Below are positions 1 to 64,000 of a stretch of 64,000 bases of DNA, one piece after another. Source of the stretch: Flavobacteriales bacterium UBA6770 (GTDB lineage: Bacteria > Bacteroidota > Bacteroidia > Flavobacteriales_G > Salibacteraceae); assembly GCA_905181875.1 (NCBI GenBank), contig CAJIZH010000004.1, positions 62,001 to 126,000 of the forward strand, read 5' to 3'. Numbering within the stretch: position 1 is the first letter of the stretch; each line of letters opens with the position of its first letter. The position numbers and the translations under genes were made by a program. Below the pieces are notes generated by a model. That model had not been told where the DNA came from. It did not search any database and worked only from the letters and a program-made list of their open reading frames with translations.

Positions 1-154
1 CTTGATCGGTCATATTTTCAAGATGTTCTAAGGCTAAATCAATGGCGCTATCAGCAACAACATTCTCTCTTACAGGCATTATTTTGGGTTTTAAATTCAG
101 CCACAATTTAGAAAAACTTTCAACATCAGCAATTGGTTTATAATAAAAATTCAA
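1..154 (-). CDS. Partial hypothetical protein running off the left edge of the window (possible TTG start at 154)
   Basis: Minus-strand open frame reads LNFYYKPIADVESFSKLWLNLKPKIMPVRENVVADSAIDLALEHLENMTDQ, preceded by an in-frame stop at 157-155. Composition is protein-like but the family is not recognised. Not in the ORF track because it is short. Confidence 0.35.
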   Translation of the reverse strand, partial: MNFYYKPIADVESFSKLWLNLKPKIMPVRENVVADSAIDLALEHLENMTDQ

Positions 155-333
155 TTACTTGGTTTAAAAAAACCAGCTTAATTGAGGCTCTTCTTAGTAA
201 ACCTCGTGGTTATTTACTTTGTCAAATAAGTTTAAAAACGAATATCATTTCTTCATTTTGACATTCATTCAGAACTATATCAATCAACTTTACAGGGATT
301 TTTAACTTTGAGCATCAATTCAAAAAAATAACA

Positions 334-1251
334 TTGAACTACACTTTTAATTCAATTGCAACATGTGAAATGTGCAGCTCAACCTCTGATTATCACAAGA
401 TAATGGGGCAGCGTTTAAATCAGTCATAAGGCCTATTTCCAAAAAATAAAGTAGGAATTTCTGTGTCCATTATGAGGTGTGAAAAATGTGAGTTAATATT
501 TTCAAATCCACAACCCAGCCCAAATAGTATTCAAGATCATTATGGTATTCCAGAAGCTGACTATTGGAAACATCAATATTTTGATATTGATTTAAATTAT
601 TTCGCTTCTCCCATAAAAAAAGCCCCAGAACTTCTAAACTCAACGCAGCTCAATGCTCCAGAACCTATAAAGGCTCTTGACGTTGGAGCGGGCCTTGGAA
701 AAGCTATGATTGCAATGAACTCAGCGGGGTTTGACACCTATGGTCTTGAGCCATCAGAAACATTTAGAGAAATGGCTATTTCGAAAATGAAAATAGACGC
801 TGAGAAACTCAAATTAGGTGGAGTTGAAGATCTTGATTACCCAAAAGAAAGTTTTGACTTTATAACTTTTGGAGCTGTTCTAGAGCACCTTTATCATCCT
901 GCAGAAAATTTAAGGAAGGCTAATGAATGGTTAAAGCCCAGCGGTATTATCCATGCAGAGATTCCATCTTCCAGTTGGCTTATTTCTAAATTATTGAATT
1001 TATACTACAGTTTCAGAGGAACTAATTACGTTTCCAACTTAAGTCCCATGCATATGCCGTTTCATTTGTATGAATTTTCTGAAAAATCTTTCAGAAAATT
1101 TGCCGAAAAAAATAATTTAGAAATAGCCTATTACAAAATAGAGGTATGCACGCTGTACCATATTCCAAGGGCCCTTCACCCTATATTTAAATGGTACATG
1201 GACTTAACTAAAAGTGGGTTGCAACTAATTATCTATCTCCGTAAGAAATAG
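334..1251 (+). pseudogene. Class I SAM-dependent methyltransferase with an N-terminal zinc ribbon interrupted by an in-frame TAA at 427-429; the intact ORF in the track begins at 463
   Basis: ORF 463..1251 has DVGAGLGKAM (SAM motif I) and ...FGAVLEHLYHP. The same frame upstream reads LNYTFNSIATCEMCSSTSDYHKIMGQRLNQS*GLFPKNKVGISVSIMRCEKCELIFSNPQPSP, i.e. a CxxC...CxxC metal-binding N-terminus split by one stop. Confidence 0.7.
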
Positions 1252-1285
1252 AAACTCCTCGTTTATGTTTTTAAAGTAATTGTGA

Positions 1286-2449
1286 TTAAACGTAAAAACG
1301 CTCGTTTTTTGCGACCATTCGCTTCAATAAAACACAAGGTCGATATCGATCTTCTCCATATTCTTCATACAAATCTTCCAATATGTTTAGGATGTGCAAT
1401 AAACCCAATTCATCAGCCCAAGCCAATAAACCTTTAGGGTAATTAACTCCTTTTGTCATTGCGGTATCTAAGTCTTCCTTGGAGGCTATGTTCAGATACA
1501 GCGCATCTATTGCTTCATTTACGAGCATAGCCAATATTCTATGGACAATTTTTTCACCAAGTACCTTGTCTTCATTTGCTGCTGGAGCAATTGCATTTTC
1601 AGAGTAATCGTAAAATCCTCGTCCAGATTTTCGACCATAAAATCCTGCTTCCACCAGTCTTTTTTGAGAAATAGAAGGCTTAAATCTAGGATCAAAATAA
1701 AACTCTTTGAAAACGGTCTCTGTCACTACATAGTTTACATCATGACCAATGAAGTCTGTTAATTCAAAAGGCCCCATTCTAAAGCCTCCAATTGTTTTCA
1801 TCGCCCAATCAATGGTTGGGATATCTGCAATTCCTTCTTCATATATACGAATAGCCTCTCCATAAAAAGGACGTGCAACTCTGTTTACAATAAAACCAGG
1901 AGTATCCTTTGCGATTGCAGGAGCTTTCCCCCAATCTAACATCAATTGCTTGAGCTTACTGCCCAATTCCACGTCTGTAGAAATAGCGGGAACAATTTCG
2001 ACCAAAGGCATCAAAGGAGCTGGATTAAAAAAATGTAATCCAATTACTCTCTCCGGGTTTTGACACGCTGCTGCAATAGAAGTAACTGAAAGCGACGAAG
2101 TATTTGTTGCTAAAATGCAAGTAGGACTTACTAAGTTTTCAATTTTACGAAATACTTGTTTTTTAACATCTAAATTTTCAACAATAGCCTCAATAACTAT
2201 TTCAGAATCATCAATACGTTCAAGACTGTGTGTCATTTCAATTCGACTCAAAATAACATCAGCTTCCTCTCTAGTTTTGCGACCTTTTTCAACCAAACGA
2301 TCGAAAATTTTTGTCAATCGAGATGATGCTATTTCTAGGGCATCAGGATTATTATCGTACAAAGTAACCTCGCAACCTGCTTGCGCTGCAACTTGAGCAA
2401 TTCCTGATCCCATAGCACCAGAACCTATTACACTTACTCTTTTTATCAT
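1286..2449 (-). CDS. paaH: 3-hydroxyacyl-CoA dehydrogenase (PaaH/PaaC-type)
   Basis: N-terminal Rossmann motif [49 protein letters not shown]; located beside the paa cluster. Confidence 0.88.
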
Positions 2450-2651
2450 CTTTATATTTCTAATTTTTGATACGAATAATCAGTCCGATTTACAATTGGT
2501 ATTATGTGTCATTTAGACTGCCAAATTAATTCAAATTGAGACTTTGAAAGACTAAAAGCTCTAAGATATTATTGTTGATTTTGAATTTAGCGAATAAACC
2601 TTCTGGATCTAGCAAAAGAATTCTAACGAACGTATATTTGGCGCTATAATT

Positions 2652-4301
2652 ATGAGCGAAACACTTCAAAAAAGGTTTTTAATTGCGGCTATTCTACTTG
2701 CCGTATTTAATGTTTTAGGGTTTAATCATTTACTAGAATTAATGGCCGAAGAACCACGCAGATCGATAATAGCGATAGAAATGTTGTGGAGCGGAGATTT
2801 TGCAATTCCTCATATCTACGAAGAAATATATTATAACAAACCCCCGTTATATAATTGGTTAATAGCGGCTTCAATGTATTTGTTTGGAACCGGCGAATGG
2901 GCAGCCAGATTGCCTGGAGCACTTTCCTTTTTGCTCACTGGGTTTATTTTGTTTAAAATAGCAAGCAGACACTTAAGCCACAAAGTATCACTATTTGTTG
3001 CATTTGCTTACATCACCTCCATTGACTTGTTGTTTTATGGTTCGGTAAATACTGCCGAAATTGATATTTTTTACTCGTTAATAACGGTATTACAGGTTTA
3101 TGCAATTTTTCATTATAAGCAATCGGGCAACTACTTAAAGCTCTTTGTTGTGTCCTATCTGCTTGCTGCAATTGGGGTGCTTACTAAAGGAATTCCAACT
3201 ATTGCATTTCAGGGGCTAACACTACTCGGATATTTTATTGCAACCAAAAGTTTTGGAAAACTCTTCTCTTGGAAACATCTAGTTGGCGGTTCGGTTTTTT
3301 TGGTTGTAGTGGTCGGCTATTTGTATTACTTCTCATTGTATGAAGATGTGTGGGCTCTTCTTAGCCAACAGTTTCAGGAGGCTTCCCAAAGAAGTGCTAA
3401 CGAAACCTCCATACTTGATCTAATAAAAAACCTATTCCTATTTGTATTCATTCTGATTCAAAAATTATTGCCTTGGTCAATTCTAGGTCTTTTCTTCTTT
3501 TATAAATCAGTAAGAAAACAGCTCATAGAAAACAAGTTATTATACTTCTCGCTTGTCTTTATTCTAGCGAATATTCTGATTTATTGGACAGCTCTAGATT
3601 TAAGAACACGTTATATCTATATGTTCTTTCCCTTCCTGATTTTATTAGTTGGCGCAGGTATAGACAAGGTAAACTGGGAAGATAAAATACCAACAAGAAT
3701 TTTACAGTTCTTTTTATTCTTAATTATTGTAGCACCCCTGGCTTTGATAGCATTGCCATTTATAATTGATAACACCTCCGTTTTAACGTTTATAATTGTG
3801 ATCCTGATCATCTCTGCATTAGTGTTCAACTCTTACATCACGATTAAAAACAAAAGCCACGATCAAATAATTTGGTCACTTATTATTGCACTACTGCTTA
3901 GCAGATTGGCCTTTAATGCTTTGGTAATGCCTAAAATGACAGAATTGTCAAGTAGAATGCACTACCGCAAAACAATATCAGAATTAGTAGAACACTCTGG
4001 TGGAAAAGAAATAATGCTAGCAGGTCCTATTTCAACGGGGTATCCGAAAATTAGTTTTTTCGGAGAGGTGTTTTATGAAGATGTACTGAACTACCCAACT
4101 GAGGTTACCTTTAAAATTCCATATTACTATGCTCACCAGACAGGTAAAATCATAAAGTACGCACCTGAGCTCAACTCAAAAGCTGTAAACTATATAACAT
4201 ACGAAAAGTTTTTGAATCGTTATCCTGAAGAAAAGGACACTTTGTACCGATTTTTCAATGAGTATAACTCGGAGTATATTGTTCTGTTTTCTTTAAAATA
4301 G
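2652..4301 (+). CDS. ArnT-like / PMT-family (GT39) membrane glycosyltransferase
   Basis: 549 aa, many TM segments, N-terminal ...AEEPRRSIIAIEMLWSGDFAIPHIYEEIYYNKPPLYNWLIA typical of the ArnT/PMT family. Confidence 0.8.
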   Translation: MSETLQKRFLIAAILLAVFNVLGFNHLLELMAEEPRRSIIAIEMLWSGDFAIPHIYEEIYYNKPPLYNWLIAASMYLFGTGEWAARLPGALSFLLTGFILFKIASRHLSHKVSLFVAFAYITSIDLLFYGSVNTAEIDIFYSLITVLQVYAIFHYKQSGNYLKLFVVSYLLAAIGVLTKGIPTIAFQGLTLLGYFIATKSFGKLFSWKHLVGGSVFLVVVVGYLYYFSLYEDVWALLSQQFQEASQRSANETSILDLIKNLFLFVFILIQKLLPWSILGLFFFYKSVRKQLIENKLLYFSLVFILANILIYWTALDLRTRYIYMFFPFLILLVGAGIDKVNWEDKIPTRILQFFLFLIIVAPLALIALPFIIDNTSVLTFIIVILIISALVFNSYITIKNKSHDQIIWSLIIALLLSRLAFNALVMPKMTELSSRMHYRKTISELVEHSGGKEIMLAGPISTGYPKISFFGEVFYEDVLNYPTEVTFKIPYYYAHQTGKIIKYAPELNSKAVNYITYEKFLNRYPEEKDTLYRFFNEYNSEYIVLFSLK

Positions 4302-4302
4302 A

Positions 4303-4692
4303 TTACTTAGTCGTCCAACCTTTCTTTTCAAAGACCCAGCGCTTTGTGAAATAATTAAAGAAAAACTTAAAACCAGTTACCATCAATTTCGGTAAAATCA
4401 AATAGGTTGCTAAAAGCTCAATTTTAACAAGTGATTCTATTAAAAATCCACCCAAAAACAAACCAAATAACGAGAACCCTAAGGACATAAAAAACGCCAT
4501 ATACTGGTTTCTTTGTAGGTGAAAAACAAAGCGTTTTTGGAGTACAAAATTGACCAGCATTCCTATAAAACCGGAAAGAATTTCGGATTCGAAAACAGGT
4601 AAAAAATTTGTGAATACAAAGGTAAACAGCAAAATATCTAATCCTGTTGCTACGACTGAAGAGGCGCCAAATTTTGCTAGTGACTTAAGCAA
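4303..4692 (-). CDS. GtrA family membrane protein
   Basis: 129 aa, four hydrophobic segments, KFGASSVVATGLDILLF...NFVLQKRFVF...FNYFTKRWVF as in GtrA-like proteins. Confidence 0.8.
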   Translation of the reverse strand: MLKSLAKFGASSVVATGLDILLFTFVFTNFLPVFESEILSGFIGMLVNFVLQKRFVFHLQRNQYMAFFMSLGFSLFGLFLGGFLIESLVKIELLATYLILPKLMVTGFKFFFNYFTKRWVFEKKGWTTK

Positions 4693-4739
4693 ATCTTTAT
4701 TAGAGAATACTTTGATAACTCAATATTTAAATGACAAAG

Positions 4740-5516
4740 TTAGTTGCCTTTGTAGTTTGGCTTTCGTTTTTCTAAAAAGGCGTTAACTCCTTCTTTATAA
4801 TCGTAAGATTGACCCGCCAAGGTTTGTAACTCTCCTTCTAATTCCAATTGAGCTTTTAGGTCATTTGTAAATGAAGCATTTAATGCTCTTTTGGTAAGTC
4901 CCAAGCCATATGTCGCCATGTTAGATAAACGAGTTGCAACTTTTGTAGCAGATTCCATCAATTCATCTGCTTCTACGGCTTTGTAAATCATTCCCATTTT
5001 CTCAGCCTCTTCTGCTCCAACTTTATCACCAAGCATCATCAAAGCTGTGGCTTTTTGCCAACCAATTAAACGAGGTAAGATGTACGTTCCTCCGCTATCA
5101 GGTATTAATCCAATTGCAGAAAACGCTTGAATAAATGAACTTGCTTTTGATGCAAATACAATATCACAAGCTAGCGCAATATTAGCTCCAGCTCCCGCTG
5201 CTACCCCATTGACAGAACAAACAACTGGTTTTTCAATAGTTCGTATTAATTCGATTATCGGGTTATAATGTTCAGCTACAATTTTGGTCAATTCTGGTCC
5301 GTCTTCAGAAATAGCTTCTGCTAAATCCTGACCCGCAGAGAAAGCTCTTCCTTCTCCTGTAATAAGAATAGCACGGATGTTAGAATCGTCAGCACATTGT
5401 TTTAACCTGTCTTGGAATTCGAATGCCATTTCTCGAATAAAACTGTTCAGCTTATCTGCACGATTGAGCTTGATAATTGCCAAATTATCAATTACTTCAA
5501 AGTTTATTAAACTCAT
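4740..5516 (-). CDS. paaG: Enoyl-CoA hydratase/isomerase, probable 1,2-epoxyphenylacetyl-CoA isomerase
   Basis: Crotonase fold: ITGEGRAFSAGQDLAE, CSVNGVAAGAGANIALACDIVFAS, PDSGGTYILPRL; position in the paa cluster. Confidence 0.85.
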   Translation of the reverse strand: MSLINFEVIDNLAIIKLNRADKLNSFIREMAFEFQDRLKQCADDSNIRAILITGEGRAFSAGQDLAEAISEDGPELTKIVAEHYNPIIELIRTIEKPVVCSVNGVAAGAGANIALACDIVFASKASSFIQAFSAIGLIPDSGGTYILPRLIGWQKATALMMLGDKVGAEEAEKMGMIYKAVEADELMESATKVATRLSNMATYGLGLTKRALNASFTNDLKAQLELEGELQTLAGQSYDYKEGVNAFLEKRKPNYKGN

Positions 5517-5594
5517 ATATTGAATTGTTTTCTATTCGCATAAAAATAAGGAAAGACCGAGAAACGACCGGCGAAAGTTGGTGTAAATTATATT

Positions 5595-6089
5595 CTAAAT
5601 ACACTTAAAGTAATCAAAGGTCTCACCGCAATTTGAGCAAGTATAAGCTGCTTTACAAGCTGTTGAGCCAAATTGACTTAACAATTTGGTCTCTGTAGAT
5701 TTACATTGCGGACAAGGAACTTCTTTAGGGCCAGAAGCAAATAACACTCCTTTGTCATTGGTCCCTTTTTGAGGCGGAGCAATACCGAAGTCTAATAATT
5801 TTTGAAGTGCTACTTCACTCATCCAATCGGTAGTCCAAGCTGGAGAAAAAACAGTTTTGATTACTACTTTGGGATATCCTTTTTCTTCGAGCGTCTTTAT
5901 GATATCGTCTTCAAAAACCTTCATGGCGGGACAGCCTGAGTAAGTGGGAGTGATTGTAATTAATGTTTCAGAATCAGTGAACTCAACTTTTCGAATAACC
6001 CCAAGTTCAACAACAGAAATAACAGGAATCTCTGGATCTGGAATTGTTTCCAGTATCTGCCAAATTTGTTTGGTGCTTTCAGTATTCAT
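5595..6089 (-). CDS. paaD: Phenylacetyl-CoA 1,2-epoxidase subunit PaaD (MIP18/DUF59 domain with C-terminal zinc ribbon)
   Basis: IPDPEIPVISVVELGVIR, TPTYSGCPAMKVFEDDI, CPQCKSTETKLLSQFGSTACKAAYTCSNCGETFDYFKCI. Confidence 0.92.
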   Translation of the reverse strand: MNTESTKQIWQILETIPDPEIPVISVVELGVIRKVEFTDSETLITITPTYSGCPAMKVFEDDIIKTLEEKGYPKVVIKTVFSPAWTTDWMSEVALQKLLDFGIAPPQKGTNDKGVLFASGPKEVPCPQCKSTETKLLSQFGSTACKAAYTCSNCGETFDYFKCI

Positions 6090-6187
6090 TTTTTCCTATA
6101 GAAATTCTATGTTGCCCTAGTTGAGTTCAATTTCATAAAACGTATTATGTACAAGGGTTAATCGTTGTACGACAATTCGTAATACAA

Positions 6188-6206
6188 AAATGCGTTACAC
6201 GCATTT
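6188..6206 (-). terminator. Rho-independent terminator/attenuator-like hairpin immediately after paaC
   Basis: AAATGCGT-TAC-ACGCATTT perfect 8-bp stem; on the minus strand it is followed by TTG and the stem ends in a T-rich tract (ACGCATTTTTG). Confidence 0.5.
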
Positions 6207-6963
6207 ACCACTTCGAGTTAGGGTATGTTCTTGGTATAGATTGAAAAACAGGCAATATGTGACCCATATATTCACTGTGATGCCCTATTCTACCTCCAGT
6301 GGATTTCCACCCTTCTTCTACTTCTTCAATTGTAGCTCTATCCAATACTTCTTGAACAGAAGCTTCAAAAGCTGATTTAAAAGTTGCCGTATCTGGTATT
6401 AAACCAGCACTAATTAGAGTTTCATCAACCTCATCTTTTTCAAATAATTCATGACGATAACTCCAAATTTCATTTAAAGCATCTTGAACTTTCCAATGAG
6501 ATTCTTCTGTTCCATCTCCTAAGCGGACAATCCATTCACAGCTATGCCGCATATGATAAGTTGTTTCTTTAAGCGACTTAGCCGCAAACGCAGCTAGTTT
6601 TTCGTTAGAACTGCTTTGTAATTCTTTAAATAAATGATAATAGAACACAGAAAAAAGCATTTGACGGGCCATTGTATTTCCAAAGTTTCCGTTTGGCTGC
6701 TCAACCAACAGAACATTTTGGAATTCTGGTTCCAATCGTTTGTATGCGAAATCATCCTCCGTTCTTCCATTACCTTCTATCTCTCCTGCTGTTGTATACA
6801 TCATTCGAGTTTGACCAAATAAATCCAAAGAAATATTTGTCATTGCAATGTCTTCTTCTAGATAAGGACCTTTAGAACAAAGCTCACTTAATCGGTGACC
6901 CAAAATCATTGCATCATCCCCTAGTCGCAGGCAATACTTTATAAGTGCTTCATTAATATCCAT
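6205..6963 (-). CDS. paaC: Phenylacetyl-CoA 1,2-epoxidase structural subunit PaaC
   Basis: RLGDDAMILGHRLSELCSKGPYLEEDIAMTNISLDLFGQTRMMY; ETTYHMRHSCEWIVRLGDGTEES; adjacent to paaB and paaD. Confidence 0.93.
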   Translation of the reverse strand: MDINEALIKYCLRLGDDAMILGHRLSELCSKGPYLEEDIAMTNISLDLFGQTRMMYTTAGEIEGNGRTEDDFAYKRLEPEFQNVLLVEQPNGNFGNTMARQMLFSVFYYHLFKELQSSSNEKLAAFAAKSLKETTYHMRHSCEWIVRLGDGTEESHWKVQDALNEIWSYRHELFEKDEVDETLISAGLIPDTATFKSAFEASVQEVLDRATIEEVEEGWKSTGGRIGHHSEYMGHILPVFQSIPRTYPNSKW

Positions 6964-6972
6964 GATCTTGCG

Positions 6973-7263
6973 TTAAATGTGCTTAGCCTCTTTTGGCAAA
7001 TTATAAAAGGTAGCTGCTCTATATATTTTATCCTCTGCAGGATCGAAAAACGACTCAGAATCATCTGGACTAGAAGCTACAATTTCATCGGTAGGCACTA
7101 CCCAAATAGAGGTTCCTTCTTGCCGTCTAGTATAGAGGTCACGAGCATTTTGAAGAGCCAATTCCGCATCAGCAGCATGCAAGTTTCCTGCGTGTTTGAA
7201 TGGCAAGCCTGTCTTACTTTGAATAAATACTTCCCATTGAGGAAACTGATTATCAGCACTCAT
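6973..7263 (-). CDS. paaB: Phenylacetyl-CoA 1,2-epoxidase subunit PaaB
   Basis: WEVFIQSKTGLPFKHAGNLHAADAELALQNARDLYTRRQEGTSIWVVP, canonical PaaB. Confidence 0.93.
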   Translation of the reverse strand: MSADNQFPQWEVFIQSKTGLPFKHAGNLHAADAELALQNARDLYTRRQEGTSIWVVPTDEIVASSPDDSESFFDPAEDKIYRAATFYNLPKEAKHI

Positions 7264-7281
7264 AATTTTGTTTTTTTCGCG

Positions 7282-8225
7282 TTAAGCTACTTTCTTTTTG
7301 TCATTTTGTTTCTGGGCATAAGCATTAGCTGCTTCTCTTACCCAAGCACCTTCTTCGTGAGCTGCTCTGTGATGTTTTAGTCGTTGTTTGTTGCAAGGGC
7401 CTCTTCCATTTATCACCTCTTTTAGTTCTGACCAATCTATTTCACCAAAATCATAATTACCCGTTGCTTCATTCCATTTCAAATCAGGATCAGGAACAGT
7501 AAGACCAATTACGGTAGCTTGCTGAATCGTTTTATCAATGAATTTTTGTCTCAATTCATCGTTGGTTTCTCTTTTAATTTTCCACTTAGTTGCGTTTCCT
7601 GTATTTGGAGAATCTGCATCATGAGGACCGAAACATCATTAACGAAGGCCACCACATTCTGTTCAATGCATCCTGAGCCATCTGCTTTTGCTCTGGAGAA
7701 CCTAATGCCATATCAGCAACGATTTCATATCCCTGGCGTTGGTGAAAACTTTCTTCTTTACAAATTCTTACCATTCCTCGGCTATATGGCCCAAAAGAAG
7801 TCCTTTGCAAAGAAACTTGATTTACGATTGCTGCTCCATCAACTAACCAGCCTACTGCACCCATATCGGCCCAATTAAGCGTGGCATAATTAAAAATACT
7901 AGAATATTTTGCTTTTTCAGTATGCAATTGTTCTAATAATTCGTCTCTAGAGATACCTAAAGATTCAGTTGCGGAGTATAAATACAAGCCATGTCCTGCT
8001 TCATCTTGAACTTTGGCCAACAAAACTACTTTCGCTCTTAAGCTATGGTGCTCTAGTTATCCATTGCCCTTCTGGTTGCATTCCTACCACTTCAGAATGG
8101 GCATGCTGAGACATTTGACGCACTAGATGCTTTCTGTATGCATCTGGCATCCAATCTTTTGGTTCGATTTTCTCTTCCCTGTCTATCTTCGCTTGAAATG
8201 CTTCAAGTCTACTTACATCTTCCAT
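7282..8225 (-). pseudogene. paaA: Phenylacetyl-CoA 1,2-epoxidase catalytic subunit PaaA, disrupted by two single-base insertions (8045 and 7630)
   Basis: Three ORFs (8043..8225, 7619..8023, 7282..7554) are successive parts of one PaaA. Deleting one base at 8045 gives ...[25 protein letters not shown]...; deleting one base at 7630 gives ...[42 protein letters not shown].... Confidence 0.9.
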
Positions 8226-8341
8226 AGAACTTCAGTTTTATCAGATTACAATTTTAAATAATTATTCCACTCCATATTGAAGAAGAATGCATATGTGAAA
8301 ATCCGGCACATCGCATATCTATATAACCAATGATAGAATCA

Positions 8342-8372
8342 ATTGTTTTAAAGAACAACAATACTATTTTTG
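8342..8372 (+). promoter_or_regulatory. Bacteroidota-type promoter for paaE (ATTG -33-like, 19-nt spacer, TATTTTTG -7)
   Basis: ATTG at 8342-8345, TATTTTTG at 8365-8372 matches TAnnTTTG; spacer 19 nt. Confidence 0.55.
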
Positions 8373-8402
8373 CAAACCTTAAAAATAGTACAAACTACGT
8401 TT

Positions 8403-9464
8403 ATGTTCTACAATATTAAAGTACAAAAAGTAACTCAAGAAACTCCTGAAACAGTTTCTGTTACATTAGAAATTCCTGCGAATTTAAAAGAGCATTTTAA
8501 ATACAAACAAGGGCAATATCTTACTTTCAAACAATCTATAAATGCAGAAGAACTAAGACGTTCTTATTCTTTAAGCAGCAGCCCTATTGCAGACGAAAAC
8601 CTTCAAGTAGCTGTAAAGCAAGTAGAAGGAGGTAAGTTTTCTAGTTGGGCAAATTCTGAATTAAAAGAAGGTGATGTTTTGGAGACAATGACTCCAACAG
8701 GAAATTTCTTTACTGAAATTTCTGAAGGTCAAAAAAAGAAATATGTTCTTTTTGGCGCTGGAAGTGGAGTTACACCGCTGTTATCCATAATAAAAACAAT
8801 TCTTGCTGTTGAAAAAGAATCAGAGATTGTATTGGTTTATGGAAATCGCGATAACGCTAATATCATTTTCAATAATCAACTGAATCAACTCGTAGATTCT
8901 TCAAACGGTCGTTTCAAAAGAATTGACGTTTTATCGAGAGAAAATAATGCTGACCCTTTGTTCAATGGCAGAATTGGAAAAGAAAAGTGTATCGAGATTG
9001 ATTTAAAACATGAGAAAATTCTTGATGCAAATGAGTTTTTCCTGTGCGGCCCTGAAAGAATGATCATGGATATCAAAGATTGGTTAGAAGCTAGCAATAT
9101 TGCCAAAGGAAATATTCACTTTGAATTATTTACAACTCCAGTTGCCTCTGCTGAAAAAACTTTTGATCCAAATGCCAAAATTATGTCTAAAGTCACTGTG
9201 ATTATGGACGATGAAGAGTTTGAGTTTGATCTTTCAAGCAAAGGCGATAGTATTCTTGATGCATCGGTTGATGCGGGAATTGATGTACCCTATTCTTGTA
9301 AAGGAGCTGTTTGCTGCACATGTAAAGCTAAAATTATTGAAGGTTCAGCCAGAATGGAAATGAATTATGCCTTAGATGACAAAGAAGTTGCAGACGGTTA
9401 TGTGTTAACCTGTCAAGCACACCCTACCTCAGAAAAATGTATAGTGGATTACGATGTGATCTAA
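8403..9464 (+). CDS. paaE: Phenylacetyl-CoA 1,2-epoxidase reductase subunit PaaE (ORF track start 8370 is probably too early)
   Basis: FAD/NAD ferredoxin-reductase module RRSYSLSSSP, FGAGSGVTPLLSIIKTIL, C-terminal 2Fe-2S CKGAVCCTCKAKI...LTCQAHP. ATG at 8403; the TTG at 8370 lies inside the predicted -7 box. Confidence 0.9.
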   Translation: MFYNIKVQKVTQETPETVSVTLEIPANLKEHFKYKQGQYLTFKQSINAEELRRSYSLSSSPIADENLQVAVKQVEGGKFSSWANSELKEGDVLETMTPTGNFFTEISEGQKKKYVLFGAGSGVTPLLSIIKTILAVEKESEIVLVYGNRDNANIIFNNQLNQLVDSSNGRFKRIDVLSRENNADPLFNGRIGKEKCIEIDLKHEKILDANEFFLCGPERMIMDIKDWLEASNIAKGNIHFELFTTPVASAEKTFDPNAKIMSKVTVIMDDEEFEFDLSSKGDSILDASVDAGIDVPYSCKGAVCCTCKAKIIEGSARMEMNYALDDKEVADGYVLTCQAHPTSEKCIVDYDVI

Positions 9465-9484
9465 TTCAAAAAAATATTGATGTT

Positions 9485-9514
9485 AAAAACGCTCCATATT
9501 GGGGGCGTTTTTTT
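9485..9514 (+). terminator. Rho-independent terminator after paaE
   Basis: AAAAACGCTCC-ATATT-GGGGGCGTTTTTTT. Confidence 0.8.
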
Positions 9515-9536
9515 GTTAATTAAAATTTTCACACAC

Positions 9537-9564
9537 CGTCATTCCCTTCTGCGCGGGAATGATG
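9537..9564. repeat. dRS3-like inverted repeat unit (ATTCCC-N8-GGGAAT)
   Basis: CGTCATTCCC TTCTGCGC GGGAATGATG. Confidence 0.75.
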
Positions 9565-9585
9565 TTACAGCACTGAAATTATCAG

Positions 9586-10947
9586 CTACTTAGGCTCCTT
9601 CCAATAAAACTCAGGACTCATTTCCTTTTCAGTAAACGAAATACCATAATCCTCTAATTCTGCTAGAATAGGCTCATAAATCGACTTGTGAATAGGCCTG
9701 TGAATTCCGGGATCATAAATCTTGCCTTCAAGTATCATTTTTGCTGCGATGGCAGTAGGCAAGCCTACTGTTTTTGACATTGATGTATACGTTTGATCAT
9801 CACCTTTTACAACCATTGAGGAGGTCATCATTTTTTTCTCGCCAGATTCGGTTTCCCAACCGAACTTATGCCACATAACAATCATGTCTATGTCTCCAGG
9901 CTCTAATGACCATTTTTGCTCAAGAATATTTTGAAGTACTTGAGCAGGACTTGCATTGTTTATTTCAATTGGAGTTTCATCAAAAATACCTAACCAGTTG
10001 AGTTTATCCATTACCTCGGAATCTTGAGGAATATTTAGATAATGCATTAATTTAAGCTCTACAGAGTCGTGTGGATTATAAGCCAAAAAAGAATTAATAA
10101 ACTCTCGATTGGTCATTGAATCTGTACCCTTAATTTGGTAGGAATCGTCTGTTGCTCCCAATTTAACAAATGCATCCCAAGCCCTTGAAAATCCTGGACG
10201 TCGAAACGTACCTCTGTAAATAGTTGGGATATCTTCTAAACCATAAACAGATCTATAGCTCAATGAATCTCTGTTGGCATAACCTTCAAATCGACCATGA
10301 CCGTCAATGGTAATGTATTCCGTTCTTCTAAATAATCTGTGATAAGGAATGTACTTATATTTTCCTTCCTGAATAAATTTTGCAGCTCCGCCCTGACCTG
10401 CAAGAACGACGTTTCTGGGATTCCAAGTAAATTTATAATTCCATGGATTATTATCACTCTCTGGTGCAACTAAACCACCTGTAAAGGATTCAAACAGAAA
10501 CATTTTACCATTATCTGCTCTTATTTGATCTATCAACTTCATAGCAGACATATGATCGATTCCGGGATCAACCCCTACTTCCATCATAATAGGAATTCCA
10601 GCAGCTTTTGCCTCATCGGACAATGCTTCAATTTCTGGAGTCATGTATGAGGCGGTAACTGCAGGTATTTTATTCGCAATACATTCTCTTAAAACCGATT
10701 CATGAAACCTAGCGGGTAACATGGAAATAACAATATCGTTCTTTGGAATTTCTTTTTTCCAAACTTCATCACTTTCAGGCTCAATGATAGTAACACTCGA
10801 ATAACCTTCCGTTTTTTTTCTTGCAAATTCAGCGAAGCGTTCAACTATTGTTAGCTCCCAACCATAGGCGTTGGAATTTTCTAATAAATATTTAATCAGA
10901 TTAGAAGCGGATCGTCCAGCTCCAAGTAAAAGAATTTTTTTTGGCAT
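9586..10947 (-). CDS. Saccharopine dehydrogenase family protein
   Basis: KKILLLGAGRSASNLIKYLLENS...GWELTIVER; EVGVDPGIDHMSAMKLID; GLPTAIAAKMILEGKI. Confidence 0.85.
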   Translation of the reverse strand: MPKKILLLGAGRSASNLIKYLLENSNAYGWELTIVERFAEFARKKTEGYSSVTIIEPESDEVWKKEIPKNDIVISMLPARFHESVLRECIANKIPAVTASYMTPEIEALSDEAKAAGIPIMMEVGVDPGIDHMSAMKLIDQIRADNGKMFLFESFTGGLVAPESDNNPWNYKFTWNPRNVVLAGQGGAAKFIQEGKYKYIPYHRLFRRTEYITIDGHGRFEGYANRDSLSYRSVYGLEDIPTIYRGTFRRPGFSRAWDAFVKLGATDDSYQIKGTDSMTNREFINSFLAYNPHDSVELKLMHYLNIPQDSEVMDKLNWLGIFDETPIEINNASPAQVLQNILEQKWSLEPGDIDMIVMWHKFGWETESGEKKMMTSSMVVKGDDQTYTSMSKTVGLPTAIAAKMILEGKIYDPGIHRPIHKSIYEPILAELEDYGISFTEKEMSPEFYWKEPK

Positions 10948-11002
10948 ACTTTATGATTAAGCTTTTTTTTTTAAATAAATTTGAACTTATAAATAAAAAC
11001 AA

Positions 11003-11986
11003 ATGAAACATTTTATCCTCACAACCTTAGCAGCATTTTTTATTTCCCTTGGAACTTTTGCACAATCTAATTTGGTTATCTTTTCCAATGACGGAGCAAA
11101 GTTCATATTAGAGGTTAATGGAGTTCAGCAAAACCAAACTCCAACAACGAATGTAAAAGTGGAAGGAATTAATCAAGAATACATAGCTACTCGTATTTTG
11201 TTCGCAGATGGAAAAACTCCAGCGCTAAAAAAATCTTTCCCATTAACTAAAAACAATGAGGTTTCGGTTCTGATAGTTTTAAATAACAAAGGAGTTTATA
11301 AGCTACGTTATATGGGAGAAACTCCAATTGCATCGTCAGCAACTAGCTCTAATCAAACGGTCATTAACTATGGAGAAGAGCCTGTTGCAGTCAGTAACCC
11401 CGTCCCTTCCGCTCCGCAACAAGCAACAGCAAGTCCCGAAAAAACAACTAGCACCACCGTAACGACGACAACAGTAAATGCTGGTAGTCCAGTGAATTCG
11501 GAGTCTGTAAACATGAATGTAAATCTTGGAGGTCAATCGATTGGAATCTCAACCTCAATATCTGGAATGGAGAGTAATGCAAGTACTACGACAACAGAGA
11601 CTACCACAGTAACAACATCTACCAGTTCAAGTACTTCAATGCCAGCTGCACCTGCACAACCAACTGGAGTTGAAACTTTATCAAATGGAGGCTGCGATTC
11701 ACCTATGCCTAGTGGAGAACTAAATTCTGCACTGGCTTCTATAGATTCTAAGTCATTTGAAGACTCTAAAATGACGTTGGCAAAACAATTTACACGAGCC
11801 AACTGCTTGAGCGCTGATCAAATTAAAAGAGTAATGCAAAAATTCACCTACGAAGAATCAAAACTTGATTATGCCAAATATGCTTACGATTACTGTTTGA
11901 ATCAATCCAACTACTACAAGGTGAACGCTGCTTTTGATTTTGAACTTACTATTGACGATTTAAATGAATTCCTTGAAAGCAAATAA
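11003..11986 (+). CDS. Secreted DUF4476-domain protein with Thr/Ser-rich linker
   Basis: Signal peptide; low-complexity TTTVTTTTVN...STTTTETTTVTTSTSSS; C-terminal SALASIDSKSFEDSKMTLAKQFTRANCLSADQIKRVMQKFTYEESKLDYAKYAYDYC. Confidence 0.75.
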   Translation: MKHFILTTLAAFFISLGTFAQSNLVIFSNDGAKFILEVNGVQQNQTPTTNVKVEGINQEYIATRILFADGKTPALKKSFPLTKNNEVSVLIVLNNKGVYKLRYMGETPIASSATSSNQTVINYGEEPVAVSNPVPSAPQQATASPEKTTSTTVTTTTVNAGSPVNSESVNMNVNLGGQSIGISTSISGMESNASTTTTETTTVTTSTSSSTSMPAAPAQPTGVETLSNGGCDSPMPSGELNSALASIDSKSFEDSKMTLAKQFTRANCLSADQIKRVMQKFTYEESKLDYAKYAYDYCLNQSNYYKVNAAFDFELTIDDLNEFLESK

Positions 11987-12386
11987 TCCCTACAAAATAT
12001 ATATGATAATTGGAACTGCGAGTTTGTTACTCGCAGTTTGCTTTGGTGCAATGGGAGCTCACGCCATAAAGCCTATATTATCCATAGAACAGCTACAAAG
12101 CTTCGAAACTGGAATTCGATACCAGTTTATTCATGGATTGGTGATTCTTTTTCTTCCCGCATTGAATCCATATTTCTCAGAAAAGGACATCAAACAAGCC
12201 TCCTTACTTTTTACACTTGGAATAGTATTGTTTTCCTTTTCCATCTACTTATTGAATTTGAAAGAATTCTTGGATCTATCTGGATTAAAAATGTTAGGCC
12301 CAATTACACCACTAGGTGGATTGCTTCTGATATCAGGGTGGTTAAGGTTATTTGTACCATTAGTGTTTGATAGCAAAAACAATTAG
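11964..12386 (+). CDS. DUF423 family membrane protein
   Basis: IGTASLLLAVCFGAMGAHAIK...FETGIRYQFIHGLVILF; real start may be the ATG at about 12003, which would remove the overlap with the upstream gene. Confidence 0.82.
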   Translation: MNSLKANNPYKIYMIIGTASLLLAVCFGAMGAHAIKPILSIEQLQSFETGIRYQFIHGLVILFLPALNPYFSEKDIKQASLLFTLGIVLFSFSIYLLNLKEFLDLSGLKMLGPITPLGGLLLISGWLRLFVPLVFDSKNN

Positions 12387-12434
12387 ATTGTATAGTCACT
12401 AAAAGCATAATTTTTCAACCAATTATAGGTCATA

Positions 12435-12492
12435 TTGTTAACAATCCAGATTAACAAATTGTTAAGGTAAATAATTAATAGCCCTACATTTG
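12435..12492 (+). promoter_or_regulatory. pckA promoter region with palindromic operator-like sites
   Basis: TTGTTAACAA (12435-12444), TTAACAA-A-TTGTTAA (12451-12465), TACATTTG -7 box (12485-12492). Confidence 0.5.
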
Positions 12493-12516
12493 CGGTTCAA
12501 ATTCGTAAAAATTTAA

Positions 12517-14133
12517 ATGATGAACGAACAAGGACTGAAAGCAGATAATGCCACAGTTGAATCGTACGGTATTAAAAACTCTACCGCACATTGGAATTTA
12601 GACCCACTTGTACTAAGTAAACTTTCGGTTGATCTAGGACAAGCTCAGGAAACGAGCACAGGAGCAATAACAGTCAATACAGGCGAATTTACAGGACGAT
12701 CCCCAAAGGATCGTTTTATCGTTAAAGACGCTATTACTGAAGATGCAATTTGGTGGGGAAGCATCAATATTCCTTTCGATTCTGATGCATTTGACAAATT
12801 ATTCAATAAGGTAACTGATTACCTTTCAGGAAAAGAAATTTATGTAAGAGATGCTATTGCATGTGCTGATCCTGCATACAAAATGAACCTTCGAGTAGTA
12901 AACGAATACCCATGGTCAAACCTATTCGTTTACAACATGTTTATTCGTCCAACTGAAGAAGAGGTTAAATATTTTGATCCAGAATGGACAGTAATAAATG
13001 CTCCAGGTTTTATGGCTGATCCTGCTGTTGACGGAACGCGTCAACACAACTTTGCAATTTTGAATTTCACTAAAAAAATTGCATTAATTGGTGGTACTGG
13101 ATATACTGGAGAAATCAAAAAGGGGATTTTCTCTGCCCTGAACTTCATCCTACCTCACCAAAAGAATACATTGAGTATGCACTGCTCTGCTAATATCGGC
13201 AAAGACGGTGATACAGCTATATTCTTTGGACTTTCAGGTACTGGAAAAACTACACTATCTGCTGATCCAAATCGTAAATTGATTGGTGATGACGAGCATG
13301 GCTGGAGTGATGAAAATTCTGTTTTCAACTTCGAAGGTGGTTGTTATGCAAAAACAATTGATTTAACTGAAGAAAAAGAACCAGATATTTTTAGAGCAAT
13401 TAAGCCGGGTGCGTTATTAGAAAACATTCGATTTAAGCCAGGAACAAACGAGGTAGACTTTATGGACACTTCGATTACTCAAAACACGAGAGTTTCTTAC
13501 CCTATTTGCCATATAGACAATATTGCTGAGCCTTCAATTGGACGCAATCCAAAGAATATTTTCTTTTTAACTTGTGATGCATTTGGTGTTTTACCTCCGA
13601 TTTCGAAAATGACTCCTGGGCAAGCAGCATATCATTTTATTTCTGGATATACCGCAAAAGTTGCTGGGACTGAGGCTGGAATTACAGAGCCAGTGACTGC
13701 TTTCTCTGCATGTTTTGGAGCACCATTTATGCCTCTTCACCCCACTGCTTACGGTGAAATGTTGAGTCGCAAGATGGAAGAAAGTGGAGTTAATGTTTGG
13801 TTGGTAAATACCGGATGGTCTGGTGGTGCTTATGGTGTTGGTGAAAGAATGAGTTTAAAAATCACTCGTGCTCTTATTACTGCTGCATTAGAAGGTGATT
13901 TAGAAAATACAAATTACAAAACTCACGAGATTTTTGGATTGAGTTTTCCAACTGAATGTCCCAATGTTAATAGCGATGTGCTTGATCCAAGAAATACTTG
14001 GGAAAATAAAGCTGCGTATGACCAAAAAGCAAATGTACTAGCTGCAAAATTCAATAGTAATTTCGAACAATTTGCTGATAATGCAAATGAAGAAATTCTA
14101 GCTGCTGCTCCAGTTTGTGCTGAGAACGCATAA
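12517..14133 (+). CDS. pckA: Phosphoenolpyruvate carboxykinase (ATP)
   Basis: TGEFTGRSPKDRFIV, FFGLSGTGKTTLSADPNRKLIGDDEHGW, LVNTGWSGGAYGVGERM. Confidence 0.97.
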   Translation: MMNEQGLKADNATVESYGIKNSTAHWNLDPLVLSKLSVDLGQAQETSTGAITVNTGEFTGRSPKDRFIVKDAITEDAIWWGSINIPFDSDAFDKLFNKVTDYLSGKEIYVRDAIACADPAYKMNLRVVNEYPWSNLFVYNMFIRPTEEEVKYFDPEWTVINAPGFMADPAVDGTRQHNFAILNFTKKIALIGGTGYTGEIKKGIFSALNFILPHQKNTLSMHCSANIGKDGDTAIFFGLSGTGKTTLSADPNRKLIGDDEHGWSDENSVFNFEGGCYAKTIDLTEEKEPDIFRAIKPGALLENIRFKPGTNEVDFMDTSITQNTRVSYPICHIDNIAEPSIGRNPKNIFFLTCDAFGVLPPISKMTPGQAAYHFISGYTAKVAGTEAGITEPVTAFSACFGAPFMPLHPTAYGEMLSRKMEESGVNVWLVNTGWSGGAYGVGERMSLKITRALITAALEGDLENTNYKTHEIFGLSFPTECPNVNSDVLDPRNTWENKAAYDQKANVLAAKFNSNFEQFADNANEEILAAAPVCAENA

Positions 14134-14155
14134 TTAGTCTTTCATAATATTTATA

Positions 14156-14190
14156 AAACTCCTATCGAGAAATCGGTAGGAGTTTTTTTT
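14156..14190 (+). terminator. Rho-independent terminator after pckA
   Basis: AAACTCCTATCGA-GAAA-TCGGTAGGAGTTTTTTTT. Confidence 0.9.
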
Positions 14191-14232
14191 GTTCATTACT
14201 TTCAGTTTTAAATTAAAATTTACTTTCGTTTC

Positions 14233-14928
14233 ATGCACAAGATTTATGCTCAACTTCCTGATAATAGCATCTTAATTCTCAATGAAGAAGAATCCAAGCA
14301 TTTATGCAAAGTGATGCGAAAGAATGTTGGAGACAAAGTGCTAATTTTAGACGGTAAAGGCAAAAAAGCTAAAGCAGAAATAACCCTTGCACATTCTAAA
14401 AAAGCGGAGGTCACTATTCTTGTTGTTAAAACTATTGAAAAACGAAGTTCAGTTCATTTGACCATTGCTATTGCACCCACCAAAAACTTAAATCGGATAG
14501 AATATTTCATTGAAAAAGCGACAGAAATTGGAATTGATGCTATTAAACCCGTTCTGTGTTATCAAAGCGAACGTAAGGTTTTGAAAATAGATCGATTGGA
14601 GAAAATTGCTATCGCTGCTATGAAGCAATCGGGGCAAGTATTCCTCCCTCATATTACTGAGCTAACTTCTGTTATGGAATTCATTAAAATTAACCCAAAT
14701 GGACTTATCGCTTATTGCCCAGATCATTTAACGAACCCTCAGCTATTAAATGAAGTTAAGAATCGGGAAGCAATCAATATTCTGATAGGACCTGAAGGAG
14801 ATTTCACTCAAGAAGAGGTTAACTTCGCAATTGAAAATGGCTACAAAACCGTTAGTCTGGGAGATTCAATTCTTAGAACAGAAACAGCAGGAGTATACGC
14901 CACAACATTAATAAGCACATTGGATTGA
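14233..14928 (+). CDS. rsmE: 16S rRNA m3U1498 methyltransferase RsmE
   Basis: HLCKVMRKNVGDKVLILDGKG...AIAPTKNLNRIEYFIEKATEIGIDAIKPV...IGPEGDFTQEEV...LGDSILRTETAG. Confidence 0.95.
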   Translation: MHKIYAQLPDNSILILNEEESKHLCKVMRKNVGDKVLILDGKGKKAKAEITLAHSKKAEVTILVVKTIEKRSSVHLTIAIAPTKNLNRIEYFIEKATEIGIDAIKPVLCYQSERKVLKIDRLEKIAIAAMKQSGQVFLPHITELTSVMEFIKINPNGLIAYCPDHLTNPQLLNEVKNREAINILIGPEGDFTQEEVNFAIENGYKTVSLGDSILRTETAGVYATTLISTLD

Positions 14929-15587
14929 AACTAGTACTCACGCTTTTCATTATTCTTTTTTCAATTGGACTCCAAGCTCAACAAACTCAACTTGCCTTAT
15001 TAAAATATAACGGCGGAGGAGATTGGTACGCTAATCTTGAAACTTCTTTACCCAATCTTATTAAGTTTTGTAACAAAGAATTGAACACCGATTTAAGTCC
15101 AGAACAAGCTGTTGTTGAAGTTGGCAGCCCTGAACTTTTTAATTATCCTTTTGTGCATCTTACGGGTCACGGGAATGTGATATTCAGTGATACTGAAATT
15201 GAAAGTCTTAGAAAGTACATGCTCGGTGGGGGGTTCTTGCACATAGACGATAATTATGGCCTAGATAAATTTATCCGACCTCAAATGAAGCGCATTTTTC
15301 CAGAATTGGAGTTTATAGAATTGCCTTACAACCATCCTATCTACCACCAAAAATTTGATTTCAATAAAGGCCTTCCTAAAATTCACGAGCATGACAATGG
15401 ATATCCTAAAGGCTATGGCCTTATTTATAAAGGACGTTTGCTTTGCTTCTACTCTTTCGAATGCGATTTAGGGGATGGATGGGAAGACCAAATGGTGCAT
15501 AACGATCCTCAAAACAAACGCATTCAAGCACTCCAAATGGGGGCAAATATGGTTGAATATGTTTTTAAAGGTGAAAGATTGGAGTAA
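14925..15587 (+). CDS. Secreted DUF4159 domain-containing protein
   Basis: Signal peptide; LLKYNGGGDWYANLETSLPNLIKF...VHLTGHGNVIFSDTEIESLRKYMLGGGFLHIDDNYG. Confidence 0.85.
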   Translation: MKLVLTLFIILFSIGLQAQQTQLALLKYNGGGDWYANLETSLPNLIKFCNKELNTDLSPEQAVVEVGSPELFNYPFVHLTGHGNVIFSDTEIESLRKYMLGGGFLHIDDNYGLDKFIRPQMKRIFPELEFIELPYNHPIYHQKFDFNKGLPKIHEHDNGYPKGYGLIYKGRLLCFYSFECDLGDGWEDQMVHNDPQNKRIQALQMGANMVEYVFKGERLE

Positions 15588-15600
15588 CCAACTTAACAGC

Positions 15601-17079
15601 CTACTTCAACACAAACAATTCCGCTTCACGCATTAAATCGCTCAACACTCTATCCTCTTCAACAAAAGGAACCACTTTTCTGAATTCAGCAATGTACTCT
15701 TCAATACGAACTGAAGATTTTAATGGACGACGAAACTCCATTCCTTGAGCGGCATTCATTAATTCAATTCCTAAAACACGCTGTAGGTTCTTAACTACTT
15801 TATAACACTTAGTAGCTGAATTTGCGCCCATACTTACATGGTCTTCTTGTCCATTACTACTGTCAATGGTATCTATTGAAGCAGGTGTGCAGAGTTGTTT
15901 GTTTTGACTAACTATACTTGCAGCAGTGTATTGAGGAATCATGAATCCAGAATCTAACCCTGGTTTCGCGACTAGATAAGCAGGTAATCCTCTCGCACCA
16001 GAGATTAACTTATAGGTTCTTCTTTCAGAAATTGAAGCCAGTTCAGCACAAGCAATCGCTAATAAATCAGAAGCCAATGCCAATGGTTGTCCATGAAAGT
16101 TCCCGCCTGAAATAATCTTATCCTTTTCGGGAAAAATCGTTGGATTATCAGTTACTGCATTGATTTCATTTTCTATTGTTTTTTCAATGTACTTCAGTGC
16201 GTCTTTTGATGCTCCATGCACTTGAGGAATACAACGAAAAGAGTAGGGATCTTGAACATGCTCTTTTTCTTGTTTCGCAATCTCACTTCCCATCAAATAT
16301 TGACGAACACTTTTAGCTGTTTTCAATTGACCAGTATGATTTCTTAGGATGTGTAAATCTTCATCAAAAGGCTCTAATCTTCCGTCGAAAGCTTCCAACG
16401 AAATAGTAGCAATTAGATCTGCTCGATTACTTAGTTTCTTAGCATTTACAAAGTTGTAAACCCCATAAGCACTCATGAATTGAGTTCCGTTTAACAATGC
16501 TAATCCTTCCTTGCTTTGCAATTCAATTGGCTCCCAGTCGAATTCTTCCATCACCTCAGAAGCATGCATTCTTCTTCCCTGATAATTCACTTCTCCTAAC
16601 CCCAAAAGAGACAGAGACATATGCGCTAAAGGGGCCAAGTCTCCAGAAGCACCCAATGAACCTTGCTGATATACAACAGGTAAAATGTCGTTATTATAAA
16701 AATCTAATAATCGGTGAACGGTTGCTAATTGCACACCTGAATGACCATAACTCAATCCTTGGATTTTGAGCAATAGCATCAACTTTACAATCAACTGAGG
16801 CACTTCAGAACCCATTCCGCAAGCATGAGACATTACCAAATTCTTTTGCAATTCTCCCAAATCTTCATTTGAAATAGTGGTATCGCATAAGGATCCAAAT
16901 CCAGTATTGATTCCATAGATAGGTTCGGTTGCTGTTTTTATTTTTCGATCTAGATACTCACGGCAAATCTTTATACGATCGACTGCACCATCGCTTAACT
17001 CAATGTATGCTTTGGTTTCAATTATTTCTTCAATTACTTCTAACGTTAAATGATAACCTGAAATATTATAGACTTCCAT
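15601..17079 (-). CDS. hutH: Histidine ammonia-lyase
   Basis: YGINTGFGSL, MIO-forming ASG in QGSLGASGDLAPLAHM, QEDHVSMGANSATK. Confidence 0.95.
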   Translation of the reverse strand: MEVYNISGYHLTLEVIEEIIETKAYIELSDGAVDRIKICREYLDRKIKTATEPIYGINTGFGSLCDTTISNEDLGELQKNLVMSHACGMGSEVPQLIVKLMLLLKIQGLSYGHSGVQLATVHRLLDFYNNDILPVVYQQGSLGASGDLAPLAHMSLSLLGLGEVNYQGRRMHASEVMEEFDWEPIELQSKEGLALLNGTQFMSAYGVYNFVNAKKLSNRADLIATISLEAFDGRLEPFDEDLHILRNHTGQLKTAKSVRQYLMGSEIAKQEKEHVQDPYSFRCIPQVHGASKDALKYIEKTIENEINAVTDNPTIFPEKDKIISGGNFHGQPLALASDLLAIACAELASISERRTYKLISGARGLPAYLVAKPGLDSGFMIPQYTAASIVSQNKQLCTPASIDTIDSSNGQEDHVSMGANSATKCYKVVKNLQRVLGIELMNAAQGMEFRRPLKSSVRIEEYIAEFRKVVPFVEEDRVLSDLMREAELFVLK

Positions 17080-17126
17080 TATTGAATGTGTTTTACGTTT
17101 TAATCTTTTGCAGAATAAATTTACAA

Positions 17127-17198
17127 CGTCATTCCCTCGCAGGCGGGAATCTAAAAACCTAATTTATCAAACAGATTCCCACCTGCGCGGGAATGACG
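17127..17198. repeat. 26-bp inverted repeat (20-nt loop) built from two dRS3-like ATTCCC-N8-GGGAAT units
   Basis: Left arm CGTCATTCCCTCGCAGGCGGGAATCT; right arm AGATTCCCACCTGCGCGGGAATGACG; arms are 24/26 complementary. Confidence 0.85.
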
Positions 17199-17236
17199 AC
17201 GAGGATAAAAATAGGTCTTTTTCGTTTTTCATAATT

Positions 17237-18553
17237 CTACGAAAGAATTTCAATTAATTTTTTAATAGACATGACATTTTGATCGCCAGTCTCCATGTTT
17301 TTTACGGTTGGTTCTTGTGCTTCTATTTCTCGATCGCCCACTAACAGCACATAAGGTATCGATTTATCATTGGCGTATTTCATTTGTTTTTTCATCTTAG
17401 CCGAATCTGGGTAAACCTCAGTTCGGATTCTAGCTGACCTCAATTCTTTTGCCCACAATTGACATTGTGCTGCTTCCTTATCTCCGAAGTTAACAAAAAG
17501 TACCTGAGCGCTTAAACCAACTTGAGCAGGAAACAATTCTTTATCTAGCAATAAATCATAAATACGATCTGCTCCAAAAGAAACGCCAACTCCAGAAACA
17601 TCTTTTAATCCAAAGATCCCAGTAAGGTCATCGTATCTGCCACCACCACAAATACTTGAAGAGAACTCAGGGTGAACTACCTCGAAAATAGCACCGGTGT
17701 AATAATTTAACCCACGAGCCAATGTCGGATCAAATTCACAAATAGTAACGCCTAATTTTTCAGAGGAACTGATGACATTTTTTAATTCTTCAATTCCTTT
17801 TAAACCTACTTCAGATGAGCTTACAAATTCAGAAACGCTTTCTAAAGAAACGTTCTCGAACAAGACGCCTAGCTTTGAAATTGCTTCAGTGCTAATTCCT
17901 TTTGTGGCTAATTCCTCTACTACTTTTTCTCTACCAATTTTATCCAGCTTGTCTAATGCAACCGTAATATCAATTAGCTTTTCTGGTTCACCAATAACCT
18001 CAGCAATTCCTTGCAATATTTTACGGTTATTGATTTTGATAGCAACGTCAGGCAAACCTAATTTCTCAAAAACATCAGCAATAATTTGAGTCAGCTCAAC
18101 TTCGTTTAACAACGAATTTGAACCAATCATATCTACATCGCATTGGTAAAATTCTCTGTAACGACCTTTCTGAGGACGATCTGCTCTCCAAACGGGTTGA
18201 ATCTGATAACGCTTAAACGGAAAGCTCAATTCGTTTTGGTGTTGTACAACAAATCGTGCAAAGGGGACAGTAAGGTCGTAGCGAAGGGCTTCTTCTGAAG
18301 ATTGCTCAACTTTATTATTCTCAACTGCTTTTTTCAGTTTCTCACCTCTCGCTAAAACCTTAAATATCAATCGATCACCTTCCTCGCCATACTTACCCAT
18401 AAGGGTCTCTGTAAGTTCCATTGCAGGAGTTTCGATTGGTGCAAAACCATAAGTATCAAATACACCTCGAATGGTATCGAAAATATAATTTCTACGAGCC
18501 GCTTGCTGCGGTAAAAAATCTCTTGTTCCTTTTGGCGTATTTAACTTGGCCAT
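17237..18553 (-). CDS. hisS: Histidyl-tRNA synthetase
   Basis: KGTRDFLPQQAARRNYIFDTI, RYDLTVPFARFV, QPVWRADRPQKGRYREFYQCDVD, CGGGRYDDL. Confidence 0.97.
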   Translation of the reverse strand: MAKLNTPKGTRDFLPQQAARRNYIFDTIRGVFDTYGFAPIETPAMELTETLMGKYGEEGDRLIFKVLARGEKLKKAVENNKVEQSSEEALRYDLTVPFARFVVQHQNELSFPFKRYQIQPVWRADRPQKGRYREFYQCDVDMIGSNSLLNEVELTQIIADVFEKLGLPDVAIKINNRKILQGIAEVIGEPEKLIDITVALDKLDKIGREKVVEELATKGISTEAISKLGVLFENVSLESVSEFVSSSEVGLKGIEELKNVISSSEKLGVTICEFDPTLARGLNYYTGAIFEVVHPEFSSSICGGGRYDDLTGIFGLKDVSGVGVSFGADRIYDLLLDKELFPAQVGLSAQVLFVNFGDKEAAQCQLWAKELRSARIRTEVYPDSAKMKKQMKYANDKSIPYVLLVGDREIEAQEPTVKNMETGDQNVMSIKKLIEILS

Positions 18554-18714
18554 ACAAATAATCTATTTTTTGAGAGATTTGCGAAGTTAGCATAACCCAG
18601 TTGCTGTTGCAATGGGTAAAATTAAAATGTGTTCTCGATACATTTTAACTCCGATAGCTCCATAAAAACAACCGAACTGACGCGCTAAATAAAGAAATGA
18701 ACATTAAAACCACC

Positions 18715-18787
18715 GTCATTCTGAGTTTATTTCAAAATCTCGACCCAGATTCAATTTACAGAAATGCTGAAATAAATTCGGAATGAC
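18715..18787. repeat. Diverged GTCATTC-type inverted repeat
   Basis: GTCATTCTGAGTTTATTTCA ... TGAAATAAATTCGGAATGAC, 18/20 complementary arms. Confidence 0.75.
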
Positions 18788-18859
18788 CTAGAAATAACAA
18801 ACCAGAAGAAATTACCTTTTTCAAGGTAATGACGTTACCGAAAGGGAGATAATCAAAAT

Positions 18860-20545
18860 CTACCGCACCAACTTCTTATACTTCAATCTTGTAGGCTGAG
18901 TATCACCCAATCGCTTACGTTTGTTCTCTTCGTAATCGCTATAACTTCCTTCAAAATACTTTACTTGAGAATCGCCCTCGAATGCTAAAATGTGCGTACA
19001 AATACGATCTAAAAACCATCTATCGTGAGAAATAACAACTGCACAACCTGCAAAATGTTCCAATGCTTCTTCCAATGCTCTTAATGTGTTTACATCAATA
19101 TCATTCGTTGGCTCATCAAGCAGTAAGACATTTGCTTCCATCTTGAGTGTAATAGCCAAATGCAAACGGTTTCGTTCTCCACCAGAAAGTATACTGACTT
19201 TCTTCTGCTGATCTGATCCGCCAAAATTAAATTTGGTGCAATAAGCTCTAGCATTGATTTTAGTATCTCCAATTTCTATCCAATCTCCACCACCAGAAAG
19301 CACATCATACACTGTTTTTTCAGGGTCAATATCAGCATGGCTTTGATCTACGTATGCAACCTTTACGGTTTCACCAACTTTAAATTCACCAGAATTCGGT
19401 TTTTCCAAATCCATAATCATTCGGAACAAAGTTGTTTTTCCTGCACCGTTAGGTCCAATGATTCCAACGATGCCATTCGGTGGCAATTTGAAATTTAAAT
19501 CTTCATAAAGCAATCTATCATCGTAGCCTTTTGAAACATCAATAGACTCAATCACTTCAGCTCCTAAACGCGGGCCAGGCGGAATAAAAAGTTCAAGACT
19601 GTCCATCTTGTCTTTCCCTTCCTCATTCATCATTTTATCGTAATTCGCAATACGCGCTTTTGACTTACTCTGACGAGCTTTTGGTGCCATACGAACCCAC
19701 TCCAATTCGCGTTCGAGTGTTTTGCGACGTTTACTTTCTGTCTTTTCTTCTTGTGCCATTCGTTTGGTTTTTTGATCTAACCAAGACGAATAGTTTCCTT
19801 TCCAGGGAATACCCGCACCTCTATCTAATTCCAAAATCCAACCAGCAACATTATCCAAGAAATATCTATCGTGAGTAATCGCAATTACCGTCCCGCTATA
19901 TTGTTGCAAATGTTGCTCTAACCAATACACAGATTCAGCATCCAAGTGGTTAGTAGGTTCATCAAGTAATAAGATATCTGGTTCTTGCAACAACAGTCGG
20001 CATAAGGCGACTCTACGACGCTCTCCCCCCGAAAGGTTTTTGACGTTTGCATCAGATTCTGGACAACGTAAAGCATCCATTGCAATATCCAGTTTAGTGT
20101 CTAATTCCCATGCATTGTGTTGTTCGATAAGGTCACTTAATACTCCTTGCCGGTCAATTAACTTCTGCATTTTATCTGGATCTTCCATAATAGCAGGATC
20201 CATAAAACCATTATTTACTTCTTCGTATTCTTTTAGAATATCGACCACTTCTTGCACTCCTTCTTTAACGACTTCAATTACCGTTTTAGAATCGTCCATT
20301 TGCGGTTCTTGCTCCAGGTACCCAACTGAATAGCCATCAGAAAAAGAAATATCACCTTGAAATGATTTGTCTTCTCCAGCGATAATACGCATCAACGTAG
20401 ATTTACCCGAACCGTTAAGTCCGATAATTCCAATTTTAGCTCCGTAGAAAAACGAAAGGTGAATGTTCTTTAATATCTGTTTTTGTGGTGGAATTATTTT
20501 AGTAATTCCATTCATACTGAAGATTACTTTTTTATCGTCTGACAT
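18860..20545 (-). CDS. ettA: Energy-dependent translational throttle protein EttA (ABC-F ATPase)
   Basis: Two Walker A motifs (GLNGSGKST, GPNGAGKTT), two signatures (LSGGERRRVALCRLL, LSGGERNRLHLAITL), RLGDTQPTRLKYKKLVR tail. Confidence 0.93.
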   Translation of the reverse strand: MSDDKKVIFSMNGITKIIPPQKQILKNIHLSFFYGAKIGIIGLNGSGKSTLMRIIAGEDKSFQGDISFSDGYSVGYLEQEPQMDDSKTVIEVVKEGVQEVVDILKEYEEVNNGFMDPAIMEDPDKMQKLIDRQGVLSDLIEQHNAWELDTKLDIAMDALRCPESDANVKNLSGGERRRVALCRLLLQEPDILLLDEPTNHLDAESVYWLEQHLQQYSGTVIAITHDRYFLDNVAGWILELDRGAGIPWKGNYSSWLDQKTKRMAQEEKTESKRRKTLERELEWVRMAPKARQSKSKARIANYDKMMNEEGKDKMDSLELFIPPGPRLGAEVIESIDVSKGYDDRLLYEDLNFKLPPNGIVGIIGPNGAGKTTLFRMIMDLEKPNSGEFKVGETVKVAYVDQSHADIDPEKTVYDVLSGGGDWIEIGDTKINARAYCTKFNFGGSDQQKKVSILSGGERNRLHLAITLKMEANVLLLDEPTNDIDVNTLRALEEALEHFAGCAVVISHDRWFLDRICTHILAFEGDSQVKYFEGSYSDYEENKRKRLGDTQPTRLKYKKLVR

Positions 20546-20756
20546 ATCTGATGTATTAGTATTATTCGGGACTCAAATGTAATTTTTAGAGTTGGGAAAA
20601 GAAAGCCAATAACTCACATAGTTGAGTTAGGATATAAAGTAATTTTAAAGGAGATATTATGACCAACTAACTCAGAACGAAATAAATTTACATTTAACTA
20701 GATTTAATACTGAATAATTTTAAATTTGAAAAAATAATCAAAATAAAAAATGTAAT

Positions 20757-21356
20757 ATGAAAAAAATTTTATTTGCTACTGTTACAATAGGTCTTATGCT
20801 CTCTAATTGTATGGCAGTCAATGCTCAGCACGAAAAAGGAAAGATACAAATTGATTTATATCATGGGCTGCCACAGCATACAGGTATATTGTTCAGAGCA
20901 ATATCTTCAGTTACTGTTGACGAAACAGTAGAGATCAAAACACTAGGAAATCTTGGTCTAAGATTTCAATATTATTTAGCGCCAAAATTTGCATTAGGTA
21001 TTGATGCAAACTACACGAATAGAAGTGCAACGATTAATTATACTTTGACCGGATTTGAAGAGAAAATCCAGCAAACAGTTATTAGAGCTATGTTAAGAAC
21101 TAGCTGGGAATTTGTAAAATCAGGTGGATTCGAAATGAATTGGAATAATTCTATCGGTCTTAGAAATGCTTCCTGGAACTGGTCTGCTACTGATCCAGAT
21201 TTAACAATAAATACTGATTGGAATGGAGGAGTTCCTATCGCATTCAGATCTGCTTTAGGGTTTAGATACATGTTTACGGAAAATGTTGGTCTTAATCTAG
21301 AAGTTGGTGTATTAGGAGGAGCTTTGTTAAACGGAGGTTTAACTATTGCACTCTAA
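20757..21356 (+). CDS. Outer-membrane beta-barrel protein
   Basis: Signal peptide; alternating beta-barrel pattern; GLRFQYYLAPKFALGIDANYTNRS. Confidence 0.6.
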   Translation: MKKILFATVTIGLMLSNCMAVNAQHEKGKIQIDLYHGLPQHTGILFRAISSVTVDETVEIKTLGNLGLRFQYYLAPKFALGIDANYTNRSATINYTLTGFEEKIQQTVIRAMLRTSWEFVKSGGFEMNWNNSIGLRNASWNWSATDPDLTINTDWNGGVPIAFRSALGFRYMFTENVGLNLEVGVLGGALLNGGLTIAL

Positions 21357-21382
21357 GAAATTTCGACCATTCTCTTTAATAC

Positions 21383-21415
21383 AAGGGCTAATCATTTCGA
21401 TTAGCCTTTTTTTTT
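21383..21415 (+). terminator. Rho-independent terminator
   Basis: AAGGGCTAATC-ATTTC-GATTAGCCTTTTTTTTT. Confidence 0.88.
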
Positions 21416-21679
21416 GCACATTAATTCTATGTTGCAGAAGAGTCAAGCTTGTGTTTTATATTTTAAGGTGAAATTAGACTTTAGTTGTTTTGCTAATAAT
21501 GCAAACCTTAATAGGTCGAAGAGAGGTAAAACTATTATTGAGTTATTACTATGGTTATTATCATGCAATAGAATTCTTTGCAGTTCAGTCATTTGGATTC
21601 GTAAATCGATTTTCCTTGAAACAAAAAGAGGAAATAGCACTATTTATCTTGCTAAATTTGAGCCTTAAACAAAAGTTTT

Positions 21680-23650
21680 ATGAAGATCCTTTTAGCAGCA
21701 CTTTTTGCACTCTTAATTTCTCTTTCTGGAATCACTCAAGATTTTAGAATTACAGAAAAAAAAGCGGCCAAAACTCACATCTTTTATCCTAGGCAAGTTT
21801 CCAACTTTTATGATGCTGGAATAAAACCTATTCAAGAATCACCTTATCCAAATGGTAAAGATTACCGTTCCTATTTAATGGAAGCAAAAACCAAATATGC
21901 GGTGGAACACAAACCTCGATATTTTGAAACAGCAGCTGGCGTTTCCAGAGCAGAACAGCCTCAAATAATTCAAGATTTTGGTACTTATTGGAATCATCCA
22001 ACTAATGGTCCATCATTGCATGATGGAGGAGGACCAAATGACAATTCAATGGCCTTTTCGAATGATGCATATTTAATGACTTCTTGGAACAGCGTTATTT
22101 ACGCTCATGACCTGCAGGCAGACACTCCTAGTTTCAATACGAACCCTTATTTGACGACGTTATCCTTTCAACAATTTGCTGGAGATATCACAACGAGCAG
22201 TCCTTTCGATCCAAAAATACTTTACGATCCTCAGGAAAATAAATTCGTGCTCTTATTTCTAAGTGGTCGTGGACCAAATGATTCTAAAACCGTAATTGGT
22301 TTCAGCACAACTAGCAATCCTGCTGACCCTTGGAATGTTTATGAAATTGATGGTAATCCACTAAATAATAACACTTGGACAGATTATCCTCAAGTTGCGT
22401 TAACCACAAACGAACTTTTCTATACTGTGAATCTCCTGAAAGCTGGCCAATCATGGATAGCTGGATTTGACAGAACTATTATATGGCAAATTGACAAACA
22501 CTCTGGGTTTAAAGGAGAAGATAGCCTTAAACTAAATCTTTGGGATTCAATTTATTACGACAATAAACCAGTCCGATACTTCAGACCCATAAAAACTGGT
22601 GCTGGCCCAGCTGGTCCAAATATGTACTTTCTTTCGAATAGAGGGGTACCTGTTGAATGGAATGACACTAAGGTGGTTGAAAATGACACTGTTTTCTTGA
22701 TTGAGGTTAATAATGAACGTGGAAAGTCACCTAAACTTTCAGTTAAACCATTAAAGGCAAATCAAACCTATCAGACACCGACAAATGCTACTCAAGCAGA
22801 AGGACATATTTTCTTTACCAATGATTCTAGAATTCTAGGTGGGTTTTATAACAACAACCAAATTCAATTTGTTGGAAATACAATGGATAAAACTACCAAT
22901 AGGCCTGCGGTGTATCACGGAGTTATTAAAAATGTGAATTCGACGCCAACGCTTAAGTTAAAAAACATTAGCTCTGGAACCTTAGATTATGGGTTTCCAA
23001 ACATAGCGTATACAGGAATTAAAACTTCAAACCAAAGTTCAGTGATTGGGTTTAACCATACTTCAGAAACTGCTCATGCTGGTTTTTCTTGTGTCTATTA
23101 TGATGGATCGGGAAGTTACTCTGCCACAAAAATGCTGGTCGAAGGAGATAGTTTAGTGGATATGAATGGTTGGTCGAACGGAGACAGAACCTATGAACGA
23201 TGGGGCGATTATTTTGGAATTCAACGAAACTTTCGTTCTCCAAAACAAGTTTGGCTAAACGGTTATTATGGAAAATCGAATCGAAGAAGTTCGGCCTGGA
23301 TTGTTCAAGTGAAAGTGCCTTTTGATGCTAATGATCCTGATGATGGAGTTGATACTTCTTATAATCCAGTCAGTTTAAATGAATATAAATTACAGTCTAA
23401 AAGTAAAGTTTACCCAAACCCGTCCAATGGGTCATTTAAAGTTCGGTTCAATTCAACTGCTGACCAATTTGTAAGCGTGAAAATAAACTCTATTAGTGGA
23501 TCTAAAAGTATTGAGCTACTTCAAGGAAATATAAAATCTGGAACCAACGAACTCAGCTTTCAAACCTTTGATTTGGCTAAGGGAATTTACCTACTGGATG
23601 TCTCTAGTACTAAAGAAATACTACTAAATAAAAAGATAGTTATTGAATAA
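21680..23650 (+). CDS. Secreted protein with T9SS type A C-terminal sorting domain
   Basis: Signal peptide; C-terminus KVYPNPSNGSFKVRFNS...GIYLLDVSSTKEILLNKKIVIE. Confidence 0.8.
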   Translation: MKILLAALFALLISLSGITQDFRITEKKAAKTHIFYPRQVSNFYDAGIKPIQESPYPNGKDYRSYLMEAKTKYAVEHKPRYFETAAGVSRAEQPQIIQDFGTYWNHPTNGPSLHDGGGPNDNSMAFSNDAYLMTSWNSVIYAHDLQADTPSFNTNPYLTTLSFQQFAGDITTSSPFDPKILYDPQENKFVLLFLSGRGPNDSKTVIGFSTTSNPADPWNVYEIDGNPLNNNTWTDYPQVALTTNELFYTVNLLKAGQSWIAGFDRTIIWQIDKHSGFKGEDSLKLNLWDSIYYDNKPVRYFRPIKTGAGPAGPNMYFLSNRGVPVEWNDTKVVENDTVFLIEVNNERGKSPKLSVKPLKANQTYQTPTNATQAEGHIFFTNDSRILGGFYNNNQIQFVGNTMDKTTNRPAVYHGVIKNVNSTPTLKLKNISSGTLDYGFPNIAYTGIKTSNQSSVIGFNHTSETAHAGFSCVYYDGSGSYSATKMLVEGDSLVDMNGWSNGDRTYERWGDYFGIQRNFRSPKQVWLNGYYGKSNRRSSAWIVQVKVPFDANDPDDGVDTSYNPVSLNEYKLQSKSKVYPNPSNGSFKVRFNSTADQFVSVKINSISGSKSIELLQGNIKSGTNELSFQTFDLAKGIYLLDVSSTKEILLNKKIVIE

Positions 23651-23657
23651 CTATCTT
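23633..23657. repeat. 25-bp perfect palindrome formed by the overlapping 3' ends of two convergent T9SS genes
   Basis: AAGATAGTTATT-G-AATAACTATCTT; TAA of the + gene at 23648-23650, TAA of the - gene at 23642-23640. Confidence 0.95.
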
Positions 23658-26600
23658 CTCATTTACAATGCCTTTGCTGTGTTTTAATTGAATAAAATAT
23701 ACTCCACTCTCCAAACTATTCACATCTAAATTGCACTGACTTCCTTTAGGTTCAGTAGCAGGTTTAACCACTATTTTACCGTTAATATCTTGTATAGAAA
23801 TTGAACTAACATCAAGGGTGTTTTTATTCCACTGAACGGTTACTTTATCTGTTGCAGGAATAGGAAATACTTCTACACTCATATTTGTATTAGACCCTGA
23901 AACTGACGATGCTTCAACGTTAAACTCAATCTCCACAGAATCTCTTCCACAGAAAGAAATGACTCTCATGAAAGCAAACTGAGTTCCACTACCTGAAAAC
24001 TGAACTATAGGGTTTTCTATTGTTGATTTTGTTCCATTTCCAAAAAACCAATACCAATCCGAACCACCTGGAGTTTCGGATTTGAATTCAAATAACCCAT
24101 TTCCCTTATTAACATAGCTGATTTCTGCTTTTGCTTTATCCTTGAAAGTTATATCATCTAGCGCCATGTCACTTCTTATTCCTCCACCAGTAATACCTCT
24201 AAATCGAATTCTGATTATACTTCCCTTATGAGCAGCTAAATCAATTTCATTATTCAGCCATTGTGTTCCTTTGTTTCCAGAAACAACTGGAGTTATATCG
24301 TTAGTCCATGCATTATTTTTAAAAACATCCACATGAAGAGCACCCATGTTTGCACCATACATATTATACCAATAGTTTAATTTAGGTGTTGTAGCATTTC
24401 TTAAATCAATACATGGACTAATTAGTATTGCTTCCTGATTATTGCAACCACCAGATGCTTCTAGGAAAATATATTTTCCTAGTCCATTTCCTAAAGTATG
24501 ATCTACAAAAGGTCCTGTTGTATTAGTTGGAGTTCCTGCGGCATCAACTCTCCAGTCAATATCATCTTCAGAACCATTAACTCCGTTTATCCAACCATCA
24601 CCCAGCGCACAGGTTGTTGCTCCGCAATCGTTATCTGCTCCACACAAATCTAGTTGTTCAAAATCATAGATATAACAAGGAAGTTTTTCTTGAGGATCCA
24701 AATAAACTTGAACATTTGCCACTATAGTATCGTTGAATCTATTTTGATCTTTTTTATCAACCAACCAAATTTTTAGCGTGTTAGAACCTTGCAAGTATTT
24801 TGCTTTTGTAGAGAATTTATATGGGATAGTTTGCCCTGCAGAAACAACTCCTGTATAAGTCTCATTTACAACTGGATCATTATTTACCTGAAAGAAAATA
24901 TCAATATTTGAAAAAGTTAAGCTCTCATTATTTTTAATTTCAATCTCGATGTCTTTACTTGTTGAGGATGACTCACAACTTACCACAGAACTAGCTCCTT
25001 TTGTGATTTGCGCAATTTCTACATCAGCATTTAATGGACAGTTTACTAAGCCCGGAGCTTTAATTATGGATTGAGTTCTGCGACTTTTGGTTCCATCTGG
25101 GGTTACAGCGTCCATAGCAAAATGCATTTCTTTAAATGGATTATAGTTTAATCCTTTGAATATGTAAGGAGATGAATTTTGAGTACCAACTACTTCCATG
25201 TATTTGGCTCCCATTGTGTAAATATTGTAATTGCTCGCACCAGAAATTGGAGTCCAAATCATTTCCATACTATCTGGACATATTTTGGTAATGTTAATAC
25301 CCGAAGGCTGAGGCGAAATAGTAAATGTTTCAGAAGAAGCTGTCATTAATGCCGAAGAAACTCGAACTCTTGCTTTTCCTGTAAATGCATTTGGAATTCT
25401 CCACTCATAATATCTGGTAGCGGGAGGAATATTAGAAATCATTGTAGACCAATTTTTACCACTATCTAGTGAAAATTCTAACAACAAGGTTCCTTTATTT
25501 AAAGGTGCACTCCAACGAACAACTTCATTTTCTCCGGGTACAAATGATTCTCCACCAATAGGGTATTCTAGTTCAATTCCTTCATCTTCTAAATAATATA
25601 TTACGTGATATTTTTGGGGACCCTGAGCAATCGCTGAACCTTTAACAATAATCTCATAATTACCCACTGGCATATTAGAGATTACAATTTGTTCCATGTT
25701 ATTTAGGTTATCTACTCCAGTCGTAGCAGGATTATCAAGTGTTGACGGGCTAGATATATCTAAAATAAAAGGAAGCGTTTTTTGATTTCCTGGAGCTATT
25801 AATTCGAGATCCAAGTTATTCACTAGAGGTATTGCAGCGTTAACTGCTCCACGAGGATCATTCCAAGCCAACATTATTTTTGCCAATTTTTTATTTGCAG
25901 GAATAATAATTTGGTGCGTATCTATTTTCCCGTTTGCAATAGTTCCTGAAAAATGAGTTTGTTCATCAATTACTTGGTACGCTTTTCTGGCATTAATTCT
26001 TCCGTAACCGAATTTAAAATCTGGTCCTAGCTGTCCAAGATCATCAGCAGTATTGCAGGCAATGCCCTTCATTAAAATTGCATCGGGATAATTGTTGCTG
26101 TTTTTTTCTTTAAATCCTTGGTATAGAACTGCCATTGTTCCTGAAACCCCTGGACAAGACATTGATGTTCCTGTTTTAAAAACATAATCGTTAACATCAG
26201 TTGTACTCCAAACTTGAGTACCAACCGCAGAAATTTCAGGCTTTATTCGACCATCTCTTGATGGACCCCTGCTACTTGAACTAGTCAGACCGTCTAAATA
26301 ATTCAAATTAGCTACGGTTAATACATTCTTCGCTACTTTATGACCACCTGTTATATTGTACCAACCCCCATTTGCAGTTCCCGCATTACCTGCAGAAAAT
26401 ACATGCAATAATGACGACATATTCTCTGTTTGAATATCTAATTCACGGGCAAAACTGGTATAGCCTGCGTTCTGACCATTTGAATATGATGTACTCGTGA
26501 TTTTAATATCGTGTTTTATATAATGACTTGCAATAGAATCAAATCCAGGGTATCCCTCACCTGCTGCGCCGTAAACATAAATTGTAGACGCTGGAGCCAT

Positions 26601-27455
26601 TCCGCGAGCCAGTGGATCTAAATTCCCCGCCCCCATAATAGTACCGCCAACATGATCTCCATGATCACCGTTATTTGTAGTTATGTATTGTTTTCCTATT
26701 CTTCCCGCATAATCCAAATGAGGTCCGATAACTCCGTCATCTTGAAGCATAACACTTATGCCCTCTCCATCAAGTTCTTTACTTAAACCAGTGTAGGATT
26801 TAGTTAACCCTCCTATTCTATGAGCATTTCTTGCTTTATAATTTTCTACCTGTCCCAATTCATCTATTGGCTCGATAAACTGAATACATTCAATTTCCGC
26901 TAATGCATTCAAATTAACTGCTGGAATTTCTAGTCTATAACTCGAAGCTCTTGAACTAAACCGAATTATCTCTGCATTGACTCTAGCAAGCTTTTCTGTA
27001 ATTAACTTTTCGTTCAGATTAGAAAAAGTAACTACGTTAACTCTTACAGATGCTCCAAAAATCATGTGTTCTGGTAATCTGGTATGATTAGCCATTGAAG
27101 GATCGAATTTCATATTAACTGGAATATCAGACAATCCGTTAATTCCAAAAGCGACCAATTGATCGTGATCAACATTATTAGTAATTGTTATGTAATATGC
27201 CTTATTGCCCAAATAATCTCCGACGAAAAGACCTAATGATGCCAAAACCTTAATTTGACCATTATTTATGAAATTACCTGTAATGACTATACCCGTGAAT
27301 GGGTTAGCTTCAGTTGCCCCTTTCAGTAATTCTTTAGATATCACATGTTCTATTTCCAATGTTCCACTTAATAACTCTAAGCGAGTAGATTCATATTGAG
27401 AGACTGCGCTTAATGAAATTGCGAGGAAAACCAGTAACGAAAATATTCTTAACAT
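23640..27455 (-). CDS. S8 (subtilisin-like) serine peptidase with T9SS type A sorting domain
   Basis: Asp LQDDGVIGPHLDYAG, His GDHGDHVGGTIMGAG, Ser TGTSMSCPGVSGTMA; MAM-like region; VEVFPIPATDKVTVQW...KIVIQ. Confidence 0.9.
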   Translation of the reverse strand: MLRIFSLLVFLAISLSAVSQYESTRLELLSGTLEIEHVISKELLKGATEANPFTGIVITGNFINNGQIKVLASLGLFVGDYLGNKAYYITITNNVDHDQLVAFGINGLSDIPVNMKFDPSMANHTRLPEHMIFGASVRVNVVTFSNLNEKLITEKLARVNAEIIRFSSRASSYRLEIPAVNLNALAEIECIQFIEPIDELGQVENYKARNAHRIGGLTKSYTGLSKELDGEGISVMLQDDGVIGPHLDYAGRIGKQYITTNNGDHGDHVGGTIMGAGNLDPLARGMAPASTIYVYGAAGEGYPGFDSIASHYIKHDIKITSTSYSNGQNAGYTSFARELDIQTENMSSLLHVFSAGNAGTANGGWYNITGGHKVAKNVLTVANLNYLDGLTSSSSRGPSRDGRIKPEISAVGTQVWSTTDVNDYVFKTGTSMSCPGVSGTMAVLYQGFKEKNSNNYPDAILMKGIACNTADDLGQLGPDFKFGYGRINARKAYQVIDEQTHFSGTIANGKIDTHQIIIPANKKLAKIMLAWNDPRGAVNAAIPLVNNLDLELIAPGNQKTLPFILDISSPSTLDNPATTGVDNLNNMEQIVISNMPVGNYEIIVKGSAIAQGPQKYHVIYYLEDEGIELEYPIGGESFVPGENEVVRWSAPLNKGTLLLEFSLDSGKNWSTMISNIPPATRYYEWRIPNAFTGKARVRVSSALMTASSETFTISPQPSGINITKICPDSMEMIWTPISGASNYNIYTMGAKYMEVVGTQNSSPYIFKGLNYNPFKEMHFAMDAVTPDGTKSRRTQSIIKAPGLVNCPLNADVEIAQITKGASSVVSCESSSTSKDIEIEIKNNESLTFSNIDIFFQVNNDPVVNETYTGVVSAGQTIPYKFSTKAKYLQGSNTLKIWLVDKKDQNRFNDTIVANVQVYLDPQEKLPCYIYDFEQLDLCGADNDCGATTCALGDGWINGVNGSEDDIDWRVDAAGTPTNTTGPFVDHTLGNGLGKYIFLEASGGCNNQEAILISPCIDLRNATTPKLNYWYNMYGANMGALHVDVFKNNAWTNDITPVVSGNKGTQWLNNEIDLAAHKGSIIRIRFRGITGGGIRSDMALDDITFKDKAKAEISYVNKGNGLFEFKSETPGGSDWYWFFGNGTKSTIENPIVQFSGSGTQFAFMRVISFCGRDSVEIEFNVEASSVSGSNTNMSVEVFPIPATDKVTVQWNKNTLDVSSISIQDINGKIVVKPATEPKGSQCNLDVNSLESGVYFIQLKHSKGIVNEKIVIQ

Positions 27456-27681
27456 ATAATAATTTTAAGATGCTTAAAGTAACTATTATCGGTACCGTTT
27501 AGCTCAATTATGAAGACGTATTAATTTGCAAAAAGGTTGATTTAGGTCCGACTTTATATAATTGAGCCAATTCAATCTGAATTTTCAAGGTTTTTACCAT
27601 ATCAAAAGCTTCTTAGTTTGAAGTAAACAGAAAGATTAATTAACTTCGCAACTTTAATTTTTTTTAGTAACAAACATTATT

Positions 27682-28374
27682 ATGATTTTAAGAAAACTTG
27701 CAATTGTAGCGCTCGGAGCAGCTGCACTTACTTCATGTAAAGAAGGAGGCGACTCAATGGAAGGAGCTGCTTTGACAACTAACTGGGATAGCTTAAGCTA
27801 CAGTATTGGAATTAGTGTAGGAAACGGTCTAAAAGGACAACAATTGAGTGACGTTTCTCCAAAAGTAATTGCTCAAGGAATTAATGATGTTTTAGATAGC
27901 ACAGCTCTTATTGATGACGAGGAAGCAAATGCTATAATTGGAGCTTTTATGGATAAAAAGAGAAACGAAAAATCTGCAAAGGCTACCTCAGCTTCTGAAG
28001 GATTTTTAGAAGAAAATGCTAAAAACCCAGACGTAGTCACAACTGGATCTGGACTTCAGTATATTGTTATTCAAGAAGGAACAGGTGATAAACCTTCATC
28101 AACTGATAAAGTAAAGGTTCATTACCATGGAACATTGGTTAATGGCAACGTATTTGATAGTTCAGTTGATCGCGGAGAGCCTATAGAATTCCCGGTAAAT
28201 GGAGTTATTCCTGGTTGGGTTGAAGGCCTGCAATTAATGTCAGTTGGATCTAAATACAAGTTTTTCATTCCTTCAGAATTGGCATATGGCGAAAGAGGTG
28301 CGGGACAAATGATTGGACCTGGAGAGACGCTGATATTTGAAGTTGAATTACTTGGTATAACAAAAGGTGAATAA
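27682..28374 (+). CDS. FKBP-type peptidyl-prolyl cis-trans isomerase, lipoprotein
   Basis: Lipobox AALTSC; FKBP domain VHYHGTLVNGNVFDSSVDRGEPIEFPVNGVIPGWVEGLQLM. Confidence 0.93.
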   Translation: MILRKLAIVALGAAALTSCKEGGDSMEGAALTTNWDSLSYSIGISVGNGLKGQQLSDVSPKVIAQGINDVLDSTALIDDEEANAIIGAFMDKKRNEKSAKATSASEGFLEENAKNPDVVTTGSGLQYIVIQEGTGDKPSSTDKVKVHYHGTLVNGNVFDSSVDRGEPIEFPVNGVIPGWVEGLQLMSVGSKYKFFIPSELAYGERGAGQMIGPGETLIFEVELLGITKGE

Positions 28375-28376
28375 TT

Positions 28377-29093
28377 ATGAAAATTAGAATAATAACACTA
28401 GCAGTTTTCTTAGGATTATTTTCTACCGCAATTGCTGGTAAGAAAGCAAAAAAAGATAAGAAAAGAACGAAAACCGAAACAAAAAATATGGAATTAAAAA
28501 ACGAATTGGACTCACTATCTTACGCATTAGGAATTAGTATAGCGAACAACTTAAAATCTCAAGGTGTAGATGACATCAACTCTGCTGCAATGTCTGCAGC
28601 AGTAAAAGACGTTTATGCTGGAAACGATTCAATAATGAAGACTGATGACGCTAATGAATTTATCAATAGCTATTTTGCTGGAGCGGCAGAAAAAAAATCA
28701 GGAGAAGCTCAGGTAGAGGGAAAAAAATTCCTAGCTGAAAATGCAACTAAAGATGGTGTAATTGTACTTAAAAGTGGATTACAATACAAGGTTATTAAAA
28801 TGGGCGAAGGTCCTAAACCAAGCAAAGACGATAAAGTGACAACACATTATCATGGAATGCTTGTGGATGGGACTGTTTTCGATAGCTCAGTTGATCGTGG
28901 CGAACCTGCTACTTTCCCAGTTGGTGGAGTTATTCCTGGTTGGGTTGAAGCACTTCAGTTAATGCCAGTTGGATCAAAATGGAGATTATTTATTCCTTCA
29001 GAATTAGCTTATGGTGATAGAGGAGCTGGACCAAAAATCGGCCCTGGCGCAACTCTAGTTTTCGAAGTAGAGCTTTTAAGTATTGCTCAGTAA
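28377..29093 (+). CDS. FKBP-type peptidyl-prolyl cis-trans isomerase, tandem paralogue
   Basis: THYHGMLVDGTVFDSSVDRGEPATFPVGGVIPGWVEALQLMPVGSKWRLFIPSELAYG. Confidence 0.93.
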   Translation: MKIRIITLAVFLGLFSTAIAGKKAKKDKKRTKTETKNMELKNELDSLSYALGISIANNLKSQGVDDINSAAMSAAVKDVYAGNDSIMKTDDANEFINSYFAGAAEKKSGEAQVEGKKFLAENATKDGVIVLKSGLQYKVIKMGEGPKPSKDDKVTTHYHGMLVDGTVFDSSVDRGEPATFPVGGVIPGWVEALQLMPVGSKWRLFIPSELAYGDRGAGPKIGPGATLVFEVELLSIAQ

Positions 29094-29113
29094 TAGCTAC
29101 AAAACATATTAAT

Positions 29114-29143
29114 AAAGAAAGGCGCTAATAGCGCCTTTCTTTA
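29114..29143. terminator. Bidirectional terminator between the FKBP pair and nnr
   Basis: AAAGAAAGGCGC-TAATA-GCGCCTTTCTTT; overlaps the nnr stop codon (29141-29143). Confidence 0.8.
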
Positions 29144-30640
29144 TACTTCAAATAGTTGAAATGCTAAAGGTATTGATTCAATAATATCCCCTGCATTCAT
29201 AGCTTCCTCTCCAAGTTTTTCGGCAGCAATATCTCCAGCTAAACCATGCAGATAAACTCCAAGTATTGCTGCATACATTGGATGATACTTACGAGCCAAT
29301 AAACCTGTAATTAACCCTGAGAGCACGTCCCCACTGCCTGCAGTAGCCATTCCTGGATTTCCTGTTGAATTGTAATATACTCTTCCATCAGGAAGTGATA
29401 TTTGTGAATTTGGACCTTTTAGAATAACAATGCACTCAAACTTTTTGGAAAACTCTATTTGTGCTTTAAGCCTATCAAATGAATCTTCAGTATTTACAAT
29501 TAAGCGCTTAAACTCTCCAAGATGCGGAGTAAAAATTGAATTTTGAGGAATAAAACTTAACCAGGTTTTATTTTCAGATAAAATATTGAGTGCATCTGCA
29601 TCGATCAACATTGGTACTTTACAATTCTGAATTAAAGCCTTCAGAAAGTTCGTACTAGATTTACCAACTCCAATTCCTGGTCCTATTCCAATTGAAGTAT
29701 AAGCATCAATTGCAGGAACCGAAGATATTTCTTCATCACCAAGCAACACTGACATAGCTTCTGGACAACTCACTTGCAACGGAATTAAAAGCGAATCAGG
29801 TATCCCCATCGTAAGTAAACCTACACCGGACCGCATTGCAGCCTTTGCTGATAGAATTGCTGCACCTCCTTTAGTTTTACTTCCAGCGACCATTAGAGCG
29901 TGACCAAAACTTCCTTTATAATTATGCTTTTGTCTAGGTTGTAAAATTTCTGAAATTTCTTGTGGTTGTATATAATTATAGGTTGATTCTGCATCTTCAA
30001 TAAACCTGTTGTCCAGTCCTATATCTAATAACTTCCAATCTCCTACTCGGTTTGCATTTTCCGAAATAAAAAAACTATGAGGTGGCGTCTGAAAAGTTAA
30101 TGAAACATTTGCTTCAATAGAGGTTTGGTCTTTTTGATTCATCGTATCCATGAACAAACCTGCAGGCACGTCAATGGAAATAATAAACTTTCCTGATGCA
30201 TTTAATTCTTGAACGCTCTGTTTAAGCAGTCCTTTCAGCTGCTTATTTAAACCCGAACCCAACAAAGCATCAATTAAGATATAGCCACTTTTTATATTGA
30301 TTTTATCAGATTCCGAATAATCTTCGGTTTCAATAGACAACTTTTTAAGTCTTTCCAGGTTAGTTACAAAATCTTTTGAGTCATTTTCAGAAAATCGAAT
30401 TATCGAAACCTCTACCTTATAGTTTTCTGCAATTAATAGTCTCGCTATGGCAAGGCCATCTCCACCATTATTTCCTGTTCCGCAAAATACTTGGAATTTA
30501 GACTCCTCTGAAAAATTCTTCAGAATCCAACTTACACAAGCCTTAGCAGCCCGCTCCATCAGATCAATAGAACTTATTGGCTCATTCTTGATCGAAAATT
30601 TATCTGCGGTTCTTTTTTGTTGAGAACTAAGAATTTTCAT
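29141..30640 (-). CDS. nnr: Bifunctional NAD(P)H-hydrate epimerase / ADP-dependent NAD(P)H-hydrate dehydratase
   Basis: FCGTGNNGGDGLAIARLL (epimerase) and KHNYKGSFGHALMVAGSKTKGGAAILSAKAAMRSGVG, GNPGMATAGSGDVLSGLITGLLAR (dehydratase). Confidence 0.93.
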   Translation of the reverse strand: MKILSSQQKRTADKFSIKNEPISSIDLMERAAKACVSWILKNFSEESKFQVFCGTGNNGGDGLAIARLLIAENYKVEVSIIRFSENDSKDFVTNLERLKKLSIETEDYSESDKINIKSGYILIDALLGSGLNKQLKGLLKQSVQELNASGKFIISIDVPAGLFMDTMNQKDQTSIEANVSLTFQTPPHSFFISENANRVGDWKLLDIGLDNRFIEDAESTYNYIQPQEISEILQPRQKHNYKGSFGHALMVAGSKTKGGAAILSAKAAMRSGVGLLTMGIPDSLLIPLQVSCPEAMSVLLGDEEISSVPAIDAYTSIGIGPGIGVGKSSTNFLKALIQNCKVPMLIDADALNILSENKTWLSFIPQNSIFTPHLGEFKRLIVNTEDSFDRLKAQIEFSKKFECIVILKGPNSQISLPDGRVYYNSTGNPGMATAGSGDVLSGLITGLLARKYHPMYAAILGVYLHGLAGDIAAEKLGEEAMNAGDIIESIPLAFQLFEV

Positions 30641-31217
30641 TCAATATTTTTTTATGAATCTTCATAACCTGAGAAATCAAAGAATTATCTTCATCATTGC
30701 AAATAACAAAATCTGAAAGTGCCTTCTTTTTATCCTCATCCCATTGATTAATGATTCTTGACTCTACCTCACTTTTTGTAATGGAATCTCTTTTCATAAC
30801 TCGGTCAATTCTGGTTTCAAGAGAAGCACTTACTAAAATAATTTTATCGCATCCAACGTGGCTTCCACTCTCAAAAAGAATGGCGGCTTCTTTAACCACA
30901 TAAGGAGCACTATTATTATCCGCTTTCCATTTTTCAAAGTCTGTGGATACCGCAGGATGTATGATTGCGTTTAACTGCTCCAGTATTTTTGGATGTCCAA
31001 AGGATTCTATCGCAATAAGCTTTCGATTAACAGTGCCATTAACTATACTGTTTTCACCAAAAAGTGTTTTTATTTTATTCTGAACCTCACCATCAATATC
31101 AACAATTCGTTTTGCACGGTCATCAGCAATATATATTGGGATATTCAGCAAATCGAACAGCCTAGAAACAGTCGTTTTTCCGGCCCCTATGCCACCTGTT
31201 AGACCAATTACTATCAC
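30627..31217 (-). CDS. coaE: Dephospho-CoA kinase
   Basis: IGLTGGIGAGKTTVSRLF, DDRAKRIVD, VVKEAAILFESG. Confidence 0.95.
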   Translation of the reverse strand: MIVIGLTGGIGAGKTTVSRLFDLLNIPIYIADDRAKRIVDIDGEVQNKIKTLFGENSIVNGTVNRKLIAIESFGHPKILEQLNAIIHPAVSTDFEKWKADNNSAPYVVKEAAILFESGSHVGCDKIILVSASLETRIDRVMKRDSITKSEVESRIINQWDEDKKKALSDFVICNDEDNSLISQVMKIHKKILNENS

Positions 31218-31219
31218 AA

Positions 31220-32212
31220 TCAGTTTTTAAGTATATACTCTACTCTGTGAGGACTGTAACCTAGAACTTCAACATGACTTGGTGACTTTACCATTTTTAC
31301 CGTCATATATTTTTTAGATATATCAAAATCAGACGTTTCAACAATAAAAGAAAACTGACTAGCATTTAAATTATCAAAGTCTGTTAGCCCAATTTTCACA
31401 CGAATCGAAACAGCGCTTGGGAATAGTTTAATTTCTTTACCTAAAGTATCAACTACTATTTCAATAGGCACCGTCAATTCTTTTTCTGTTTCCTTATCGA
31501 CAAGAACAACTAATCGCACATACTTTGTACGTGAACTAAAATTCTTAGGGAAATTCAGATGTACATCTTTCGATACAGATTTCTCTAGTTCATCTAATAC
31601 AAGCAAGTCAGAAGAAATAAAATCCAACTTATTCAACAAAGAATTCGGACCAGAAAGAAGAATCTGTTTTGGAATAACTGAAATAGAATCTTTTAAATAA
31701 CACTGATCTTTTATTGTGTAATCGACATTTGGACGTACATCTATTCTCCGTTGAGTAATTGGATCAGTATAAATTTTAAGCGAATCTATATTAATGCTTT
31801 CAATTTTTATATCTGAAGGTATTTCAGAATCCGCAAGCTCTTTCAAACGAAATTTAGGAATAACACTTAAATCCCCATCCGCCCTAAATTTCTTAATTCC
31901 TGAAGCATAGTCAACTGAAAGAGAGTCTAGACTTCCAAATAAATAAAACGAGAGCAGCTTAAAACCAAAACCATTTACCTCAACTGTCAAAAATTCAGGT
32001 AAATCATTTATGATTACTTGATCCTTCGGCACGTTTTCATAACGTAGCGGAAAATTCAACTCTGTTGAGTAATCTTTAGTAAACGCATTCAACAGCCAAA
32101 ACACAGTTGTTAAACACAAGCAAATAAGAAATACCGAGAGGTTTTTACCTAATCTTATTCCAAAAACAACTTGGGAATTTTCATCAGAAGAATGTAGGTT
32201 TACCTCATCCAC
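31220..32212 (-). CDS. YbbR-like domain protein
   Basis: Single N-terminal TM, repeats of YbbR type (SIPKQILLSGPNSLLNKLDFI); adjacent to yajC. Confidence 0.7.
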   Translation of the reverse strand: MDEVNLHSSDENSQVVFGIRLGKNLSVFLICLCLTTVFWLLNAFTKDYSTELNFPLRYENVPKDQVIINDLPEFLTVEVNGFGFKLLSFYLFGSLDSLSVDYASGIKKFRADGDLSVIPKFRLKELADSEIPSDIKIESINIDSLKIYTDPITQRRIDVRPNVDYTIKDQCYLKDSISVIPKQILLSGPNSLLNKLDFISSDLLVLDELEKSVSKDVHLNFPKNFSSRTKYVRLVVLVDKETEKELTVPIEIVVDTLGKEIKLFPSAVSIRVKIGLTDFDNLNASQFSFIVETSDFDISKKYMTVKMVKSPSHVEVLGYSPHRVEYILKN

Positions 32213-32215
32213 ACA

Positions 32216-32542
32216 TTACTTGTTTTTTTCTATTTCAGCCACAGCTTCAGTAGCGTTACCGGCAGAAAAATCTAATGAAACAGCTGATTTTTCTACTCGC
32301 ATTTTTGCTCCACCATCAGCTTCTAACATAATAGTGGTTTCATTAATGTCTTTAATCTTACCATGAATTCCTCCAATGGTAACGACCTTATCTCCTTTAG
32401 CTAAAGACTTTCTAAATTCTTTTTGCTTCTTGGCCTTTTTTTGTTGAGGTCTAATTATAAAGAAGTAAAAAACAAGTGCTAGAGCACCGAAAAAAACCAT
32501 ATTCATGGCTCCCCCGCCTCCCGAAATTTGTAATAATATCAT
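32216..32542 (-). CDS. yajC: Preprotein translocase subunit YajC
   Basis: [40 protein letters not shown]. Confidence 0.93.
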
Positions 32543-32552
32543 ATTATATAAT

Positions 32553-33038
32553 CTATTTAGATTCTTCTGTAGCTACAGTTGGTTGATCTACAACAATTGT
32601 TTCTTCTGTATTCTCAGCATCGGTTTCTTCAGCTGCTGGCTTGATAACATTTCCAGTAAGCGCAACAACAGTAGTACTGGGCTGCGTATTAGCTATAACA
32701 GAAACTTTTTTATGCTGTTTCCCGTTTTTCCCTTCACTGTTAAAAACTACTCGTATTTCAGCAGATTCTCCTGGTGCTATTGGTTTTCTTGGCCAATCTG
32801 GAACTGTACAACCACAACTTCCTTTAGCAGAACTTATCACCAAATCAGATTCACCAACATTAGTAAACTGATAGGTAAACTTTACTTTTTCGCCCTGAGT
32901 AATTTCACCAAAATCATGTAAATCATTCTCAAATTTGATTTCAGTCAAATTTTCAACTATGTCTGTTGTAACTTCTTTTTTTTCCTCACTGCAAGCAACC
33001 AATAGAAAAAGGGCGCTTATAAATGCAAAGTATTTCAT
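32553..33038 (-). CDS. DUF1573 domain lipoprotein
   Basis: Lipobox [48 protein letters not shown]. Confidence 0.88.
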
Positions 33039-33100
33039 TGTCTTATGTTCTTTTTGTTTGTTTTGGCAAAATTAATAAAAGCCGTGAGGCCTATCACATC

Positions 33101-33997
33101 TTATTTACCCTTTAAAAGTTCTTTAGTTCTTTTTAATATTCCGTCAGATTGATAGTGATAATATTTTTCAGCTATTGCTCCAAAGCTTGAATAAAACCGT
33201 GCAGTACCAGCGTTATCAGAACCTTCAAAATCAAAGGTTTTATTTGAATTTGAAAATTTATTTATTAGCTCCGAAATCAAAAGTGGCATTGCTCCTATTT
33301 CTTTTCCTTTTTCTCCCAATGCTGTAAAGATTAATGTGACTCTTTTTTCACTGACTAAAACCATTGCAAAAGCGACATTCTCTCCTTTAAGCTCAATCGC
33401 ATAAATCTCAGCAAAATCAGCTACTGAAATTAACTTTAATTCCTGAAACCAAACTTTACTTAATCCATAGTTCTTCTGTGATTGGAAAAGTTCAATTGCT
33501 TCTGCAATTGAGTTTTTATTAGATTCCTTAAAATAAGCACCTGATTTTTGTGCTTTTTTTATACCTCGTTGTGTATTTGTTTTAAAAAACTTTCGTAAAG
33601 CGTCATGAGTTTGATTTAATGGAAGAATCAAATTGACTCTTTCTGCACAAGACAAGCTCAAAAATATTTTTTTCTGTGTTACAAAATCAATATAGCTCAC
33701 GGAGGCTAATAATAGCCTTTCAAGCTCATTTACAGAAGGAATAAAAGATAAGTTAGTGAACGTATTTAGCCGCTGTATATGGTTTATTTGGCCCAAATAC
33801 TTTACCCCGAATTTTGATTTAAGCGAAACTGGCATTAAAGCTTCGTAATTACCGAATATTAATCCTTTCCAATTACTTGAAACTATATCTAGGTAATAAG
33901 TGTAGCCATATATGTGCTCATTTGAAGCAATTGCAATCATTTCATTCCATTTCTGATCTTCTATTTCAGAACGATTTAATAATCTCCAATGACTCAT
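33101..33997 (-). CDS. FemAB-like / GNAT-fold acyltransferase
   Basis: FKTNTQRGIKKAQKSG...FDFEGSDNAGTARFYSSFGAIAEKYYHY typical of FemAB/BioF2-like GNAT proteins. Confidence 0.65.
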   Translation of the reverse strand: MSHWRLLNRSEIEDQKWNEMIAIASNEHIYGYTYYLDIVSSNWKGLIFGNYEALMPVSLKSKFGVKYLGQINHIQRLNTFTNLSFIPSVNELERLLLASVSYIDFVTQKKIFLSLSCAERVNLILPLNQTHDALRKFFKTNTQRGIKKAQKSGAYFKESNKNSIAEAIELFQSQKNYGLSKVWFQELKLISVADFAEIYAIELKGENVAFAMVLVSEKRVTLIFTALGEKGKEIGAMPLLISELINKFSNSNKTFDFEGSDNAGTARFYSSFGAIAEKYYHYQSDGILKRTKELLKGK

Positions 33998-35307
33998 AGC
34001 TCCTTAACAGATTGAAGTAAATCAGAAAGTAGATTTTGCCAACCTTGCCAAGGATCCAATTGGCTCAGTGAATCAGAATGCCAAACGAAACAGAATTCGC
34101 CATCTACTTTCCTAACTTCCTTTGCTAACTTTAATGCTTCAACCAGAATACTTTCCGGTTCAGCTGGATGGTAATATTTATAGGTTGCTTCCATAAAACA
34201 AAAAGGATGTAACAATAAATTTGTTTCAATTTCCAGCTCTAAATCATAGAAATAATAAGGAGTACAAATCGAGGCCCTAAATCCAGAGTGATCCGGATAT
34301 CCCATAGAAAAATCATCTGTAATTTCTAGATCCATCAGATTCCGATAAGTATCGGGTAAATGTAATTTCAAAAAATGTTGACGGCTATATTTCACAGGAT
34401 AATGAAGTACTTTTGAAAGTCGTGTAAGTTCAATGGCCAATTTCTCAGAATTATCATTTGAAGCAAAGCTGGGATGTAAACCAACAAACGAATAATCATT
34501 TACATGCTTTATGACCGCTTGAAATTTGCGTGAAGTAATAGAAACACTCTTATCGTTTTTATCATAATCACCCACTAAAAAAAAGTAAACAAACTTCATC
34601 TCAAATTTTCTCTGAATAGCAATCAGCTGATCAAAAACTTCAAATGGATCTTCACTATTTCCAATCAATGTGCTCAGACGTTTTTTCAAATTAACAAAAT
34701 CAGTTTGAATAATATCTTTAGAGATCCCGACTACTGTGCGAACTATCCCTTTTTCTTTATAAGCAAAGGCACTATCAACATCGATTGTAGGAACAATTTG
34801 AAAGTTTAATTTTTTAAATCGAAGAGACTCAAACTTCTTCTCCAGTATTTCTTTCAATTCCAAAGCCCATGTGTTTATGACTGGTAATCCCAAAAAATCA
34901 GCATTATACGCTAAACTGTGCTTTGCTGAAAATCTACCATGCTTATCCTTGACGTGCGGCAAATACTCTTCGTATCGTGTTGCCAAATAAAACGTCGCAG
35001 AAAATAAATCAAATGGAAATTGAGAGTCATTTACTCTAAACAAACCGATTCCTTTATCAGTTGCAAACACTGGGACTTCAAATTGTTCTATGCCTCTTTC
35101 GAAAAGCAACCCGTATGGCACGAAATTCAACGCATTACCTATAGGCCTATAGGAATAGGAAAATTTCGGTCCATTGTATTCTTCGAACTCGCTTTCAATA
35201 TCCGTAAAGCTAACTGCCAACTTTAAAATATCCCTTAGAATCAAGTTTAATGAATACTTGACACGGGGTGTTAGCTGCTGAGAATAGACCAGTATATCCA
35301 AATTCAT
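33994..35307 (-). CDS. Polysaccharide deacetylase family protein
   Basis: VPTIDVDSAFAYKEKG, FVGLHPSFASND, ...YSRQHFLKLHLPDTYRNL; 4-bp overlap with the downstream gene. Confidence 0.75.
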   Translation of the reverse strand: MNLDILVYSQQLTPRVKYSLNLILRDILKLAVSFTDIESEFEEYNGPKFSYSYRPIGNALNFVPYGLLFERGIEQFEVPVFATDKGIGLFRVNDSQFPFDLFSATFYLATRYEEYLPHVKDKHGRFSAKHSLAYNADFLGLPVINTWALELKEILEKKFESLRFKKLNFQIVPTIDVDSAFAYKEKGIVRTVVGISKDIIQTDFVNLKKRLSTLIGNSEDPFEVFDQLIAIQRKFEMKFVYFFLVGDYDKNDKSVSITSRKFQAVIKHVNDYSFVGLHPSFASNDNSEKLAIELTRLSKVLHYPVKYSRQHFLKLHLPDTYRNLMDLEITDDFSMGYPDHSGFRASICTPYYFYDLELEIETNLLLHPFCFMEATYKYYHPAEPESILVEALKLAKEVRKVDGEFCFVWHSDSLSQLDPWQGWQNLLSDLLQSVKEL

Positions 35308-35313
35308 GAACCG

Positions 35314-36006
35314 CTAAAGTAAGCCTTCGTCCGCAAAACTGAAATAAGAATTTTCGGCGATAATAATATGATCTAACACGGGTATATCAAGAATATTCCC
35401 AGACTCCTTCATTTTTTTTGTCAAATTAATATCAGATTGACTTGGTTTCAAATTTCCTGATGGGTGGTTGTGTGCTAATATAATAGCACTTGCAAGATTA
35501 TCAATTGCTGCTTTAAAAATTACTCTTGAATCGGCTACTGTACCGCTAATACCGCCAGAACTAATCCTGATTTTTTTTATTACTTTATTAGCTCTATTCA
35601 TCAAAATAATCCAAAACTCTTCAGTATTCAAATCACTCAATTCGGCATGTAGCAGCTCAAAAGCGTCGTTACTAGAAGCTATTTTATTTTTTACATTAAT
35701 TTCTTGCGACCTCCTTCTTCTTCCTATTTCTAATGCAGCAGCAATCGATATAGATTTAGCTTCTCCTATTCCTTTGAAACTTTGAAGTTCTGATAAGTTA
35801 TATTTTCCAAGTTCGACTAAACTGTTTGAAGCCGAATCTAGAATTCGTCTAGCTAACTCTACCGCGCTTTCATTTCTGCTTCCAGAACCAAGAATAATGG
35901 CAAGTAACTCTGCATCGCTTAGAGAGGATCTACCCTTAAGAATGAATTTTTCACGTGGCCTATCGTCTTCAGCCCATTGCTTAATAGAAGTTTTGGAAGA
36001 TTTCAT
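35314..36006 (-). CDS. radC: RadC family protein (JAB/MPN domain)
   Basis: DRPREKFILKGRSSLSDAELLAIILGSGS, AIILAHNHPSGNLKPSQSDINLTKKM, LDHIIIAENSYFSFADEGLL. Confidence 0.95.
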   Translation of the reverse strand: MKSSKTSIKQWAEDDRPREKFILKGRSSLSDAELLAIILGSGSRNESAVELARRILDSASNSLVELGKYNLSELQSFKGIGEAKSISIAAALEIGRRRRSQEINVKNKIASSNDAFELLHAELSDLNTEEFWIILMNRANKVIKKIRISSGGISGTVADSRVIFKAAIDNLASAIILAHNHPSGNLKPSQSDINLTKKMKESGNILDIPVLDHIIIAENSYFSFADEGLL

Positions 36007-36026
36007 TCAATTAAAGTAACAAAAAA

Positions 36027-36057
36027 AGGCCCTTCACAAAATATAGTGAAAGGCCTT
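36027..36057 (-). terminator. Rho-independent terminator of the small acidic lipoprotein gene
   Basis: AAGGCCCTTCAC-AAAATATA-GTGAAAGGCCTT followed by T-run on the minus strand. Confidence 0.85.
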
Positions 36058-36084
36058 AAATAAAATAAGAAATAAATACTATTT

Positions 36085-36345
36085 CTAGTCGTTATCCATT
36101 TCTTCTGCAGCTTCTTCAACGACTTCTGCAGCTTCACCAGCAGCTGCGTCCATTTCTTCTCCTGCTGCTTCCATAACTTCGACTGCATCTGCTGCTTCAT
36201 CACCGACAGCTTCTATCATATCTTCAGCCTCCTCAGTTAATTCTTCAGTAACTTCCTGAACTTCTTCTTTCACTTCTTTCTTTTCCCCTTCAGCACATGC
36301 AATAAACATTGCAGCTGACATGAAAATCATTAGTACCTTTTTCAT
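36085..36345 (-). CDS. Small acidic Ala/Glu-rich lipoprotein
   Basis: Signal plus lipobox MKKVLMIFMSAAMFIACAEG then EVKEEVQEVTEELTEEAEDMIEAVGDEAADAVEVMEAAGEEMDAAAGEAAEVVEEAAEEMDND; flanked by its own terminator. Confidence 0.75.
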   Translation of the reverse strand: MKKVLMIFMSAAMFIACAEGEKKEVKEEVQEVTEELTEEAEDMIEAVGDEAADAVEVMEAAGEEMDAAAGEAAEVVEEAAEEMDND

Positions 36346-36451
36346 AATTGTTGTTTTAGATTATCAAAAATAGTCCGTTTGTTGGAATATGTTAACTTTT
36401 AAGAAAATGTTATGTACAATTGTATCTTAATTAATTGATTATATAACAAAA

Positions 36452-36482
36452 AAAGCCTTTTCGGTAAATCCAAAAAGGCTTA
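36452..36482 (-). terminator. Rho-independent terminator of rpsT
   Basis: AAGCCTTTT-CGGTAAATCC-AAAAAGGCTT, minus-strand T-run. Confidence 0.85.
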
Positions 36483-36507
36483 GCTATATATTATTGCGAG
36501 AAGCTAC

Positions 36508-36759
36508 TTAGAGTGCAGCAACCTTTTTTGAAAGTTTTGATTTCAAATTAGCAGCCTTGTTGGAATGAATAATATTTTTCTTTGCCAACTTATCTATCAT
36601 TGAAAATACCTTAGGTAAAGCTGCAGCTGCAACTTTCTTGTCAGTCTCTATTCTTAACTCACGAATAGCATTTCGTGTAGTCTTGAAAACATAACGATTA
36701 AGCTCTCTACGAACCTTGATCTGTCTTATTCTTTTTAATGCTGACTTATGATTTGCCAT
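36508..36759 (-). CDS. rpsT: 30S ribosomal protein S20
   Basis: [34 protein letters not shown]...[29 protein letters not shown]. Confidence 0.97.
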
Positions 36760-36784
36760 ACCTGTTTTTTATTTAAAAAAATTG

Positions 36785-36856
36785 TAGCCCATAGGAGAAT
36801 CGAACTCCTGTTACCAGGATGAAAACCTGGCGTCCTAACCACTAGACGAATGGGCC
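36785..36856 (-). tRNA. tRNA-Glu (anticodon TTC)
   Basis: GGCCCATTCGTCTAGTGGTTAGGACGCCAGGTTTTCATCCTGGTAACAGGAGTTCGATTCTCCTATGGGCTA folds as a cloverleaf; anticodon loop TTTTCAT; T-loop GTTCGATTC. Confidence 0.97.
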
Positions 36857-37036
36857 ATTTTAAAATCCAAACTCTTACAGCTTGAATCTTCAAAACAATA
36901 GCTTTTTTCAAAGCGTGTGCAAAAGTAACTATCCTTTTAAAAACACAAAATATATTCCTTCTTTTTTTTAATTATATATACGTATTAATTAACAATTATC
37001 ACAAATCGGAATCAAAGCATGTCTTAATTTTGTGAA

Positions 37037-37228
37037 ATGAAATTAATACTATTGTCAATAGGCTTATTAGGATTAGGATTTGCAGGGATTGCTATTAAAA
37101 TTCTTGTTAAAAAAGAAGGCACATTCGCAGGAACATGCGCATCAAACAACCCTATGTTAAACGAAGATGGGCAACCCTGTAGTTTTTGTGGTGCCTTACC
37201 AGATGCTAAGTGTAAAAAAGAGGAATAG
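37037..37228 (+). CDS. Small Cys-rich membrane-anchored protein beside apbE/nqr
   Basis: 63 aa: one TM segment then GTFAGTCASNNPMLNEDGQPCSFCGALPDAKCKKEE (four Cys). Confidence 0.75.
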   Translation: MKLILLSIGLLGLGFAGIAIKILVKKEGTFAGTCASNNPMLNEDGQPCSFCGALPDAKCKKEE

Positions 37229-37230
37229 AT

Positions 37231-38346
37231 TTAGTTCAATTCTATCACAAGCATTTCTTCTAATCCTTGTGTAGTGTAGAATTTATAGTTTCTATCTTTT
37301 CCTTCATAAATTAAGAAAGCATCTAATGTTTCACCTTCTTCCGAGAGGAGAAACTCTACGCTTTTTTCAAGTCCCATAACCATAAAAGCAGTTGCAAAAG
37401 CATCAGCAGTTGCGCAATCATTGGCTACCACAGTGGCACTGAGAAGCGTATTCTTTGCAGGAAATCCTGTTGTTGGATTAATGGTATGATGAATATTAAC
37501 TCCAGCAATTTTAGTGAATTTTCGATAATTCCCAGATGTAGCAATTGCTTTATCCAGTACTCGCAACTTTGCTTGAATTGATCTTGCTTCCTCTTCTGAT
37601 GATGGCTTATCTATTCCTATTAACCAGTTATCACCTGATGGGTGGGTTCCTTTAGCATACATTTCTCCTCCTAATTCTATTAAAAAAGAACTAACTCCAG
37701 AATTAATAAAATAATCAGCTATTATGTCAACCGAATAGCCTTGTGCTATTGCATTAAAATCAAATTGCTTACGAAAACCTGATTGCAATAATCTAACTGA
37801 TTCACTAGAGTTCGAACTTAGCATAAGCTCATCTAGCTTACAAACCCTCGAACCTTTAAATAGTTTAACTGAATCTAGTTGAAGTGATTTCAGAAGTTCT
37901 TGAACCTTTCCTGTATCAATTGACAATGTGTTTTCATTTGCCGACCCTAATCCATAATAATCTAATAATGGTTTTACTAAAGGGTTGAAGGAACCTTCAG
38001 TGGCTCGATGATAAGTTGAAGAAAGATTAAGGTTACTAATAAAATGCTTATCTAACAATACAGAATCCTGACCAGCATTAAATTTTGAAATTATACTTTC
38101 CTTGTTCCAAGTAGACATCGAGGAATCAATCTCGTTTAAAATAGAATCAATATCTTTTTTAACAATTGTATCTTTCGAAAAATACTTAATGGAATAAGTA
38201 GTCCCTTGGGCACGGCCTTTAATTACTTTTCTGAGATTACTTTTTTTGTATTCTAAAGTATCATAATTACTGCAAGAGCTAAATAGTAGAATATATATAA
38301 TAAATTGAATAAAAAAGCTTTGGAAAGTTCGAAATATTATATTCAT
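37231..38346 (-). CDS. apbE: FAD:protein FMN transferase (ApbE), lipoprotein
   Basis: LLFSSCSNYD lipobox; GRAQGTTYSIKYF, DFNAIAQGYSVDIIADYF, IHHTINPTTGFPAKN, ADAFATAFMVMG. Confidence 0.95.
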   Translation of the reverse strand: MNIIFRTFQSFFIQFIIYILLFSSCSNYDTLEYKKSNLRKVIKGRAQGTTYSIKYFSKDTIVKKDIDSILNEIDSSMSTWNKESIISKFNAGQDSVLLDKHFISNLNLSSTYHRATEGSFNPLVKPLLDYYGLGSANENTLSIDTGKVQELLKSLQLDSVKLFKGSRVCKLDELMLSSNSSESVRLLQSGFRKQFDFNAIAQGYSVDIIADYFINSGVSSFLIELGGEMYAKGTHPSGDNWLIGIDKPSSEEEARSIQAKLRVLDKAIATSGNYRKFTKIAGVNIHHTINPTTGFPAKNTLLSATVVANDCATADAFATAFMVMGLEKSVEFLLSEEGETLDAFLIYEGKDRNYKFYTTQGLEEMLVIELN

Positions 38347-38408
38347 GTGGTTAAAGTACAGGATTCAAAATAAAAACACCTCCTAAATCAGAAAGGGTTT
38401 TAAATATT

Positions 38409-39701
38409 TTATCCTCCAAAATCATCGAAGGCAACATTCTCAGGAGGTACTCCCCATTCATCACACATCTTCAATACTGCTTGATTCATCATTGGAGGAC
38501 CACAGAAATAAAATTCTATATCTTCAGGAGCATCGTGTTTTGATAAATAGTTATCGATCACAGATTGGTGAACGAAACCAACAAACCCATCTCCCTCGTC
38601 TTCCATGCTATTTTTAACTTTCCAATTATCTTCTTCCAAAGGTTCAGAAAGCACTAAATGAAATTTAAAATTAGAAAAATCTTTCTCCAACGCATAAAAA
38701 TGATCTAAGTAGAATAACTCGCGTTTTGATCGACCACCATACCAATACGATACTTTACGACCAGTTTTTACTGTTCTAAACAATTCATACAAATGAGATC
38801 GCATTGGGGCCATACCAGCACCACCACCAACATATAACATCTCAGAATCATTATCTTTAATAAAGAAATCTCCATAAGGTCCTGATACAGTGACTTTATC
38901 GCCTACTTTTCTTGAGTAAATATATGAAGAAGCAACACCAGGATTAACGTCCATCCAGCCATTTTTCTCTCTATCCCAAGGTGGAGTAGCAATACGAACG
39001 TTTAACATAATTTTCCTACCCTCTGCTGGATAAGAAGCCATAGAATAAGCTCTTTCAACAACCTCATCATTTTTCATTGACAAAGGCCATAAATTGAATT
39101 TATCCCACTCAACTTTAAACTTATCAAGCTCACCAGGATGTTCTTCCGGGTGTGCTTCGATTTCGAAATCAGAAAAAGGAACAACCGTTTTAGGAATTTC
39201 AATCTGAATATAACCACCGGCTTTGTATTCCATATCCTCAGGCAACTCAACAATAAACTCTTTGATAAACGATGCGACGCTATAGTTCGAAACAACCGTT
39301 GCTTCCCATTTCTTGATGCCGAAAATTTCTTCAGGAATTGAGATTTCCATATTCTCTTTTACCTTTACCTGACATCCTAAACGAAAATCTTGAGCAATTT
39401 CTTTTCTTGAGAAGTTCGGTACTTCTGTAGGAAGGATGGATCCTCCACCACTATGAACTTGACATGTGCATTGTATACAAGTTCCACCTCCACCACAAGC
39501 AGAAGGTAAAAAGATTCCATTACTACTTAGGGTAGCGAGTAATGAACTTCCAGCTTCAACTTCAATTTCTTTTTCTCCGTTAATCTTAATCATTACCGGT
39601 CCTGATGTCGATAGTTTAGCTTTTGCGAACAAAAGCAGTGACACCAAAAGAAGAGTTACTATTAAGAAAACAACTATGGCTGCTGTAAGCGTGATTCCCA
39701 T
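38409..39701 (-). CDS. nqrF: Na+-translocating NADH:quinone reductase subunit F
   Basis: 2Fe-2S ferredoxin motif LPSACGGGGTCIQCTCQV; RAYSMASYPAEG; VGGGAGMAPMRSHLYEL. Confidence 0.97.
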   Translation of the reverse strand: MGITLTAAIVVFLIVTLLLVSLLLFAKAKLSTSGPVMIKINGEKEIEVEAGSSLLATLSSNGIFLPSACGGGGTCIQCTCQVHSGGGSILPTEVPNFSRKEIAQDFRLGCQVKVKENMEISIPEEIFGIKKWEATVVSNYSVASFIKEFIVELPEDMEYKAGGYIQIEIPKTVVPFSDFEIEAHPEEHPGELDKFKVEWDKFNLWPLSMKNDEVVERAYSMASYPAEGRKIMLNVRIATPPWDREKNGWMDVNPGVASSYIYSRKVGDKVTVSGPYGDFFIKDNDSEMLYVGGGAGMAPMRSHLYELFRTVKTGRKVSYWYGGRSKRELFYLDHFYALEKDFSNFKFHLVLSEPLEEDNWKVKNSMEDEGDGFVGFVHQSVIDNYLSKHDAPEDIEFYFCGPPMMNQAVLKMCDEWGVPPENVAFDDFGG

Positions 39702-39725
39702 TTGATAAATTTTATAGTTGTGTAA

Positions 39726-40343
39726 TTATAATTCGATTCCCATGAAACTCATAAAGGCAATTCCCATGAGTCCTGTAATAATAAACGTGATTCCCAAGCC
39801 TCTTAATGGAGCAGGCACATGCGAATATTTGATTTTTTCTCTAATTGCTGCTATTGCTACAATTGCTAAAAACCAACCAACTCCTGATCCTAATCCAAAA
39901 GAAGTTGCTTCTGCAATAGTAGCGTACTGACGCTCTTGCATAAATAAAGCGCCTCCCAAAATCGAACAGTTTACAGCGATAAGAGGCAAGAAAATACCTA
40001 ATGCGCCATATAATGCCGGGGCAAACTTTTCTACAATCATTTCTACTAATTGCACCATTGAAGCGATTACAGCAATGAACATAATGAATGATAAGAAACT
40101 CAAATCTACAGATGCAAAGTCATTTCCTAGCCAAGCAAGAGCGCCCTCTTTCAACACATAGTTCTCCAACAAGTAGTTTATAGGAACAGTTATACCTAAA
40201 ACAAAAATTACAGCTGCACCAAGTCCAACTCCAGTTTTAACAGTTTTAGATACTGCTAAGTATGAACACATACCTAAGAAATAGGCGAAAATCATATTGT
40301 CTATGAAAATGCCTTTTACAAATATGTTTACTAATTCAGTCAT
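39726..40343 (-). CDS. nqrE: NQR subunit E
   Basis: [43 protein letters not shown]. Confidence 0.96.
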
Positions 40344-40364
40344 GATTTATTTTCTAAGTTGAAA

Positions 40365-41027
40365 TTAGTGTGATTCGATTAATGCAGTATTTTTAGAACG
40401 CTGAATCCAAATAATAATTCCTACAATGATTAATGCCATTGGGGGCAGAATAACAAAGTTATTATTCATGTATCCAAAAGCATACACTGCATCTGGAATT
40501 ATCTGAATACCAAAGATTTTTCCTGCTCCGAGTATTTCACGAACTACAGCAACAACTACAAGCACCCACCCATAACCGATTGCATTTCCAAAACCATCTA
40601 ATAATGACGGCCAAGGTTTATTTGCCAATGCAAATGCCTCTAGACGTCCCATAATAATGCAGTTTGTAATAATAAGTCCAACGAAAACTGAGAGCTGCTT
40701 ACTAACATCATATACAAATGCCTTCAAAACTTGATCAACCAAAATTACTAAGGCAGCTACAATAACCAACTGCACAATAATTCTGATTCGATCGGGAATT
40801 CCGTTTCTTAATAATGAGACAATGACGTTACCAGCCATCATTACGAACATTACCGAAATAGTCATGACTACAGCATTTTTAACCTGAGTGGTAATCGCCA
40901 GAGCAGAGCATATACCCAATACTTGAATCGTAATTGGGTTTTGATCGTTTAGAGGATCTATTAAAAGTTGTCTATTTTTCTTTGAAAATAAAGGCTCTTT
41001 TTCTTCAACTGTTACTGTTTCAGCCAT
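40365..41027 (-). CDS. nqrD: NQR subunit D
   Basis: NPITIQVLGICSALAITTQVKNAVVM; VGLIITNCIIMGRLEAFAL. Confidence 0.96.
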   Translation of the reverse strand: MAETVTVEEKEPLFSKKNRQLLIDPLNDQNPITIQVLGICSALAITTQVKNAVVMTISVMFVMMAGNVIVSLLRNGIPDRIRIIVQLVIVAALVILVDQVLKAFVYDVSKQLSVFVGLIITNCIIMGRLEAFALANKPWPSLLDGFGNAIGYGWVLVVVAVVREILGAGKIFGIQIIPDAVYAFGYMNNNFVILPPMALIIVGIIIWIQRSKNTALIESH

Positions 41028-41029
41028 AA

Positions 41030-41749
41030 TTAAGAATTTGATTTTTGAAAATAAGGTTGATAAACCCCAAATGTTCTAATGATCATTTCTTCAACACCTT
41101 TAGAAGTAATGGTTCCGCCAGTAATACCATCTACACCGTAATCAGTAGCGTCACCTCCTCCACTTTTAAAGACCTCAAGAGCAACGACACCATCTTTATA
41201 AATGTAATCTCCTGAAAATTGACCTTCAAAAGAAGTCTGATTAATCTCAGCTCCAAGACCAGGTGTTTCTGTTTTGTGATCGAAATTAGCACCAAAAATG
41301 GTATTCAAATCTGATTCTAAAGAAACGAAGCCCCATATCGGACCCCAAAGACCGGTTCCAACCATAGGAACCACATAAATCTTCTTACCTTCTTTTTCAC
41401 AAACAAACATTGGATATAACATTTCCTCAGAAGTTTTAGCTTTTGCCCTTAATTCCTTGAATTGTTTTTTAACATTGACATCAAAAGCTAATTCACCTTC
41501 TACGATCTCTCCAAAATGATTTATTACAACTTGCTCAACGACATATTTATCAAACAATTCAGATGCTTGATCCCTGTCTGTAACAATGTTTATTGAAGAA
41601 AGAATATTTTGCATTTTCTCTAGTTTCACATTCTTATCCTGGAATGGTTTTAGCTCCATTGCTGCCAACGCCAATAAAGAACCAACAACTACAACCATGA
41701 CTATGGCGAAACCAAATGTATATCCGCTACTATTTTTATTTATTCCCAT
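41030..41749 (-). CDS. nqrC: NQR subunit C
   Basis: FMN attachment-like motif DGITGGTITSKGVEEM; GLWGPIWGFVSLE; TPGLGAEI. Confidence 0.95.
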   Translation of the reverse strand: MGINKNSSGYTFGFAIVMVVVVGSLLALAAMELKPFQDKNVKLEKMQNILSSINIVTDRDQASELFDKYVVEQVVINHFGEIVEGELAFDVNVKKQFKELRAKAKTSEEMLYPMFVCEKEGKKIYVVPMVGTGLWGPIWGFVSLESDLNTIFGANFDHKTETPGLGAEINQTSFEGQFSGDYIYKDGVVALEVFKSGGGDATDYGVDGITGGTITSKGVEEMIIRTFGVYQPYFQKSNS

Positions 41750-41759
41750 ATCTAAACCT

Positions 41760-42914
41760 TTATGCTATTACTTGCGCTCGCTTAAGACGTTTACTAATAT
41801 TTCCTTGAACTACGTAATGATCAATCAATGGCGCCATTACATTCATAAATAAAATCGCCATCATAATACCCTCTGGATAAGCTGGATTGAATACTCGAAT
41901 CATTATTCCAAGCAAACCGCAAAAGAATCCATATATCCACTTACCCATATTTGTTTGTGCGGCACTGACTGGGTCAGTTGCCATAAAAACCATTCCGAAG
42001 AAAAACCCACCTAATACAAGCTGATGGTGTGCTGGTATTTCCATATAACTATTTGCTCCCCAAATATTAAATAAGTAACCCATTACATAACCACCGATTA
42101 TCATAGAAAGCATTATTCTCCAACTTCCAATTCCAGAGGCAATAAGAATGACCGCTCCAATTAAACAGGCCAGAACGGAGGTCTCACCAACTGAACCTGG
42201 TATAATTCCGATCATGGCATCCATAAAAGGTGGAATTCCAGCAACCCCTTGTTCAACAGCATTTCCTAATGCAGTTGCGCCGGTATATCCGTCGACAGTC
42301 TGCATACCATCAGTAGCAATCCAAACTGAGTTACCTGACATTTTAGTGGGGTAAGCAAAGAACAAAAATGCTCTCGCTGTAAGCGCGGGATTAAGAATAT
42401 TCATTCCAGTACCGCCAAACACTTCTTTCCCAAAAACAACTGCAAAAGCTGTTGCTACCGCAACCATCCAAAGAGGAACTTCAACAGGCATAATTAAAGG
42501 AATCAACATTCCAGAAACCAGGAACCCTTCTTGAATGGAATGCCCGTTTTTAATACAGAATAGAAATTCAACTCCGAGACCAACACCATAAGAAACAATG
42601 ACCAACGGCATAACTCTAATTGCACCATAAATCACCATATCGATAAATTCAGCTGACTCTCCTATTGCAAGAAAATGCTGATAACCCACATTATACATTC
42701 CGAAAAGCAGACAAGGAACAAGAGCTAGGATTACCGTAACCATCGTTCTTTTTAAATCTATTCCATCTCTAATATGTGCACCATTTTCCGTCGCATGACC
42801 TGGAACAAATAAAAATGTTTCAAATCCATCAAATACAGGCCAATACTTCTGGAGTTTTCCACCCTTTTCAAAGTTTGGCTTTACGCTGTCAACTATATTC
42901 TTTAAAAACTTCAT
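41760..42914 (-). CDS. nqrB: NQR subunit B
   Basis: HIRDGIDLKRTMVTVILALVPC, DGYTGATALGNAV (FMN-Thr motif region), NPALTARAFLFFAYP. Confidence 0.96.
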   Translation of the reverse strand: MKFLKNIVDSVKPNFEKGGKLQKYWPVFDGFETFLFVPGHATENGAHIRDGIDLKRTMVTVILALVPCLLFGMYNVGYQHFLAIGESAEFIDMVIYGAIRVMPLVIVSYGVGLGVEFLFCIKNGHSIQEGFLVSGMLIPLIMPVEVPLWMVAVATAFAVVFGKEVFGGTGMNILNPALTARAFLFFAYPTKMSGNSVWIATDGMQTVDGYTGATALGNAVEQGVAGIPPFMDAMIGIIPGSVGETSVLACLIGAVILIASGIGSWRIMLSMIIGGYVMGYLFNIWGANSYMEIPAHHQLVLGGFFFGMVFMATDPVSAAQTNMGKWIYGFFCGLLGIMIRVFNPAYPEGIMMAILFMNVMAPLIDHYVVQGNISKRLKRAQVIA

Positions 42915-42928
42915 AATCTATACTCCAA

Positions 42929-44266
42929 TTAGCTCAACTCTTTTTTAATTAAATCAAGTCCATTTCTTACAATCTCTTGAGAATTTATTTTTGAAGTACA
43001 TCCAAATTCGCAAAGAGCGAAATCCTCAGGTGCGACTTCATAAATTCCTAGATTTTCCATTTGTTCAATGTCGTTAATTATTATAGACTTCAACAATTGA
43101 ACAGGGTAAATGTTGAATGGAAAGACCTTCTCATATTGACCTGTCATTACAAAAGCTCGTTCTTCACCATGAACTCCTGTACCTAGGTTATACTTTTTAT
43201 TTGGCATTGCCCACGAAAAGAATGTGTTAGACAAAGAAAACTTGTCAAGTCCTGGAGCAACCCAACCAAAAAACTCTGATTCATGATCTTCACGAATAGC
43301 CGTTACTTGATGGTGGTAATATCCCAAATAACCTGCTGCTTCAACTTTATTTCCAGTTAAAACATTACCAGAAATAAATCGAGCGTCAGCATTTATGTTG
43401 CCTTTAGAGATTGAATCAACTGAACTCCCCAAAACTATCGTATAATAGCTTGGCGATTTAACTTCAGCACCAGTGACCGCTACTACTCTAGTATTCTGAA
43501 CCTTTCCCGTATTCAAAAAAGCTCCTATAGCTGCTAAGTCTTGAGGGTTGACAGTCCAAACAACTTCACCCTTATTTATGGGCTCAATGTGGTGAATCTG
43601 GACACCGACGTTACCAGCTGGATGTGGTCCGTTGATTGAATGAATTATACAATTATTCAAACCAGCAAAAACGCCTTTATCACTTCGAGTGACAACATTT
43701 ACAGAGCCAGTCGTCATTTTTGCTAATGCGTCAATTCCGGCCTGTAAATCCACCGATTTATCTTTTAAAATGAAGTTGTAATCAGGCGCTAGCGGAGAAG
43801 AATCAAAAGCAGAAATAAATATCGATTTAGCATCTTCACTTGCATCTGCCATAACATCAAACGGCCGCTTTTTTATTAGTGGCCATTGACCTGCTTTCTG
43901 GAGAATATCAATAATTACTGCTTTATCAGCAGACTTAATATTAGAGACGTTAAATTCCTCAAATTTTGTTTCATTATCAGCTAAAATTCGAACTTCCAAT
44001 ATTCTACGCTTTGCACCACGAACAACTTCAGCCACTTCACCAGAAACCGGAGAAACAAACTTCACATTATTATTGGCTTTATCATGAAATAATGGAGTAC
44101 CTGCCTTAACCTCATCGCCTTCTTTAACTTCTAATTTTGGAATTACTCCATGAAAATCAGTAGGATTTAATGCTACAGTAGCTGACTTTATGATACCTAG
44201 CTTTTGTTCAGCTATACCTACCAAATTAATATCAACACCTTTACTAATCTTGACGTTTTTTGACAT
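42929..44266 (-). CDS. nqrA: NQR subunit A
   Basis: PTDFHGVIPKLEVKEGDEVKAGTPLFHDK; GPHPAGNVGVQIHHI; CEFGCTSKINSQEIVRNGLDLIKKE. Confidence 0.96.
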   Translation of the reverse strand: MSKNVKISKGVDINLVGIAEQKLGIIKSATVALNPTDFHGVIPKLEVKEGDEVKAGTPLFHDKANNNVKFVSPVSGEVAEVVRGAKRRILEVRILADNETKFEEFNVSNIKSADKAVIIDILQKAGQWPLIKKRPFDVMADASEDAKSIFISAFDSSPLAPDYNFILKDKSVDLQAGIDALAKMTTGSVNVVTRSDKGVFAGLNNCIIHSINGPHPAGNVGVQIHHIEPINKGEVVWTVNPQDLAAIGAFLNTGKVQNTRVVAVTGAEVKSPSYYTIVLGSSVDSISKGNINADARFISGNVLTGNKVEAAGYLGYYHHQVTAIREDHESEFFGWVAPGLDKFSLSNTFFSWAMPNKKYNLGTGVHGEERAFVMTGQYEKVFPFNIYPVQLLKSIIINDIEQMENLGIYEVAPEDFALCEFGCTSKINSQEIVRNGLDLIKKELS

Positions 44267-44484
44267 CTATGACTTGTTTAATATAGATCGAAATTTCGCG
44301 GCAAATTTAACGTATAAATCCGTTGTTCAATTTGATTATCAATGAAGGATAAATCTATCCAAAAGAAAACAGTACTTAGGCTTTCCTTTCCCACCTGTAA
44401 AACACCTAAATTCAATAGATTACGTATTCGTCTATACCTCATATTAGATGTAGTTTAGAATAATTCTAAATAATAACGTGACGT

Positions 44485-44521
44485 AAAAAAAAAGCCCTCT
44501 TCAAATAAATGAAGAAGGCTT
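44485..44521 (-). terminator. Rho-independent terminator of sucC
   Basis: AAGCCCTCTTC-AAATAAAT-GAAGAAGGCTT with minus-strand T-run. Confidence 0.87.
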
Positions 44522-44543
44522 ATTAATTTTAATGTCAATTAGC

Positions 44544-45734
44544 CTAAGACAATACTGCTTTTACTTTATCAGCTGCTTCTTGAAGTACAATCGCTGATTC
44601 TACTTTTAAACCAGAATCATCAATAATCTTCTTTGCTTCTACAGCATTTGTTCCTTGCAGTCTTACAATAATTGGGATCTCTATATTGCCCATGTTTTTG
44701 TAGGCATCTACAACGCCTTGAGCAACTCTGTCGCAACGAACGATTCCGCCGAATATATTCACCAAAATAGCTTTAACATTTGTATCTTTTAAAATCATTT
44801 TGAATGCCTTTTCTACTCTTTCAGCATCTGCAGTACCACCTACGTCAAGAAAGTTAGCTGGATTTCCGCCAGATAATTTAATAATATCCATAGTAGCCAT
44901 AGCCAATCCAGCTCCATTTACCATACAACCAACATTACCATCAAGCTTAACGAAACTTAAACCAGCTTCCATTGCTTCAACTTCTGTTGGGTCTTCTTCA
45001 TTCAAATCACGCATTGCTGCATAATCTGGATGACGATAAAGTGCGTTATCTTCAATATCCACTTTTGCATCAACTGCAATAATTTTATTGTCGGAAGTCT
45101 TTAATACTGGATTAATCTCAAACATTGCTGAATCAGATCCAACATAAGCAGCATACAATTTCGAAATGAATTTCACCATATCTTTAAATGCCTTACCGCT
45201 AAGGCCAAGGTTAAAAGCAATTCTTCTTGTTTGAAATCCTTGAAGACCAACTCTTGGATCGACCTCTTCTTTAAAGATTCTTTCTGGAGTGCTTTCAGCT
45301 ACAGTTTCAATATCTACACCACCGTCCGGAGAATACATAATAGTATTTCTTCCTGACTCTCTATTCAAAAGAACAGACATATAGAATTCTGCTGTTTCAG
45401 TTTCACCTGGGTAATAAACGTCTTCTGCAATCAAAATCTGATTGACAAATTTACCTTCAGGACCAGTTTGATGAGTAACAAGCGTCATTCCTAGTATAGC
45501 CTCGGAAATCGACCGAACTTCATCTAAAGTTTTAGCCAACTTAACACCGCCGCCTTTTCCTCGACCACCTGCATGAATCTGAGCTTTTATAACCCACCAG
45601 CCAGTGCCTGTTTCTTCAGTTATTTTTTTAGCTGCTTCAACAGCTTCATCAGCTGTTTTAGCAACAATTCCTCTTTGAATCGCTACTCCGTAGCTGTTCA
45701 AAATTGACTTTCCTTGAAATTCGTGAATGTTCAT
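44544..45734 (-). CDS. sucC: Succinyl-CoA synthetase subunit beta
   Basis: MNIHEFQGKSILNSYGV, KAQIHAGGRGKGGGVKLAK, NVGCMVNGAGLAMATMDIIKLSGGNPANFLDVGG. Confidence 0.97.
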   Translation of the reverse strand: MNIHEFQGKSILNSYGVAIQRGIVAKTADEAVEAAKKITEETGTGWWVIKAQIHAGGRGKGGGVKLAKTLDEVRSISEAILGMTLVTHQTGPEGKFVNQILIAEDVYYPGETETAEFYMSVLLNRESGRNTIMYSPDGGVDIETVAESTPERIFKEEVDPRVGLQGFQTRRIAFNLGLSGKAFKDMVKFISKLYAAYVGSDSAMFEINPVLKTSDNKIIAVDAKVDIEDNALYRHPDYAAMRDLNEEDPTEVEAMEAGLSFVKLDGNVGCMVNGAGLAMATMDIIKLSGGNPANFLDVGGTADAERVEKAFKMILKDTNVKAILVNIFGGIVRCDRVAQGVVDAYKNMGNIEIPIIVRLQGTNAVEAKKIIDDSGLKVESAIVLQEAADKVKAVLS

Positions 45735-45890
45735 TCTTTGTCTTTGAAATTTGGTGCGTCAAATGTAAAGTAATGAACTCACTCAATGATTAGGTGAAAT
45801 GAGTTTTATAACAGTCTTTTTTGAATTCACCAAATCGATCAATGTTCCTTTTTAAAATTCTATATTTACTGGACTGAAAAATAGATTGTT

Positions 45891-47171
45891 ATGGAATTTT
45901 CTCGGGGAATTTTGAGTGTTGTTTGTTTGGTTTGGTCTGTCCTATTTGTTGGTGCTACAGAGAAAACAGATAAGTTTCGTATTATTGGACCAACAGATGC
46001 CGTTTGTGTTGGTCAAAAAATCAATTTAGAAGCTTCGGGACCAATTCAAGATTACGAATACTTCTGGTATCCACGAAACAAAGTAGTATCCCCTTTTCTA
46101 AAATCGACCGATTTTATTCCAGAAGAAACCACTCAATTATTTGTCGTTCGAATGTCAAACACCAACAAAAATAGTTCCGACACTGCACACATTACCATAA
46201 GAGTTAATGAAAGCAAGGTTAAAATTTACGGACCAAACTTCGTTTGCTTAGGCTCTTCAGCTAGTCTTGAAATTGCACCAACTTACATTAATCCTATTTG
46301 GTCAACTCAAGAAAAGAAACACCAAATTGAAATTACAAAACCAGGCATTTATACAGTTAAGGCCCATGATGGTTGTGTTTTAGTTAAAGCAAGCCATTAT
46401 GTGGATAGTAAAACAAATCCATTGAGTAGAATTATGACAAATCGTAATACAGACTTGTGTGTTGGTGATCAAATTGAATTACGCTCATTTAGCGCGGTAA
46501 ACCCTTCATGGTCAAATGGATCTGATTCTAGAAGTGTCATCGTTAATGAAAAAGGTAGATTTATATTAAGAAATACAAATGAATGTGGGATTGATAAAGC
46601 CGAAATCTCAGTGGAAGTTCATCCTATTCAAGCTGATTTCATACCTTCTGCCACTGAGTTAATAGTAAGTGAAAATCTCAGACTATTTAATCATAGTAAA
46701 TATGCTTCAAGATACGAATGGTACCAAAGTGGATATTTGTTTTCTAAAGATGAAAATACTGAAATTAGATTTCAAGCTCAAGGAACCTACTCTATCGAAT
46801 TACATTCCTTTAATGAATTTGGTTGTAGAGATGTAATGAAATATCCAAGTATAGTTGTCATTAACAAAGACGAGTCATTATCCTCAAAAAAACAAGATGT
46901 TATATTTCCAAATTCTTTCACACCAAATGGTGATGGCAGGAATGACGTATTTCAAATTTATACTGGTGACATTAATAATTTAAATGTTTCCATTTATAAC
47001 CGGTGGGGACAAATAATATTTGAACAAGAGAATACTTCAGACGTGATTTGGAACGGAACAGATATGGCTGGAAACCAATTGGAAGAAGGACAGTATGTCA
47101 TTCGTTACCAATACGAAAATAAATTCGGGCAGCCCATATCCGAAACTGTTTCAATCAATTTATTGCGCTAA
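45891..47171 (+). CDS. Secreted protein with gliding motility-associated C-terminal domain (T9SS type B)
   Basis: C-terminal FPNSFTPNGDGRNDVFQIYTGDINNLNVSIYNRWGQIIFEQENTSDVIWNGTDMAGNQLEEGQYVIRYQY. Confidence 0.85.
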   Translation: MEFSRGILSVVCLVWSVLFVGATEKTDKFRIIGPTDAVCVGQKINLEASGPIQDYEYFWYPRNKVVSPFLKSTDFIPEETTQLFVVRMSNTNKNSSDTAHITIRVNESKVKIYGPNFVCLGSSASLEIAPTYINPIWSTQEKKHQIEITKPGIYTVKAHDGCVLVKASHYVDSKTNPLSRIMTNRNTDLCVGDQIELRSFSAVNPSWSNGSDSRSVIVNEKGRFILRNTNECGIDKAEISVEVHPIQADFIPSATELIVSENLRLFNHSKYASRYEWYQSGYLFSKDENTEIRFQAQGTYSIELHSFNEFGCRDVMKYPSIVVINKDESLSSKKQDVIFPNSFTPNGDGRNDVFQIYTGDINNLNVSIYNRWGQIIFEQENTSDVIWNGTDMAGNQLEEGQYVIRYQYENKFGQPISETVSINLLR

Positions 47172-47178
47172 CTTATTG

Positions 47179-47967
47179 CTATACCCTTAGCATGAAGTGC
47201 TCTTTTTCAATATCTTTTCTAAAAAAAAGTAAACCTTTATAAAAAAGGTCAATACTAATTGAAACCTCATTAAAATTTGAAATCTCTCTCCATGCTTTTT
47301 GCATTTCAAAGCTCCAATGTATATCGTCAACTACAACTACTGTTGAAGGGTTAAAATTTGGCTGTAATATTCTGTAGTAATCCATTGTTGCTTCATAGGT
47401 ATGGTTTGCATCCATATAAAGAAGATCGATTGGCTCATTTAAAGATGTTATAAACTTTGGCAATGTTTCATCGATGGGGCCTTCAATCGAGTGAATATTA
47501 TTCAATTTGAGCTTTTGCCAACCTTTCTCTGCAATTGCAATTAATTCAGGACTTCCCTCAAAAGTATGCACAAGAGAATTATTACTTGCAGCAGCTAAGT
47601 AAGCAGTTGAAACTCCTAAACTGGTACCCAATTCAACAATAGTTTTTGCTTCAAAATAATTAACCAACCCAAACAACCACTCTGATTGATGTTTTGTAGA
47701 TAAAGCAGTATTAGCTATATCACTAACTGATCTACTTTTTGTTCTTCTCGAGCCTGCACCTAAATCTATCAGATTTACCTCAGACACATCTTCAATCAAC
47801 TCATCTCTCCATTTCTCAATTTTTTTAAAAGCATAAAACGGTGGTTGTTTCCGGAGAACTTGCTCAACTAGAGAGTATACAAAAGGTGAATGCACCCGAT
47901 ATCGAGTCTTCGAATTTTTTAAATAGTCTAGGTATCTAAAAAACATCTGAATCGAATTATAAGGCAT
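47179..47967 (-). CDS. Class I SAM-dependent methyltransferase (O-methyltransferase-like)
   Basis: TIVELGTSLGVSTAYLAAASNNSLVHTFEGSPE; DLLYMDANHTYEATMDYY; VVVVDDIHWS. Confidence 0.8.
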   Translation of the reverse strand: MPYNSIQMFFRYLDYLKNSKTRYRVHSPFVYSLVEQVLRKQPPFYAFKKIEKWRDELIEDVSEVNLIDLGAGSRRTKSRSVSDIANTALSTKHQSEWLFGLVNYFEAKTIVELGTSLGVSTAYLAAASNNSLVHTFEGSPELIAIAEKGWQKLKLNNIHSIEGPIDETLPKFITSLNEPIDLLYMDANHTYEATMDYYRILQPNFNPSTVVVVDDIHWSFEMQKAWREISNFNEVSISIDLFYKGLLFFRKDIEKEHFMLRV

Positions 47968-47987
47968 TAGTCACGTGTGTTGTTGTC

Positions 47988-48030
47988 AAAAAAGAAAGCC
48001 CTTTTTCGGAAAATCGAAATAGGGCTTTCT
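47988..48030 (-). terminator. Rho-independent terminator of fabI
   Basis: AGAAAGCCCT...AGGGCTTTCT stem, T-run on minus strand. Confidence 0.85.
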
Positions 48031-48052
48031 ATTAAAATAATATTGATAATAA

Positions 48053-48859
48053 TTAATCTTTCCCTAACATTTTGGCGGTGATTCCTGTACTAGAAAATCC
48101 TCCATCATGCATTAAATTTTGCATTGTTACCATTCTAGTTAAATCTGAAAACATTGAAATACAATAGTTAGCGCAATCTTCTGCTGTGGCATTTCCAAGC
48201 GGAGACATTTTATCAGCAAAATCAATGAAATCATCAAATCCTTTTACACCTGAACCTGCTGTTGTTCTTGTAGGAGACTGACTGATAGTATTTACTCTTA
48301 CATGTTTAGCTGTACCATAATGATATCCAAAACTTCTTGCAATTGACTCTAACATTGATTTAGCCTCAGCCATATCGCTATAATCAGGAAATGTCCGTTG
48401 AGCTGCAATGTAAGTTAAAGCCAAAATAGAACTCCATTCGTTCATTGCATCCAACTTCATTGTAGTTTGCATCACTTTGTGAAAGGACAACGCAGAAACG
48501 TCTATTGTTTTCTGAAAAAAATCGTAGTTCAAACCTGTATAAGGCTTGCTTTTACGGACGTTTGGTGACATTCCAATAGAGTGCAATACGAAATCAAGTT
48601 TACCCCCTAGTTTATCCATAGAACCATTTACTAGGTTTTCAAGATCTTCTATACTAGTTGCATCTGCTGGAATTATTTCAGCATTACATTTAGCAGCTAA
48701 ATCATTGATTTTCCCCATCCGCATGGCAATCGGAGCATTAGTTAATGTAAAAATAGCTCCTTCTGCTGCTGCTCTTTCTGCCACCTTCCAAGCAATTGAA
48801 TGTTCATCCAACGCACCAAAAATTATTCCTCTTTTACCCTTTAAAATATCATTTGCCAT
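48053..48859 (-). CDS. fabI: Enoyl-[acyl-carrier-protein] reductase (NADH)
   Basis: LKGKRGIIFGALDEHSIAWKVAERA; LALTYIAAQRTFPDYSDMAEAKSMLES; MHDGGFSSTGI. Confidence 0.93.
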   Translation of the reverse strand: MANDILKGKRGIIFGALDEHSIAWKVAERAAAEGAIFTLTNAPIAMRMGKINDLAAKCNAEIIPADATSIEDLENLVNGSMDKLGGKLDFVLHSIGMSPNVRKSKPYTGLNYDFFQKTIDVSALSFHKVMQTTMKLDAMNEWSSILALTYIAAQRTFPDYSDMAEAKSMLESIARSFGYHYGTAKHVRVNTISQSPTRTTAGSGVKGFDDFIDFADKMSPLGNATAEDCANYCISMFSDLTRMVTMQNLMHDGGFSSTGITAKMLGKD

Positions 48860-48897
48860 AATTATCTTTTTTATTGCGCTCCAAATTTAGAAATCCA

Positions 48898-50553
48898 TTA
48901 GTTATCCAATAGGATTCTAGCATTTTCTTTAGCAACAGTACTTAATTTATCTCCGCTAAGCATTTTTGCCAGCTCAATTACACGATTATCTCCTTTAAGT
49001 AGCTGAATTTTTGTAAGCGTTTTTTCTAAATTGTGATCCTTATAAACCGAGAAGTGTTGATTGCCTTTTGCTGCAATTTGAGGTAAATGTGTAATCGCTA
49101 ATACTTGAATCTTCCTAGATATTGACTTCATAAGATCACCCATTTTATTCGCAACCTCTCCACTTACACCTGTATCTATTTCATCAAACACGATAGTCGG
49201 AAGTTTCGTTTTGCTCGAAACAATTGCTTTAATTGCCAGCAGAATTCTGGACAACTCACCTCCACTTGCAGATTCATGTACCTTTCTTAAGGCAATACCT
49301 TTATTAGCAGTAAATACAAAGTCGATTATTTCATTTCCTAGAAATTCTAAGTCGTTTGTTTTAGTGCACCGAACTTCGAATTTAGTCTCAGGCATTCCTA
49401 GCTGAATTAAATTACTTATTAGTTCCTTTTCAAATTTCGGGGAACAAGCAATTCGTAATTCTGAAAGTTCAGCTCCAAGTTTTTCGAGTTGTACTTTTTC
49501 AACGTCCAACTCTTTTTCTATTGCATAAACTTTATCATCTCCGCCATGTATTTGAGCTAATTTTCCTTCTAATTCATCTTTAATGGCAATCAATTCTGAC
49601 TCAGTATTAACCTGATGCTTTTGCAGTAATTGATTAATTAAATTAACTCTTTCCTGAACTATAGAAAGGTTTTCTGGATCTAGTTTTACATCAGATTCAA
49701 TTCGATTAACCTCATTAGCCAAATCTTGAATCTCCAATTGCATACTGCTAACTCTAGCTGCAAGAGACCGTAATTCTGAAGTATAATTACTTAAAGGAGT
49801 GACTGTCCTTTCTGCCTGAAATGCTTGTTCAGCCATTCCGTTAGTATCATTTGAAAGCATTTGACCTAGTGAGAATAAGGTCGATTTAATTTCTTCCGAA
49901 TGTTCTAGCTTCTTAAGTTGTTCTTCCTTCTCCATTAACTCACCTATCAGAATATTTGCTCCTTCAAACTCATTGAATAAGAACTCGAAATAATCTTGTT
50001 CTTGCTTTTGCTTAAGGATTTCTGATTGAACGTTAGAAAGTAATTTACGAAGAATGCTTACTTTTTCAAACTGATATTGATAAGCCGTAGTTTTCTCCAA
50101 ATGACCGCCAAATGCATCAATTATAAATGTGCGATAATCTCTTTCTCCTAGCTTAAGGTTCTCATGCTGAACATGTATATCAATAACTTCAGCACCAACC
50201 TGACTCAATTGTTTTAGAGTCGCTGGAGTGTCGTTTATAAAGGACCTAGATTTTCCATTTGGCAATAATTCTCTTCGTAGAATTATAGACTCATTTATAT
50301 CAAAATCATTCATTTTCAAAAAGGTCTTAACGAATTTAGAATTAGATTTAAATTCAGCCTCTAAAACACACTTTTTTGAAGTATCATACAACAAATCAGA
50401 CTCTGCTCGTTTCCCTAAAACCAAAGAAAGAGCTCCAAGAATAATAGATTTCCCAGCTCCTGTTTGTCCGGTCACTGTAGTAAAACCACTATTGAAGTTG
50501 ATCTTTATTTGATCAATAAGTGTAAAGTTAGAAATGTACAAGCGATACAGCAT
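48898..50553 (-). CDS. recN: DNA repair protein RecN
   Basis: TGQTGAGKSIILGALSLVLGKRA; ASGGELSRILLAIKAI; IVFDEIDTGVSGEVANKMGDLM. Confidence 0.96.
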   Translation of the reverse strand: MLYRLYISNFTLIDQIKINFNSGFTTVTGQTGAGKSIILGALSLVLGKRAESDLLYDTSKKCVLEAEFKSNSKFVKTFLKMNDFDINESIILRRELLPNGKSRSFINDTPATLKQLSQVGAEVIDIHVQHENLKLGERDYRTFIIDAFGGHLEKTTAYQYQFEKVSILRKLLSNVQSEILKQKQEQDYFEFLFNEFEGANILIGELMEKEEQLKKLEHSEEIKSTLFSLGQMLSNDTNGMAEQAFQAERTVTPLSNYTSELRSLAARVSSMQLEIQDLANEVNRIESDVKLDPENLSIVQERVNLINQLLQKHQVNTESELIAIKDELEGKLAQIHGGDDKVYAIEKELDVEKVQLEKLGAELSELRIACSPKFEKELISNLIQLGMPETKFEVRCTKTNDLEFLGNEIIDFVFTANKGIALRKVHESASGGELSRILLAIKAIVSSKTKLPTIVFDEIDTGVSGEVANKMGDLMKSISRKIQVLAITHLPQIAAKGNQHFSVYKDHNLEKTLTKIQLLKGDNRVIELAKMLSGDKLSTVAKENARILLDN

Positions 50554-50555
50554 CT

Positions 50556-51443
50556 CTAAAGTATTTTTTGATAATTAATGGTATTGGCAGGATCTACAGT
50601 ATTCAGTAAATTTATGATTTTATCTTTTTCAGCTCTTGGTGCATCCTTGTATAGTTTAATAATTTCTTTATTCTTAGAATCAAAGAAAACACGCATATTA
50701 AAGGAATTTGGAAAATTACGATGCACTGCTTCCAGCTTCATAAGTGCCGAAGTAACTTCTGTCCTTCCAGATGTTACATCCGTTGACATTTGATCAAATC
50801 CGTTTCTGTGGTATTCATAGGAACATATTCTAAGATTTCTGTAACGTGGTGTTAAATGGTTTTCAACTAACCAATACCTATTCCTTCGCTCGCTACTGGA
50901 CCAACCTTCGGAGCCACTGGTTTGAGCAGCACCAGCTATTTGTTGTGCTTTTTGAAAGTATTTAGTTCCGCCTTCTAATTTGTAGGTGTCATAATCATAA
51001 CCAATAATCATGTAGGTGTAAAAAGCCAATACAGAAGTTAAGTTACTTAAAAAGTTAGATTCTGAATATTCTAAATTAGCAAAACGATCATACTTAAAAG
51101 AAAATTTTTTATCCTTAAAGCTAAAAATCGTACTGTTATAAGCTGAACCAAAAACAGGACGCCTACTTTGAACTTGGATAGTTCCTTTAAAAAAATTCCC
51201 GCCTTCTACACTGGTTAACTCAATCAGAACACTAAACTCAATTTTCTCGTTTTCCTTAAAAACATCACCTGTCCATTTTCTATTATTGATAAACTCATAA
51301 ACCTGTTGCTTCATGTCTTCGAACATGGTAACATCAACCCCATCAAGGCGATTAAAATTTATCGATACTTCACACTTCACCTCCTGGGCAAATGTTGCTA
51401 TGCTCAAAAAGAAAACACTAAGAAGTAGAATTATCTTTTTCAT
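50556..51443 (-). CDS. DUF4835 family secreted protein
   Basis: CEVSINFNRLDGVDVTMFEDMKQQVYEFINNRKWTGDVF; located between coaBC and recN. Confidence 0.88.
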   Translation of the reverse strand: MKKIILLLSVFFLSIATFAQEVKCEVSINFNRLDGVDVTMFEDMKQQVYEFINNRKWTGDVFKENEKIEFSVLIELTSVEGGNFFKGTIQVQSRRPVFGSAYNSTIFSFKDKKFSFKYDRFANLEYSESNFLSNLTSVLAFYTYMIIGYDYDTYKLEGGTKYFQKAQQIAGAAQTSGSEGWSSSERRNRYWLVENHLTPRYRNLRICSYEYHRNGFDQMSTDVTSGRTEVTSALMKLEAVHRNFPNSFNMRVFFDSKNKEIIKLYKDAPRAEKDKIINLLNTVDPANTINYQKIL

Positions 51444-52641
51444 TTAATAAATCTTCGGTGAAATTTACAATCTTTTCAGCTACTTCGAGCTTTGACATTA
51501 ACTCATAATTCAAAACTTTATTATTTTCAGTTATAATCGAAACTTTGTTGGTATCGTGTCCAAATCCTGCGCCAGCATCTTTCAGTGAATTTAAAACAAT
51601 AGCATCAAAGTTTTTAGAAACTATCTTAGACTTTGCGTTCTCAAGTTCGTTATTGGTTTCTAAAGCAAATCCTATATTAATTTGATTCGAGGATTTTTCA
51701 TGTCCCAGTTCTTTTGCAATGTCACGATTCTTCACTAAAACCAATTCTAACTCTTCAGCTGATTTCGTAAGTTTTTGATCAAAAACCTGCTTAGGTCGAT
51801 AATCTGATACTGCTGCTGCAAAGACAGTCAAATCTGAATTGGGATATTTTAATTTTGCTGCTACAAACATTTGTTCAGCAGTAGAAACTCTTATTAAATC
51901 AATGCTCTCCCCAGTTATTGCTTCCGATGTAGGGCCTAAAACCAAAGTAACATTAGCTCCTTTATCACTATATGCTCGAGCCAACGCAATTCCCATTTTT
52001 CCTGTAGATCGATTGCCTATGTAACGAACTGGATCAATATTTTCTTGAGTAGGTCCAGCGGTAATTAACACGTTTTTTCCTTTCAGTATTCCATTGGGCT
52101 CAAAGAAATTCTGAATTTCTTCAAATAAATCCTCTGGCTCCTGCATTCTTCCTTTCCCCTTCAAACCTGATGCTAATTCTCCTTCTTTTGAATCAAGAAT
52201 ACGAACACCCTTTTTATCTAATTCTATAAAATTTTGAACCGTCGCGCTGTTCGTGTACATGTCCCGGTCCATAGCAGGTGCTACCCAAACAGGACAACGA
52301 GCTGATAAGTATGTCGTAAGTAAAATATTATCTGAAATACCTCGGTTCATTTTTGCCAACGTATTTGCCGATGCAGGAGCAATCAACATTAAATCTGCCC
52401 AAAGACCCAATTCGACATGATTTACCCATTCGCCTGAGGATTTTTCAATATAAAAGTCGGTAATGGCAGGATTCTTACTAAGCGTTGATAACGTTACAGG
52501 AGTTACAAAATCCAAGGAAGCCGGAGTCAATATTACTTTGACTTCGGCTTCCGCTTTTACTAATTCCCTTAAAAGTAAGATAGCTTTGTAGGCTGCTATG
52601 CTTCCAGTAATTCCTAGAAGTATTTTTTTGCCTCTAAGCAT
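51418..52641 (-). CDS. coaBC: Bifunctional phosphopantothenoylcysteine decarboxylase/phosphopantothenate-cysteine ligase
   Basis: KILLGITGSIAAYKAILLLRELVK; PASANTLAKMNRGISDNILLTTYLS; ITAGPTQENIDPVRYIGNRSTGKMGIALA. Confidence 0.96.
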   Translation of the reverse strand: MLRGKKILLGITGSIAAYKAILLLRELVKAEAEVKVILTPASLDFVTPVTLSTLSKNPAITDFYIEKSSGEWVNHVELGLWADLMLIAPASANTLAKMNRGISDNILLTTYLSARCPVWVAPAMDRDMYTNSATVQNFIELDKKGVRILDSKEGELASGLKGKGRMQEPEDLFEEIQNFFEPNGILKGKNVLITAGPTQENIDPVRYIGNRSTGKMGIALARAYSDKGANVTLVLGPTSEAITGESIDLIRVSTAEQMFVAAKLKYPNSDLTVFAAAVSDYRPKQVFDQKLTKSAEELELVLVKNRDIAKELGHEKSSNQINIGFALETNNELENAKSKIVSKNFDAIVLNSLKDAGAGFGHDTNKVSIITENNKVLNYELMSKLEVAEKIVNFTEDLLNEKDNSTS

Positions 52642-52647
52642 GCGGGT

Positions 52648-52980
52648 TTAAACCATTTTGTCAGATTCCTCTGGCTTTCTGTAGTAAATTTTATTTTCCA
52701 ATAATTCTTGAACAGCGATACTTGTGGGCTTTGGCATACGCTCATAGAACTTAGATATTTCAATTTGTTCTCTGTTTTCAAAAATCTCTTCCAAGTTATC
52801 ATGAGTTGTTGCAAACTCCTCTAGCTTCGCTGTCAATTCCTCTTTAATTTCTAGGTTTATCTGATTAGCTCTTTTAGATAAAAGAACCAATGATTCATAA
52901 ACATTTCCAACCTCATCACTCATAGAAATAACATCTCTAGTTATAGTAGAAGGTGATGCATTTGTTTTCTTGTAATCCAT
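52648..52980 (-). CDS. rpoZ: RNA polymerase omega-like subunit (Bacteroidota type)
   Basis: MDYKKTNASPSTITRDVISMSDEVGNVYESLVLLSKRANQINLEIKEELTAKLEEF; upstream of coaBC. Confidence 0.85.
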   Translation of the reverse strand: MDYKKTNASPSTITRDVISMSDEVGNVYESLVLLSKRANQINLEIKEELTAKLEEFATTHDNLEEIFENREQIEISKFYERMPKPTSIAVQELLENKIYYRKPEESDKMV

Positions 52981-52983
52981 AGT

Positions 52984-53805
52984 CTATGCCTTTTTTGATA
53001 AAAATTTCTCTAGTTCCTCTTCTGCTTCTTCCAAAACCTTTTTGGCTTCTTTGGAAAAATAGCTTTCGGGGTAAGCGGCTGCAAATTTAAAATAAGCTTT
53101 CTTAGTATTGCTGTATCTCTCCTCTTTTTTTGAATCTACGCTATTTTCAGACCATTCATAATAAGATTTAACGATTACAAACAATGCCTCTTCTCTGTAT
53201 TTGGTGTCGGGATACTCTAATAATGTATTTTCTAAAGACGTTACAGCCGCCTTGTATCGGCCTATCCGGTAGTATTGCTTTGAAGTCATGAAAGACTTCT
53301 TCTCCAACTTTCTTCTAAGTTCATCAAGCATTACATAGGACGAATCTACGAACTGACTTTCTGGAAATTGTCTAGAAAAAATACCCAATTGATCAATTGC
53401 GCTATACGTATCGGTCTGATCAAGGCTAAATTTCGGCGACATTTTATAATGGCAAATTGCACTCATAAATTGACACTCCTCAGTAAACCTACTAAAAGGG
53501 AAGTTATTTACAAAGGTGTTATAACGATGTGCCGCTAAAATATAATCCTTCAAATAATACTCAGAAAAAGCGTAAATATAAAAAAGACGTTCCGCTTTTT
53601 CCGTTCCTCTATAAATCGGAATTAATTCCTCAAGAAGCGGAATGGCCTTATAATATTCCTCTTCGTCAAAGTATTTATTTGCCATCTCGTACTTAAAGGT
53701 AAGGTCAGTACTTTTAAGTACTTTATTATGTTTACAGGCCCAAATAAAAAAAGCCAGTGAAACAGCTAAAGTGTATATAAATATTTTCCTCATTAAGAAT
53801 TGCAA
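52984..53805 (-). CDS. bamD: Outer membrane protein assembly factor BamD, lipoprotein
   Basis: FFIWACKHNKVLKSTDLTFKYEMANKYFDEEEYYKAIPLLEELIPIYRGTEKAERLFYIYAFSEYYLKDYILAAHRYNTFVNNFP. Confidence 0.92.
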   Translation of the reverse strand: MQFLMRKIFIYTLAVSLAFFIWACKHNKVLKSTDLTFKYEMANKYFDEEEYYKAIPLLEELIPIYRGTEKAERLFYIYAFSEYYLKDYILAAHRYNTFVNNFPFSRFTEECQFMSAICHYKMSPKFSLDQTDTYSAIDQLGIFSRQFPESQFVDSSYVMLDELRRKLEKKSFMTSKQYYRIGRYKAAVTSLENTLLEYPDTKYREEALFVIVKSYYEWSENSVDSKKEERYSNTKKAYFKFAAAYPESYFSKEAKKVLEEAEEELEKFLSKKA

Positions 53806-53900
53806 ATATAACTTTTTGAACAGCCTCTTTGATATAAGAATAAACCTATTACCGCCTATTTTGTTTTATCTTTGCAACTAATATTTTAAACACAAATCGA

Positions 53901-55190
53901 GTGGATTTATTTGAAAAATTAAAACAAAGACGAGGACCATTAGGTCAAATCTCTGGCATTACTTACGGCTATTTTCAATTCCCAAAGTTGGAAGGTGACA
54001 TTGCCAATAAAATGGTGTTCCGAGATCAAGAAATGTTGGTTTGGAGTATCAATAATTATTTAGGGTTAGCGAATCATCCTGAAATCCGAAAAGTAGATGG
54101 TGAATCAGCTACTGCCCATGGCTTTTCCAACCCTATGGGAGCAAGAATGATGTCAGGGAACTCCGTAACTCATGAGCGTTTGGAAGAAGAGCTTTCTGCT
54201 TTTGTAATGAAAGAAGATACCATGTTAGTTAATTACGGCTACATGGGAATGGCTTCGACAGTTGATGCACTAGTAGATAGAAATGACGTTATAGTTTATG
54301 ATTCAGAGTGTCACGCATGTATCATTGACGGCGTAAGAATGCACCAAGGAAAACGTTTTGTATATGCCCACAATAACATCGAAAAACTAGAAGTACAACT
54401 TAAAAGAGCAGAAAAACTAGTAGAAACGACTGGTGGAGCTGTTCTTGTTATCACGGAAGGTGTTTTTGGAATGGCTGGCGATCAAGGTAAATTGGTCGAG
54501 ATAGTTGAACTGAAGAAAAAATATGACTTCAGGTTATTTGTTGACGATGCTCATGGTATCGGAACATTAGGAGCAACCGGAGCTGGTACAGGAGAAGAGC
54601 AGGGTGTACAAGATCAAATTGACATTTACTTTGGAACTTTTGCAAAAGCATTTGCCTCTGTAGGTGGATTTATTAGTTCTACTGAAGATGTAGTTGACTA
54701 CCTAAAGCACAACACACGCTCTCAAATTTTTGCTAAATCAATGCCTATGCCTTTGGTAGAGGGGAACTTGAAACGTCTTGAACTTTTAAGAGATCAACCC
54801 GAGCATAAAGCAAACCTTTGGAAAATTGCTAATGCACTTCAAAGTGGCCTAAAGGCGAACGGATTCAATTTAGGTGAGACAAACTCATGCGTAACCCCAG
54901 TTTTCTTAGAAGGTGGGCTTATGGAAGCGACAAACCTAATCTTTGATTTGAGAGAAAATCATCAGATTTTCACTTCATTAGTGGTTTATCCAGTTGTTCC
55001 TAAAAACGTAATTTTATTGAGACTGATTCCTACTGCTGCTCATACATTAGAAGATGTAGATTATACAATTAAGACGTTTGAAATCATTTCAAACAAATTA
55101 AAAAACAACGAATATTCAAAAGATGAATTCACTTGGATTAAAGAAGCTCCGAAATGGATTACCAAAAAATCAGGATACGTAAATACTTGA
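53901..55190 (+). CDS. Alpha-oxoamine synthase family PLP enzyme (serine palmitoyltransferase / cysteate acyltransferase-like), GTG start
   Basis: VWSINNYLGLANHPEIRK, DDAHGIGTLGATGAGT, GTFAKAFASVGGFI (PLP lysine). Confidence 0.85.
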   Translation: MDLFEKLKQRRGPLGQISGITYGYFQFPKLEGDIANKMVFRDQEMLVWSINNYLGLANHPEIRKVDGESATAHGFSNPMGARMMSGNSVTHERLEEELSAFVMKEDTMLVNYGYMGMASTVDALVDRNDVIVYDSECHACIIDGVRMHQGKRFVYAHNNIEKLEVQLKRAEKLVETTGGAVLVITEGVFGMAGDQGKLVEIVELKKKYDFRLFVDDAHGIGTLGATGAGTGEEQGVQDQIDIYFGTFAKAFASVGGFISSTEDVVDYLKHNTRSQIFAKSMPMPLVEGNLKRLELLRDQPEHKANLWKIANALQSGLKANGFNLGETNSCVTPVFLEGGLMEATNLIFDLRENHQIFTSLVVYPVVPKNVILLRLIPTAAHTLEDVDYTIKTFEIISNKLKNNEYSKDEFTWIKEAPKWITKKSGYVNT

Positions 55191-55212
55191 GTTCGTAATT
55201 CTTTAAAAACCT

Positions 55213-55249
55213 AAAAGCTCCTTTTGATTTTTCATTTGGGGCTTTTTTT
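55213..55249 (+). terminator. Rho-independent terminator
   Basis: AAAAGCTCC ... GGGGCTTTTTTT. Confidence 0.7.
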
Positions 55250-55365
55250 ATGTGGATTATTTTTTGTCAGTTTACAGAAAAGTATTGTAGCTGCACAAGC
55301 CAGTTCTTTCAGCTCAGACAAACTAATAGAATAAAACTAACTTTGAATCAAATCGATAAACTCTT

Positions 55366-58300
55366 GTGAAGTCGTTACTTAAAGTTTTTATTTTTATTTG
55401 TCTAAGCTTTTCAGTAAAATTTACTGAAGCAGCAAATCCTGCTGGTGGAAATATTACCTACAGGTATGTTGGACCAGGCGCAACTGCAGGATCTCACATT
55501 TACTACATTGAAGTTTCTATATTCCAAGACTGCCAGAACCTTTCTATCAGACCCACTACTCTAAAAATGGACGCAACTTGTGCCACAACAACTACAAACT
55601 ATACCTTGAACTATGTTCCTTTTGTAGCTCCAATCCCTTATCCTTTCGGAGGTCCATATCGAGCTATTACTTTGTACAACAGGTTAGATGGAGAAGAGGT
55701 TTCTGATTTATGTGATAATATCTTAGACCCTGGCACTTCAGCTAATTCTAGCTGCAGACAAGGCGGTACACCAGGTTATATAAAGTTTATCTACGCTGGA
55801 AACATAACATTAAATGCCTGTAATTTTTGGACTTTTGGAGTAAATGCAGGCTGCTGCAGAGCGAATAGTCTAACACTTACAGCTGCTTCGAGATCAATTT
55901 ATCTGGAAGCACAATACAACAATACCGGCTTTCCTACAAATTCTGCTCCTCAATTCTCTAGTTTACTAAAATCTTTCCCTTCTGGTTGCGTTAATCAGCA
56001 AGTATCTTATGGTGTTGGAGCTATAGATCCTGATGGTGATAGTTTAGTTTACATACTGTCATGTGCTAAAACAGGAGTAAGTACTTGTTCTAATTACAAT
56101 ACTGGATATAGTGCCTTAAAACCAGCACCTAGAATTACATTAGATTCATTAACAGGTTTAATAAAATTCAAACCTAGTTTAACAGGTAAATACGTAGTAG
56201 CCTTTTGGGTTAAAGAGTATGAGCGGTGCACGGGGATTTGGAAGGGGCAAATTTTACGAGATATTACATTCATTATAAACACTTGCACTAATAAGGTTCC
56301 TAAGGATATATCTGGAATTTCAAACATTACAGGTAAAAACGCTTCAAAACTAGATAGCTTTAAAATTCAAGTTTGTAATGGGACAACTATTACCTTTAAT
56401 GATACCATTTTAGACCCTGATACTGCTGATACATTATACTTTAAATCGAACTACAAAGATGCAATGCCTGGCTCAACAATGAGAGTAATAAGCTTGCAAA
56501 AAAATGAAGCCGTTGTAGAGTTTACTTGGAAAGTTGATTTAGCAAACGACCCTTTGAGATCATTCTTTGTGGAATATAACGACAACTCATGTAATTTTCC
56601 AGGTCATGGATTATCTGTATTTGAAATTCAGATTGTAAACTCAACACAGGTTGGTGGCGATCAAGCGATTTGTAAAGGAGATACATCCATCATGACGGCA
56701 AGCGGTGGTATTAAATATGAATGGCAGTCACTTTACGGAGATTCTCTAATTTTCAGTGGACCAAAACAAAATATTTTTGGAGATACAAATGCTAACGATA
56801 CAAATAAAACGGTTCGTTTTGTTCCTAAAAATACTACTCTAATTGAAGTTTGGTCTGATCTTAATTTAGGTTGTAGAAAAGTATATTCATGTGCAGATAG
56901 AGATACAATTAAAATTATTTCTGCTCCAACATTTAGCTTAAAAACCTCAAACGACACGCTGCTTTGCCATACAGATAGTAATGCTTTTGTTGAAGTAATT
57001 CCAGATTCTGCACAGTTCACGTATTCCTATAATTGGGAACCTAAAGATCGGTTGTCTTCAAGCAGAATTTCTAAACCAAAATTTTCAAGCAGTATCAATA
57101 CCAACTTGTTGATTACCGTAACTTCTGACTCTGGGTGTGTCAAATATGAAAGTATTCAGATAGATATTACACTAAGAATGCCTGATACGGTTTCTATAAT
57201 TCCATCAATTAGTCCATTGTGCGGTGGACTTCCAACTATACTTTATCCAAAACTAGGAAGACAACCTACAAAATGTGATACAACCAAAATTCAGTGTGTT
57301 GGTGCAAGAGCGCACAAAACGAGTTCAGATACTAGTAATGTCAATGGATCTGGTGCTACTGGCAGCACAGCAAACTGGCCTTGTCCATACGGAGGTGCTT
57401 CTGCGTCTTCTCGTCAGCAATACTTATATACGGCTGCAGAATTAAATGCATTAGGTATTTATTCTGGTACAATAGATGGGCTTGGGTTTAATGTAACTAA
57501 CCCTAAGGGAGCTGATTTTAATAACTATACCATTAAACTAAAATGCATGCCTATCTCCTTCAAGGCATTAAATGGTATTCAAGGCGCGGCAATTACGGTA
57601 TTCACACCTAAAAATGTAACTCCTATTAAAGGTTGGAATATGCACCATTTTGATTTGAATTATGACTATGATGGGATTTCAAATTTACTAGTTGAAATAT
57701 GTTACGATAATACAAGCATTGGGAGTAACTCGAGCGCTGCCGTAGCCTATTCCCCTACAACCTTTAATTCTGTTTCTGGTGCAATTTCTAATACTGGAGC
57801 ATGCACAAATCAATTTTTATCATTAATGTCTTGGGTAAATAGACCAACCCTTCAACTTTCTTTTTGTGGTGTTCGAGACACTTCAGAATTTACCTATATC
57901 TGGTCTCCTTCCTCTAATTTAGATAGTTCAACGATTATTAGCCCAACCCTCAACTCAGATAGTACAATAACTATTCAGCTGCAGTACACAGATACATTTG
58001 GAAAATGTACTGATTCTACCTCTATCATTCTAGATGTAGTAAATATAACTTTGCCTAAGGATACTATAATTTGTCCAGGAGATAGCATTCTCTTAATTCC
58101 AATAATCAATTCTTCGTGTACTAGAAAAAAATTCACTTGGTCGAATACTCAATTCCTATCTAATCCAAACATTATAAATCCATGGGCAAAGCCTGACTCA
58201 ACAAGCTTGTTTGTTTTATCATACCGTGACAGCTGCGGTTGTATAATTTCTGATTCAATGCTGGTTTTTGTAGATTCGATAAAACCCACCATATTAATAG

Positions 58301-60570
58301 TTCCACCTAGTTGCACGACAAATCGCGGTGAGATAAAAATTAATTCAGGTGGAATAGATGGTCCATTTAAATTCAGTATCGATAGTGGGAATACCTTTCA
58401 GCTAGATAGTAATTTTATAAACCTTTCGGCTAACGATTATTTTGTTTTAGTAGAAAATATTTCAGGCTGTCGATCTAAAATATTCCCAACTAGACTTTAC
58501 AATGCTGGTGCTCCTCAAATAGATTCAATAGGAGAAAGCAATGTATCGTGTTTTGATGCTAATGATGGAGTGCTTACAATATACTTTACCGGTGGCGGTG
58601 CAACACCCAACTTTAGTATTGATAGTGGAACAAGCTGGCAAGCCTCAAGCGTATTTAATAGTTTAAGTCATGGAACTTATAAAATATTGACTAGAGATAT
58701 TAACGGATGCTTATCATTTCCTAAATATGCTGAATTGATCCAACCAGAAGAATTAGTGCTTGACCTCAAAATAGAGCATGATTCCTGTTATAATCAAGGA
58801 CATGGGTTTGCTATAGTAAAAGGACTAGGCGGAACCGGAGTGATAAGGTATCAATGGGGCGGAAAGAGGCCTGGAGCTGTGCATAACCCAGTTGTAATAA
58901 ATGATTCGATTAATACGCAACTCTTTGCATATTCAACTTATAGCGCTTTAATTATTGATGCAATTGGTTGCTCTGCAGACTCTGTCTTTGCCATAAAGGA
59001 AACTTCTCAATTACAGTTTGACTCAATTTCATTATTACCAACTACTTGCCATGGCTATGATGATGGTGGTATTGTTTTAAAATTGAAAGGTGGTAACAAA
59101 GGTGATTTGTTCTTTAGCGCAGATAGCGGAAAAAATTATGTTAGCTCCATTTCATCAGCAAGACCCTATGAAGTCTATTTTAATAAAAACGTAAACCAGG
59201 TCAACTTATCTGCTGGGTCCTACCAAATTAGGTCTAAAGACACTAGAGGTTGCTTTGCTGATACTGTTCTAACTATAATTCAACCTCCAAAAATGATATT
59301 AACCACACCACAAGATTCTTTTAAAATATGTGTGTCCAATTGCACTAAAATGGAGGTCAATTCTGTTGGTGGTAATTCGGTTTCTCACAAATTTCACTGG
59401 ACACCTTCAATTAATCAATCTAATATCGTGAATGTTTGCCCAAAAGCGGATTTGATTTATATAGTTTATTCCAGTGATGATAATGGCTGTTCTTCTAATT
59501 CACTTCAAATGAAAGTCAACTTTTTTGATTCATTATCTGTTGAGATTCTTGGTGATTCTGTATTGTGTAAAAATGATAATTTGACTTTAAGAGCTATTCC
59601 AAAGGGCGGAACCGGCTATAGCTACAAGTACAATTGGCTACCCTTCAATGATTTGAATAATGCGTTTATTCAAACTATTATTGCCTCGCCAACTCAAACA
59701 ACTTCATACACTACACGATTAAGTGATTCTTGTGGCTCTCCTTTTGCCGAGGACAAGCATACGTTAAGAATATTGGAACTGCCAAAAGCAGATTTTAAAG
59801 TAGATATTCAAAAAGGTTGCGTTCCGCACCAGGTGTATTTTGAAAACCGTTCTATTAATTCTTCTATCTGCTCTTGGAATATAGAAGGACACTCCAATCT
59901 TATATCATGCAACCCAATTTCGAAAAGTTTTTCAATTCCAGGTACCTATGATGTTCGCTTAAGAGTAATTTCTCTTGATGGCTGTGTCGATTCACTTTTA
60001 AAATCAGATTTCATAACAGCATACCCATTACCTCAGCCAAATTTCACTGCATTTCCAAACCCAACTACTACCATAAATACTACGATCAAATTTAGAGATT
60101 TATCAGAAGGTAAGCTCGTCTCATGGAAATGGAATTTCGCAAGCATTGATACCTCTTTAAGAACTAATCCTTCATTTCGTTTTTCTGATACTGAAAAAGG
60201 AGAATATTTTGTGCGTTTAGATGTCGTTGACATTAACAATTGTACTGATTTTCTGATTGAAAAAATCATAATTGACCCTCATTTTAGTCTGTTTATTCCA
60301 AACTCATTTTCACCAAATGGCGATGGTGTAAATGATACATGGAAACCAGTATCACTTGGTTACGATTACGATTTCTATAATGTACAGGTTTTTGATCGCT
60401 GGGGTCAGCTAATGTTCATAAGTGCGAATCCTTACGAAAGCTGGGATGGATTGTCTCAGGACGGAAAAGAAATTCCCGTAGGTATTTATTCGTACCGCGT
60501 TGCAATTGGAACAGACTCCTCCAAAAAGCACAACCATGAACGTTTAGGAAAAATTACATTAACTAGATAG
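55366..60570 (+). CDS. Giant secreted adhesin-like protein with PKD and SprB-like repeats and gliding motility-associated C-terminal domain
   Basis: 1734 aa; repeats FSIDSGNTFQ.../FSIDSGTSWQ.../FSADSGKNYV...; PKD-like KGCVPHQVYFENRS; C-term FIPNSFSPNGDGVNDTWKPVSLGYDYDFYNVQVFDRWGQLMF. Confidence 0.87.
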   Translation: MKSLLKVFIFICLSFSVKFTEAANPAGGNITYRYVGPGATAGSHIYYIEVSIFQDCQNLSIRPTTLKMDATCATTTTNYTLNYVPFVAPIPYPFGGPYRAITLYNRLDGEEVSDLCDNILDPGTSANSSCRQGGTPGYIKFIYAGNITLNACNFWTFGVNAGCCRANSLTLTAASRSIYLEAQYNNTGFPTNSAPQFSSLLKSFPSGCVNQQVSYGVGAIDPDGDSLVYILSCAKTGVSTCSNYNTGYSALKPAPRITLDSLTGLIKFKPSLTGKYVVAFWVKEYERCTGIWKGQILRDITFIINTCTNKVPKDISGISNITGKNASKLDSFKIQVCNGTTITFNDTILDPDTADTLYFKSNYKDAMPGSTMRVISLQKNEAVVEFTWKVDLANDPLRSFFVEYNDNSCNFPGHGLSVFEIQIVNSTQVGGDQAICKGDTSIMTASGGIKYEWQSLYGDSLIFSGPKQNIFGDTNANDTNKTVRFVPKNTTLIEVWSDLNLGCRKVYSCADRDTIKIISAPTFSLKTSNDTLLCHTDSNAFVEVIPDSAQFTYSYNWEPKDRLSSSRISKPKFSSSINTNLLITVTSDSGCVKYESIQIDITLRMPDTVSIIPSISPLCGGLPTILYPKLGRQPTKCDTTKIQCVGARAHKTSSDTSNVNGSGATGSTANWPCPYGGASASSRQQYLYTAAELNALGIYSGTIDGLGFNVTNPKGADFNNYTIKLKCMPISFKALNGIQGAAITVFTPKNVTPIKGWNMHHFDLNYDYDGISNLLVEICYDNTSIGSNSSAAVAYSPTTFNSVSGAISNTGACTNQFLSLMSWVNRPTLQLSFCGVRDTSEFTYIWSPSSNLDSSTIISPTLNSDSTITIQLQYTDTFGKCTDSTSIILDVVNITLPKDTIICPGDSILLIPIINSSCTRKKFTWSNTQFLSNPNIINPWAKPDSTSLFVLSYRDSCGCIISDSMLVFVDSIKPTILIVPPSCTTNRGEIKINSGGIDGPFKFSIDSGNTFQLDSNFINLSANDYFVLVENISGCRSKIFPTRLYNAGAPQIDSIGESNVSCFDANDGVLTIYFTGGGATPNFSIDSGTSWQASSVFNSLSHGTYKILTRDINGCLSFPKYAELIQPEELVLDLKIEHDSCYNQGHGFAIVKGLGGTGVIRYQWGGKRPGAVHNPVVINDSINTQLFAYSTYSALIIDAIGCSADSVFAIKETSQLQFDSISLLPTTCHGYDDGGIVLKLKGGNKGDLFFSADSGKNYVSSISSARPYEVYFNKNVNQVNLSAGSYQIRSKDTRGCFADTVLTIIQPPKMILTTPQDSFKICVSNCTKMEVNSVGGNSVSHKFHWTPSINQSNIVNVCPKADLIYIVYSSDDNGCSSNSLQMKVNFFDSLSVEILGDSVLCKNDNLTLRAIPKGGTGYSYKYNWLPFNDLNNAFIQTIIASPTQTTSYTTRLSDSCGSPFAEDKHTLRILELPKADFKVDIQKGCVPHQVYFENRSINSSICSWNIEGHSNLISCNPISKSFSIPGTYDVRLRVISLDGCVDSLLKSDFITAYPLPQPNFTAFPNPTTTINTTIKFRDLSEGKLVSWKWNFASIDTSLRTNPSFRFSDTEKGEYFVRLDVVDINNCTDFLIEKIIIDPHFSLFIPNSFSPNGDGVNDTWKPVSLGYDYDFYNVQVFDRWGQLMFISANPYESWDGLSQDGKEIPVGIYSYRVAIGTDSSKKHNHERLGKITLTR

Positions 60571-60579
60571 GGGTGAGTT

Positions 60580-63444
60580 TTACAACTCCAATGTTATCTG
60601 AACAGGACCTTCTGGTGGCACATCGTCGTCATCGTCGTCTTTCTTATTTTTCTTAGCAGAAGCTTTAGGTTTTTTTTTTGCCGATAGCTTTTCATCTGTA
60701 GGTTTAGATTCATCATCAACCTTATTGACGTCTGTCTTAACATCCTGTTCTAACTCTTTCTTTTCTGCTGTTTGTACGGGAGGCTTCTCTTCCGTCTTCT
60801 TTTCCTCTTGGATTTCAGTAACTACTTCTTCAACTACTAAGCTAGACACTTCTTTAACTATCTTATATTCAGCAATATAATCCTCATTTTTTTCTACTTC
60901 CGGATCTGGTATTGGAGTTAATTCTGTTACCTGCCTCACTTTTTCTGAAGACAATTTATTGCCTAGAGCCTTATACCCTTTTACAGCAATAAAGTCATGT
61001 AATTCAACAATTTCAGGCTCTTTTCTATTAGAAGCTCGTTTATCGAACTCTACTTTCACAACTGGAAAAGTATGTTTTGAAATTACTTCCAATCGAGAAT
61101 CTTCATGCTCGGTCAACAAAGATTGAGTCTTTTCGGATGACTCAAGCAAAAATCGTTTCACAAAATGTTGCCCTTTTTCTCCATCAAAATAAACCATAGA
61201 GAACACTTGTTCCCGATCATACTTATCCAGTATAATCATCTTCTCTTCAAAGTGAGTATTCAAAGATTGCAGATACATTCTGTAAGTACCATCAGACATG
61301 ACCGCAACAATTTTATCCTCTGCTTTAAACTCACCAACTAATCTTCCTCTGCCGTCAGCATTAAGTCTACTTACTGTATCATCCCACCAAATTTTTCGGG
61401 CTCCTAAAGTCGAAATTCCTTCTTCTTTAATTTCTATCTTATGCACCAAGTTCTTGGTCAAAATATTGCCCTTTGCTGTCCTTCCTTTGATTCCTATTTC
61501 AGCAAAATCAAAATCAAATTTCAAGTTCTTGATATTAGGCTTTTGCCTCAGAACTACCTTCACTACCTCTGCTTCCCCATTTCGATTAACTGACATATAA
61601 TGCAATTTACTACCAGGAGCACCAGCACTTACATGGTATTCTTTATCTCGAGTAATGGATGTTACGTCAAATCGTTTTACCATTGAATACTTCGACTTAC
61701 CATCAAAGTAAATCAAGTTATAAACTGTTCTGGTATCGCCTTTTTTCCATACGTTAATATGCGCAATGTCTTTTCCGAAAAATGCCTTGTCCGAGATTTT
61801 AGAAACCATCATTTCACCCGATTTTCTAATGACAATTATATCATCAATATCGGAACAATCACAAACAAATTCTGAATCACTCTTTTTCAAAGAGGTACCA
61901 GCAAATCCTTCTACCGTATTAACATAAAGCTTCACGTTTGCTACAGCAACTTTAGAGCGCTCAATGGTTTCAAAACTCTTTATTTCCGTCTTTCGTTCTT
62001 TCCCTTCAGAATAACGCTTTTTTAAGCCTTTGAAATAATCAATAGCATAATCTACCAGATTATCTAAATGATGCTGCACCTGAGCTAATTCCTCTTCTAA
62101 TTGAATAATAAAATTATCCGCTTTATCTGTATCATGTTTTGTAATACGACGCATTCTAATTTCAAGCAATCGCTTTACATCATCATCAGTAATAGCTCGT
62201 TTAAGATGCTGAATATGTGGTTTCAGTAATTTATGGGTTACCTCAATTGCTTCATCATAGGTTTTACCATCAAAATCGATATAGATTTTATTCTCGATAA
62301 AAAGTTTCTCTAAGTTAGAGAAATGCCATTGCTCTTCTAACTCGCCTTTGCGAATTTCTAATTCAAGCTTAAGTAAGTCTTTTGCGTGTTCAACATTCAA
62401 TTGCAAAATCTCAGTAACAGTCACAAATCGAGGTTTATCATCTTCGATTATGACCGCATTTGGTGAAATACTTACCTCACAATCGGTAAAAGCAAATAAA
62501 GCATCAATCGTCTTGTCCGGAGAAACGCCCGGTGCGAGGTGTACTTGAATTTCGCAAAACTCAGAAGTATTATCCTCAATTTTTTTAATCTTTATTTTGC
62601 CCTTATCATTGGCTTTTAGAATAGATTCAATAACTGAAGTAGTGGTCGTAGCAAAGGGCACTTCGCTTATTAACAACGTCTTTTTGTCTATTGCAGAAAT
62701 CTTTGCTCGAACACGAATTTTACCTCCACGCAATCCATCATTGTAATTGGAAATATCAACCATTCCACCTCCAAGAAAATCAGGATAAATTTTGGTTTTT
62801 CGCCCTTGCAATGAATTTATTGAAGCATCTATAATTTCAATAAAATTGTGAGGTAGAATTTTACAAGAAAGTCCAACCGCTATACCTTCTACTCCATGAG
62901 CTAACAACATTGGAAACTTAACGGGAAGCGTTGTAGGTTCTTTATTTCTTCCGTCGTATGACAGGTGCCAATCTGTAGTTTTAGCATTAAAAACTACTTC
63001 TAAAGCAAACTTTGAAAGTCTGGCTTCTATATATCTTGGAGCCGCTGCCCTATCTCCTGTTAATGTGTTTCCCCAGTTTCCCTGAGTATCAATTAATAAT
63101 TCTTTTTGCCCAAGAGCAACCAATGCGTCAGCAATAGAAGCATCTCCATGAGGGTGATACTTCATAGTGTTCCCTACAACATTTGCAACCTTGTTATATC
63201 TACCATCATCCAATTCTTTCAGAGAGTGTAAAATTCTTCGCTGAACAGGCTTAAACCCGTCATTGACATGCGGCACCGCACGTTCAAGAATAACATAAGA
63301 GGCATAATCAAGAAACCACTCTTTATACATCCCAGACACACGAATTACATCATCCTCACCTCCATTATCAATGTTATCTTGATTGTCTAAGGCTTCGAAT
63401 TCTTCGTCTTTCTCGTCTCTGTTATCTGGGGAATCTTCCGACAT
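60580..63444 (-). CDS. parC: DNA gyrase/topoisomerase IV subunit A (ParC-type)
   Basis: YASYVILERAVPHVNDGFKPVQRRILHSL, HPHGDASIADALVALGQ, GDRAAAPRYIEARLSK (catalytic Tyr). Confidence 0.9.
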   Translation of the reverse strand: MSEDSPDNRDEKDEEFEALDNQDNIDNGGEDDVIRVSGMYKEWFLDYASYVILERAVPHVNDGFKPVQRRILHSLKELDDGRYNKVANVVGNTMKYHPHGDASIADALVALGQKELLIDTQGNWGNTLTGDRAAAPRYIEARLSKFALEVVFNAKTTDWHLSYDGRNKEPTTLPVKFPMLLAHGVEGIAVGLSCKILPHNFIEIIDASINSLQGRKTKIYPDFLGGGMVDISNYNDGLRGGKIRVRAKISAIDKKTLLISEVPFATTTTSVIESILKANDKGKIKIKKIEDNTSEFCEIQVHLAPGVSPDKTIDALFAFTDCEVSISPNAVIIEDDKPRFVTVTEILQLNVEHAKDLLKLELEIRKGELEEQWHFSNLEKLFIENKIYIDFDGKTYDEAIEVTHKLLKPHIQHLKRAITDDDVKRLLEIRMRRITKHDTDKADNFIIQLEEELAQVQHHLDNLVDYAIDYFKGLKKRYSEGKERKTEIKSFETIERSKVAVANVKLYVNTVEGFAGTSLKKSDSEFVCDCSDIDDIIVIRKSGEMMVSKISDKAFFGKDIAHINVWKKGDTRTVYNLIYFDGKSKYSMVKRFDVTSITRDKEYHVSAGAPGSKLHYMSVNRNGEAEVVKVVLRQKPNIKNLKFDFDFAEIGIKGRTAKGNILTKNLVHKIEIKEEGISTLGARKIWWDDTVSRLNADGRGRLVGEFKAEDKIVAVMSDGTYRMYLQSLNTHFEEKMIILDKYDREQVFSMVYFDGEKGQHFVKRFLLESSEKTQSLLTEHEDSRLEVISKHTFPVVKVEFDKRASNRKEPEIVELHDFIAVKGYKALGNKLSSEKVRQVTELTPIPDPEVEKNEDYIAEYKIVKEVSSLVVEEVVTEIQEEKKTEEKPPVQTAEKKELEQDVKTDVNKVDDESKPTDEKLSAKKKPKASAKKNKKDDDDDDVPPEGPVQITLEL

Positions 63445-63446
63445 TC

Positions 63447-63992
63447 TTATATTCTGCTTAATTCAACATTAAAGGTTGAACCATTTAATTTTAAGGTGAT
63501 TTCGCTCGAGTAAGTTACTTCAGTTTGGTCTTCAAGAACTTCAATTAATTTCTTCTCCCATTTATTTTTCAGTTCATCGTCGCAATACATTTCTGTAAAA
63601 AAACAATTACCGCCAATGGAAATTTTCGAATCATTCAATTCGCAGTTGCAACCACCAGAATTGCATGGAGATTTGATTCCAACAGTTTTATTCTCTTCTT
63701 CAAATGTCAATTGCATGTCCCATTCTTTGTATGGTAAATCGACAATTTCTCCAAATTTAACAATGGATTGAATACGCCATTTACCAAAAACAAATGCGGT
63801 ATTTTTACTTTGAATAATTTCTGATTCAGCTAATTCAAGTGACTTAGATAATTCCTGTATTTCGCTACTTGAATTTTCAACTTTTTCAAGAACTACTGAT
63901 CGAGAAACCTCTTTTGTTTCAGATGAATTGGTATTACTTGATTTACAGCCAATAAAACCAATTAGGAAAAGGAGAAATAAAATAAATTTCAT
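63447..63992 (-). CDS. META domain-like lipoprotein
   Basis: LIGFIGCKSS lipobox; FVFGKWRIQSIVKFG...LTFEEENKTVGIKSPCNSGGCNCELNDSKISIGGNCFFTEMYCDDE. Confidence 0.6.
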   Translation of the reverse strand: MKFILFLLFLIGFIGCKSSNTNSSETKEVSRSVVLEKVENSSSEIQELSKSLELAESEIIQSKNTAFVFGKWRIQSIVKFGEIVDLPYKEWDMQLTFEEENKTVGIKSPCNSGGCNCELNDSKISIGGNCFFTEMYCDDELKNKWEKKLIEVLEDQTEVTYSSEITLKLNGSTFNVELSRI

Positions 63993-64000
63993 CTTACACA

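Follow-up and report, generated by a model that had tools for sequence, protein, structure and literature searches.

A conserved, covarying palindrome at the shared stop ends of two convergent T9SS genes

By comparing one locus in four genomes of a single genus, we found that the stop ends of two convergent, overlapping genes form a palindrome whose arm sequences differ among congeners yet stay palindromic. On the basis of these four genomes and this single locus, the palindrome holds up as real, conserved and non-random. The best explanation, to which we give a probability of roughly 0.55, is that the site is a coding quasi-palindrome under concerted evolution, in which template switching would supply mirrored changes, the tolerance of both proteins would let them pass and a function of the hairpin would help to retain them.

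The gene pair and the geometry of its overlap

The features discussed below are as follows; coordinates refer to the window, that is, the whole stretch of 64,000 nucleotides that was analysed.

21680–23650, + strand: gene of a 656-aa protein with a T9SS type A sorting domain and an N-terminal stretch resembling a signal peptide
23408–23644, + strand: Por_Secre_tail sorting domain of the + gene, residues 577–655
23625–23665, no strand: extended quasi-palindrome with 20-nt arms, 18/20 complementary (90%); a perfect 41 bp in the sister genome G002
23633–23657, no strand: perfect palindrome with 12-nt arms, encoding KIVIE* on + and KIVIQ* on −
23640–23650, no strand: 11-bp CDS overlap TTATTGAATAA, with the stop of each gene inside the partner gene
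23640–27455, − strand: gene of a 1271-aa S8 subtilase bearing MAM and T9SS type A sorting domains
23646–23870, − strand: Por_Secre_tail sorting domain of the − gene, residues 1196–1270
29112–29144, both strands: bidirectional intrinsic terminator at the next convergent junction, intergenic, with a 15-bp stem and a GGCGC core

By the domain test, both genes classify as T9SS type A cargo genes, as the preliminary description of this DNA had held. The + and − proteins score 44.8 and 51.6 bits against PF18962 (curated cut-off 27), and 29.5 and 38.5 bits against TIGR04183 (curated cut-off 23). Outside its sorting domain, the + protein returned zero Pfam or NCBIfam domains in the profile search, and its homologues are present throughout the family. 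The subtilase gene is adjoined by two tandem FKBP-type peptidyl-prolyl isomerase-like genes (27682–29093), which were named from sequence alone. As in the T9SS C-terminal motif (KLIKK-type ends, PMC11285876), both protein ends carry the conserved lysine and a hydrophobic β7 strand. Secretion of P. gingivalis cargo requires the T9SS C-terminal strand, conserved lysine included (PMC11285876), and for this reason both palindrome arms are probably under real protein constraint. The arms are both coding, in keeping with the earlier proposal that two proteins constrain the palindrome at once, and the encoded ends are conserved at the protein level, as K-[IVL]-[VI]-I-[EQ] in both proteins in 4/4 genomes; the site thereby classifies as a coding palindrome.

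Re-reading of the sequence reproduced the palindrome's coordinates, letters, reading frames and 11-bp overlap exactly as first described. Positions 23633–23657 form a perfect 25-bp palindrome, AAGATAGTTATT G AATAACTATCTT, with the central G at 23645. The + strand ends AAG ATA GTT ATT GAA TAA and closes the ORF 21680–23650, and the − strand ends AAG ATA GTT ATT CAA TAA and closes the ORF 23640–27455. A whole-genome search found the palindrome once in the source genome, with zero further matches when up to 3 mismatches were allowed. Two TAA stops and an 11-bp overlap make the innermost 11 bp necessarily TTAnnnnnTAA; with ATT as the penultimate codon on both strands, the centre becomes TTATTNAATAA, in which a stop is avoided only if N is G or C. 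The difference between the E and Q ends is thus forced, because the last codons are NAA and complement-N AA, and GAA/CAA is the sole non-stop pair; one protein ends in E and its partner in Q in 4/4 genus genomes. The innermost 11 bp therefore follow from the overlap geometry together with the protein motif, and the arms beyond these 11 bp are left unaccounted for by both. A second convergent pair with the same 11-bp overlap, TTATTCAATAA, lies in the source genome at G000 C3:202191-202201 (L217:892-902), where the proteins end in LIQ and VIE. This pair is unrelated and not of T9SS type, and its arms do not extend past the overlap.

Conservation and covariation within the genus

The genus comparison comprises G000 (the source genome), its sister G002 (CAJVZZ010000007.1), G001 (PAME01000014.1) and G003 (CAKZKD010000005.1), the most distant of the four; the three accessions are MAGs labelled Flavobacteriales or Crocinitomicaceae. 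The preliminary description had named non-overlapping ends with unrelated codons in sister genomes as the sign of a one-off coincidence. The opposite was found, with the overlap and a covarying palindrome in 3/3 congeners. The two genes are adjacent, with an identical 11-bp overlap, in all three, although identity across the four genomes falls to 65% for one protein and 61% for the other. The C-terminal ends are KIVIE/KIVIQ in G000 and G002, KVVIE/KVVIQ in G001 and KLIIE/KLIIQ in G003; the perfect palindrome measures 25 bp in G000, 41 in G002, 31 in G001 and 33 in G003, with the different arm sequences AAGATAGTTATT, AAGGTAGTTATT and (GCAA)AAGTTGATTATT. A shared assembly artefact is unlikely, since four contigs (125–496 kb) bear different palindromes. 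A search of genome contigs for further congeners returned the same three relatives and distant homologues only, and a family-wide search of 35 genomes found zero sites of such form outside the genus.

In the four-sequence alignment, 7 of the 19 stem pairs have changed on both sides, and 93.4% of the cells are paired. The covariation score for these four sequences is 0.368 versus 0.144 when shuffled; 0/500 shuffles attain the observed value, and slid partners give at most 0.167. Between 5 and 16 nt from the centre, the arms are 0.82–1.0 identical to each other, compared with an orthologue identity to G003 of 0.45–0.55; from 20 nt outward the inter-arm identity falls to 0.07–0.4, i.e. background. 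Clusters of mirrored changes separate G003 from the other three genomes, and two mirrored changes lie within a single codon (ATA/GTA to TTG). Inversion of the spacer is one possible mark of template switching; the central G is identical in all four genomes and never flipped. If G001 is used to set the polarity, the codon in the common ancestor of G000 and G002 was probably AAA on the + strand and AAG on the − strand, and G002 probably regained its perfect palindrome via a synonymous AAA to AAG change, a state that a compensatory point mutation would yield equally.

In rough null models for four taxa, in which 11 arm positions evolved independently from a perfect ancestor at approximately the observed orthologue distances, no more than 3 inter-arm mismatches in 44 arose with P 1.3e-5 to 2.8e-5 (~2e-5), likewise with a two-state alphabet mimicking codon constraint; at 60% of the orthologue distances, P was 0.003. 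As a further baseline, 20 T9SS gene ends were paired at random within each of G000, G001 and G003. Such pairs share ~6.5–7/15 nt, and the palindrome pair shares 13–15/15. In G000 the random-pair values are raised, apparently by duplicated ends that are near-identical. A genome-wide codon preference at T9SS ends was rejected as the cause, as these codons are not common to the other T9SS ends of the same genomes. Among the T9SS ends of G000, those at L187, L188, L190 and L194 (C1 and C3) are near-identical (EFKVFKE/D), suggesting recently duplicated cargo genes, and a TTC microsatellite stands immediately 3' of one T9SS gene stop (L183, G000:C1 near 184690).

The hairpin, its neighbours and comparable sites

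It had been suggested that the palindrome acts as a hairpin at both 3' ends, and the predicted folds agree with this on both strands. The predicted energy is −18.6 to −20.7 kcal/mol in 7/8 transcript ends, with z between −4.0 and −8.7 in 8/8. In G000 the predicted folds reach −10.5 kcal/mol for the + transcript, where two outer-stem mismatches are tolerated, and −18.8 kcal/mol for the − transcript. A stable hairpin at the 3' end, one feature of a terminator, is thus present by prediction. The other, a G+C-rich stem followed by a T run, is absent: the perfect stem holds 2 G-C pairs, and the palindrome was not listed by the terminator scan. Judged by this AT-rich stem, the palindrome is not a canonical intrinsic terminator, although the hairpin may still work like one; the stretches beyond the stem core are U-rich. 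The neighbouring terminator at 29112–29144 resembles the palindrome in being a perfect inverted repeat with A/T-rich flanks at a convergent junction. It is present in 4/4 congeners, flanked by an A-tract and a T-tract, with a GGCGC core that never changes and a loop that does, and its arm GC is 0.40–0.56 versus 0.16–0.27 in the palindrome. The palindrome differs from this local example of a canonical terminator: the terminator combines an invariant core with a variable loop between genes, whereas the palindrome combines a changing AT-rich stem with an invariant centre in coding sequence.

Three more general causes of such a hairpin were considered and rejected. A 464-kb sample of the source genome contains 37 other compact convergent junctions (gap <120 bp), where perfect stems measure 3–7 bp, bar the intergenic terminator at 29112–29144, versus 12 bp at the palindrome; most of these junctions are without any hairpin, so that a hairpin is not generally required there. 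Nor does the genus keep every in-CDS hairpin, two accidental ones being lost in relatives: that at 1073–1100 (12-bp perfect, AT-rich, inside a CDS) is broken in the sister G002, and that at 24461–24482 is broken in G001 and G003. Finally, 105 unrelated sites that share the end motif, spread over 119 Bacteroidia genomes, show a mirror match of 2.11/7 versus 2.18 permuted, which speaks against a general stop-overlapping hairpin at T9SS-type ends in Bacteroidia.

Outside the genus, a class-wide search matched the pattern in 9 genomes; in most of them just one strand carries a T9SS end and the arms are imperfect. The wider scan for similar pairs that had been advised turned up, among 395 Bacteroidia genomes, a single independent case: a convergent T9SS-type pair in G224, a member of another family (G224:C36:218998-219022; L129:1501-1525), whose 12-nt arms are perfect. 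This pair has an 11-bp overlap and the ends KIIIQ/KIIIE, but its fold is not significant (z ~ −1.2), and it is absent from the relatives of G224 and not kept in its genus. Such geometry can arise elsewhere; long-term maintenance is seen only in the source genus. Further out, 46–60 nt from the centre, the two G224 ends are identical over 14 nt, GGAATTTATTTTCT (the start of GIYFL). In another genome, at G204:C59:5202-7363 (L131, L133, L134), three repeated units lie 1.0–1.2 kb apart, each closing with KLIIQ*, an end of T9SS type, and followed downstream by one and the same imperfect mirror sequence.

Origin and maintenance of the palindrome

The mechanism that we favour would run as follows. Because of the 11-bp overlap, the required K-[IVL]-[VI]-I codons of the two genes face each other across a shared centre and make up an inverted repeat, one gene to each arm. 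A change in one arm could then be copied into the other if the polymerase switched template within the hairpin, a process called quasi-palindrome correction, and the mirrored change would survive in both genes at once, tolerated because both proteins accept the same K-x-x-I end. The restored hairpin would be kept by selection, since it would form where each transcript finishes and probably helps to end or protect both of them. As for its beginning, the end of the − gene would have been written as an inverted copy of the end of the + gene when the two came to overlap. Subtilase orthologues in other genera end in LVIAR, IIAR, VVQ, IHR and similar, while two orthologues of the + gene end in EKIVIE and EKVIVE, so that the − end looks like the copy; judging from these orthologues, this would be the likeliest origin. 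We infer both the template-switch step and the RNA-level function from the patterns described above. Template switching is favoured by the DNA-level identity of the arms, by the clustering of mirrored changes, by the occurrence of the hairpin where both proteins accept the same end, and by the consideration that a two-strand hairpin has no neutral intermediate to pass through, because a single transition leaves a G-U pair on one strand and an A-C mismatch on the other.

Mirrored changes from template switching and from ordinary compensatory selection have the same end product. Concerted evolution could be purely mutational, with template switching keeping the arms identical, the proteins tolerating the outcome and the hairpin having no RNA function. 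The inner arms are indeed identical at the DNA level, beyond mere pairability, and several changes are mirrored, two of them in one codon; compact convergent junctions show no general need for a hairpin, there is no mirror-match excess after the 105 unrelated ends in Bacteroidia, and the stem is without the GC core of the neighbouring terminator. Even so, we regard this version as unlikely, if the more serious of the rivals, because the predicted stability persists in 7/8 transcript ends despite changes in the stem, which favours selection on the hairpin and would be unexpected under drift, and because U-rich stretches follow the stem core. At the other extreme, selection alone could maintain a bidirectional transcript-end hairpin through ordinary compensatory point mutations. 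This would accord with the covariation and with the stability predicted on both strands, and there is precedent in E. coli, where in 19/58 convergent overlaps one gene uses a rho-independent terminator necessarily inside coding sequence (PMC2174442). However, both proteins would have to accept every change, a hairpin needed on both strands would have no neutral intermediate, and the stem has few G-C pairs and is not terminator-like by the scan, while the terminator at 29112–29144 keeps its GGCGC core in 4/4 genomes; we therefore consider this account improbable.

Two further explanations have very little probability in our judgement. Chance agreement of codon choice between two T9SS-motif ends can draw on the fact that K-[IVL]-[VI]-I ends are common, that the overlap TTATTSAATAA gives the innermost 11 bp by itself, as it also does at C3:202191-202201, and that the unrelated G224 has a perfect case with KIIIQ/KIIIE ends. 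But chance would then have struck in three lineages, each time with other codons (P ~2e-5 under independence), T9SS ends within the same genomes mismatch each other, and the relatives of G224 are without the pair. An exchange by gene conversion or recombination that took in both entire sorting domains, inverted with respect to each other, is hardly more credible. Both sorting domains are homologous in family, and cross-strand copying would yield mirrored changes. For the sorting-domain ends, where the preliminary description had raised it, gene conversion is too broad a term, because the inter-end identity stops 15–20 nt from the centre and the remaining sorting domains are unrelated at the DNA level; with identity at background past ~20 nt, the tract is too short for ordinary homologous conversion, and short-range template switching fits better.

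Template switching as we invoke it for the coding quasi-palindrome has close parallels. It is documented as maker and mender of perfect stems (PMC8794818, PMC7202029), also in coding DNA (PMC8604942), and for quasi-palindromes both bacteria and yeast furnish examples, from RNA stems as well as from coding DNA (PMC7202029, PMC8794818, PMC8604942). Like quasi-palindrome correction in E. coli, yeast and RNA gene stems, the present case involves a short, close-armed inverted repeat with mirrored multi-base changes, and its arms would likewise be mended to identity; unlike those cases, its arms lie in two convergent genes, for which they encode the same signal, and the effect extends across the species of a genus. 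In the mitochondrial coding palindromes of Nematomorpha, for which template switching has been proposed to explain concerted evolution of the arms, both arms likewise encode conserved amino acids (PMC6649704), but these palindromes lie within single genes and reach up to 284 bp, whereas the present one joins the stop ends of opposite genes over 25–41 bp. The E. coli convergent overlaps share with it the overlapping 3' ends and the hairpin in coding sequence (PMC2174442); there, however, the hairpin is the rho-independent terminator of one partner (or there are two different ones), and here one symmetric AT-rich hairpin arises from both sets of C-terminal codons. Our literature search on T9SS, palindromes and convergent genes found no paper, and no report on the T9SS C-terminal motif in which the ends of two cargo genes are coupled; as far as the literature searched shows, such a palindrome is apparently undescribed for T9SS genes.

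Concerted evolution normally concerns repeats of the same gene, whereas here two unrelated proteins are coupled by the geometry of an overlap, and their ends appear to evolve as a single unit across four related species. More tentatively, and at somewhat less than even odds, the site may be a self-copying coding palindrome, in which an accepted change in one secretion-signal end would be template-switched into that of its partner, so that unrelated cargo genes would share an evolving C-terminus and a two-strand transcript-end hairpin. Since both arms are probably also under protein constraint, the locus lends itself to telling template-switch mutation and compensatory selection cleanly apart, a question that RNA stems still pose. 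It also carries a warning: where two proteins show parallel amino-acid changes, a single event in the DNA, and not adaptation, may be the cause.
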